Part shown: in pieces, positions 1 through 37,697 of the stretch | Layout: the number at the start of each line of letters is the position of its first letter | Numbering within the stretch: the stretch's first letter is position 1 | Assembly (NCBI GenBank): GCA_029219885.1 | Contig: JAQXUH010000048.1 | Coordinates: forward strand, 1-37,697 | Length of the DNA: 37,697 bases | Reading direction: 5' to 3' | DNA from: Eubacteriales bacterium | Lineage (GTDB): Bacteria; Bacillota; Clostridia; Oscillospirales; Acutalibacteraceae | The notes under the pieces: model-generated | The model's input: the letters and a program-made list of their open reading frames with translations, nothing else | What the model was told of the DNA's origin: nothing | The model's database searches: none | Made by a program: the position numbers and the translations under genes

Positions 1-45
1 GGGGTTCGATGCCCCCGCTGTAATTCAAGTCTGCGGTCGCTGTAA
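1..45 (+). CDS. Possible 3' end of a gene entering from the left
   Basis: Frame 1 is open from the window edge to a TAA at 43-45 and would end a protein with a Cys-Pro-Arg-Cys pair, as in a C-terminal zinc ribbon. Only 14 codons are visible, so neither the reading frame nor a family can be confirmed. A terminator-like hairpin follows 41 bases later, which fits a gene ending here. The same bases also resemble a tRNA T-arm, considered and set aside below. Confidence 0.2.
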   Translation, partial: GVRCPRCNSSLRSL

Positions 46-86
46 CATTTTTATTTTTTATGTTTTGTTATTACGAGAAAGTTAGC

Positions 87-112
87 CACCGATTTTTTAT
101 CGGTGCGGTTTT
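87..112. terminator. Hairpin terminator between convergent units
   Basis: A perfect 7-bp stem, CACCGAT (87-93) with ATCGGTG (99-105), closes a T5 loop and is followed by a short T run (109-112). It lies between a unit arriving from the left and the histidine kinase gene on the minus strand, so it can serve both. Confidence 0.6.
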
Positions 113-138
113 GTCAATTTAGACCGACAAACAATAAT

Positions 139-1173
139 TTACCTTTTTGGCAATGTTACTGTAAATGTTGTTCCTTTGCCGAGTTCACTTTCCACGCTGA
201 CAGTACCTTTACACAAATCGGTAAGCCTTTTGACAATGGAAAGTCCCAAACCGTTACCGCCTGCACTTCTGTTTTTATCCGCCTGATAAAAAGTGTCGAA
301 AACGTGAGGTATATCATCCTGTGCAATTCCGCAGCCTGTATCCTGAATTTTTACTGTAATGTCCTTTTTGTCCTCACTCAAAAATACAGAAATTGAGCCG
401 CCGTTTTCCGTATGCTTAATGGCATTGTCCAGCAGATTTATCCAGATATGCTCCATAAGGTCGGCATTTCCCACATATGTAACAGGTGCTAAATCACCCT
501 TGATTTCGATGTTCTTTTCAAGCCAACCTGTGCTGAGTAGCTGAACGCAGGAACGTAACTGCTCGTCAAGAGAATATGGTTTCGCATCAGGAATAATCTC
601 TGTATTCTCAAATTTTGTAAGGAGTAAAATATTGTTCGTCATTGAAGAAAGCCGCTTTGATTCGTCAATGATTATATCTGTATATTCTTCCTTGTCCTTG
701 TCGGAAACGGATGAATTTTTCAGTATCTTTGCATATCCCAAAATTGATGCAACAGGCGTTTTATACTCGTGAGAAATTATGTTGATGAAATCATTTCTCA
801 TAGTCTCGGTGCTTTCAAGCTCAAGAGCAGTTTTGTTCACCGCTTCCTTTAGCTGTCTTATATGTTTTGTGTCACGCTTGTTTATCTCAAGATGCACATT
901 AAAATCGCCGTCGGCAAATTTCTCAAGTGCATTTATGATATTGTCAAGCGGCTTGAGAAAGTAGAGAGAAATTATAGAATGTGCAATTCCGCCTACAAGA
1001 TTGCATACCGCAAGAATAATTACAGGCAGCCAGATTGACCAGATTGTACCCTCGGGAATCAGCCCCAAATAAACGAATATATAATATATTCCAACTGAAA
1101 GAAGTGTTGTTGCAAGCACTATGATAAATACAATCAGCGATACTAATGTTCTTATTGATTTAAGCTTTTTCAT
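139..1173 (-). CDS. Membrane sensor histidine kinase
   Basis: This is a 344-residue sensor kinase that would autophosphorylate on His and pass phosphate to the regulator encoded just upstream. Two membrane segments lie at about 10-36 and 47-72 with only a very short external loop between them. A HAMP-like linker (73-125) follows, then a HisKA domain with His135 in an SHEYKTP motif. The ATPase domain has an N-box (LLDNAIKH, 247-254), G1 (DTGCGI, 278-283), an F-box (FDTFYQADK) and G2 (GGNGLGLSI, 305-313). The tiny extracytoplasmic loop suggests sensing in or near the membrane, as in BceS-like 'intramembrane' kinases; that comparison is inference. The start overlaps the regulator stop by 14 bases, so the two genes are translationally coupled. 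The signal is unknown. Confidence 0.93.
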   Translation of the reverse strand: MKKLKSIRTLVSLIVFIIVLATTLLSVGIYYIFVYLGLIPEGTIWSIWLPVIILAVCNLVGGIAHSIISLYFLKPLDNIINALEKFADGDFNVHLEINKRDTKHIRQLKEAVNKTALELESTETMRNDFINIISHEYKTPVASILGYAKILKNSSVSDKDKEEYTDIIIDESKRLSSMTNNILLLTKFENTEIIPDAKPYSLDEQLRSCVQLLSTGWLEKNIEIKGDLAPVTYVGNADLMEHIWINLLDNAIKHTENGGSISVFLSEDKKDITVKIQDTGCGIAQDDIPHVFDTFYQADKNRSAGGNGLGLSIVKRLTDLCKGTVSVESELGKGTTFTVTLPKR

Positions 1174-1843
1174 AATCGTTTATTCCCATATATCCGAAAC
1201 CTCGGATAGTCTTAATGCTGAAGTCTTTGTTGTCCTTGAATTTTTCACGAAGTCTGTTGATATGTACCTCAACTGTGTGCTCGTCGCTTTCTGTATCAAA
1301 ATCCCAAATCTCGTCCATTATCTGCCGTTTTGTAAAAAGCTGATTCGGATATGATAAAAGCTTATAGAGCAGTAAAAATTCCTTAGGCGTCAGCTCTACT
1401 TCCTGACCGTCAACCTTTGCTGTGAGAGATGCGTAGTCAAGAACTGTTGAGCCGATTGTCACAACCTTTTCAAAAGCAATTTTTGACCTGCGAAGAAGTG
1501 CTTTAACTCGCCACAAAAGTTCTTCGTCATCAAACGGCTTTGCAAGAAAATCGTCAATGCCTGACAGAAAGCCTTGCTTTTTATCGTTGTGAGATATCTT
1601 TGCCGTAACCATTAATACAGGAATTTCGCAAAGGCCGTCACGCAAGGTTTTTGTAAATTCGTAGCCGTCCATATTAGGCATCATAATGTCAACTACCGCC
1701 AAATCAATGTGGCTGTTTTCCATTACAAGAAGTGCTTCAGCACCGTCACAGGCCGTTTTGCAGTTATATCCTGCCTGAGTGAGAATTGTTTTTATCAAAT
1801 CTCTCATATGCTTGTCATCTTCAGCAATTAAAATATTAAACAT
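1160..1843 (-). CDS. OmpR-family response regulator
   Basis: This is a 227-residue two-domain regulator. The receiver domain has the acidic pair Asp9/Asp10, phospho-acceptor Asp52 (VVDIMMPNMDG), Thr80 and Lys102 (AKPF). The C-terminal half is a winged-helix DNA-binding domain (about 127-222) with the typical ELTPKEFLLLYKL and HTVEVHINRLREK stretches. It is first in a two-gene operon with the kinase. An AGAGGGTG ribosome site precedes the ATG, and a promoter candidate lies at 1872-1900. Targets are unknown. The divergent membrane-protein gene at 1976 is one possible target by position only. Confidence 0.95.
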   Translation of the reverse strand: MFNILIAEDDKHMRDLIKTILTQAGYNCKTACDGAEALLVMENSHIDLAVVDIMMPNMDGYEFTKTLRDGLCEIPVLMVTAKISHNDKKQGFLSGIDDFLAKPFDDEELLWRVKALLRRSKIAFEKVVTIGSTVLDYASLTAKVDGQEVELTPKEFLLLYKLLSYPNQLFTKRQIMDEIWDFDTESDEHTVEVHINRLREKFKDNKDFSIKTIRGFGYMGINDYEKA

Positions 1844-1871
1844 ACTATCACCCTCTTTATCTGTACCTATA

Positions 1872-1900
1872 ATATTAACACCGTTTCAATTAAACCTCAA
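1872..1900 (-). promoter_or_regulatory. Promoter candidate for the two-component operon
   Basis: On the minus strand, TTGAGG (1900-1895) and TAATAT (1877-1872) are separated by 17 bases. The -10 ends about 28 bases before the regulator ATG. Confidence 0.5.
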
Positions 1901-1975
1901 CATTTTTGTGATTTTTGAGTTTGAGTTGAAAAAAGCTTTCTAAAATAATAGTAATAACTTTTGGAGAGGGTAGAA

Positions 1976-2656
1976 ATGACATTGGACAGCCATACGGCAA
2001 AAAGACCGATTTTTACTAAAAGCCGTGAAAATTCGAGAGATGTAATTAAGCTTTATGATTATGATATCAGCCACTTGTGGCTTGCAGGACTTGTTTATGC
2101 TCATATCGGCTATTGGGTGGAAAATCTTTTTCGCTTAGTTTCAAAAGGCATTCTTGATTCGAGAAATCAGCTTTTGCCGTTTCTCTTTTGCTACACCATA
2201 GCAATGTGGGCACTTTATCTCGCTTTGGGCACACCTAAAAAGGCTCGTATCTTTTCAAAACAGCTTTTCACAAAGGATGACAAAAAAACTCAGGTTCTTT
2301 CACAACTTTACTATTTCGTTGTAGTATTTCTCTTTGTATTTTTCGGCGAAATTGTTGTGGGCACTTTGTTTGAAAAAATCTCGGGCATTCAGCTTTGGAA
2401 CTATAACGGTATTCCTCTTCACGTTACTCAGTATACAAGTGTTCCCACCTGTACCGCACTTTCCGCAGGCGTTATAGTGCTTATGGAATATTTCTTTACT
2501 CCGCTGATGAAAAAGATACAGAAAATCCCGTATGATATTTTGCTGAAAATTGATTATATCGCAGGTGCACTTATCGTTGCCGATTGGCTGATAATGATGA
2601 TTTCTATCAATGTTTTCAAAACTGCTCCTGCCTATTGGTCAATTAACTTCAGGTAA
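1976..2656 (+). CDS. Multi-spanning membrane protein, CmpB-like putative ABC transporter family
   Basis: This is a 226-residue hydrophobic protein with about five or six membrane segments. The stretch from GEIVVGTLFEKISG to the LWNY motif matches, as far as I recall, the signature of the 'putative ABC transporter permease' family (PF06541-like, E-x3-G-x3-E-x-W-x-Y). I chose the ATG at 1976 because GGAGAGGG (1963-1970) lies 5 bases upstream. An in-frame TTG at 1961 lies within and just before that ribosome site. No ATPase partner is nearby, so the transport role implied by the family name is unproven. A gene for a related protein lies convergently just downstream at 2699-3070. The gene is divergent from the two-component operon and could be its target. 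Confidence 0.7.
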   Translation: MTLDSHTAKRPIFTKSRENSRDVIKLYDYDISHLWLAGLVYAHIGYWVENLFRLVSKGILDSRNQLLPFLFCYTIAMWALYLALGTPKKARIFSKQLFTKDDKKTQVLSQLYYFVVVFLFVFFGEIVVGTLFEKISGIQLWNYNGIPLHVTQYTSVPTCTALSAGVIVLMEYFFTPLMKKIQKIPYDILLKIDYIAGALIVADWLIMMISINVFKTAPAYWSINFR

Positions 2657-2661
2657 AATTT

Positions 2662-2700
2662 AAAGGCATCGACTTTGAGGTCGGTGCCTTTGTGCGTTTT
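2662..2700. terminator. Hairpin terminator between convergent membrane-protein genes
   Basis: A 12-bp stem, AAAGGCATCGAC (2662-2673) with GTCGGTGCCTTT (2680-2691), with one mismatch-type pair and a 6-base loop. It is A-flanked and T-flanked, so it can act in both directions between the genes ending at 2656 and 2699. Confidence 0.8.
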
Positions 2701-3070
2701 ATCCACTGACCTTTTCCATAACCTTGAATACTGCACCTGACAGGAAAAACCACAAAAGAGAAAACGGCACGCAAATCTGCCCTAAAAAATTAAGTGGTAC
2801 ATTTGAATAGTCCCAAACGTGCTCACGCAGAATAAGATTAAAGGCGATACCGAAAATCAGCTCAACTCCTGTGATAATCAGCATACCTACAAGGCATTTT
2901 GCCCAAAATGGTAAAGCGTAATTTTCATTGATATACAAAAATGTTGAAATGACGATGGCACCGGCGAAGAACATTGAGTAATGAGTTCGTCCTCTCCACA
3001 GAATTTCAAGGAGACAGTAACCGAAACCGCCGATTAATGCGGCAAATAAATAATGATAAAAATTTCTCAT
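2699..3070 (-). CDS. Small multi-spanning membrane protein related to the CmpB-like family
   Basis: This is a 123-residue protein with four predicted membrane helices (about 5-24, 30-48, 57-80 and 95-118). The segment GVELIFGIAFNLILREHVWDY followed by SNVPLNFLGQICVPFSLLW carries the E-x3-G-x-W-D-Y-S-x2-P-x-N-x2-G-x-I/C signature of short 'putative ABC transporter permease' proteins. The related signature in the convergent gene at 1976 suggests the two share a family, although the other is nearly twice as long. It reads divergently from cca, with 61 bases between the two starts. No biochemical role can be assigned from sequence. Confidence 0.7.
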   Translation of the reverse strand: MRNFYHYLFAALIGGFGYCLLEILWRGRTHYSMFFAGAIVISTFLYINENYALPFWAKCLVGMLIITGVELIFGIAFNLILREHVWDYSNVPLNFLGQICVPFSLLWFFLSGAVFKVMEKVSG

Positions 3071-3072
3071 AA

Positions 3073-3101
3073 TTGTATTATCCGCCGATATGTGCTAAAA
3101 T
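3073..3101 (+). promoter_or_regulatory. Promoter candidate for cca
   Basis: TTGTAT (3073-3078), a 17-base spacer, then TAAAAT (3096-3101). The -35 is weak and the -10 is good. It lies 30 bases before the chosen cca ATG. Confidence 0.45.
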
Positions 3102-3131
3102 ATATTTACTAATTTCAGGCAGGTGAAAAAA

Positions 3132-4460
3132 ATGGCATTGTCGGACAAGGCTCAATTTCTTATAGAAATTTTTGAAAAATCAGGATATGAAGCGTATCAG
3201 GTTGGCGGCTGCGTAAGAGATTATCTTATGGAGAGAGTGTGCGACGATGTTGACATAACCACCTCTGCCACTCCTGAAGAAACTGAAAATGTGCTGACGG
3301 AAAACGGCATACGATATATTGAAACAGGCTTGAAGCACGGCACTGTAACGGCTCTTGTTGACGGTGACACCTTTGAAATTACAACTTTTCGCTGTGACGG
3401 AGAATACAAAGACGGCAGGCATCCTGAAAGTGTGTCCTTTATAACAAATCTCAAGGATGATTTATCACGCAGAGATTTTACAATCAACGCAATGGCGTAC
3501 AGTAAAAGAACAGGCCTTGTAGATTTATTCGGCGGAAAAAGTGATATTGATGCGAAAATCATCAGGACTGTGGGAAACGCAGACAAACGCTTTGGCGAGG
3601 ACGCTCTGAGAATTATGAGAGCCATCAGATTTGCATCTGTATTAGGCTTTGAGATAGAGAAAGAAACGAAAGAGGCTGTTTTCAAAAACAAGGAGCTTTT
3701 GAAAAATGTGTCTGCCGAAAGGCTTTTTACGGAGCTTTCAAAACTGCTTATGGGTGATTTTGCCTTTTTTGTTCTTATGGAATACAGAGAGGTAATTGCC
3801 GTAATTATTCCTGAAATTACGCCTTGCTTTGACTATCCCCAGAGGACGGTCTGGCACCTTTACGATGTTTGGGAGCACACCTGCAAGGCAGTTGAGGCTG
3901 TGCCGAAAGATTTAGCTTTAAGGCTTACAATGCTTCTCCACGATATCGGCAAGCCCTTTGTGAGAACTACTGATGAAAAAGGCGTGGACCATTTTAAAGG
4001 ACATCAAAAGGTCAGCGGCGAAATGGCAGAAAAAGTCCTCAGGCGGTTTAAAATTTCCAATGAGTTATATGACCGCATAATGTTTCTTATTCCGATTCAC
4101 GATATGCACATTGGCACAGACAGAAAGCGGATAAAAAAGTGGCTGTCAAAGGTTGGCGAAAAACAGCTCCTCGATTTAGTTCAGGTGAAAAGAGCCGACA
4201 AGCTGGCACAAAATCCGCAGATGACATCAAACGAGCTTGCAAATCTTGATATTACCGAAAAGCTGATACACCAAATAATTGAAGAGGGCGAACCACTTAC
4301 GGTTAAGGACCTTGATATTAACGGCAACGATTTAATGGCTTTAGGATATCACGGCAGAGAAATCGGCGAAAAGCTTAACGAAATTCTCACGGCGGTTATT
4401 GATGAAAAAATTGAAAATAAAAAGTCGGAAATTTTGCAGTATTTAGCTGAAAGCAATTAA
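3132..4460 (+). CDS. cca: CCA-adding tRNA nucleotidyltransferase with HD domain
   Basis: This class II nucleotidyltransferase adds or repairs the 3' CCA of tRNA in the cytoplasm. The polymerase head has GGCVRD (25-30), the catalytic Asp39/Asp41 (DDVDITTSATPEE), RRDFTINAMAY and FGGKSDI. The neck domain has RIMRAIRFASVLGFEIE. An HD phosphohydrolase domain follows (LLHDIGKP, His270/Asp271). The protein has 442 residues, the usual size for HD-containing bacterial enzymes. I prefer the ATG at 3132, with AGGTG (3121-3125) as ribosome site 6 bases upstream, over the in-frame GTG at 3123 that lies inside that site. A poly(A) polymerase of the same superfamily cannot be fully excluded, but the head and neck motifs favour CCA addition. 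Confidence 0.92.
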   Translation: MALSDKAQFLIEIFEKSGYEAYQVGGCVRDYLMERVCDDVDITTSATPEETENVLTENGIRYIETGLKHGTVTALVDGDTFEITTFRCDGEYKDGRHPESVSFITNLKDDLSRRDFTINAMAYSKRTGLVDLFGGKSDIDAKIIRTVGNADKRFGEDALRIMRAIRFASVLGFEIEKETKEAVFKNKELLKNVSAERLFTELSKLLMGDFAFFVLMEYREVIAVIIPEITPCFDYPQRTVWHLYDVWEHTCKAVEAVPKDLALRLTMLLHDIGKPFVRTTDEKGVDHFKGHQKVSGEMAEKVLRRFKISNELYDRIMFLIPIHDMHIGTDRKRIKKWLSKVGEKQLLDLVQVKRADKLAQNPQMTSNELANLDITEKLIHQIIEEGEPLTVKDLDINGNDLMALGYHGREIGEKLNEILTAVIDEKIENKKSEILQYLAESN

Positions 4461-4565
4461 GTGATATACGTATAAACAGCTCTGCACAATGTGGGGGCAG
4501 TTCACTTCAGGGTTGGTGTTTTATTTTGTTAGTGTCTTTAAACAGTTGAGCGAAGTGAAACAACA

Positions 4566-4588
4566 AACCACCCGTTTGACGGGTGGTT
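4566..4588. repeat. Perfect 10-bp palindrome, possible IS200/IS605 or REP-type end
   Basis: AACCACCCGT (4566-4575) pairs with ACGGGTGGTT (4579-4588) around a TTG loop. It is GC-rich in an AT-rich gap (4461-4648) and no T run follows, so it is not an ordinary terminator. From memory, hairpins of the form AACCACC-GGTGGTT preceded by GAAACAAC mark the ends of IS200/IS605 elements and derived REP repeats in Clostridia. No second copy or transposase is visible here. I see no gene in the rest of 4461-4648. Confidence 0.5.
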
Positions 4589-4648
4589 ATGATTGCTCAA
4601 AGTTGGCGTTATACTAAAATATTGTGTCAACCATATAAAGTGCAATTA

Positions 4649-5128
4649 TTAATCTTTTGACTTGATAATTCCGCCAATATAGTATGCTATAAATGATACC
4701 AGAGGATAACAAATTGACACTACTGAGTACACTAATTTTTCCATAATTTCACTTTCATAATAATTGCTTATAATGTTTTCAAGTATAACAATTTCATTAA
4801 AGTTAAATATTTCAAGATAACCTGATGCAATTTCAACAAACAAATTTGATGAATATATATTTTGATAATGCAATGCTGCAATTCCAATCATTATCAATTC
4901 AATGATTAACAAAAAAATTAAATCTCCTTTTGTTAATTTACTTTTTGAAATAAACCCGACCAAGAGAGGAACAACAATAACAAGGAGAACTGGCATAAAA
5001 TCATAAATAACAGGGTGCACATAGGTTTCTTGTAATAAAAATAATGTTACTAAAGCTATAAGGTTTGCAATAAATAGTGATAATATAATAAGCAAAGACT
5101 GTTTAATACTACTTCTTTTTTTGCTCAT
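4649..5128 (-). CDS. Small hypothetical membrane protein
   Basis: This is a 159-residue protein that I do not recognise. It has a positively charged N-terminus (MSKKRSS) and four hydrophobic segments (about 10-32, 41-60, 67-87 and 130-153). The start is placed at 5128 because GGAGAAA lies just upstream, whereas the longer frame (to 5176) has no ribosome site. The gene is clearly AT-richer than its flanks. It sits between a palindromic repeat and a transposase remnant, so it may be accessory DNA. Confidence 0.6.
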   Translation of the reverse strand: MSKKRSSIKQSLLIILSLFIANLIALVTLFLLQETYVHPVIYDFMPVLLVIVVPLLVGFISKSKLTKGDLIFLLIIELIMIGIAALHYQNIYSSNLFVEIASGYLEIFNFNEIVILENIISNYYESEIMEKLVYSVVSICYPLVSFIAYYIGGIIKSKD

Positions 5129-5181
5129 ATAAATTTCTCCGTTCATTAATGTTTTGCTACAAATCCAAAATAGCATAAAAC

Positions 5182-5210
5182 ATTTTAAAAAGCTATAGTT
5201 TTACAAACAA
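5182..5210 (-). promoter_or_regulatory. Promoter candidate for the small membrane protein gene
   Basis: On the minus strand, TTGTTT (5210-5205), a 17-base spacer and TAAAAT (5187-5182). It overlaps the 3' end of the transposase remnant. The -35 is poor. Confidence 0.35.
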
Positions 5211-5876
5211 TTAAGAATAATTTTATAATAATTACGAGATTGAAAATCTCATCATACCAATTCTTTATGGTCTTTAATACTGCAAGACATTCATATACTA
5301 ATCTGAAAGTCTCTTTTATGCTGTAAGCAATTTGTAAGTCTGGAAATGCTCGTAGAAGATAATCTGATTTCTTTTGTTTGCCTTCGTCAAGATTTTCTAT
5401 TGCTCCACCAAGAAGATGCTTAATATTTCTTCTATTGAATCCTTTAAGCATAACGGAATCTTTTACGACAATTCTTTTTTTAACATATTCTAAAAACACA
5501 TTACGCACAGTTTGTTTTGTAATCGAGCATTCTGATACAATTTTTGAATATGTATTATTTAATGCTGATTTTTTAATAGTTTCTCGTAACCTTAAAGTTA
5601 TTCTGTCCTTAGGACATATTAACACATAGTCCACAATAAAAGTAATGCCACAATTATTGCATCTATATCTATCGCCAATAATGTTAATGGCTACTTTTTT
5701 ATCAAAATAATTGGTGTCTCTAACAAATCTATCATATTTACCAAACTTAATGATACTTGTAGCTCCACATTCTACACATTCAAAAGGTGGCTCTTTTAGT
5801 TCTACTGTAAATAAGATGTCGGTACCGTTTTTTCTTTATTGATTGCTTTAAACTCATCTAAACCTAAAAGCAACAC
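5185..5876 (-). pseudogene. Decayed ISL3-family transposase
   Basis: Read on the minus strand, the region first gives LLLGLDEFKAINKE (about 5875-5832). The frame then shifts near 5820-5832 and continues as DILFTVELKEPPFECVECG, with a C-x2-C ... C-x2-C zinc ribbon (ECVECG and RCNNCG). Next comes a helix-turn-helix (SECSITKQTVRNVFLEYVKKR). This is the N-terminal architecture of ISL3 transposases. The text then jumps to a segment resembling the region near the end of the catalytic domain (YLLRAFPDLQIAYSIKETFRLVYE). The DDE core is therefore deleted. The last part is not recognisable and stops at 5185. About 230 codons remain of a family usually around 400. The frameshift and internal deletion make it inactive. 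Confidence 0.8.
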
Positions 5877-5985
5877 AAAAATTAACGCTTACAACATAAA
5901 ACTTGACATTAGAGTATGATTTCACACCATTTTGTTAATTTTACTTATCAATACGAAACTTTACATGTCCAAGAAAAATTAGTTC

Positions 5986-6014
5986 TTTACTTTTTCTTTT
6001 ACTTATGTTATAAT
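5986..6014 (+). promoter_or_regulatory. SigA-type promoter for rpsO
   Basis: TTTACT (5986-5991), 17 bases, then consensus TATAAT (6009-6014). Transcription would start near 6021 and give an rpsO leader of about 107 bases. Confidence 0.7.
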
Positions 6015-6020
6015 CTATCC

Positions 6021-6115
6021 GCTGTAAACGATTTACTCGGATTAGGGTGCAAACTGCGGTGCAGTATCACCTGTCCCTTTTCTGTGTTTTTCGCATTCGG
6101 CAAATAATTTTAAAT
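6021..6115 (+). promoter_or_regulatory. Structured rpsO 5' leader, candidate S15 autoregulatory RNA
   Basis: The leader contains nested pairing: CTGC (6054-6057) with GCAG (6061-6064) inside GGTG (6046-6049) with CACC (6068-6071). AGGG (6044-6047) and CCCT (6075-6078) form an alternative partner set. In several bacteria S15 binds its own leader and represses translation. Leaders differ between lineages. Here autoregulation is inferred only from position and pairing. Confidence 0.4.
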
Positions 6116-6127
6116 GAGGTGAAAATA

Positions 6128-6403
6128 ATGACACAGGCTGAAAAGCAGGCTATCATCAAGGAGTATGCTACTCACGAGAATGACACAGGTTCTCCTGAAG
6201 TACAGATTGCTGTACTTACAACAAGAATCAACGAGCTCACAGAGCACTTGAAGGTTCACAAGAAGGACCACCACTCAAGAAGAGGTCTTCTCAAGATGGT
6301 AGGTCACAGAAGAAATCTTCTTGTATATCTCTACAAGACTGATATCGAAAGATACCGTGCACTTGTTAAGAAGCTCGGCATCCGTGACACTCTTGACAAA
6401 TAA
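6128..6403 (+). CDS. rpsO: 30S ribosomal protein S15
   Basis: This 91-residue protein binds 16S rRNA helices 20-22 in the central domain of the small subunit. It has the family core [22 protein letters not shown] and [21 protein letters not shown], and the usual length. The ATG at 6128 has GAGGTG 6 bases upstream; the longer frame to 6047 runs through the leader RNA. The order rpsO-pnp is widely conserved. Codon use is strongly biased, as expected for a ribosomal protein gene. Confidence 0.98.
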
Positions 6404-6413
6404 TTGTCATTCA

Positions 6414-6460
6414 GGCAGACGATAGATAGAATTACCTATCGTTTGCCTTGTTTACTTTTT
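6414..6460 (+). terminator. rpsO terminator
   Basis: GGCAGACGATAG (6414-6425) pairs with CTATCGTTTGCC (6436-6447), with one G-T pair and a 10-base loop. A T-rich tail follows. It may be partial, allowing read-through to pnp, for which I see no clear separate promoter. Confidence 0.75.
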
Positions 6461-6469
6461 TGTAATTTG

Positions 6470-6550
6470 CAAGAGGGCAGACAATAGTAGTAAATTGAGC
6501 ATATTTCTTTCATTCAAGTGTGCTGAATTTATTACTATTTGCACCTCTTG
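6470..6550 (+). promoter_or_regulatory. Long hairpin in the rpsO-pnp spacer, possible double-strand RNase site
   Basis: CAAGAGG (6470-6476) pairs with CCTCTTG (6544-6550), GCA (6477-6479) with TGC (6540-6542), and the 14-base block 6483-6496 with 6526-6539 (one G-T pair). AGCA (6498-6501) pairs with TGCT (6521-6524). This gives an almost continuous stem of about 28 bp ending 38 bases before pnp. In E. coli a comparable stem upstream of pnp is cut by RNase III and mediates PNPase autoregulation. The parallel here is inference. Confidence 0.65.
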
Positions 6551-6588
6551 TGATTAAATAAAATATTTAGAAATGAGGTACAAATTTT

Positions 6589-8772
6589 ATGTTTTTCAAG
6601 AATTTTAAAGTTTGGGAAACAGAGCTTGCAGGCAGAAAGCTTACCCTTGAAACAGGTAAGATGGCAGGCCTTGCCAACGCAGCAATTATGGCTCGTTACG
6701 GCGAGACAGAAGTTCTCTGTACAGTTACTGCTTCCGCTAAACCAAGAGAGGGTGTAGACTTTTTCCCTCTTTCAGTAGATTATGAAGAGAAGATGTATTC
6801 AGTAGGCAGAATTCCCGGCTCATTCCTTAGAAGAGAAGGCCGTGCAAGCGAGAAGGCTATTCTTACATCTCGTTGCATTGACCGTCCTATCAGACCGCTT
6901 TTCCCTAAGGATTTGAGAAATGACTGCTCAGTAGTTGCTACAGTTATGTCTGTTGACCCTGACTGCTCACCTGAGATTACAGCTGCTATCGGTGTATCTG
7001 CTGCAATCGCAATTTCCGACATTCCATGGGATGGTCCTATTTCTTCTGTTAATGTAGGCCTTGTTGACGGCGAAATCGTTATCAACCCTACTCTTGAGCA
7101 GAGAGCTAAGACCGACCTTACTCTTACAGTTGCATCAACTGCTGACCTTGTTGCTATGATTGAGGCAGGCGGTAACGAAATTGATGACGACACAATGTTC
7201 AATGCTATTATGGCAGGTCACGAAGAAAACAAGAAGATTGTTAAGTTCATTCAGGGCATTGTTGACGAAGTAGGCAAGCCGAAGTTTGCTTATGAGTCAT
7301 CTGACCCGGACCCTGCAATTATGGCAGAAATCGAAGAATTCTGCATTGAGGATGTTAGGAAGGCTCTTGATACAGACGACAAGCTTGTTCGTGACGAGGC
7401 CCTTCTTCCTATTTACGCTGCTGTTCACGAGAAGTTTGATGAGAGATTTGAGGGTAACGAGGGCAAGATTGACGAGATTATGTATCTTGTTCAAAAGCAC
7501 GTTGTACGTTCTTGGCTTAAGGACGAGCATAAGAGAGTTGACGGCAGAGGTATTGATGAAATCCGTCCTCTTAATGCTGAGGTTGACCTTCTTGCAAGAG
7601 CACACGGCTCAGGACTTTTCACAAGAGGACAGACTCAGGTTCTTTCAGTTGCAACTCTCGGTCCTATGACAGACGCTCAGCTTCTTGACGGCCTTGACGA
7701 GCAGACCGAAAAGAGATATATCCACCACTACAACTTCCCATCATACTCTGTTGGCGAAACTAAGCCATCAAGAGGTCCAGGCAGAAGAGAAATCGGTCAC
7801 GGTGCACTTGCTGAAAAGGCACTTGTTCCTGTTCTTCCGTCAGTTGATGAGTTCCCATATGCTATCAGAGTTGTATCTGAAGTTCTTTCTTCAAACGGCT
7901 CAACTTCACAGGGCTCAATCTGTGGCTCAACTCTTGCACTTATGGCTGCCGGCGTTCCGATTAAGGCTCCTGTTGCAGGTATCAGCTGCGGTCTTATCAC
8001 AGGTGATGAGGGTGTTTACGGCGACTTTATGACAATGGTTGATATTCAGGGACTTGAAGATTTCTACGGCGATATGGACTTCAAGGTAGCAGGTACTAAG
8101 AAAGGTATTACTGCTATCCAGATGGACCTTAAGGTTCATGGTCTTACTCCTGAAATCATCAAGGAGGCTTTTGCTAAAACTCACAAGGCAAGAAATTATA
8201 TCCTTGACGAGATTATGCTTCCTGTTATCAGTGAGCCAAGACACGAGCTTTCAAAGTACGCTCCTAAGATGGTTACTCTTACTATTAATCCTGATAAGAT
8301 TGGCGACGTTATCGGTAAGAGCGGTAAGGTTATTCAGGAAATTCAGTCCGAATATGATGTTAAAATCAGCATCGAAGAGGACGGCAGAGTATATATCAGC
8401 GGTATTGATATTGACAAGTGCAATGGTGCTGCTGAGGTGGTTAAGCTTATTGCTACTGACCCAGAGGTTGGTGCTTTCTATAACGGCGTTGTTACAAGAA
8501 TTATGAACTTCGGTGCATTTGTTGAGATTGCTCCGGGTAAAGAAGGCCTTGTTCACATCTCAAGACTTGATGTTAAGAGAACTGAAAAGGTTGAGGATGT
8601 TGTTAATATCGGCGATTCAATCATTGTTAAGTGTATTGAAATTGACGACCAGGGCAGAATTAACCTTTCAAGACGTGACGCTCTTATCGAGCTTGAGGGT
8701 ATGACTCCTGAGAATGATATCGACGAGGCTCCTAAAAAGCCAAGACGTGATAATCATCGTCCAAGAAGATAA
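6589..8772 (+). CDS. pnp: Polynucleotide phosphorylase (PNPase)
   Basis: This is a 3'-to-5' phosphorolytic exoribonuclease of RNA decay, forming a trimeric ring in the cytoplasm. The 727-residue protein has two RNase PH-like domains (about 10-240 and 315-550) separated by the helical domain. They are followed by a KH domain (GDVIGKSGKVIQEI near residue 570) and an S1 domain (GVVTRIMNFGAFVEI near 634). Conserved stretches include FFPLSVDYEEKMYSVGRIPG, RPIRPLFP, and the catalytic-core text of the second domain (SYSVGETKPSRGPGRREIGHG, SEVLSSNGSTSQGSICG). The ATG follows GAGGT (6575-6579). Domain order and length are normal. Confidence 0.97.
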   Translation: MFFKNFKVWETELAGRKLTLETGKMAGLANAAIMARYGETEVLCTVTASAKPREGVDFFPLSVDYEEKMYSVGRIPGSFLRREGRASEKAILTSRCIDRPIRPLFPKDLRNDCSVVATVMSVDPDCSPEITAAIGVSAAIAISDIPWDGPISSVNVGLVDGEIVINPTLEQRAKTDLTLTVASTADLVAMIEAGGNEIDDDTMFNAIMAGHEENKKIVKFIQGIVDEVGKPKFAYESSDPDPAIMAEIEEFCIEDVRKALDTDDKLVRDEALLPIYAAVHEKFDERFEGNEGKIDEIMYLVQKHVVRSWLKDEHKRVDGRGIDEIRPLNAEVDLLARAHGSGLFTRGQTQVLSVATLGPMTDAQLLDGLDEQTEKRYIHHYNFPSYSVGETKPSRGPGRREIGHGALAEKALVPVLPSVDEFPYAIRVVSEVLSSNGSTSQGSICGSTLALMAAGVPIKAPVAGISCGLITGDEGVYGDFMTMVDIQGLEDFYGDMDFKVAGTKKGITAIQMDLKVHGLTPEIIKEAFAKTHKARNYILDEIMLPVISEPRHELSKYAPKMVTLTINPDKIGDVIGKSGKVIQEIQSEYDVKISIEEDGRVYISGIDIDKCNGAAEVVKLIATDPEVGAFYNGVVTRIMNFGAFVEIAPGKEGLVHISRLDVKRTEKVEDVVNIGDSIIVKCIEIDDQGRINLSRRDALIELEGMTPENDIDEAPKKPRRDNHRPRR

Positions 8773-8783
8773 TAGATAAAGCA

Positions 8784-8816
8784 AAAGACCTGCGAGCATT
8801 CGCAGGTCTTTGTTGC
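8784..8816 (+). terminator. pnp terminator
   Basis: AAAGACCTGCGA (8784-8795) pairs with TCGCAGGTCTTT (8800-8811) around a GCAT loop, with T-rich sequence following. Confidence 0.85.
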
Positions 8817-8832
8817 TTTTAGAGCATTAATA

Positions 8833-8861
8833 TTGACTAAACTAAAAGTATAATGTATAAT
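8833..8861 (+). promoter_or_regulatory. Promoter of the small-peptide mRNA
   Basis: TTGACT (8833-8838), exactly 17 bases, then TATAAT (8856-8861). Near-consensus. Transcription would start near 8868, giving an untranslated leader of about 60 bases. Confidence 0.8.
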
Positions 8862-8880
8862 TTTTTCGGATAAGGAAAAC

Positions 8881-8924
8881 TACCGAATACGGTAGGCGGT
8901 CAATCTTGCTCCCGAAAGGGGGCG
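8881..8924 (+). promoter_or_regulatory. Structured leader of the peptide mRNA; ribosome site held in a hairpin
   Basis: Two hairpins are visible. CTACCG pairs with CGGTAG around AATA (about 8880-8895). GCTCCC pairs with GGGGGC around a GAAA tetraloop (8908-8923). The second holds the AGGGGG ribosome site of the peptide ORF. CAATCTT (8901-8907) and GGGGGCG (8918-8924) recur downstream in the antisense RNA gene as CAATCTT (9042-9048) and GGGAGCG (9051-9057). The antisense RNA can therefore pair with both segments, in the right order, and cover the ribosome site. Confidence 0.6.
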
Positions 8925-8929
8925 TTATT

Positions 8930-9004
8930 ATGGAATACATAGTTTCAGCGATTATATTTTTAGTTGTTTTAACAGGTTATATTATCGTAATAAAAAAAGA
9001 TTAG
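8930..9004 (+). CDS. 24-residue hydrophobic peptide, candidate type I toxin
   Basis: The ORF runs from ATG (8930) to TAG (9002-9004). It encodes a peptide that starts MEYIVSAIIFLVV, spans a membrane once and ends in a charged IKKD tail. The size, single helix and lysine-rich C-terminus are those of Fst/TxpA/holin-like type I toxins, but I cannot name a family. AGGGGG lies 6 bases before the ATG and is sequestered in a GAAA-capped hairpin. A near-consensus promoter lies upstream. An oppositely transcribed RNA with its own promoter overlaps the 3' end and shares the terminator hairpin. Toxicity is inference from this architecture. Confidence 0.7.
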   Translation: MEYIVSAIIFLVVLTGYIIVIKKD

Positions 9005-9084
9005 CCGCCCGAGCTACCAACCAGTGCGGCTAATCTTTAACCAATCTTAAGGGAGCGACCGTCTATCCGGCAAGCTCCTTATCT
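8990..9084 (-). ncRNA. Antisense RNA, candidate antitoxin
   Basis: A minus-strand promoter (9091-9119) would start a transcript near 9084. It would end about 95 bases later at the hairpin 9038-8996, which on this strand runs into seven Ts. No ORF of note lies in it. The RNA overlaps the last codons and 3' UTR of the peptide mRNA. It also carries CGCTCCC, a two-base spacer and AAGATTGG, which can pair with GGGGGCG and CAATCTT in the peptide mRNA leader. This is the layout of convergent par/Fst-type type I modules. Existence of the RNA is predicted, not observed. Confidence 0.65.
8996..9038. terminator. Shared bidirectional terminator of the peptide mRNA and antisense RNA
   Basis: A perfect 13-bp stem, AAAGATTAGCCGC (8996-9008) with GCGGCTAATCTTT (9026-9038), with a 17-base loop. 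It has an A run on one side and Ts on the other. The peptide stop codon lies within the left arm. Confidence 0.8.
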
Positions 9085-9090
9085 ACTGTT

Positions 9091-9119
9091 ATATTATCAT
9101 ATTTTTCTCATACTGTCAA
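9091..9119 (-). promoter_or_regulatory. Promoter of the antisense RNA
   Basis: On the minus strand, perfect TTGACA (9119-9114), 17 bases, then TAATAT (9096-9091). The -35 is the consensus hexamer, so this promoter may be as strong as or stronger than that of the peptide. Confidence 0.75.
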
Positions 9120-9150
9120 CAATGGTTTAAAAGCCTTTTCAAAAAAACTA

Positions 9151-9179
9151 TTGACAAAGAGAAAAATAGAATTTATAAT
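9151..9179 (+). promoter_or_regulatory. Promoter of the trp operon
   Basis: TTGACA (9151-9156), 17 bases, TATAAT (9174-9179). Both hexamers are perfect consensus, so control probably lies in the leader rather than at initiation. Confidence 0.88.
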
Positions 9180-9185
9180 GAAGTT

Positions 9186-9462
9186 ACAATTTAATTCAAA
9201 CCGATGAAGCGGAGATAAAAATAAGATACGCACTCACAGAGAGCTCTGTCGCTGGGACTGAGCAGTAAACGGCTTATTAAATGGACCGCCGAGGGTACGG
9301 TGAAAGGCAGCTGCCGAGTATCCCGTAACGTGCAGACCTGCGTTAACGGTCAGAGATATGATAGTATCTTGCAAAGTGTATGGTTTCCCATAAATCAAGG
9401 TGGCACCGCGGAAAGTATTTTCGTCCTTGGTAATACATTTGTATTGCCGAGGACTTTTTTAT
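9186..9462 (+). promoter_or_regulatory. Tryptophan T-box leader with terminator
   Basis: This is a T-box riboswitch that senses uncharged tRNA. The conserved T-box sequence AAGGTGGCACCGCGG is at 9397-9411. A 14-bp terminator (9423-9436 with 9441-9454) follows, ending in six Ts. Stem I occupies about 9195-9300, with AGAGAG-type and GCTGGGACTGAGCAGT text. A TGG specifier (9282-9284, codon for Trp) is followed by A, matching the downstream trp genes. When tRNA-Trp is uncharged the antiterminator forms and the operon is read. The specifier position is my reading of the loop, not a computed fold. Confidence 0.92.
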
Positions 9463-9505
9463 TTGTCTTCGTGCCTGTTGCAAGGTAGAATTGGGAGATG
9501 AAATT

Positions 9506-10972
9506 ATGATTACAAAACCGACTGAAAGGGAAGTGCTTGAAAAATATTCAGCCTTCAAAACCGTTCCTGTCAGCACTGAAATCAAGGCAGATGTTACTGC
9601 TATTGAGGTGCTGAAAAAGCTGAAGAAAATCAGTTCTCACTGCTATATGCTGGAGTCAGTTGAGGACACTAAAGAAACAGGACGATACACATTTTTAGGC
9701 TTTGACCCAAAGGCTGAGATCAGCTGTAAGAATTATGAAGTTCGCATAGTTGACGGCTACGGCGTTAAGACCGAAAATGGCAATCCGAGAGATTATATCA
9801 AAAAAATTCTTGATGAGCACAAAAGTCCTCGGCTTGATTATCTTCCTACCTTTACAGGCGGCTTGGTCGGATATTTCGGCTACGATTATGTTAAGTACAG
9901 CGAGCCTACCTTAAATCTTGACGCAGACGATGACGGAAGCTTTAAAGACGTTGACCTGATGCTTTTTGACAAGGTTATCGCCTTTGACAACAGAGAAAAT
10001 AAAATTATCCTGATTGCAAATATGCAGACAGACGATATAAGCAAAAATTATGCAACTGCCGAAAAAGAGCTGAAGATTATGGCAGATGTAATCGAAAACG
10101 GCGAAGCTGACAATCCGCCAAAGCCTGTTTTGAAAAGTGAGTTTAAACCGCTTTTTAACGGCGTACAGTACGGCGAAATGGTGGAAAAGGCAAAACGCTA
10201 TATCCGTGAGGGTGATATTTTTCAGGTTGTTCTTTCAAATCGACTTGAAGCTGAAATGGATGGCTCTCTTTTCTCTACTTATGAGGTGCTGAGAAAGCTT
10301 AACCCCTCGCCGTATATGTTCTACTTTTCCTCAGACGATATTGAAATCGCAGGTGCATCACCTGAAACTCTTGTAAAATTAGACGGCAAAACCTTATACA
10401 CTTATCCTCTTGCAGGAACAAGGCCGAGAGGAAAAACAGATGACGAGGATAAGGCACTTGAGGAAAGCCTATTAAATGACCCAAAGGAGCTCAGCGAGCA
10501 TAATATGCTTGTAGATTTAGGCAGAAACGATTTGGGTAAGATTAGCAAATTCGGTACAGTTAAGGTTGATAAGTTCCATCAAATACTTAAATTCAGCCAC
10601 GTTATGCACATTGGCTCAACTGTAAAGGGCGAAATAAGAGACGACAAAACTGCTCTCGACGCTGTTGACGCCGTTCTTCCGGCAGGTACGCTTTCAGGTG
10701 CACCGAAAATAAGAGCTATGGAAATCATCAACGAGCTTGAAAATAATAAGCGTGGAATTTACGGCGGTGCAATCGGATATATTGACCTGACAGGAAATCT
10801 TGATACCTGTATTGCAATTCGTATTGCTTTCAAGAAAAACGGCAAGGTTTATGTTCGTTCAGGTGCAGGAATAGTTGCAGATTCCGTTCCTGAAAAAGAG
10901 CATCAGGAATGTATCAATAAAGCAAAGGCAGTTATCAAAGCTCTTGAATTAAGTCAGGAGGTGTCACAATGA
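9506..10972 (+). CDS. trpE: Anthranilate synthase component I
   Basis: This enzyme makes anthranilate from chorismate with ammonia from TrpG, the first committed step of tryptophan synthesis. The 488-residue protein has the LES-type tryptophan feedback motif near its start (MLESVEDTKE). The chorismate-binding domain has IREGDIFQVVLSNR, GASPETLVKL, YPLAGTRPRG, HNMLVDLGRNDLG, LPAGTLSGAPKIRAM and GAIGYIDLTGNLD. GGGAG (9493-9497) lies 8 bases before the ATG at 9506; the TTG at 9491 is less likely. Its stop overlaps the trpG start by 4 bases. Confidence 0.96.
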   Translation: MITKPTEREVLEKYSAFKTVPVSTEIKADVTAIEVLKKLKKISSHCYMLESVEDTKETGRYTFLGFDPKAEISCKNYEVRIVDGYGVKTENGNPRDYIKKILDEHKSPRLDYLPTFTGGLVGYFGYDYVKYSEPTLNLDADDDGSFKDVDLMLFDKVIAFDNRENKIILIANMQTDDISKNYATAEKELKIMADVIENGEADNPPKPVLKSEFKPLFNGVQYGEMVEKAKRYIREGDIFQVVLSNRLEAEMDGSLFSTYEVLRKLNPSPYMFYFSSDDIEIAGASPETLVKLDGKTLYTYPLAGTRPRGKTDDEDKALEESLLNDPKELSEHNMLVDLGRNDLGKISKFGTVKVDKFHQILKFSHVMHIGSTVKGEIRDDKTALDAVDAVLPAGTLSGAPKIRAMEIINELENNKRGIYGGAIGYIDLTGNLDTCIAIRIAFKKNGKVYVRSGAGIVADSVPEKEHQECINKAKAVIKALELSQEVSQ

Positions 10973-11535
10973 TACTTCTGATTGATAATTACGACTCCTT
11001 TTCATACAATCTCTATCAGCTTATCGGAACGATAAATTCCAACATCAAGGTGATTAGAAATGACGAAATGACAGTTGATGAAATAAAAGCTCTTGCACCT
11101 GAGCACATTATTCTGTCACCGGGACCGAAAAGGCCGGAGGACGCAGGCGTGTGTATTGAGGTTGCAAAAAGACTTGGAGAAATATCAAAAATTCTCGGCG
11201 TGTGCTTGGGACATCAGTCAATTTGCACCGCATTCGGCGGAAAAGTCAGTTACGCAAAAGAGCTTATGCACGGAAAACAAAGTATCTGCAAGGTTGACAA
11301 CAGCTCAAAACTTTTCAGGGGAATGAATGATGAAATTACGGTGGCAAGATATCATTCTCTGTCGGCAGTTAAGGATACAGTGCCTGATTGCCTGAAAGTG
11401 ACTGCCCAAACACAGGACGGCGAGATTATGGCAGTAGAGCATAAAACACTTCCGGTATACGGATTGCAGTTTCACCCTGAGTCGATTATGACTCCAAACG
11501 GAATAAAAATACTTGAGAATTTTTTGGAGGACTAA
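10969..11535 (+). CDS. trpG: Anthranilate synthase glutamine amidotransferase subunit
   Basis: This 188-residue class I amidotransferase supplies ammonia to TrpE. The nucleophile is Cys79 in GVCLGHQS, and His169/Glu171 lie in LQFHPESI. The oxyanion-loop SPGPKRPEDAG is present. An ATGA overlap couples it to trpE. The protein could also serve folate synthesis as PabA if no separate copy exists, but the operon position argues for TrpG first. Confidence 0.95.
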   Translation: MILLIDNYDSFSYNLYQLIGTINSNIKVIRNDEMTVDEIKALAPEHIILSPGPKRPEDAGVCIEVAKRLGEISKILGVCLGHQSICTAFGGKVSYAKELMHGKQSICKVDNSSKLFRGMNDEITVARYHSLSAVKDTVPDCLKVTAQTQDGEIMAVEHKTLPVYGLQFHPESIMTPNGIKILENFLED

Positions 11536-11538
11536 GCT

Positions 11539-12549
11539 ATGATTAAAGATTTACTTGGCAAGGTAGCAGCAAAAGAAGATTTGACATTTGACGAAGCAAA
11601 GCTTGCAATAGACGAGATAATGAGCGGCGAGGTTTCACCGGTAATGATTTCTTCATTTCTTACAGCATTAGCCGTTAAGGGAGAAACAGAGGAGGAAATC
11701 GCAGGAGCCGCAGAGGGTATGCGTTCAAAGGCGTTGAAGTTCAATATCGGCGGTCACGCACTTGATATTGTAGGCACAGGAGGAGATAAATCAAACTCCT
11801 TTAATATTTCCACAACCTCCGCATTTGTCGCGGCGGCAGCAGGAATTACAGTAGTCAAGCACGGCAACAGAGCAGCGTCCTCAAAAAGCGGTACAGCCGA
11901 CTGCCTTGAGGCTCTCGGTGTAAAAATCGACTGCGAGCCTGAAATTATGAAAAAATCTCTCGATGAAAACAATATTGCATTTCTCTTTGCACAAAAATAT
12001 CATAGTGCAATGAAATATGTAGGTCCTGTGAGAAAAGAGGTTGGTATCAGAACTGTATTCAACATTCTCGGACCTCTCACAAATCCTGCAAAGGCCGACA
12101 GAATGGTGCTCGGCGTTTTCAGCGAGGAGTATGTTGAGAAAATCGCAAACGCACTTGTAAAGCTCGGAGTAACCGACGCTATGGTGGTTTACGGTACTGA
12201 CGGACTTGACGAGATAAGTGCATCTGCCCCAACTAAGGTTGCTGAGGTAAGAGGCGAGAACATTAAGTATTACACTATTGAGCCTGAAGATTTCGGACTT
12301 CAAAGAGTTAAAAAATCAGACCTTTTAGGTGGAACGGCTCAGGAAAATGCCGAGATTACAAAGAGTGTACTTCAAGGAAACGGCACTCCTGCTCAAAACA
12401 CAGCGGTTATTATGAATGCAGGTGCTTGTATTTATGCAGGAAAATTAGGTATAAATCTTGAGGAGTCAATCAAAATGGCACAGGAAGTATTGATGTCAGG
12501 CAAGGGCTACGATGTTCTTCAAGGCTTTATCAAAACTACAAATCAGTAA
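11539..12549 (+). CDS. trpD: Anthranilate phosphoribosyltransferase
   Basis: This enzyme transfers phosphoribose from PRPP to anthranilate. The 336-residue protein has the GTGGD PRPP motif at 79-83, KHGNRAASSKSGTAD (107-121) and the NILGPLTNPA stretch. The ATG is 3 bases after the trpG stop, with GGAGGA overlapping the end of trpG as ribosome site. It is unfused to trpG, unlike in enterobacteria. Confidence 0.96.
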   Translation: MIKDLLGKVAAKEDLTFDEAKLAIDEIMSGEVSPVMISSFLTALAVKGETEEEIAGAAEGMRSKALKFNIGGHALDIVGTGGDKSNSFNISTTSAFVAAAAGITVVKHGNRAASSKSGTADCLEALGVKIDCEPEIMKKSLDENNIAFLFAQKYHSAMKYVGPVRKEVGIRTVFNILGPLTNPAKADRMVLGVFSEEYVEKIANALVKLGVTDAMVVYGTDGLDEISASAPTKVAEVRGENIKYYTIEPEDFGLQRVKKSDLLGGTAQENAEITKSVLQGNGTPAQNTAVIMNAGACIYAGKLGINLEESIKMAQEVLMSGKGYDVLQGFIKTTNQ

Positions 12550-12557
12550 CGGAAATT

Positions 12558-13346
12558 ATGGAAAATATTTTAGAGCTTATTGCCGAAAATACACGGCAAA
12601 GATATAAAAAGATAATAGAAAAAAAGCCTTTTGACGAAATAAAGTCTCAGGCACTTTCACTTCCAAAAGGCAATTTTGAATTTGAAAATGCTTTAAAAAG
12701 CGACGGACTTTCGTTTATCTGCGAGGTGAAAAAAGCGTCGCCCTCAAAAGGCGTTATTGCAGAGAACTTCCCTTATCTTGAAATCGCAAAGGAATACGAA
12801 ACGGCAGGAGCGGCCTGCATAAGCTGTCTTACAGAGCCTAAATGGTTTTTGGGCAGCGACGAGTACCTGAAAGAAATTGCCGAAAATGTCAAAATTCCTG
12901 TGCTTAGGAAAGATTTTACAGTCAGCGACTATCAAATCTACGAGGCTAAAATTCTCGGTGCAAAGGCAGTTCTTCTCATATGTGCTCTTCTCGATACCCA
13001 CACGCTTACGCAGTATATTCAGGTTGCTGACAGCCTTGGAATTTCCGCTGTTGTTGAGGCTCATAACGAGGATGAGATTAAATCGGCACTTACGGCAGGT
13101 GCAAGAATTATCGGCGTAAATAACAGAAATTTAAAGGACTTTTCGGTAGATGTAAACAATTCTGCAAGATATCGTAAAATGATACCTGAAAGCGTAGTTT
13201 TCATTTCCGAAAGCGGAATACGAAATCACAGCGATATTGAAATACTGATAAAAAACAAAACCGACGCTGTCCTGATAGGCGAAACGCTGATGAGGTCGAA
13301 AAACAAAAAGCAGATGATAAAGGAGCTTATGTATGGCGAAAATTAA
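12558..13346 (+). CDS. trpC: Indole-3-glycerol phosphate synthase
   Basis: This 262-residue TIM-barrel enzyme forms indole-3-glycerol phosphate from CdRP. Diagnostic stretches are CEVKKASPSKGVI (phosphate and catalytic Lys region), VLRKDFTV, GVNNRNLKDFSVD and FISESGIRNHSDI. It is separate from trpF, although the two overlap by 14 bases. No internal oddities are seen. Confidence 0.95.
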   Translation: MENILELIAENTRQRYKKIIEKKPFDEIKSQALSLPKGNFEFENALKSDGLSFICEVKKASPSKGVIAENFPYLEIAKEYETAGAACISCLTEPKWFLGSDEYLKEIAENVKIPVLRKDFTVSDYQIYEAKILGAKAVLLICALLDTHTLTQYIQVADSLGISAVVEAHNEDEIKSALTAGARIIGVNNRNLKDFSVDVNNSARYRKMIPESVVFISESGIRNHSDIEILIKNKTDAVLIGETLMRSKNKKQMIKELMYGEN

Positions 13347-13905
13347 AATCTGCGGTTTAAGACGGGAAAAGGATATTGAATTTGTCAACGAGCTTAAGCC
13401 TGATTATATCGGTTTTATCCTGACAGCAGGCTTTCGCAGAAGTATTGACAGAGAAATGGCACAGCACCTTAAATCTCTCCTTTCGCCTGACATAAAGGCA
13501 GTGGGCGTTTTCGTAAATGACAGTATAGAAAATATAAATTACTTTGTCGATAATCAAATTATTGACATTGTTCAGCTTCACGGAAAGGAAAGTCCCGATT
13601 TTTGCGAAAAAATAAATGCTCCCGTGATAAAGTGCTTTACGCCCGAAACCTTTCACAAAACAGGTGATTATAATGCGGACTATTATCTGTTTGATTCAGG
13701 CACGGGAACGGGACAGACCTTTGATTGGAACAGCTTGCCGAAAACAGACAAGCCCTTTTTCCTTGCAGGCGGACTTGATAAAAAAAATATCCCTCTTGCA
13801 ATAAAACAAATAAATCCTTATGCCGTCGATTTATCATCAGCAGTTGAAACTGACGGCGTAAAAGATTATAATAAGATAAAACAAATTATGGAGTGTATGA
13901 AATGA
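13333..13905 (+). CDS. trpF: Phosphoribosylanthranilate isomerase
   Basis: This 190-residue enzyme performs the Amadori rearrangement of PRA to CdRP. It has [11 protein letters not shown] with the catalytic Cys7, a VGVFVN strand, VQLHGKES, the [10 protein letters not shown] phosphate site and DLSSAVET with the catalytic Asp. It overlaps trpC by 14 bases and trpB by 4. It is slightly shorter than the usual 200-210 residues. Confidence 0.94.
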
Positions 13906-15086
13906 GCAAAGGCAGATACGGAATTCACGGCGGTCAGTACATACCTGAAACGCTGATGAACGAGATAATAACTCTCGAAAATGAATATGAAAAATACAAA
14001 AACGACCCTGAATTTAATGCAGAGCTTACAAAGCTTCTCAACGAGTATGCAGGCAGACCGTCACTTCTCTATTATGCAGAGAAAATGACTAAAGATTTAG
14101 GCGGTGCAAAAATATATTTCAAGCGTGAGGACCTTAACCATACAGGCAGTCATAAGATAAACAACGTTCTCGGCCAATGTCTTCTTGCAAAGAAAATGGG
14201 CAAAACGAGAGTTATTGCCGAAACAGGTGCAGGTCAGCACGGCGTTGCAACTGCTACTGCGGCGGCTCTTATGGATATGGAATGTGAAATCTTTATGGGT
14301 AAAGAGGACACAGACCGTCAGGCTCTCAACGTTTACAGAATGGAGCTTTTAGGTGCAAAGGTGCATCCTGTAACAACAGGCACAATGACTTTAAAGGACG
14401 CAGTAAACGAGGCTATGCGTGAGTGGGTTTCAAGAGTTGACGATACCTTTTATGTTTTAGGTTCAGTAATGGGACCCCACCCTTATCCTATGATGGTACG
14501 TGATTTTCAGGCTGTAATTTCAAAAGAAGCAAGACAGCAGATTCTTGAGGCTGAGGGCAAGCTTCCTACCGCAGTTATGGCTTGCGTAGGCGGCGGCTCA
14601 AACGCAATGGGTATGTTTTATAATTTCATTAATGATAAGGATGTTCGTCTTATCGGCTGCGAGGCAGCAGGCAGAGGCATTCATACAGGCGAAACGGCTG
14701 CCACTATTGCAACAGGCTCTCTCGGTGTATTCCACGGAATGAAGTCCTATTTCTGCCAAAACGAATACGGACAAATTGCTCCCGTATACTCCATAAGTGC
14801 AGGACTTGATTATCCCGGTATAGGTCCTGAGCACGCACATCTCCACGATATCGGCAGAGCAGAGTATGTTCCTGTAACAGATGACGAGGCAGTAAACGCC
14901 TTTGAATATATCGCAAAAACAGAGGGAATTATTTGTGCTATCGAGTCAGCACACGCAGTAGCACATCTTATGAAAATTGCACCTGAAATGAGCAAGGACG
15001 ATATTATTATCTGTAACCTTTCAGGCAGAGGTGACAAGGATGTTGCCGCAATAGCAAGATACAGGGGGGTTGAAATCAGTGAGTAA
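13902..15086 (+). CDS. trpB: Tryptophan synthase beta chain
   Basis: This is the PLP enzyme that condenses indole with serine. The 394-residue protein carries Lys85 in HTGSHKINN (Schiff base), [13 protein letters not shown], the phosphate-binding [10 protein letters not shown] and the [10 protein letters not shown] end. It is of the TrpB1 type, which partners TrpA. I use the ATG at 13902, which overlaps the trpF stop as ATGA and has GGAG (13890-13893) 8 bases upstream. The GTG at 13893 is part of that site. Confidence 0.96.
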
Positions 15087-15849
15087 TATATCAAAAGCTT
15101 TTGAAAATGGAAAAACATTTATCGGCTTTGTTACTGCCGGTGACCCTGATATTCAGACAAGCGAAAAAATAATGCTCAAAATGGCTCAGGCAGGCTGTGA
15201 TTTGATTGAAATCGGCATACCTTTTTCAGACCCGATTGCCGAGGGACCTGTTATTCAGGAGGCAAATCTCCGTTCACTTTCTCAGGGAACAACTACTGAT
15301 AAGGTCTTTGAGCTGACAAAAAAAGTGTCACAGCAGACAGATATTCCGCTTGTGTTTATGACATATCTCAATGTGCTTTTCAAATATGGTTATGACAATT
15401 TCCTTGAAAAAGCAAAGGACGCAGGTATCAGCGGAGTAATAATTCCCGATATGCCTTATGAGGAAAAGGACGAGCTTCAAAGCGTAGCTGTGAATTACGG
15501 CATAGATGTAATTTCTCTTATTGCTCCCACCAGCGAGGACAGAATAAAAATGATAGCCTCTGACGCAAAGGGCTTTATTTACACAGTTTCTTCTCTCGGT
15601 GTAACAGGTGCAAGAAAAGAAATTACCACCGATTTGAACACCATAACAAAGCATATTAGGAAAGTAACAAATATTCCTGTTGCAATCGGTTTCGGCATTA
15701 ACACTCCTGAGCAGGCAAAGGAATATTCATCGCTTGCCGACGGCGTAATTGTAGGCTCTGCCATTGTTGAAATAGTCGGTAAGTACGGCAAAAACGCTCC
15801 TGACAAGGTCTATGATTATGTTAAATCAATGAAAGATGCAATGAGATAA
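15079..15849 (+). CDS. trpA: Tryptophan synthase alpha chain
   Basis: This subunit cleaves indole-3-glycerol phosphate to indole, channelled to TrpB. The 256-residue protein has VTAGDPD, the catalytic Glu44 ([11 protein letters not shown]), [12 protein letters not shown] and [10 protein letters not shown]. The residue equivalent to the second catalytic Asp is Glu55 (AEGPVIQ), a variant I recall as common in Firmicutes. A GTG at 15079 is the best start: AGGGGGG (15063-15069) lies 9 bases upstream, whereas the TTG at 15070 abuts it. It overlaps trpB by 8 bases. Confidence 0.94.
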
Positions 15850-15855
15850 AAACAA

Positions 15856-15890
15856 AAAAGACTTGCAAGTTTTTAACCTGCAAGTCTTTT
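15856..15890. terminator. Bidirectional terminator after trpA
   Basis: AAAAGACTTGCA (15856-15867) pairs perfectly with TGCAAGTCTTTT (15879-15890). A and T flanks let it end both the trp operon and the convergent DAHP synthase gene. Confidence 0.88.
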
Positions 15891-15906
15891 GTTATATGTC
15901 CGTTTA

Positions 15907-16947
15907 TTAAAGCTGGTCGGCGATGGTGTAAATCATTTCCTTTGTCTTTTCCCAACCGAGACATGGGTCGGTAATTGACTTTCCGTAAACGCCGTCCTCG
16001 ACCTTTTGACAGCCGTCCTCAATGTAGGACTCTACCATAAAGCCCTTTACCATAGACTTTATATCGTCGCTGTGACGCATTGAGTGGAGAACTTCGTTTG
16101 CAATTCTGACCTGCTCAAGATACTTCTTTCCTGAGTTGCTGTGGTTGGTGTCAACAACGACAGCAGGATTTTTATAGTCACCTGTGCAGTACATATCGTA
16201 AAGCTGTCTTAAATCTTCATAGTGGTAGTTAGGGTGATTGTTGCCGTGCTTGCTGACGCTTCCTCTGAGAATTGCGTGTGCCAGCGGATTACCCTTTGAC
16301 TCAACCTCCCATCCTCTGTAAAGGAAAGTATGGTCGCCGTGAGCAGCTCTGATTGAATTAAGCATTATTGAAAGGTCGCCGCTTGTTGGATTTTTCATAC
16401 CAACAGGAATATCCATACCTGATGAAACAAGGCGGTGCTCCTGATTTTCAACACTTCTTGCACCTACTGCAACGTATGAAAGCAGGTCGGAAAGATATCT
16501 GTAATTCTGTGGATAAAGCATTTCATCGGCACAGGTAAGTCCTGTTTCTTCAATAGCGTCCTTGTGAAGCTCACGAATAGCCTTGATACCCTCAAGCATA
16601 TCAGGCTGCTTGTCCGGGTCAGGCTGATGAAGCATACCCTTGTAGCCTGCACCTGTTGTTCTCGGCTTTCCTGTGTAGATACGAGGAATGATTATGATTT
16701 TATCCTCAACCTCTTTCTGCACATCTGCAAGACGGTGAATGTAGTCGAGTACTGGTTCCTTTTTATCTGCGGAGCAAGGACCTATGATAAGTAAAAACTT
16801 ATCGCTTTCACCTGTGAATACCTTTGCTATCTTTTCATCTCTTTCTGCCTTAATCTTTTCAGCCTCGGCAGAAAGTGGCATTTCTGCTTTAATTTCCTGC
16901 GGAACAGGAAGCTTTCTTTTGAAATATGTATTTGTCATATTGTCCAT
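15907..16947 (-). CDS. aroF: 3-deoxy-7-phosphoheptulonate (DAHP) synthase, AroF/G/H type
   Basis: This enzyme condenses phosphoenolpyruvate and erythrose 4-phosphate, the entry step to chorismate and so to tryptophan. The 346-residue protein shows the class I-alpha pattern: IIGPCSADKKEPVLDYI, RIYTGKPRTTGAGYKGM, ADEMLYPQ, VGARSVENQEHR, GMKNPTSGD and VVDTNHSNSGK. The ATG at 16947 has AGGTG 6 bases upstream; the GTG at 16956 lies in that site. It lies tail-to-tail with the trp operon. Which amino acid inhibits it cannot be read here, so the aroF symbol denotes the family only. Confidence 0.93.
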   Translation of the reverse strand: MDNMTNTYFKRKLPVPQEIKAEMPLSAEAEKIKAERDEKIAKVFTGESDKFLLIIGPCSADKKEPVLDYIHRLADVQKEVEDKIIIIPRIYTGKPRTTGAGYKGMLHQPDPDKQPDMLEGIKAIRELHKDAIEETGLTCADEMLYPQNYRYLSDLLSYVAVGARSVENQEHRLVSSGMDIPVGMKNPTSGDLSIMLNSIRAAHGDHTFLYRGWEVESKGNPLAHAILRGSVSKHGNNHPNYHYEDLRQLYDMYCTGDYKNPAVVVDTNHSNSGKKYLEQVRIANEVLHSMRHSDDIKSMVKGFMVESYIEDGCQKVEDGVYGKSITDPCLGWEKTKEMIYTIADQL

Positions 16948-16981
16948 TTCTATCACCTGCGAACTAAAATTTTCACGTTAT

Positions 16982-17011
16982 ATAATATAATAATTTAACA
17001 TCAGTTGTCAA
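16982..17011 (-). promoter_or_regulatory. Promoter of the DAHP synthase gene
   Basis: On the minus strand, TTGACA (17011-17006), 18 bases, TATTAT (16987-16982). I saw no T-box or other attenuator in the short leader. Confidence 0.7.
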
Positions 17012-17086
17012 TAACGTACTTTAAACCGTTAAAATAAAAATAAAAAATTTCCGAAAATGTGAATTTTCCTCTTTGACTATAGACTT

Positions 17087-17106
17087 TTATCATACTTCTA
17101 TGATAA
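17087..17106. promoter_or_regulatory. Palindrome upstream of the muramidase genes, possible operator
   Basis: TTATCATA (17087-17094) and TATGATAA (17099-17106) form a perfect 8-bp inverted repeat around CTTC, 31 bases before the ATG at 17138. Its right arm contains TATGAT, a possible -10. A TTGACT at 17073-17078 is present but the 20-base spacing is poor. It may be a regulator site overlapping a promoter. Confidence 0.4.
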
Positions 17107-17137
17107 TATATTACCGTTGTGAAAAAAGGGGAGAATT

Positions 17138-17923
17138 ATGGTTCTTAATGTTAAAGACAAAATAAAGAAAACAGATAAAAAATCAGTCATTATGCTTATT
17201 GCTTTGATTGTTGTTGCCGCTGTTATTGCTATGGCCGCAGTATCCACTGAAAAGGGTCACGATATTATATATTACGATTTTGAAAAGGAAGTAGCCTGCG
17301 GTATAGATGTTTCCGAGCACAACGGCAATATTGATTGGCAGACAGTTAAGGATAATACAGATTTTGCATATATACGTGTAGGTTATCGTGGTTACGGCAC
17401 AGGAAAAATCGTTGAGGATAAATACGCAAAGGAAAATCTTAATGGTGCAAAAAAAGCAGGCATACCATTCGGAGTGTATTTCTATTCTCAGGCGGTAAAT
17501 GAAAAAGAGGCAAAGGCAGAGGCTGAATTCGTTTTAAAACAGATAAAAAAGTATAGTCCCGAGTTGCCTGTAATAATTGATTTTGAATATGCTTCGGATG
17601 AAAAGAATTTGAAAACAGGCAGGCTTTATGAGGCCTTCCTATCTAAAAACGAAAGTACGGCAGTAATCAATGCTTTCTGCAAGGAAGTTAAGAAAGAGGG
17701 CTATGCCTACGGAGTGTATGCGTCATCATCTGTGTTGAATTTTGACATCAATACAGACGAGCTTATGAAAGACGCCGTTATTTGGGCCGCCGACTACGGA
17801 GATTCTGTTAGGTACGATATTGACTACAGAATGTGGCAGTATTCACGCACAGGAGAATGTGCAGGCGTAAACAGCAATAGCGTTGACCTTAATTATTATT
17901 ACAGCAAAACTCAAAGAGGTTAA
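17138..17923 (+). CDS. Membrane-anchored GH25 muramidase
   Basis: This is a peptidoglycan N-acetylmuramidase of glycoside hydrolase family 25, probably tethered outside the membrane. A single membrane segment lies at about 16-35 after a basic N-terminus. The GH25 barrel (52-258) has GIDVSEHNG (Asp57), the catalytic VIIDFE (Asp148/Glu150), VYFYSQA, and the C-terminal MWQYSR and VDLNYY. AGGGGAG lies upstream of the ATG at 17138. The 261-residue protein has no wall-binding repeats. It is followed after 7 bases by a second GH25 gene. It likely acts in cell-wall turnover rather than phage lysis, since no phage genes are nearby. Confidence 0.88.
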   Translation: MVLNVKDKIKKTDKKSVIMLIALIVVAAVIAMAAVSTEKGHDIIYYDFEKEVACGIDVSEHNGNIDWQTVKDNTDFAYIRVGYRGYGTGKIVEDKYAKENLNGAKKAGIPFGVYFYSQAVNEKEAKAEAEFVLKQIKKYSPELPVIIDFEYASDEKNLKTGRLYEAFLSKNESTAVINAFCKEVKKEGYAYGVYASSSVLNFDINTDELMKDAVIWAADYGDSVRYDIDYRMWQYSRTGECAGVNSNSVDLNYYYSKTQRG

Positions 17924-17930
17924 ATTTTAA

Positions 17931-19730
17931 ATGAAAAAAATCGCAAAACCCTTATCACTTATTCTCGCAGCTTTTATGATTTTTCAATGTGGCATTACTG
18001 CGTCTGCCGCTGAAAAAATTAAAAGCAAGTACAACGGCAAGACTTATACTCATCAAACAAGATTTGATGAATACGATATTTCGTACGGTATTGACGTGTC
18101 ACAGCATAACGGCGACATTAATTTTAAAAAGGTAAAGGCAGACGGAATTGATTACGTTTTTATTCGCGTAGGATATACGGGATATACAAAATCTGCCTTT
18201 TCTTTGAATTACGATAAAAAGTATAAAACGTATATCAAAGACGCAATTGCGGCAGGTCTTGATGTGGGCGTTTATTGGTATTCTCAGGCACTTACTGTTA
18301 ATGAGGCTGTACAAGAGGCAAACAAGCTCCTTACTGCAATTTCAAGCTATGATATCACTATGCCTGTTGTGTTCGACTACGAATTTGCCTGTACAAGTGC
18401 AGGACGTCTTGACAGTGCAAAGCTGTCAAAAGCTCGGATGACGGAAAATGCTCTTGCATTTCTCGATACAGTTTCGTCAGCGGGATATGACGGATGTCTT
18501 TATGCCAGCGAAAACTTTTTGAAAGAGAAGCTTTACGCCGATAAAATTTCATCTCTTTATCCTATATGGCTTGCAAATTACAGTACAAGCACTAATTACA
18601 GCGGAGATTTTGAATATTGGCAGCACACATCAGCAGGTAAGGTTTCGGGTATCGGCGGTAATGTCGATATAAACTTCCGCTATGTTGGAGATATCTATGA
18701 GCTGGAAAATCAGGTGTATACCGGTATGCCGATAACTCCTGAGCCTGTTGTGTATTTTGACGGCTACCTCGCAGAAAAAGGAGTAGATTACGAGCTTGTA
18801 TATCACGATAACGTCAATGTGGGCATAGGCGTTGCCGAGGCTGTCGGTTTAGGAGTTTTTAACACTTTTAAAACGCAGTACCGCTTTAGAATTGCTCCTG
18901 CCAAGGTTGAAAATTTAACCTACGTTTCAAACAGCGACACCTCTCTGACATATTGCTGGTCAGCAGTAAACGGAGCAACAAGCTATAAGCTTTATATCAC
19001 AAACAATACAAATGCAAATACATTTACAAAGACTGTTACAGAAACCTTTGCAACTATTTCCGGACTGACTCCCGGTAATGAATATTCCGTAAAGGTTTGT
19101 GCAGGCGGACTTAATTCCAAGGGCGTTACTCTTTGGGGCGATTATTCCGATGTTGATACAAAAATCACCTCAGGCAGTAAGGTTACGGGACTTAAGGTGA
19201 AGTCACGCAGCTCAAGTGCAGTCAGAATTTCCTGGAAAAAGGTTGCAGGCTGTCAGCAGTATGTAATATATAAATATAATTCCACAACAGGAAAGTATCA
19301 GGAGCTTGCAAGAGTATCAGGCAGCAAGGACAATTACAAGGCTGATGGCTTAACTGCCGGCAAGGCATACAAGTTTAAAGTTTCAGCAGTTATAAACGGT
19401 CAGGAGGGTACAAGAAGCGACGGAATCAAAGCTACCGTAAGACCTAAAAAAGTCAGCCTTAAATCTGCAAAAAATACTTCAAAGCGAAAGATTAGTGTGA
19501 AGTGGAGTAAAACAACTGCCGACGGATATCAAATTCAGTGGTCAACGAAGAAGAGTTTTTCCTCAGATTACAAGTCGGTAATCGTTTCAAAAGGCAGTCA
19601 GACGTCAAAGACAATCAAGACGTCAAAAAGCAAAAGAACGTATTATGTTCGCATCAGAGCCTATAAAAACGAAAACGGCACAAGAATTTACGGCAGCTGG
19701 TCGTCGGTTAAAGCTGTAAAAGTGAAATAG
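17931..19730 (+). CDS. Secreted GH25 muramidase with C-terminal Fn3-like domains
   Basis: This 599-residue exported protein has a signal peptide (1-27, cleavage near TASAA). A GH25 domain follows (about 50-250) with GIDVSQHNG (Asp55) and VVFDYE (Asp149/Glu151). Next is a YTG-type surface-domain segment (about 262-320: a proline-rich turn, then DYELVYHDNVNVG), then three fibronectin type III-like domains (about 322-415, 418-505 and 506-599). The last are rich in Lys and Ser. The repeats may hold the enzyme at the wall. The first and last Fn3 units differ, so this is not a recent duplication. The ribosome site AGAGG lies 11 bases upstream, overlapping the end of the first muramidase gene. Confidence 0.88.
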   Translation: MKKIAKPLSLILAAFMIFQCGITASAAEKIKSKYNGKTYTHQTRFDEYDISYGIDVSQHNGDINFKKVKADGIDYVFIRVGYTGYTKSAFSLNYDKKYKTYIKDAIAAGLDVGVYWYSQALTVNEAVQEANKLLTAISSYDITMPVVFDYEFACTSAGRLDSAKLSKARMTENALAFLDTVSSAGYDGCLYASENFLKEKLYADKISSLYPIWLANYSTSTNYSGDFEYWQHTSAGKVSGIGGNVDINFRYVGDIYELENQVYTGMPITPEPVVYFDGYLAEKGVDYELVYHDNVNVGIGVAEAVGLGVFNTFKTQYRFRIAPAKVENLTYVSNSDTSLTYCWSAVNGATSYKLYITNNTNANTFTKTVTETFATISGLTPGNEYSVKVCAGGLNSKGVTLWGDYSDVDTKITSGSKVTGLKVKSRSSSAVRISWKKVAGCQQYVIYKYNSTTGKYQELARVSGSKDNYKADGLTAGKAYKFKVSAVINGQEGTRSDGIKATVRPKKVSLKSAKNTSKRKISVKWSKTTADGYQIQWSTKKSFSSDYKSVIVSKGSQTSKTIKTSKSKRTYYVRIRAYKNENGTRIYGSWSSVKAVKVK

Positions 19731-19759
19731 CCTTAATTAAATATATTATAATAAAATAC

Positions 19760-19787
19760 TTGACAAATTATTTTATTGTGATATTAT
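19760..19787 (+). promoter_or_regulatory. Promoter of the rimP-nusA-infB operon
   Basis: Perfect TTGACA (19760-19765), 16 bases, TATTAT (19782-19787). It lies after the muramidase gene and before the leader hairpin. Confidence 0.65.
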
Positions 19788-19815
19788 ATGTTATGTTAGA
19801 TTATAAGCCTTAAGT

Positions 19816-19840
19816 GAGAGTGGACCGACGGTCCGCTCTC
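19816..19840 (+). promoter_or_regulatory. Leader hairpin upstream of rimP
   Basis: GAGAG-T-GGACC (19816-19826) pairs with GGTCC-G-CTCTC (19830-19840) around a GAC loop, two stems of 5 bp broken by one T-G pair. No T run follows directly; a T8 tract comes about 20 bases later (19859 onward). It could be an attenuator or a protein-binding site for NusA-operon control. Function is unknown. No gene lies in 19731-19893. Confidence 0.5.
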
Positions 19841-19893
19841 TTGCTATTATTCAGGCAGTTTTTTTTACAAAAGACTTTTGAGGGGGTTATTTA

Positions 19894-20385
19894 TTGGCAG
19901 GAAAAGGAAATACTGTTTCAAGGGTGACTGAAATTGTTACACCTTACGCAGAGCAGTTAGGACTTGATATCTGGGATATCAGGTTTGTCAAAGAGGGTAC
20001 AGATTGGTATCTTCGCATATTTATAGATAAGGACGGCGGAGTTTCAATTGACGACTGTGTCGATTTAACTCACGCAATAACAAAGCCACTTGACGAAGCG
20101 GACCCAATCAGCCAAAGCTATCTTTTAGAGGTCAGCTCACCGGGAGTTGAAAGAGAGCTTGTCACCGACCGCCATTTTGAAAAATATATCGGTGCCGATG
20201 TTATGTTCAGGCTCATCAGACCTATTGATAAGGTCAGAGATTTCAGCGGTAAGCTTACTGCCTACGATAACGGCGAGATTACAGTTCTTCTCGGCGACGG
20301 CGAAACGCTGACAGTTAATAAGAAAGAAACGTCATACGTTAAGCTTGACGACTTTGATATAAACGATTTTAGCAAAGAAATTTAA
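19894..20385 (+). CDS. rimP: Ribosome maturation factor RimP
   Basis: This factor assists 30S subunit maturation. The 163-residue protein shows the N-terminal LGLDIWDIRFVKEG and LRIFIDKDGGVSIDDCVDLTHAI, with YLLEVSSPGVEREL, and a C-terminal Sm-like domain. It starts with TTG at 19894, with AGGGGG (19881-19886) 7 bases upstream; no better ATG exists. It is first gene of the nusA-infB operon, 26 bases before nusA. Confidence 0.93.
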   Translation: MAGKGNTVSRVTEIVTPYAEQLGLDIWDIRFVKEGTDWYLRIFIDKDGGVSIDDCVDLTHAITKPLDEADPISQSYLLEVSSPGVERELVTDRHFEKYIGADVMFRLIRPIDKVRDFSGKLTAYDNGEITVLLGDGETLTVNKKETSYVKLDDFDINDFSKEI

Positions 20386-20411
20386 TTTTATCACGAAAGG
20401 ATGATAGGAAA

Positions 20412-21476
20412 ATGAGTAAAGAATTTTTTGACGCTGTAAAAGCAGTTGCAAACGAAAAAGGCATCTCAGAGGAGTATCTTTACGATAAGATTGCTGCCGC
20501 ACTTGTGGTTGCCGCAAAGCACGATTATAACGGCAAGGATATTGTTCACTGCGATATCGACCCTGAAAAGCAGAAAATAAAGCTTTATGTTACAAAGAAT
20601 GTTGTAGAGGAAATCGAGGACGAGGACACAGACCTTACACTTGAGCAGGCACAGCTTATCCGCAAGTCCGCTAAGGTTGGCAAGACAGTTGATATCCCTC
20701 TTAAAACTAAGAATTTCAGCCGAGTTATTGCTATGACAGCTAAGCACGTTATCCGTCAGGGTATCCGTGAGGGCGAAAGAGGAATGATGCTTGAGGAGTT
20801 CAGGTCCAAGAGCCAGGAGCTTCTTACAGGTAAGGTTGAAAGAATTGACCCGTTCAACGGCAATGTTTTCCTCACAATCGGCAAGAATTCTGCAATTCTC
20901 CCTAAAACCGAACAGGTTCCGGGCGAGGTATTCACAGAGGGCGACAACGTTAAGGTTTATGTTGTTGACGTAAGAGAAGGCGGCGGAAAGTCACCGAGAG
21001 TTATGATTTCAAGAACACATCCCGGAATTGTACGCCGTTTGTTTGAGCAGGAGGTTCCTGAGATTTTTGACGGAACTATCGAAATCAAGTCAGTTTCCCG
21101 TGAGGCAGGCTCAAGAACAAAGATTGCCGTTTTAACAAAGGACGAGGATGTTGACCCTGTAGGTGCTTGTATCGGACCGAGAGGTCAGCGTGTATCAAAT
21201 ATCGTTGAGGCTCTCGGCGGTGAAAAAATCGATATCGTTAAGTACAGCGACGACCCTGCTGAATATGTAAGTGCATCACTTGCACCATCAGAGGTTTGCT
21301 CAGTTGAGATTATTGACGAGCAGGCTAAGTCATGCAGAGCAACTGTTCCTGATGACCAGCTTTCACTTGCTATCGGCAACAAGGGACAGAACGTTCGTCT
21401 TGCTGCTAAGCTTACAGGCTGGAAGATAGATATTAAACCTGAATCAGGATTTTTTGAAGGAACTGAAACAGTATGA
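20412..21476 (+). CDS. nusA: Transcription termination/antitermination factor NusA
   Basis: This RNA polymerase-associated factor controls pausing and termination. The 354-residue protein has an N-terminal polymerase-binding domain (1-130), an S1 domain (about 135-200, GKVERIDPFNGNVFLTIG) and tandem KH domains (about 205-345: DPVGACIGPRGQRVSNIVEALGGE and AIGNKGQNVRLAAKLTGW). It lacks the C-terminal acidic repeats of proteobacterial NusA, as usual in Firmicutes. The stop overlaps the next start as ATGA. Confidence 0.96.
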   Translation: MSKEFFDAVKAVANEKGISEEYLYDKIAAALVVAAKHDYNGKDIVHCDIDPEKQKIKLYVTKNVVEEIEDEDTDLTLEQAQLIRKSAKVGKTVDIPLKTKNFSRVIAMTAKHVIRQGIREGERGMMLEEFRSKSQELLTGKVERIDPFNGNVFLTIGKNSAILPKTEQVPGEVFTEGDNVKVYVVDVREGGGKSPRVMISRTHPGIVRRLFEQEVPEIFDGTIEIKSVSREAGSRTKIAVLTKDEDVDPVGACIGPRGQRVSNIVEALGGEKIDIVKYSDDPAEYVSASLAPSEVCSVEIIDEQAKSCRATVPDDQLSLAIGNKGQNVRLAAKLTGWKIDIKPESGFFEGTETV

Positions 21477-21739
21477 AGGTAAAGAAAATTCCTTTGAGAA
21501 TGTGCACAGGCTGCGGAGAAATGTTTGATAAGCGTACTCTTGTCAGAGTAGTTAAAAGTCCCGACGGCGAGGTTTCTCTCGACTTGACAGGAAAGAAATC
21601 AGGCAGAGGTGCTTATGTTTGCAAAAATTCCGAATGCCTTGCAAAAGCAAGAAAAAAGAAAGCATTTGAGCGTGCCTTTTCTATGCAGATAAGCGAAGAG
21701 GTTTACAATCAAATGGAAGAAGAAATGAAAAATGCTTAA
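21473..21739 (+). CDS. ylxR: YlxR/RnpM-family RNA-binding protein
   Basis: This 88-residue basic protein has the family signature RMCTGCGEMFDKRTLVRVV (Cys11/Cys14) and GRGAYVCKNSEC. Members sit between nusA and infB in Firmicutes. They have been reported to bind RNA, including RNase P RNA in B. subtilis (RnpM). It overlaps nusA by 4 bases and the L7Ae-like gene by 8. Confidence 0.93.
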   Translation: MKVKKIPLRMCTGCGEMFDKRTLVRVVKSPDGEVSLDLTGKKSGRGAYVCKNSECLAKARKKKAFERAFSMQISEEVYNQMEEEMKNA

Positions 21740-22064
21740 GGACAAAACACTTTCAATGTTGGGGCTTGCCCGCAGGGCAGGTAAGCTTTCAATGGGTCAC
21801 GATATGGCTTTGCAGTCGGTGATGAACAAAAAGGCAAAAATGCTTATTTTTTGCAACGACGTTTCACCGAGACTTGTGAGAGAGTTTAATAAAACATTAG
21901 AGCTTCACCACATTGATATACCTGTTTTTGAAACAGAGCTGACTATTGAAGAAATACACTTTTTCGTCGGATACAAGGCAGGAGTTATTACAGTTGACGA
22001 CGAGAATTTTTCGAGAAAAATAATTTCATTATTAACACAGGAGGAAAATGCGAATGGTAATTAA
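21732..22064 (+). CDS. ylxQ: L7Ae-family ribosomal-like protein YlxQ
   Basis: This 110-residue protein of the L7Ae/L30e fold starts LSMLGLARRAGKLSMGHD and has KAKMLIFCNDVSPRLV. The family binds kink-turn RNA; the cellular partner of YlxQ is unclear. It overlaps ylxR by 8 bases and infB by 11, so translation of the block is tightly coupled. Confidence 0.92.
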   Translation: MLKDKTLSMLGLARRAGKLSMGHDMALQSVMNKKAKMLIFCNDVSPRLVREFNKTLELHHIDIPVFETELTIEEIHFFVGYKAGVITVDDENFSRKIISLLTQEENANGN

Positions 22065-24414
22065 GGTTAAGGTTTCCGATATTGCAAGCGATTTCGGAAA
22101 GAATAACAAGGACATTATAAATATTCTTAACGATTACTGCGACGGTCCTGCAAAAAAGGCTAATACTGTTCTTGAGGAAAATGAGCTTAATATTCTTTTC
22201 GATAAGCTCACCGCTGACAGCAGTGTTGATAGCTTTGACGGCTACTTTGCGACAGGCAGAAAGCAGGAAAACAAGAATACTAAAAAGAAGAGCACTCCGG
22301 CAGAAAACAAATCTGCAAATAAAAAGCATCAGAGTCAGGCAGCTATTCTCCAAATGGCAGAGCAGGCTGCAAAGCGTGCAGAGGAAAAGGCAAAGAAAAA
22401 GGCCAACAGTACACCTCAGGCAAGAACTAAGGGTGAGGCACGCCACGTTGATACTCGTGTAAACAACGTTGACCTTGAAAAGTATAATCAGAAGTACGAG
22501 GATATCGCTCCTGCTTCACAGATGAATGATTATCAGAAAAAGCAGAAGCTTAATCAGAAGTCAAAGCAGTACAGAAAGAAGAAGCCACAGGGTATGCACG
22601 CTCGTTCCAAGAAGGAAACAGAGTCACAGCGTCTTGCAAGAATTGCAGAGCAGAGAAAGAAGCAGCATATCACAATTCAGGTGCCTGACGAAATTACAGT
22701 AGGCGACCTTGCAAGCCTTCTTCGTATGACTGCCACCGAGGTTATTAAAAAGCTTATGGCTCTCGGCGTAATGGCTACTGTAAATGAGGTTATCGACTAC
22801 GATACAGCAGAGATTGTTGCTACCGAGCTTGGTGCAAAGGTTGAGCACGAGGTAGTTGTAACTATCGAGGAGCAGATTATTGAAGAAGAGGTTGAGGACG
22901 ATGAGAACGCTGTTACAAGACCTCCTGTTGTCTGCGTAATGGGCCACGTTGACCATGGTAAGACATCTATCCTTGATGCTATCCGTGATACTGATGTAAC
23001 CTCTACTGAGGCAGGCGGTATTACACAGGCTATCGGTGCATATCAGGTTGAGATTAACGGCGAAAAGATTACTTTCCTTGATACTCCTGGTCACGCCGCA
23101 TTTACAGCAATGCGTGCAAGAGGTGCAATGGCAACTGATATTGCAGTTCTCGTTGTTGCAGCCGATGACGGAATTATGCCACAGACTGTTGAGGCTATCA
23201 ACCACGCTAAAGCAGCAGGTGTTGAAATCATAGTTGCTATCAATAAGATGGATAAAGAGGGTGCAAATCCTGACAGAGTTCTTCAGCAGCTTACAGAGCA
23301 CGAGCTTGTTCCTGAGGAATGGGGCGGCGACGTTATATGCGTACCTGTTTCAGCAAAAACCAGAATGGGCATTGATAAGCTCCTTGAAACAATTCTTCTT
23401 GTTGCAGAAATGAGTGAGCTTAAGGCTAACCCTAACAGGTCTGCAAAGGGTGTTGTTATCGAGGCTAAGCTTGATAAGGGCAGAGGTCCTGTTGCAACAC
23501 TTCTTGTACAGAATGGTACTCTTAACGCAGGTGATATCGTTGTTGCCGGCACATCAGTAGGTAAAATCAGGGCTATGACCGATTACCACGGCAAGCCGAT
23601 TGAAACAGCAGGTCCGTCAGTTCCTGTTGAGATTATGGGTCTTGATACTGCTCCTATGAGCGGTGACGAATTCAACGCCGTATCCGACGAAAAGCTTGCA
23701 AGAGCACTTGTTGAGCAGAGAAGAGAGCAGGCTAAGGAAGAAGAGTTCAAGCTCTTCCAGAAGGTTACTCTTGATACTCTCTTTGACACTCTCCAGGAGG
23801 GTGAAATGAAAGAGCTTAACATTATCATCAAGGCTGATGTTCAGGGCTCTGTTGAGGCTGTTAAGCAGTCACTTCTCAAGATAGAGAACGACGAGGTTAA
23901 TGTTAAGATTGTTCACGGTGCAGTAGGTACAGTAAACGAAAGCGACGTTATGCTTGCAAATGCGTCTAACGCAATTATCGTTGCATTTAACACAGGTGTT
24001 GACCAGATTGCCGCAGATAATGCACAGCGTGACGGAATTGAAATTAAATCATACGACATTATTTATGATGCTATCGAGGATATCGAAAATGCAATGAGAG
24101 GAATGAGAGCACCTAAGTATCGTGATGTTGATACAGGTGAGGTTGAGGTAAGAGAGGTTTACAAAATTTCTTCTGCCGGAACTATTGCAGGCTCTCTCGT
24201 TACAAGCGGTACTATCAAGCGTAACGGTAAAGTCCGCGTTGTCAGAAACGGTAAGCAGATTGCCGACGTTAAGCTTGCAAACCTTAAGCGTTTCAAGGAC
24301 GAGGTTAAAGAGGTTTCCTCCGGCTATGAGTGCGGTATCAGTCTTGAGGGCTGGGACGATATTCAGGCAGGCGATATTCTTCAGGCATATATTGTTGAGG
24401 AATACAGGGATTAA
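22054..24414 (+). CDS. infB: Translation initiation factor IF-2
   Basis: This GTPase brings initiator tRNA to the 30S subunit. The protein has 786 residues. A charged Lys/Ala-rich N-terminal region (about 60-200) precedes the IF2_N domain (near 208-265). The GTPase domain has G1 GHVDHGKTS (297-305), G3 DTPGH (343-347), G4 NKMD (397-400) and SAKT. Domains II, III and C2 follow. Of two ATGs, 22054 is favoured because AGGAGG (22039-22044) lies 9 bases upstream, whereas the ATG at 22048 is only 3 bases from it. Confidence 0.96.
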
Positions 24415-24416
24415 TT

Positions 24417-24764
24417 ATGGCAGGTTTTCATATTGACAGAATATCCGAGGATATAAAAAGAGAAATTATATCAATAATGCGTGAGCTTAAGGACCCGAGA
24501 ATCAGCGGTATGCTTACTGTTGTTAAGGTAGAGGTCACCAATGATTTGAGCTACGCAAAGATATATATCAGTGCAATGGAGGGTATCGAAACCGCAAAGG
24601 CTTCCATTAAAGGACTTCAAAGTGCTCAGGGCTATATAAGAAAACAGCTTGGCTCACGCCTGCATCTTCGCAAAAGTCCGGAGCTGAAGTTTATTGCCGA
24701 TGACTCCATTGAAAAGGGTATGGACCTTTTTGAGAAAATCAAGGAAATAAATCATGAAAATTGA
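24417..24764 (+). CDS. rbfA: Ribosome-binding factor A
   Basis: This KH-fold factor helps process and mature the 16S 5' end. The 115-residue protein shows the usual RISEDIKREI, LKDPRISGMLTVVKVEVTNDLSYAKIYIS and the LR-x-SPELKFIADDSIE end. It is 2 bases after infB and overlaps nrnA by 11 bases. Confidence 0.95.
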   Translation: MAGFHIDRISEDIKREIISIMRELKDPRISGMLTVVKVEVTNDLSYAKIYISAMEGIETAKASIKGLQSAQGYIRKQLGSRLHLRKSPELKFIADDSIEKGMDLFEKIKEINHEN

Positions 24765-25716
24765 CGTGACGAAATGTGCCGAGCTTCTTAAAGAGCATGA
24801 CAATATTCTAATATTGACCCACGCTCATCCCGACGGTGATACGCTGGGAAGTGGGTTTGCTCTTTGCCGTGCACTTATGGAGATAGGAAAAATCTGTGCC
24901 GTTATAAACGCAGACGAAATTCCTAAAAAATACAGTTATCTTTTCGATGACATTGTTCCTATAAAATTTAAACCTGATTATGTTGTGGCTGTTGATGTGG
25001 CTACGATTAATCTTCTCGGCGAGCTTGAAAGTGAATATCCTCATATTGATTTGTGTATCGACCACCATTCCACCAATACGGAATATGCCGATAATCTTCT
25101 TCTTGAGGATGTTCCTGCAAACTGCCAGATAATGTATGATGTTATAAACGCTCTCGGCGTTGAGATTAACGCAGGTATCGCTAACTGCCTTTATACAGGA
25201 CTGACTACTGATACAGGATGTTTCCGCTATGATTCCACAACGGCACAAACTTATCGTGTAGCAGCGGAGCTTATCGAAAAGGGTGCTGAAAACGGCAGAA
25301 TTAACCGCATTATGTTTGAAACGAAGACCAAGACCTATGCAAGACTTGAAAGACTTGCTCTTGAGTCAATGCGTTTTTATGACAACGAGAGAGTTGCTGT
25401 TATTACAATCACTCAGGAGATGTACCGCCTGACCGGCTCAAATGAGCAGGAAACCGAGGCGATTGCTCCGCTTACAAGGCAGATTGAGGGCGTTGAGGTC
25501 GGCATAACCATACGTGAAAAGGCTGACGGCACCTGCAAGGCATCTCTGAGAACTCATAATATGATTAATGCCGCAGAGCTTGCAAAATGCTTTGGCGGCG
25601 GCGGTCACGCACAGGCTGCTGCTTGCAGATTTGACTGCGATGTTAAGGAAGCAAGACGTCAGCTTGTAGAAAAATGCGGGGAGCTCTTAAATGACGGGAA
25701 TAATCTGCATCAATAA
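24754..25716 (+). CDS. nrnA: DHH-family nanoRNase / pAp phosphatase
   Basis: This 320-residue enzyme belongs to the DHH/DHHA1 phosphoesterases that degrade oligoribonucleotides and pAp in bacteria without Orn. Motifs are THAHPDGDT (His25, Asp27, Asp29), Asp81 (AVDVA), DHH at 103-105 (CIDHHSTN) and the C-terminal DHHA1 GGGGHAQAA. It sits between rbfA and truB, as in many Firmicutes, and overlaps truB by 26 bases. Confidence 0.93.
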   Translation: MKIDVTKCAELLKEHDNILILTHAHPDGDTLGSGFALCRALMEIGKICAVINADEIPKKYSYLFDDIVPIKFKPDYVVAVDVATINLLGELESEYPHIDLCIDHHSTNTEYADNLLLEDVPANCQIMYDVINALGVEINAGIANCLYTGLTTDTGCFRYDSTTAQTYRVAAELIEKGAENGRINRIMFETKTKTYARLERLALESMRFYDNERVAVITITQEMYRLTGSNEQETEAIAPLTRQIEGVEVGITIREKADGTCKASLRTHNMINAAELAKCFGGGGHAQAAACRFDCDVKEARRQLVEKCGELLNDGNNLHQ

Positions 25717-26599
25717 AGATAAGGACATAACCTCTTTCGGCGTAGTTGCCAAGGTCAGAGGAATAACAAGAGAGAAGAAAGCAGGTCATACAGGTACACT
25801 TGACCCTATGGCAACAGGCGTTCTGCCTGTTCTTTTGGGTGGTGCTACAAGATTTCTTGACTATCTTCCCGACAGCGACAAGGGTTACAGAGCCTCATTT
25901 GTTTTGGGCAAAACCACCGACACTCTCGATATTACGGGAGCTGTTACAGGTGAGTATTCTGTAAATTCCGATATAGCAGACGTTCAGGCGGTCCTTGATA
26001 AATTCAGGGGAAGTATTAAACAGCTTCCGCCTATGTATTCTGCTGTTTCCGTCGATGGCCAAAGACTTTATGAGCTGGCAAGAAAAGGCATTGAGGTTGA
26101 GCGTCAGGCGAGAGAAGTGGAGATAAAGCGTCTTGAGCTTTGCCGTGAACTCTGTAATGAAGAAAGTAACGAATATGTTATTGACGTTCTCTGCTCTAAG
26201 GGAACATATATCAGAACGCTTATTGACGATATAGGCAGGGAGCTGGGCTGCGGTGCGGTTATGACTTCTCTTGTAAGAACACAGGCAATGGGCTTTAACC
26301 TTGACAACTGTGTTACTATTGCCGAGCTTCAGGAAAGAAAGGATAATAACATTCCTTTTGACAATATTGTTATTGATATTGAAAGAATGTTTGACTCCTA
26401 TGGCGACGTGTATGTGTCCGAGGCTCAGGCAAAGCGTTTTTCAAACGGCGGAGCACTTGATATTTGCAGAATAAAAAAGACCGTTGAAAACGGAATTTAC
26501 AGAGTTTATTCACCATCAGGACTGTTTCTCGGCTTAGGCGAGTGCGATACGGAAAAAGGCACTCTCGCCGTAAAAAGATTACTTGTTAAAAGAGATTAA
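25691..26599 (+). CDS. truB: tRNA pseudouridine-55 synthase
   Basis: This enzyme isomerises U55 in the T-loop of tRNAs. The 302-residue protein has catalytic Asp38 in AGHTGTLDPMATGVLPV, YLPDSDKGYRA, QLPPMYSAV and CSKGTYIRTLIDDIG. A PUA-like C-terminal part follows. The ATG lies inside the end of nrnA (26-base overlap). It is one of three pseudouridine synthase genes in this window. Confidence 0.95.
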   Translation: MTGIICINKDKDITSFGVVAKVRGITREKKAGHTGTLDPMATGVLPVLLGGATRFLDYLPDSDKGYRASFVLGKTTDTLDITGAVTGEYSVNSDIADVQAVLDKFRGSIKQLPPMYSAVSVDGQRLYELARKGIEVERQAREVEIKRLELCRELCNEESNEYVIDVLCSKGTYIRTLIDDIGRELGCGAVMTSLVRTQAMGFNLDNCVTIAELQERKDNNIPFDNIVIDIERMFDSYGDVYVSEAQAKRFSNGGALDICRIKKTVENGIYRVYSPSGLFLGLGECDTEKGTLAVKRLLVKRD

Positions 26600-26602
26600 T
26601 TT

Positions 26603-27418
26603 ATGAACAAAGAGCATAATGAAAAGAGAATAGCCGTTGCTCTCGGCGACTTTGACGGAATGCACAGGGCACACAAAAAGGTTGTTACCGGTGCAGAGGA
26701 TGTTATTATCTATTCCGTCAACAATCGTTTTTCACTTTTGCAAAAGAGCATTTTTGAAAAGCGTTATCCCAATGCGGTATTTGCCGATTTTGACGAGATA
26801 AAGCATATGAACGGTGAAGATTTCATCGAAGATATTCTTATAGGCAGATTTCACGCAGGTATGATTCTCTGCGGTTTTAATTTTCGTTTCGGCAAAATGG
26901 CGTCCTGGTCTGCTGTTGATATGCGAAAATATTTAGAGGACAGGGACATTTGGGTAAGAATTCTTGAGCATCTCGATTTTGACGGCGAGCCTATTTCATC
27001 TACGAGAATAAGAAGTGAAATTCTTTTAGGCAATGTGGAACGTGCCAACGAAATGCTTGGATACAATTTCACCTTTGAAAGTGAAGTTATTCAGGGCGAC
27101 CACAGAGGCAGGACAATCGGCTTTCCTACTATCAATCAGCATTATCCTGAGGGACTTGTGCCCATTAAATTCGGCGTGTATGAGAGTATAGCATTTGTTG
27201 ACGGAAAGGCGTATAAGGCGTTTACAAACATAGGTATTCGCCCTACCTGGAGAGTTGAGGAAACCTTGTGTGAAACTCACATTTTCGATTTCGACGGCAA
27301 TTTGTATGACAAAACAGTGAGAATTGAATTAGTCAGATTTTTAAGAGAGGAAAGGCAGTTTTCCTCATTAGAGGAGTTAAAGAAACAGCTTGAGTATGAC
27401 AAAAGCAGTATTATTTGA
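26603..27418 (+). CDS. ribF: RibF-type riboflavin kinase / FAD synthetase, short N-terminal domain
   Basis: It would convert riboflavin to FMN and FAD. The C-terminal kinase half is clear (GDHRGRTIGFPTIN, KFGVYESIAFVDG, TNIGIRPT, ETHIFDFDGNLYD). The N-terminal adenylyltransferase half keeps VALGDFDGMH, LCGFNFRFG and ISSTRIR. The usual H-x-G-H is HRAH, and the domain appears some 30-40 residues shorter than in typical RibF (271 versus about 310). Kinase function looks safe, but FAD synthetase activity is less certain. It lies 3 bases after truB, the usual Firmicutes position, and overlaps the next gene. Confidence 0.88.
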   Translation: MNKEHNEKRIAVALGDFDGMHRAHKKVVTGAEDVIIYSVNNRFSLLQKSIFEKRYPNAVFADFDEIKHMNGEDFIEDILIGRFHAGMILCGFNFRFGKMASWSAVDMRKYLEDRDIWVRILEHLDFDGEPISSTRIRSEILLGNVERANEMLGYNFTFESEVIQGDHRGRTIGFPTINQHYPEGLVPIKFGVYESIAFVDGKAYKAFTNIGIRPTWRVEETLCETHIFDFDGNLYDKTVRIELVRFLREERQFSSLEELKKQLEYDKSSII

Positions 27419-28058
27419 TTTTGACGAAACGCTTCAGGACAGAACTGCGGCGTTTGAAAAATATATGGATACTTTCTTTTCCGAGTTCTTTCCTGACCTT
27501 GAGGGCAGCGAGCTTGAGAAAAGAAGAGAAGATATGCGTGTTACAGGCAACGGCGGTTATGTAAACCGAGAGGCTTGGTATCAGGGACTTATTGATATGT
27601 GGCATTGGGAAAATGCTCCCTCAAAAACAGTCCTTGCAAATCATTATGATACAAAATTCGGCGACCACAATGTTATCTTTCCTCATTCTGTTGAGCTTTT
27701 AAAGGAGCTTAAGGCGAGGGGATATATAACAGGCGTCATTACCAACGGTCCGTCGGTTTTGCAGAATCATAAAATGGACACAAGCGGACTACGTCCTTAC
27801 TGCGATATCGTAGTTGTCAGCGGTGATGTGGGCGTTCACAAGCCTGACCCGGCACTTTTTACCTACACGGCAGATAAGTTGGGACTTGAGCCTTGCGAGT
27901 GTACCTACGTTGGCGACCATCCCGTAAATGATATTCAGGGTGCTCTTTCGGCAGGAATGAAAGCCATAAGAATGAATTGGGGCTGGTTTAAAAATCAGGA
28001 TTTGCGTCTTGATGTGCCTGTGATTGACGATATCATAGATGTCCTTAAATATGTATAA
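27396..28058 (+). CDS. HAD-superfamily hydrolase
   Basis: This 220-residue haloacid dehalogenase-type phosphatase has motif I LFDFDETL (Asp8/Asp10), motif II TNG (VITNG), motif III Lys in HKPDP and motif IV YVGDHPVND. A helical cap (about 15-90) places it in subfamily I (the YjjG/Gph-like group). The substrate is unknown; small phosphorylated metabolites are usual. It overlaps ribF by 23 bases if the ATG at 27396 is used. No good ribosome site lies just before it, and a TTG at 27390 is an alternative. It is the last gene of the operon. Confidence 0.85.
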   Translation: MTKAVLFDFDETLQDRTAAFEKYMDTFFSEFFPDLEGSELEKRREDMRVTGNGGYVNREAWYQGLIDMWHWENAPSKTVLANHYDTKFGDHNVIFPHSVELLKELKARGYITGVITNGPSVLQNHKMDTSGLRPYCDIVVVSGDVGVHKPDPALFTYTADKLGLEPCECTYVGDHPVNDIQGALSAGMKAIRMNWGWFKNQDLRLDVPVIDDIIDVLKYV

Positions 28059-28097
28059 AAGCTGTATCATCATAAATTTGATGATACAGCTTTTTTT
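28057..28097 (+). terminator. Terminator of the nusA-infB operon
   Basis: AAAAGCTGTATCATCA (28057-28072) pairs perfectly with TGATGATACAGCTTTT (28079-28094), with a run of seven Ts (28091-28097). Confidence 0.92.
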
Positions 28098-28117
28098 GTT
28101 GCTTTTATTTAAAATTT

Positions 28118-28171
28118 AGCCTCTCCTGTGTAAGGAGAGGTGGGTTGCCGTCAGGCAACTCGGAGAGATTG
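28118..28171. repeat. Double-hairpin intergenic repeat candidate
   Basis: CCTCTCC (28120-28126) pairs with GGAGAGG (28134-28140), and GTTGCC (28144-28149) with GGCAAC (28154-28159). CGGAGAGATTG follows, so a second GGAGAG copy can also pair with the first arm. From memory, units of the form CTCC-hairpin, GTGG-linker, second hairpin and GGAGAG-ATTG are dispersed in Clostridia genomes. Only one copy is seen here, so its repeat status is unproven. The rest of 28098-28233 is AT-rich without a gene. Confidence 0.55.
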
Positions 28172-28233
28172 ATTGTTGTTCTTTCAATGATATTAATAAT
28201 AAAAAAATATAAAAAATAGATTTTACGTAAAAA

Positions 28234-28713
28234 TTATTTCTCGTTCTGTTCTTTATTCGGCAGCTTTGATTTGATTAAGTCGGCTGCGTCAGCGAGAGTT
28301 TTGTCGGTAGTTAAGCCGATTTCAATGGTGGCAACTCTGTCACCTGTCAAATTTAAAATCAGCTTTGACTGTCTGTCACGGAAATTTTTGATAAGGCTTG
28401 CTTTTTTATCCTTTTCAGTTTCAACGCTTATAATCTCATCATATTTAAAAATATTATCAGCGTCAATATGAGTAAATTCAAGCTCATCTTCCCCGAATTT
28501 AATTCCTTGCGAAAGAACATCCTTAGTTACAAAAACAGCCAGAACAATTGCCACCAGCTCGAAAAGGCTGAATATTATTGCATATGCACTGGCAAGGCTT
28601 ATAAGCTTTTTTACGGAAAAAACCGCAAAGCACAAAATTGCAACGTCAAGTATTCCTACAACTGAAACTGTAATAGGTGATATTATCCTGAAAAAATTAT
28701 CGTTTTTCTTCAT
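28234..28713 (-). CDS. Hypothetical membrane protein
   Basis: This 159-residue protein is not recognised. Two hydrophobic segments (about 12-34 and 40-62) are followed by a soluble C-terminal domain of about 95 residues (FGEDELEFTHIDADNIFKYDEIISVETEK...), with a beta-rich pattern like a small bacterial PH-type domain. That likeness is weak. Its start overlaps the stop of the pseudouridine synthase gene as ATGA, so it is translated with it. Confidence 0.75.
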   Translation of the reverse strand: MKKNDNFFRIISPITVSVVGILDVAILCFAVFSVKKLISLASAYAIIFSLFELVAIVLAVFVTKDVLSQGIKFGEDELEFTHIDADNIFKYDEIISVETEKDKKASLIKNFRDRQSKLILNLTGDRVATIEIGLTTDKTLADAADLIKSKLPNKEQNEK

Positions 28714-29654
28714 ACAAACTTCTTCTCCTTATAGTCGTCAAGCAGTTTAATGTTTTGTGCCTGAAATGTTCTGCCGTTAAGGTAGCTCAGCAGATTGTCG
28801 TCGGTGAAACTGAATTTCAGCTTGTAGCTGTAAAGTGCCTGACGGTATCTGCCTTGCTCCAAACCATATTTGCCGTCGCCGTAAAGCGGATGACCGATGT
28901 GTGCAAGGTGTGCCCTGATTTGATGTGTTCTGCCTGTCATCAGTTCAATCTCCAAAAGTGACGCGTCATCATAGTAGTCAAGAACAGTATATTTTGTAAT
29001 GATTTTCTTTGACCCGTCTACCTGATTATCTGTTACTGTAACAGTATTTGTCTTTTCGTTTTTAGTAAGAAAAGCCGTCAGCGTTTCACTTTTTCTCGGC
29101 ATTTTGCCGTGAACTACCGTAAGGTAATATTTCTCAATCTCTCTTGATTTTATCTTATCGTTAAGAATTTTCAGTGCCTGAGAATTCTTTGCACCTATTA
29201 CAATTCCGCCGGTATTCCTGTCAATTCTGTTGGCAAGTGACGGCGTAAAAGAGGAGCTTTCAGGTGACCATTCACCTTTTTCGTAAAGATAACGCTTGAG
29301 CCTTGCAACTATATTGTCGATATAATCTTTGCCGTCAGGATGACACAAAACGCCAACCTTTTTGTTAATGAGAATAATGTTTTCATCCTCATAGATAATA
29401 TCCAAATCATCGGAGGCTTTCATAAAATCAAGATGCTTTTCTTTAATGTGAAGTACGTCATCCTTGAGATAAAGCTCCAAAATATCACCCTCGCAAAGAA
29501 TTTGGTCAGGAGTGCATCTTTTTTTATTTACCTTAATGTTTTTCTTCCTGATTTCCTTAAACATTAAAGATTTGGGCAGGCGGTCAAAGGTTTTGAAGAT
29601 GAATTTGTCAACCTTCACACCTGCGTCATTACTGCTTATAACAAAGCTTTTCAT
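28710..29654 (-). CDS. RluA-family 23S rRNA pseudouridine synthase
   Basis: This 314-residue protein has an N-terminal S4 RNA-binding domain (about 12-75). The catalytic domain carries Asp145 in NRIDRNTGG (R-x-D-x2-T-x-G). The RluA-group end LMTGRTHQIRAHLAHIGHPLYGDGKYG is present. The target uridine (RluC-, RluD- or other type) cannot be told from sequence alone. It lies in a three-gene operon, 3 bases after an unknown gene and overlapping the following one by 4. Confidence 0.92.
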   Translation of the reverse strand: MKSFVISSNDAGVKVDKFIFKTFDRLPKSLMFKEIRKKNIKVNKKRCTPDQILCEGDILELYLKDDVLHIKEKHLDFMKASDDLDIIYEDENIILINKKVGVLCHPDGKDYIDNIVARLKRYLYEKGEWSPESSSFTPSLANRIDRNTGGIVIGAKNSQALKILNDKIKSREIEKYYLTVVHGKMPRKSETLTAFLTKNEKTNTVTVTDNQVDGSKKIITKYTVLDYYDDASLLEIELMTGRTHQIRAHLAHIGHPLYGDGKYGLEQGRYRQALYSYKLKFSFTDDNLLSYLNGRTFQAQNIKLLDDYKEKKFV

Positions 29655-29657
29655 TGT

Positions 29658-30167
29658 TTAGTTATCCTTTGATTTGTTCTTCTTTTCTTCCTCAAGCTCC
29701 TGTATTTCCTTGTAGAAAATATTAGCCTTTACATAAACCTGAATAAAGTCCTTCATTATCTCTGCAAGAGTGCCTTTTTCGTACTTAACAGGCAGTATTC
29801 TCTCGTCGTCATCAATAACAAGAGGGCCTTTTTCATAATCGTTAAAGGTGGGCATAAGAGAATATGATGTGGCTGTTTTAACAATAGAAATCAGCGTAAA
29901 ATCTGCTGTGGCATTTACAAAGCCTTTCTTCTTAGTGTACTTCTCAATTGTAGAAACAGGAGAATTATCATTGTGCTTTTTAGTATAGCAGTATGAAATA
30001 GTCTCCTCAATAAAATTCTCAATCTGCCTGTCGGAATAAGGTGCTTTCAAAAGTACAACCTTGTCAATATCTGCAATGCCGTACTGGTCACTTTCACCGC
30101 AGGGAATACCAATCATATTTTCGTCTTTGTCAATATACACCGATATGGTGTAAAATTCTTTATCCAT
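29658..30167 (-). CDS. Conserved-looking hypothetical protein, first gene of the pseudouridine synthase operon
   Basis: This is a 169-residue soluble protein I do not recognise. It is acidic with a Lys/Glu-rich C-terminal tail (QELEEEKKNKSKDN) and no signal peptide or membrane segment. AGAGG lies 8 bases before the ATG at 30167. The 3-base gap to the RluA-type gene suggests a shared transcript. No function is proposed. Confidence 0.8.
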   Translation of the reverse strand: MDKEFYTISVYIDKDENMIGIPCGESDQYGIADIDKVVLLKAPYSDRQIENFIEETISYCYTKKHNDNSPVSTIEKYTKKKGFVNATADFTLISIVKTATSYSLMPTFNDYEKGPLVIDDDERILPVKYEKGTLAEIMKDFIQVYVKANIFYKEIQELEEEKKNKSKDN

Positions 30168-30197
30168 ATGTATAACCTCTTTGATTTTTCTTTCTTA

Positions 30198-30238
30198 ATT
30201 ATAACTTATATTATATAAAATTACAACTTTAATTGCAA
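30198..30238 (-). promoter_or_regulatory. Two overlapping promoters for the minus-strand operon
   Basis: On the minus strand, TTGCAA (30238-30233) with TATAAT (30215-30210) at 17-base spacing. TTGTAA (30226-30221) with TATAAT (30203-30198) also has 17-base spacing. Both are good SigA matches. The upstream -35 is palindromic and shared with the plus-strand promoter. Confidence 0.65.
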
Positions 30239-30262
30239 ATTACAGACAGAATGTTGTATAAT
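30233..30262 (+). promoter_or_regulatory. Promoter of the reductase operon, sharing its -35 with the opposite promoter
   Basis: TTGCAA (30233-30238), 18 bases, TATAAT (30257-30262). TTGCAA is self-complementary, so the same six bases serve as -35 for the divergent minus-strand unit. Confidence 0.7.
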
Positions 30263-30277
30263 AGTTCAGGTGATTTT

Positions 30278-30946
30278 ATGAAAACAGTTTTGATTACAGG
30301 CGGTGCAACAGGAATAGGTAAAGCCTGTGCACTTCTTTTTAAAGAAAAAGGCTATGATGTTTTTATAACATATAATAATACAAAGCCTGATTTTGACGGC
30401 GTAACTGCCCTTAAGTGCAATTTGGAAAATACAGATGAAATTGACGCTTTGTTTTCTCAAATCGGCACCCTTGATGTCCTTGTGAATAATGCAGGCGTCA
30501 GCCTTATTAAGCAGATTAACGACACCACCGAGGCGGAATATGACAGCCTGATGAACGTTAATGCAAAATCATATTTCTTCTGCTGTAAAAAGGCGGCGAA
30601 AATTATGCTTAAGGCTCACAAGGGAAGTATAGTAAATATTTCTTCAATGTGGGGACAGTGCGGTGCCTCCTGCGAGGTGGCTTATTCAATGAGCAAGTCG
30701 GCTGTTATCGGTCTTACCAAGGCACTTTCTCAGGAGCTTGCACCAAGTAATATTTCTGTCAACTGCGTGTCTCCCGGAATAATTGACACGAGAATGAACA
30801 GTATGTTTTCTAAAGAAGAGCTGGAGGAAGAAGTGCCTATGGGACGTCTCGGAACAGCTGATGAAGTGGCACAGGCAGTACTTTTTCTTGCGGAAAGCAG
30901 TTATATTACAGGCCAGATTTTAGGCGTAAACGGCGGAATTATATAA
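30278..30946 (+). CDS. SDR oxidoreductase, YmfI-like (probable EF-P 5-aminopentanone reductase)
   Basis: This 222-residue short-chain dehydrogenase has the cofactor motif TGGATGIG (7-14), NNAG (70-73), Asn95, Ser123, and Tyr136/Lys140 (YSMSK). The stretch SSMWGQCGASCEVAYS followed by GLTKAL is, from memory, typical of the YmfI/EfpI subgroup. That subgroup reduces the 5-aminopentanone on elongation factor P in B. subtilis. A FabG (3-oxoacyl-ACP reductase) role is the main alternative, but there is no fatty acid gene nearby. The ATG at 30278 has AGGTG 5 bases upstream; the longer frame runs into the promoter. Confidence 0.85.
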   Translation: MKTVLITGGATGIGKACALLFKEKGYDVFITYNNTKPDFDGVTALKCNLENTDEIDALFSQIGTLDVLVNNAGVSLIKQINDTTEAEYDSLMNVNAKSYFFCCKKAAKIMLKAHKGSIVNISSMWGQCGASCEVAYSMSKSAVIGLTKALSQELAPSNISVNCVSPGIIDTRMNSMFSKEELEEEVPMGRLGTADEVAQAVLFLAESSYITGQILGVNGGII

Positions 30947-30999
30947 CTATCGTCGTTCTAATTTTTCAGGTGCATTCATAGAATTATTTAGGTGATTTT

Positions 31000-31464
31000 A
31001 TGAAAATGCTTACTTTGAAGCTGAAGCCGAAAACTATTTTCGGTATAATTCTTGCATTAACAGGAATAATTGTTATTATCATTACGTTTGCCTCAAATCA
31101 TATTGAGCCGGCAGAAAGTGTTTCGGCACAGGTAAGTGCCTCAACTGACGAGGAAAGGCGGGATTATCTTGCCTCTTACGGTTGGGAAACGGATAAGGAC
31201 TTTGAAACAAAGGAGCTTACCGTTCCCGAAAGCTGGAATGATGTTTATATAAATTATAACGAAATTCAGAAAAATCAAGGCTTTGACCTGTCCGATTACA
31301 AAGGACGCAAGGTCACTCTTTATACATACAAAATAACTAACTACGAGGGAGAAAGCGAAGGGATAGTTGCGGATATGCTTGTCTGCGACGGAATTCTTAT
31401 CGGTGGAGATGTGTGCAATACAGCGGCAAGTGACGGCTTTCTCACAGGATTTAGCGGACAGTAG
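31000..31464 (+). CDS. Membrane-anchored DUF4830-like protein
   Basis: This 154-residue protein has a basic N-terminus and one membrane helix (about 12-32), followed by an external domain. The text RRDYLASYGWE, YINYNEIQKNQGFDLSDYKG and GILIGGD resembles the DUF4830 family of Clostridia, as I recall it. The function is unknown. AGGTGATTTT precedes the ATG, the same context as the reductase gene 53 bases upstream. It is followed after 4 bases by the RsuA-type gene. Confidence 0.75.
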   Translation: MKMLTLKLKPKTIFGIILALTGIIVIIITFASNHIEPAESVSAQVSASTDEERRDYLASYGWETDKDFETKELTVPESWNDVYINYNEIQKNQGFDLSDYKGRKVTLYTYKITNYEGESEGIVADMLVCDGILIGGDVCNTAASDGFLTGFSGQ

Positions 31465-31468
31465 CTTT

Positions 31469-32179
31469 ATGGAAAGAATTGACAAAATAATATCCGTTGC
31501 CGAAAACATATCAAGAAAGGAAGCAGGCGAGCTTATTAAGTGCGGTGCAGTTTCCGTAAACGGCAGCAGGGTAAAAAGTGTAAAAGAAAAATTTAATGAA
31601 AATAACGATTTGTTCTGCGTAAACGGAAAGAAAGTTACATATAATAAGTATGTTTACATTATGATGAACAAGCCGAAAGGCGTAATTTCAGCCTCAGAGG
31701 GGAAAAACGACAGGACTGTAGTTGACATTCTTCCTGACGATATGAAACGGAAAAACCTTTTTCCTGCCGGTCGGCTTGATAAGGACACAACAGGCTTTAT
31801 GCTTATTACCGATGACGGCGATTTTGCCCATAAAATTTTAAGTCCGAAAAATCATATTCCTAAAACTTATATAGCAGAATTGGACAAGCCTTTTGACGAT
31901 AATCTTGTGAAAGCCTTTGAAAAAGGTGTGGAGCTTAAGGATGATTTGTGTATGCCTGCAAAAATTGAGACGGCTGACGGCGACCGAACAAAGGCTCTTG
32001 TAACAATAAAACAAGGTATGTATCATCAAATTAAAAGGATGTTTAAAAAATTCGGCATAACAGTTTTGGAGCTGAAAAGGATAAAAATGGGAAATCTTCC
32101 ATTAGATTTATCACTTAAAGAGGGAGAATGCAGGTATTTGTCGGCTGATGAGCTTAACGAAATAAAAGGTACAAAATAA
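31469..32179 (+). CDS. RsuA/RluB-family pseudouridine synthase
   Basis: This 236-residue protein has an N-terminal S4 domain (ERIDKIISVAENISRKEAGELIKCGAVSVNG, about 2-48). The catalytic Asp104 lies in FPAGRLDKDTTGFMLITDDG. YHQIKRMFKKFGITVLELKRIKMG is the RsuA-group C-terminal signature. It may modify 16S or 23S rRNA; the site is not deducible. The ATG at 31469 gives the family N-terminus; the frame upstream overlaps the preceding gene. No strong ribosome site precedes it, so coupling to the upstream gene is likely. Confidence 0.92.
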   Translation: MERIDKIISVAENISRKEAGELIKCGAVSVNGSRVKSVKEKFNENNDLFCVNGKKVTYNKYVYIMMNKPKGVISASEGKNDRTVVDILPDDMKRKNLFPAGRLDKDTTGFMLITDDGDFAHKILSPKNHIPKTYIAELDKPFDDNLVKAFEKGVELKDDLCMPAKIETADGDRTKALVTIKQGMYHQIKRMFKKFGITVLELKRIKMGNLPLDLSLKEGECRYLSADELNEIKGTK

Positions 32180-32194
32180 CAAGAACTATGGTGG

Positions 32195-32241
32195 ATTGAC
32201 ACAAAATTAACGATATATTGTGGTTTCTTGATTGTGTCAAT
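32195..32241. terminator. Inverted repeat, probable terminator of the reductase operon
   Basis: ATTGACACAA (32195-32204) pairs perfectly with TTGTGTCAAT (32232-32241) across 27 bases. TTTTA follows. The long loop makes it less certain as a terminator than others here; it could be a protein-binding inverted repeat. Confidence 0.45.
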
Positions 32242-32293
32242 TTTACTGTTTATGCAAGTCGCACAAAAAAATAATTTTTTTTCGTTAAAAAGG

Positions 32294-32322
32294 TTGCAAA
32301 TTAGTTAAAGGTCTTGTATAAT
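32294..32322 (+). promoter_or_regulatory. Promoter of the PucR-like regulator gene
   Basis: TTGCAA (32294-32299), 17 bases, TATAAT (32317-32322). The leader to 32393 contains AGGCAC and GTGCCT arms (about 32334-32373), a weak 6-bp pairing of unknown meaning. Confidence 0.7.
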
Positions 32323-32393
32323 ATTACCAATAGAGGCACCTGCTTTTTGTGCAATATTTCTTAATGCGTGCCTGATTATGAGAGGTGAGGAAT

Positions 32394-33479
32394 ATGCCTA
32401 ACAGATTATTTCAGGGAATTGTTAATCAAATGAGAGACGCTATCGACCGTACTATCGGCGTAGTTGATGAAAGCGGAACAGTTATTGCGTGCAGCGAGCT
32501 CGGTCTTATCGGCGAGGTTCGTAAGGGCGTTGTTTCTGCGGGAGTTTTCAACGGCTCACAGACTTGTGTTGATAACGCAACATATACTACCTTTGATGTT
32601 CTTGTTCGTCCTGAGTATGCAGTTTTTGTTGACGGAACGGACGAGCTCAGCCACAGGTATTCTCAGCTTATTGCCGTTGCTCTTGACCAGATTAAGCAGA
32701 ACAACGACGAAAAGTTTGACCGTTCAAATTTCGTGAAGAATGTTATTCTTGACAATATTCTTCCGGGTGATATTTATTTGAAATCAAGAGAGCTTCATTT
32801 CAATAATGACGCATCTCGAGTTGTTTTCCTTATTCGTGTTAATCAGGAAACTGAGATTTCTGTATATGATATTATTCAGAATTTCTTCCCTGATAAGAGT
32901 AAAGATTTCGTTATCAATATAAATGAAAGCGATATTGCTCTTGTTAAAGAGGTCAGACATAATGTTGAAACTAAGGACCTTGAGAAGCTTGCTCAGTCAA
33001 TTAACGATACACTTCTTTCTGAGTTCTATTTCAGTGCTCTTATCGGTATCGGTACCTGCGTAACAGGTATTAAGGAACTTGCTCATTCATTTAAGGAAGC
33101 ACAGGTTGCTCTTGAAGTAGGTAAGGTTTTTGATACTGAAAAGACTATTGTCAGCTATGAAAATCTTGGTATCGCAAGACTTATTTATCAGCTTCCTACA
33201 ACTCTTTGCGAAATGTTCCTTAAGGAAGTATTCAAGAGAGGCTCTATTGACTCTCTCGACCAGGAAACTTTGTTTACAATTCAGAAGTTCTTTGAAAATA
33301 ACCTTAACGTTTCCGAAACTTCAAGAAAGCTTTTTGTCCACAGAAATACTCTTGTTTACAGACTTGAGAAGATTAAAAAGCTCACAGGCCTTGACCTTAG
33401 AGAATTTGATGACGCTATCGTGTTTAAAGTAGCACTTATGGTTAATAAGTACCTTGCATCAAGCCCAGTAAAATATTGA
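32394..33479 (+). CDS. PucR/CdaR-family transcriptional regulator
   Basis: This 361-residue protein has an N-terminal sensor region resembling sugar-diacid recognition (FQGIVNQMRDAIDRTIGVVDESGTVIACS) and a middle GGDEF-like segment. The C-terminal PucR helix-turn-helix (about 295-350) contains FFENNLNVSETSRKLFVHRN followed by TLVYRLEKIKKLTGLDLREF. CdaR-type proteins regulate diacid or purine use, but no such genes lie next to it, so its targets are elsewhere or it is a general regulator. The ATG at 32394 has GAGGTG 6 bases upstream, preferred to the GTG at 32385. Confidence 0.87.
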   Translation: MPNRLFQGIVNQMRDAIDRTIGVVDESGTVIACSELGLIGEVRKGVVSAGVFNGSQTCVDNATYTTFDVLVRPEYAVFVDGTDELSHRYSQLIAVALDQIKQNNDEKFDRSNFVKNVILDNILPGDIYLKSRELHFNNDASRVVFLIRVNQETEISVYDIIQNFFPDKSKDFVININESDIALVKEVRHNVETKDLEKLAQSINDTLLSEFYFSALIGIGTCVTGIKELAHSFKEAQVALEVGKVFDTEKTIVSYENLGIARLIYQLPTTLCEMFLKEVFKRGSIDSLDQETLFTIQKFFENNLNVSETSRKLFVHRNTLVYRLEKIKKLTGLDLREFDDAIVFKVALMVNKYLASSPVKY

Positions 33480-33500
33480 TAATAATTAAAAATGCTGTAA

Positions 33501-33538
33501 AAAATCCGAGATTCATTTACTATTGAATCTCGGATTTT
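33501..33538. terminator. Bidirectional terminator between the regulator and anti-sigma genes
   Basis: A perfect 15-bp stem, AAAATCCGAGATTCA (33501-33515) with TGAATCTCGGATTTT (33524-33538), closing an 8-base loop. It serves both convergent units. Confidence 0.9.
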
Positions 33539-33553
33539 CGTTTGTGTAAATTG

Positions 33554-34645
33554 TCAGTAGTTTTTATCACTTTTAAATAATTCGGTTAATTTTTTGTAAT
33601 CATTATTACTTAACGAAAAGCAAGAGGTGTTTCCTTTTTCACAAATTTGGAAATTAAAGAATTTTTTATATACTGATATTCTTAATATACTTTCATCAAT
33701 CCCAAAGTTTTTATCGTCAGAAAATATGATTCTTAATTCATACTCTCCGTTATCAGACATTAACTCTGGTTTTTCACTTAATCCTTTTTCATAATCACTT
33801 AAACATTCGTTGACTGTTTTATCATCGCACCTGTTATGGTCTTTACTTATAATATCCATAATTGATTTAATTACAGTTTTATCTTTTATTGTAGCAATTT
33901 TAACAGGTCTTTCGTCTGTATATACAATTTTTTCAGATGAATCAATTGTGTTTTCAAATAATTCATTTTGCCAAATTTCAATCGATTCAATTTCGATATT
34001 GCCATTTGAAGTATATAATTCTATTAAGTCATTTGAAGTGTAATCTGTAGTTATCCCATTTAGATAAAAAAGATAATATTTGTTTTTTGCAACGACTATA
34101 ATTACATTATCATTTTGAGATTTTGAAAATTTATACGCTTTAGCCTTGTAAAATGTGTTGCTTTCTGCTTCTGCAATATCCATTGAAGAAAAATCAGTTA
34201 AATCATTAGTGATATTTGATATCTTAATATCACATATTAACTCACCTATATCAGATTTCTTTATTTCAATAGCCTTATTTTCTTCGCCTTTAATTTGCGT
34301 TTCTTTATTGAAAATATATTGAGTATATATCTTTTTGTCAATTATAATCTTAGTTTGTGATTTGTCATTATCAGTTTCAATTTTTATTGCCTTATTATCA
34401 GATATAGTGGTCTGTGTATTCTGCATATTGGGCGTTGACTCTAAATTGCTTATATTTGTACGCTTATCAAATATGGCAAAAGAGCTGATGAGGATAATAA
34501 AACATGCAGCAAAAGATAAAAATGCTGACTTTTTCCTTTTTTGAATTTGATTGTGCTTTGATATTCCTGCCTTAACATTAAGCATAGTTTTTTCGTACAA
34601 TTCATCAGAAAGCTCAATATTATCATTAAAATCTTTATAATTCAT
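33554..34645 (-). CDS. Putative membrane-anchored anti-sigma factor
   Basis: This 363-residue protein is encoded 4 bases after the ECF sigma gene, which is the main reason for the call. It has a short cytoplasmic N-terminus (1-39, MNYKDFNDNIELSDELYEKT), one membrane helix (40-59) and a large external domain (60-363) rich in Asn, Asp, Lys and Ile. No zinc anti-sigma motif (H-x3-C-x2-C) is seen. The external domain is not recognised. AAGGAG lies 7 bases before the ATG at 34645; the longer frame starts with TTG inside that site. The gene is much AT-richer than the window average. It would bind the sigma factor at the membrane until a signal releases it. Confidence 0.7.
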   Translation of the reverse strand: MNYKDFNDNIELSDELYEKTMLNVKAGISKHNQIQKRKKSAFLSFAACFIILISSFAIFDKRTNISNLESTPNMQNTQTTISDNKAIKIETDNDKSQTKIIIDKKIYTQYIFNKETQIKGEENKAIEIKKSDIGELICDIKISNITNDLTDFSSMDIAEAESNTFYKAKAYKFSKSQNDNVIIVVAKNKYYLFYLNGITTDYTSNDLIELYTSNGNIEIESIEIWQNELFENTIDSSEKIVYTDERPVKIATIKDKTVIKSIMDIISKDHNRCDDKTVNECLSDYEKGLSEKPELMSDNGEYELRIIFSDDKNFGIDESILRISVYKKFFNFQICEKGNTSCFSLSNNDYKKLTELFKSDKNY

Positions 34646-34649
34646 AATA

Positions 34650-35144
34650 TTACTCCTTTTCAAGATATTTTTTCATATTATCCTTAGCTCGCAGTAAATG
34701 AGATTTTACAGTGTTTTCGTTACTGTTCATTATTTTTGCAATTTCTTTTATCGGAATTTGTTCGTAGTAAAAAAGGTATATTGCTACCCTTTGATTTTCA
34801 GTCAATTCGTACATCGTTTTTAATAAATCGATATGTGAATCACTTTCATTTTCAAAAGAATAATCACCTATTTTAATCGTTTCATTTAATTGTAAGTTAT
34901 GCCGTGATTTGCTTCTTAGTGCGTTTTTGCATAAATTTGCAGTCACTCGCAGCAGCCATGCTTTTTCATGATTGCCGTCTTTAAAATGTTTATTGTGAGT
35001 GAAATATTTAAAAAAGACTTCCTGAAGAATATCCTCTGCGTCTTCTTTATTAAGTAAGTAATTGTAAGCGGTTTTGAAAATAATGCTTGCATATTTATTA
35101 TATAATTCATCAAAGTGCTGCTTGTTAAAAATTATGTCCGCCAT
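34650..35144 (-). CDS. ECF-type RNA polymerase sigma factor
   Basis: This 164-residue group IV sigma factor has region 2 (about 11-77) with DAEDILQEVFFKYF, and region 4 (about 110-160) with TENQRVAIYLFYYEQIPIKE, IAKIMNSNENTVKSHL and LRAKD. The start at 35144 (MADIIF) has AGAGGTG 8 bases upstream. The longer frame to 35174 would begin inside the predicted -10 element and so cannot be in the transcript. The gene is preceded by an element also found in mirror image before the divergent protease gene, pointing to autoregulation. The subgroup and the signal are unknown. Confidence 0.92.
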   Translation of the reverse strand: MADIIFNKQHFDELYNKYASIIFKTAYNYLLNKEDAEDILQEVFFKYFTHNKHFKDGNHEKAWLLRVTANLCKNALRSKSRHNLQLNETIKIGDYSFENESDSHIDLLKTMYELTENQRVAIYLFYYEQIPIKEIAKIMNSNENTVKSHLLRAKDNMKKYLEKE

Positions 35145-35168
35145 ATATTTATCACCTCTTGCTATAGA

Positions 35169-35197
35169 AAACACATTATTTCATTAAAAAGTTGCAG
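35169..35197 (-). promoter_or_regulatory. Predicted ECF promoter of the sigma/anti-sigma operon
   Basis: Read on the minus strand, CTGCAACTTTTT (35197-35186), 8 bases, AATGTGTTT (35177-35169). TGCAAC to GTGTTT spacing is 16 bases, typical of ECF promoters (an AAC-containing -35 and a short -10). The identical pair occurs on the plus strand at 35225-35253. There is no SigA-type -35. Confidence 0.7.
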
Positions 35198-35224
35198 ATT
35201 TTTTCATAATTTATTTTATATCAA

Positions 35225-35253
35225 CTGCAACTTTTTGTAAACTAAATGTGTTT
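35225..35253 (+). promoter_or_regulatory. Predicted ECF promoter of the secreted protease gene
   Basis: CTGCAACTTTTT (35225-35236), 8 bases, AATGTGTTT (35245-35253). All 21 specified bases match the opposite element, while the 8-base spacer differs (GTAAACTA versus AATGAAAT). This is the pattern expected for conserved -35 and -10 recognition by one sigma factor. The two -35 boxes also form a 12-bp inverted repeat with a 27-base centre. Confidence 0.7.
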
Positions 35254-35309
35254 ATTATTTGTAGAGATATTCTACTACAAATAATTATGTGAAGTTCAGA
35301 GGAATTCAA

Positions 35310-36770
35310 ATGAAAAAAACAACAAAAATAATGGCGTTGTTCTTATCAGCTCTAATGCTGGTTTCAGCAATCCCTATGTCCATTTTTGCAGAGGAAAAAT
35401 CAAACAGTGCTTCGGATTTATATGAGAGTCTCTCGATTTCAGGAGATTTGAAAGCAATTGATAATTATTACATAAATGAGCCTTTTGTTGAAATACCAAT
35501 AACACCCGAGATTTTAGATGATATTGATAATAACAAAGTTTTGGAATCAATAGATGTGCTTTCTGATGATTTAAATGCAATTGATAAAGTGAATTATGTT
35601 TATAATTCAAACATTAAGTACGAGTTGGAATATGACGGCGGTGCTATTGTAAGCTGTGATGAAAATATGGAAGTTCTCGCATATTCAAATTTTGATAGAA
35701 ATACTGATATTGGTCAATTAAATCTCTCTTGTCAAACATCAACAATAGACAATTTAGACAACACAGAAGAAATAAACGAATTAAAAAGTAAATATAATAT
35801 TGATGATACTTATAAGTTAGAAATTACTGAAGACAATAATGATATCAAGTACTATTGGAGTAAAATTGGATATAACGGAATCCTAAATCCGTATGATTCG
35901 TTATCGATTCGTTTTGATTGTGCGTCAGGTGTGATTGTAACATTTAACAGATTTGCGGATGTTTTTAAGAATACAGATATAAATATATCAAAGGAGGACG
36001 CTGAAAAGATTGCTTTAAGTAGTAATGAAGATTTTGTTTCGGTATCATCTTGTGAAATGTACTATGAAAAGCCTAATTTCTTTTGGAATGACACGAATAA
36101 AATATACACAACTGACAGTACTGTTAGACTTGTATATAAAGTGATTATTGACGATATTTATGAAGTGTGGGTTGATGCTGAAACAGGGAAAATAATCGGT
36201 GGTGACATAATGAAGGCTGCTAATAATGCTCGAGCATATGCTTACTCCAATTTTTCATATGCAACACAATCGGCTAGTTTGGCTAATACATACTTAAAAA
36301 AACTTGGTTATACATCAAGTTCAGGTGTTATCAACAATAATTTTACAACAAATCCTGTGCTTCCTTTCGTACGAGATGATTTAAATGCATATGGATTTTA
36401 TATTGATTGTCATGGTTCGACAACTACATTGGCAACTGACAACAAAACAATACTTACAACAAGTCAAGTAAAGGGAAATTGGCATTTTGTATTTTTAGAT
36501 GCTTGTTCAACTGCAGCTAACACTAATTGGGCAAATGCGTTTAAAATTAGTAGTAGTTATTCAAAGAGAGCATTTTTGGGTTGGTCCAATACTGTGACAA
36601 CAAAAAATGCTTATAGCTTTTGTAGCTATTTTTGGCCAGAAACGTATAACGGAAATCATTCTAATAATATTAGGGATGCAGCTGTTTGGGCTGCAGACCA
36701 AGTTCCTGGTTCTGGAACAACTCCAATAAAATTTTACGGTGACAAATCCTATAATGGTAAAGCCTATTAA
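35310..36770 (+). CDS. Secreted protein with PepSY-like proregion and caspase-fold (clan CD-like) domain
   Basis: This 486-residue exported protein has a signal peptide (1-27, cleavage at SIFA-EE). The middle (about 165-300) looks like one or two PepSY/propeptide-type modules (ISKEDAEKIALSS, then YEVWVDAETGKIIGGD). The C-terminal domain (302-486) has His368 in FYIDCHGST and Cys399 in FVFLDACSTA. This His-Gly ... hydrophobic strand-Asp-Ala-Cys pattern is that of clan CD (caspase/gingipain/CHAT) cysteine proteases. AFLGWSNTV follows. AGAGGA lies 6 bases before the ATG at 35310. It diverges from the sigma/anti-sigma operon and shares its promoter type. The proregion suggests autoprocessing. Protease activity is inferred. 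Confidence 0.72.
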   Translation: MKKTTKIMALFLSALMLVSAIPMSIFAEEKSNSASDLYESLSISGDLKAIDNYYINEPFVEIPITPEILDDIDNNKVLESIDVLSDDLNAIDKVNYVYNSNIKYELEYDGGAIVSCDENMEVLAYSNFDRNTDIGQLNLSCQTSTIDNLDNTEEINELKSKYNIDDTYKLEITEDNNDIKYYWSKIGYNGILNPYDSLSIRFDCASGVIVTFNRFADVFKNTDINISKEDAEKIALSSNEDFVSVSSCEMYYEKPNFFWNDTNKIYTTDSTVRLVYKVIIDDIYEVWVDAETGKIIGGDIMKAANNARAYAYSNFSYATQSASLANTYLKKLGYTSSSGVINNNFTTNPVLPFVRDDLNAYGFYIDCHGSTTTLATDNKTILTTSQVKGNWHFVFLDACSTAANTNWANAFKISSSYSKRAFLGWSNTVTTKNAYSFCSYFWPETYNGNHSNNIRDAAVWAADQVPGSGTTPIKFYGDKSYNGKAY

Positions 36771-36812
36771 TATCTAGAAAACGAAAATAACTTCATTTAA
36801 TTATTTGTATAA

Positions 36813-36846
36813 AAAGGGACTGCTTTTGCAGTTCCTTTATTTTTTT
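36813..36846 (+). terminator. Terminator of the secreted protease gene
   Basis: AAAGGGACTGC (36813-36823) pairs with GCAGTTCCTTT (36828-36838) around TTTT, with one G-T pair, and a T-rich tail follows to 36846. Confidence 0.88.
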
Positions 36847-36896
36847 GGAAAAATATGTAAAAATATACAAAAACAGGCTGTATAATACGCATAATT

Positions 36897-36910
36897 TGAA
36901 TAATTATACA
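36897..36910. promoter_or_regulatory. ARG-box-like operator upstream of argG
   Basis: TGAATAATTATACA (36897-36910) is a near-perfect palindrome matching the general ARG box (AAT-w4-ATT with TG/CA ends). It lies 16 bases before the -35. A weaker half-site, TGTATAAT, lies at 36879-36886. An ArgR/AhrC repressor would bind here in arginine. No argR gene is visible in the window. Confidence 0.6.
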
Positions 36911-36926
36911 AACTTTACAAAAAGAC

Positions 36927-36955
36927 TTGAAATGTTATGCAGTTGTTATTATAAT
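36927..36955 (+). promoter_or_regulatory. Promoter of argG
   Basis: TTGAAA (36927-36932), 17 bases, TATAAT (36950-36955). The leader to the ATG at 37002 is about 40 bases. Confidence 0.8.
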
Positions 36956-37001
36956 GATAATCAGTTAATAAAACTTGTGTTATTTAAGGAGATATGACAT
37001 T

Positions 37002-37697
37002 ATGGCAAAGGATAAGAAAGATATTAAAAAAGTTGTTCTTGCATATTCAGGCGGACTTGATACTTCAATTATCATTCCGTGGCTGAAAGAAAATTACAAC
37101 AACTGCGAGGTTATCGCTGTATCAGGTGACGTTGGTCAGGGTACTGAGCTTGACGGACTTGAGGAAAAGGCTATTGCAACAGGTGCTTCAAAGCTTTATG
37201 TTCTCGATTTGAAAGATGAGTATGTTGAAGATTACATTATGCCTTGTCTTAAGGCTGGTGCTGATTACGAAACATACCTTCTCGGTACTTCTCACGCTCG
37301 TCCTTGTATCGCTAAGGGACTTGCAGAGATTGCTAAAAAAGAGGGCGCAGACGCTATCTGTCACGGCTGCACAGGTAAAGGTAATGACCAGGTAAGATTT
37401 GAACTTACCCTTAAGGCATTCGCTCCTGAAATGGAGATTATCGCTCCTTGGCGTGAGTGGGATATTAAGTCCCGTGAGGAGGAAATTGAGTATGCTGAGG
37501 CACACAATATTCCTCTTAAAATAAATCGTGAAACCAACTATTCAAAGGACAAGAATGTATGGCATCTTTCTCACGAAGGTCTCGACCTTGAGGACCCTGC
37601 AAACGAGCCTCAGTATTCTAAGGAAGGCGTCCTTGAATTAGGCGTTGCTCCTGAGCAGGCACCTGACGAGCCTACATATGTAACAATTCATTTTGAG
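37002..37697 (+). CDS. argG: Argininosuccinate synthase, 5' part
   Basis: This enzyme joins citrulline and aspartate using ATP, the next-to-last step of arginine synthesis. 232 codons are visible before the window ends, of about 400 expected. The PP-loop motif [15 protein letters not shown] is near the start, followed by [23 protein letters not shown], the [14 protein letters not shown] signature and [33 protein letters not shown] (36987-36994) precedes the ATG. The ARG-box-like site upstream fits arginine-dependent repression. It is truncated by the window edge, not by a mutation. Confidence 0.97.

What the first reader, a model, noticed from the sequence alone, without database searches (positions are those of the whole stretch)
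35169..35253. Mirror-image bipartite element is a likely autoregulated ECF promoter pair
CTGCAACTTTTT-N8-AATGTGTTT occurs once on each strand, facing outward, with all 21 specified bases identical and the 8-base spacers different. Conserved boxes with a free spacer, a 16-base -35/-10 spacing and a position directly before an ECF sigma gene and a divergent gene are the hallmarks of a sigma factor's own target promoters. It gives a specific recognition sequence for this sigma factor that can be searched genome-wide.
Basis: partly seen in the sequence, partly recalled or inferred. Interest (0 to 1): 0.85.

Follow-up and report, generated by a model that had tools for sequence, protein, structure and literature searches.

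The report
Two-way promoter of a sigma switch
Two outward-facing copies of one promoter sequence lie between a bacterial sigma-factor gene and a gene for a secreted, protease-like protein, and comparison with related genomes suggests that the sigma factor switches on both itself and its neighbour; this is a common design, here well supported by how protein and DNA changed together.

Summary
In detail: CTGCAACTTTTT-N8-AATGTGTTT occurs once on each strand (35169-35197 -, 35225-35253 +), and in 0 of 100 shuffles. It lies between an ECF sigma gene followed by a membrane anti-sigma-like gene (both -) and a secreted protein (+). In the genome held (85.8% complete) no third site rises above background.

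The promoter reading is supported. In 60 of 95 ECF loci (own genome, genus, order) a TGNNAC-N16-box lies upstream of the sigma gene; no other spacing from 10 to 22 exceeds 11 of 95. The second base of the -10 box follows sigma residue 74 (Asp position of a DXXR-like motif): C with Asp 29 times, T with Asn 21 times, never crossed in the 56 loci kept; 7 of 7 independent switches agree. The window sigma has Asn74 and TGT. Mirror pairs recur at four further loci; their arms share boxes, not spacers. Most loci have one arm only, against an operator or hairpin.

Autoregulated ECF promoters and residue-to-base codes are already known. New here are this module, its divergent PepSY/caspase-like target and a clean Asp/Asn-CGT/TGT switch. 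No transcription data exist.

The parts
35186..35197 (-). Leftward -35 box CTGCAACTTTTT (core TGCAAC 35191-35196)
   Evidence: kept upstream of related sigma genes
35169..35177 (-). Leftward -10 box AATGTGTTT (GTGTTT 35169-35174)
35225..35236 (+). Rightward -35 box CTGCAACTTTTT (core TGCAAC 35226-35231)
35245..35253 (+). Rightward -10 box AATGTGTTT (GTGTTT 35248-35253)
35161..35161 (-). Predicted transcription start, leftward (inferred by the -35 numbering of the Tt-RpoE1 promoter, PMC3397946)
   Evidence: inference
35261..35261 (+). Predicted transcription start, rightward (same inference)
   Evidence: inference
34650..35144 (-). ECF sigma factor gene (ATG 35144); residue 74 Asn, region-4 helix TVKS at 145-148
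   Evidence: Pfam Sigma70_r2 and r4_2; closest solved relative SigW
33554..34645 (-). Anti-sigma-like protein: short inner part, one hydrophobic stretch, long outer part
   Evidence: position and sequence; no family match; weak DUF4179 in 2 of 7 homologues
35310..36770 (+). Divergent target: signal-peptide-like start, weak PepSY/YcdB-like middle, C-terminal domain with CHG (His368) and DACS (Cys399), possibly a caspase-fold peptidase

Best explanation
The element is a back-to-back pair of promoters for the ECF sigma factor encoded beside it. At rest the sigma is probably held at the membrane by the anti-sigma-like protein (inferred). When released, it directs RNA polymerase to both promoters: leftward to its own gene and the anti-sigma-like gene (autoregulation), rightward to one secreted protein with a protease-like C-terminal domain. 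Sigma region 4 (TVKS, residues 145-148) would read TGCAAC and region 2 (Asn74) the T of the GTGT -10 box. Shown: presence, conservation, exact spacing, and covariation of residues with box bases. Inferred: actual transcription, start sites, control by the anti-sigma-like protein, and the function of the target.
For: Two perfect copies, 0 of 100 shuffles. TG[CT][AG]AC-N16-NNGT upstream of 26 of the first 35 sigma loci against 0.24 in 300 shuffles; 60 of 95 loci under the rule, other spacings at most 11. -10 base 2 against residue 74: C-Asp 29, T-Asn 21, C-Ser 2, G-Ser 3, G-Asn 1 in 56 loci; first of all columns, z 9.6; 7 of 7 independent pairs, p 0.016. -35 base 3 against residues 145 (z 5.5) and 148 (z 4.9); base 4 against 148 (z 4.0). 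Mirror pairs at G055:C16, G015:C36, G015:C52, G006:C14. Arms of one locus agree in the -10 at 0.93; 9 of 945 pairings reach that; spacers agree no more than by chance, 270 of 945. 22 of the 26 loci have no outward arm.
Against: 35 of 95 loci show no box pair under the rule, among them 12 with Asn74 and 12 with Asp74. Four of 60 loci were dropped by eye; with them there are 2 T-Asp rows. For the -35 only 2 independent pairs lie on supported branches. G048 has GTCAGT as -10. The target homologue of G048 has no boxes in its 81 upstream bases. In Tt-RpoE1 the Asp of DXXR was assigned to -12G, and changing -13C to T had no effect, whereas here residue 74 follows the base equivalent to -13. In G015:C52 the outward arm faces no gene. 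No expression data.
Confidence: 0.9

Rival explanations
1. The mirror repeat is an operator for a dimeric regulator that controls both genes; its likeness to promoter boxes is incidental.
For: Imperfect 34-nt inverted repeat, 74% complementary, in a divergent intergenic region.
Against: 22 of 26 loci with the box pair have no outward arm. The distance between the two -35 hexamers varies: 29, 20, 18, 18 bases and overlapping (read). Box bases follow sigma residues.
Confidence: 0.03
2. The repeat acts as an RNA hairpin (terminator or leader structure).
For: As RNA the stretch folds better than shuffles: -23.1 against -11.7 kcal/mol, z -4.2, 1 of 200 shuffles as good.
Against: With outward promoters neither transcript contains both arms. 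No terminator-like site was found there. The 8-base spacers are left unpaired. Single-arm loci are the majority.
Confidence: 0.02
3. The boxes are ECF promoters, but of another sigma factor of the cell (a sigma cascade), not of the adjacent one.
For: Cascades are discussed for ECF factors (PMC3817407, passages). A second, distant ECF-like gene exists in this genome (C50, 25% identity), and the genome is incomplete.
Against: Box bases follow the residues of the adjacent sigma across loci, and both arms keep the class of the neighbouring sigma.
Confidence: 0.04
4. The sigma gene is driven mainly by the housekeeping sigma.
For: A sigma-70-like match, 10 of 12, lies on the - strand at 35241-35213.
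Against: Such matches are near chance: 4 found, 2.3 expected. It would not explain the conserved boxes. A basal second promoter is compatible with the best explanation.
Confidence: 0.05

Closest known systems
Tt-RpoE1 of Thermoanaerobacter tengcongensis and its own promoter tGTTAC-N16-CGTC (PMC3397946; abstract and passages)
   Same: ECF sigma that transcribes its own gene; TGNNAC -35; -10 at the same distance; a DXXR Asp in region 2.4 contributes to -10 recognition
   Different: The -10 here is GTGT, with Asn at the DXXR position; two mirrored promoters; a divergent secreted target
Autoregulated ECF sigma groups with promoters found upstream of their own genes (PMC3817407, PMC8103513; passages)
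   Same: Bipartite promoter with rigid spacing upstream of the sigma/anti-sigma operon
   Different: Not assigned to a numbered ECF group here; -10 is TGT rather than the hallmark CGT
ECF residue-to-base specificity code (Todor 2020, PNAS; not held; described in PMC8103513 and PMC11588781, passages)
   Same: Sigma2 and sigma4 residues predict -10 and -35 bases
   Different: Here worked out in one clade with phylogenetic pairs; whether the Asn-T pair is already listed could not be checked
SigV/RsiV of Bacillus subtilis (PMC8844934, passages)
   Same: ECF sigma with a membrane anti-sigma that has a large outer domain
   Different: No DUF4179 match above cut-off here (2 of 7 members weakly, best E 0.019); signal and proteolysis unknown; different target

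Membership tests
ECF sigma factor | Sigma regions 2 and 4 only | tested here: met
   PF04542 1.6e-13 and PF08281 1.4e-12 above cut-off in a protein of about 165 residues; TIGR02937 sigma70-ECF above cut-off
ECF sigma factor | AAC in the -35 box (hallmark named in PMC8103513) | tested here: met
   TGCAAC in both arms
ECF sigma factor | CGT in the -10 box (hallmark named in PMC8103513) | tested here: not met
   TGT in both arms; TGT goes with Asn74 in 21 of 21 T loci of the 56 kept. The later definition in that review rests on sigma2/sigma4 alone, so membership stands
ECF sigma factor | Positive autoregulation | not testable with these tools
   Promoter boxes and covariation only; no transcription data
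Membrane anti-sigma factor (downstream gene) | Inner sigma-binding part, membrane span, outer part, next to the sigma gene | tested here: inconclusive
   Layout fits by sequence; no family match at E 0.1, none in the PDB
DUF4179 anti-sigma (RsiV type) | DUF4179 domain | tested here: not met
   Weak in 2 of 7 homologues, best E 0.019; not in the window protein
Caspase-fold (clan CD) cysteine peptidase (divergent gene) | His-Gly and Asp-x-Cys motifs, the latter after a hydrophobic strand (motif recalled) | tested here: inconclusive
   His368/Cys399 invariant in 4 genus proteins. In 6 wider rows Cys 6 of 6, His 5 of 6; the sixth is a frame that begins there. Pfam C14 only E 0.055 in one homologue; no PDB match (one unrelated at E 0.96)
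Caspase-fold (clan CD) cysteine peptidase (divergent gene) | Fold | not testable with these tools
   Structure prediction interrupted, then switched off

The most novel reading that the evidence does not exclude
A closed three-gene surface circuit: the sigma uses a private TGT-type promoter code (Asn74) and has only two targets in its genome, its own operon and a secreted caspase-like protein. That protein may feed back on the circuit, for example by cleaving the outer part of the anti-sigma. The locus was duplicated in the genus, and the copies drifted to separate -10 codes (GTGT and TTGT) that keep the paralogous circuits apart.
Probability: 0.2. Interest if true: 0.6.

Novelty: new member of a known kind. 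Interest (0 to 1): 0.42.

Why it matters
It gives a testable recognition sequence, with the residues that may read it, for a sigma family of an unnamed genus whose nearest named sigma relatives found are Ruminococcus and Oscillospiraceae draft genomes. It suggests that paralogous sigma circuits stay apart through a one-residue, one-base switch, and it points to a secreted protease-like protein as the output.

Tried and rejected
Operator, hairpin and housekeeping-promoter readings were tested and set low (see rivals).

A first genus-wide pattern had a wrong gap and found nothing in 80 genomes. Corrected: 13 hits in 11 of 80 genomes, 3 control hits in all. Of the 13, 7 lie at sigma loci (G000 two, G015:C36, G098, G056, G055, G028), 1 faces outward beside the sigma of G006, 2 lie upstream of one conserved secreted-protein gene (G015, G004), and 3 (G059, G029, G032) lie in open frames of the opposite strand.

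Structure prediction of the target and of the anti-sigma-like protein: both jobs were interrupted, then the tool was off, so no fold search was made. A search for the target in 391 genomes of the class found homologues in 3 others, two of them partial; their promoters were not examined. The weak target matches of G011 and G031 were fetched, but only their reading frames were listed.

Paper searches listed no paper whose title or abstract start concerns this locus or ECF promoters of this genus; only open-licence PubMed Central papers were searched.

Full report
Check of the observation. CTGCAACTTTTT-N8-AATGTGTTT is present once on each strand at 35169-35197 (-) and 35225-35253 (+), identical in all 21 specified bases with different spacers, and absent from 100 dinucleotide shuffles with up to 3 mismatches. 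TGCAAC and GTGTTT are exactly 16 bases apart in both. The GTG that opens the mechanical sigma frame (35174) lies inside the -10 box. Likely starts are ATG 35144 (-) and ATG 35310 (+), each with a Shine-Dalgarno-like sequence.

Genes. Leftward lie an ECF sigma factor and a protein with one hydrophobic stretch and a long outer part, the expected place and shape of an anti-sigma factor, although no family model recognises it. Rightward lies a protein with a signal-peptide-like start, a weak PepSY/YcdB-like middle and a C-terminal domain with CHG and D[AS]CS motifs. Among six aligned C-terminal domains the Cys is kept in 6 and the His in 5; the sixth is a frame that begins there. One distant homologue (L099, from G292) reads GHG and DACHTG. 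This suggests a caspase-fold peptidase, on motifs alone: Pfam C14 reaches only E 0.055 in that homologue, below cut-off, and no fold could be predicted.

Own genome. The exact short pattern occurs three times: the two sites here and one in contig C20 that lacks the T-run and AAT; its genes were not examined. TGCAACNTTT-N10-ATGTGT with one mismatch gives the two sites and one in an open frame of the opposite strand. The long form with 3 mismatches gives the two sites and two weak ones, while the reversed control gives 6. No further target stands out, but the genome is a draft (1.89 Mb, 105 contigs, 85.8% complete).

Close relatives. Of seven sigma homologues of 45-70% identity, G056 and G015:C52 have TGCAAC-N16-GTGTT upstream. 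G015:C36 and G098 have TGCAAC-N16-TTGT. G055 has CGCAAC-N16-TTGT. G048 has TGCAAC-N16-GTCAGT. In G057 the contig ends after a matching -10. Mirror pairs occur in G055:C16, G015:C36 and G015:C52, and in a more distant relative, G006:C14, where the two -35 boxes overlap and another secreted protein follows. Near-full-length target homologues were found in G055, G015:C36 and G048:C19 among 98 genomes. The first two have the outward promoter. The third has 81 upstream bases on its contig and no boxes in them. In G015:C52 the outward arm faces an inverted repeat of 13-base arms and no frame of 90 or more residues on its strand for about 1.4 kb; it may be a relic.

The promoter class follows the sigma. 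The target homologues beside TTGT-type sigmas have TTGT boxes; the target here, beside a GTGT-type sigma, has GTGT boxes. Across the five mirror pairs the arms of one locus agree in the -10 hexamer at 0.93 on average, and 9 of all 945 pairings of the ten arms do as well. Spacer cores agree at 0.38, no more than random pairings (270 of 945). A copied repeat would have kept the spacers too.

Wider test. In the first 35 ECF loci (30, the window's own included, and 5), 26 have TG[CT][AG]AC-N16-NNGT upstream, against 0.24 on average and 2 at most in 300 shuffles. Sixty more loci down the list bring the total to 95; 60 have a box pair at N16 under the rule, and no other spacing from 10 to 22 exceeds 11. 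The other 35 show none. A rigid spacer is a known need of ECF factors (PMC6411747, passages).

Covariation. Four of the 60 loci were dropped after inspection: the shortened sigma of G015:C36, one locus with two overlapping hits, and two irregular hits. In the remaining 56, each sufficiently filled column of the sigma alignment was scored against each box base. For the second -10 base residue 74 ranks first (z 9.6): C-Asp 29, T-Asn 21, C-Ser 2, G-Ser 3, G-Asn 1. Among the 52 loci with C or T, 7 of 7 independent pairs on supported branches agree (p 0.016), with 10 changes of base and 10 of residue. With all 60 rows there are 22 T-Asn and 2 T-Asp; one of these two has another hit that agrees. For the first -10 base residue 77 ranks first (z 3.6). 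In the window sigma, residues 74-77 read NALR, that is, NxxR at the place of a DXXR motif (by motif; Tt-RpoE1 was not aligned). In Tt-RpoE1 the Asp of DXXR was assigned to -12G, and -13C to T had no effect (PMC3397946, passages); here residue 74 follows the base equivalent to -13, so the contact may differ. For the -35, residues 145 and 148 rank first and second for base 3, and 148 first for base 4: TVKS mostly with TGCAAC, AVKM with TGTGAC, AVKT with TGTAAC. There only 2 independent pairs lie on supported branches, so relatedness is not excluded.

A group outside the rule. Eighteen loci from named Ruminococcus, Oscillospiraceae and Clostridia records (36-43% identity) have no TGNNAC-N16-NNGT, but all carry Asn74, and in 15 of 18 a [GT]TGT[AGT]T lies in up to 105 upstream bases read; CGT[ATC]T occurs in 4 of 18; no shuffle control was run. 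In five, GTCA lies about one spacer length before it (L078, L079, L081-L083, by eye). A TGT -10 with Asn74 thus seems to recur with another -35.

Mechanism. The best reading is a promoter pair for the adjacent sigma: positive autoregulation to the left, one dedicated output to the right. Shown: boxes, spacing, conservation, covariation. Inferred: transcription, start sites (near 35161 and 35261), inhibition by the membrane protein, protease activity of the output. Results against other readings, and for them, are listed under the rivals; note that the stretch does fold well as RNA (z -4.2) and that one sigma-70-like match lies on the - strand at 35241-35213.

Known and new. That most ECF factors autoregulate and that their promoters can be found upstream of their own genes is established (PMC3817407, passages); a later estimate is about 55% (PMC8103513, passages). 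A residue-to-base code has been published (Todor 2020, not held; described in PMC8103513 and PMC11588781, passages). The finding is a new member of a known kind. Within the searches named in Tried and rejected I found no paper on this locus, its mirror arrangement with a caspase-like output, or the Asp/Asn-CGT/TGT switch; the last may be in Todor 2020.

Noticed in passing
L086 (G015:C24:6295-6322 -) and L090 (G004:C25:451-478 +): TGCAAC[CT]TTT-N12-TTGTGT, conserved between two species, lies about 170 bases upstream of a similar secreted-protein gene, with a TTGACTT..TAGTATACT housekeeping-like promoter between (by eye); a possible further target of an ECF sigma.
   Followed up: partly
L051 (G048:C19:1-3000) against L050 (G055:C16): The target proteins of G048 and G055 are nearly identical, but the DNA just upstream of the start codons differs and the G048 contig begins 81 bases before the gene; this suggests transfer or an insertion.
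   Followed up: no
L053:2600-2730 (G015:C52): A mirror promoter pair whose outward arm faces an inverted repeat and no nearby gene; possibly a relic of a lost target gene.
   Followed up: partly
L052:1186-1620 (G015:C36): The sigma frame of this second locus ends early and lacks the region-4 helix, while the target frame beside it is open.
   Followed up: no
L067-L084: Eighteen sigma loci of named records lack TGNNAC-N16-NNGT; all have Asn74, 15 have a TGT-type -10, and five show GTCA at the -35 distance.
   Followed up: partly
window 35254-35285: An 11-base perfect inverted repeat (ATTATTTGTAG / CTACAAATAAT) lies in or at the start of the predicted 5' leader of the + gene.
   Followed up: no
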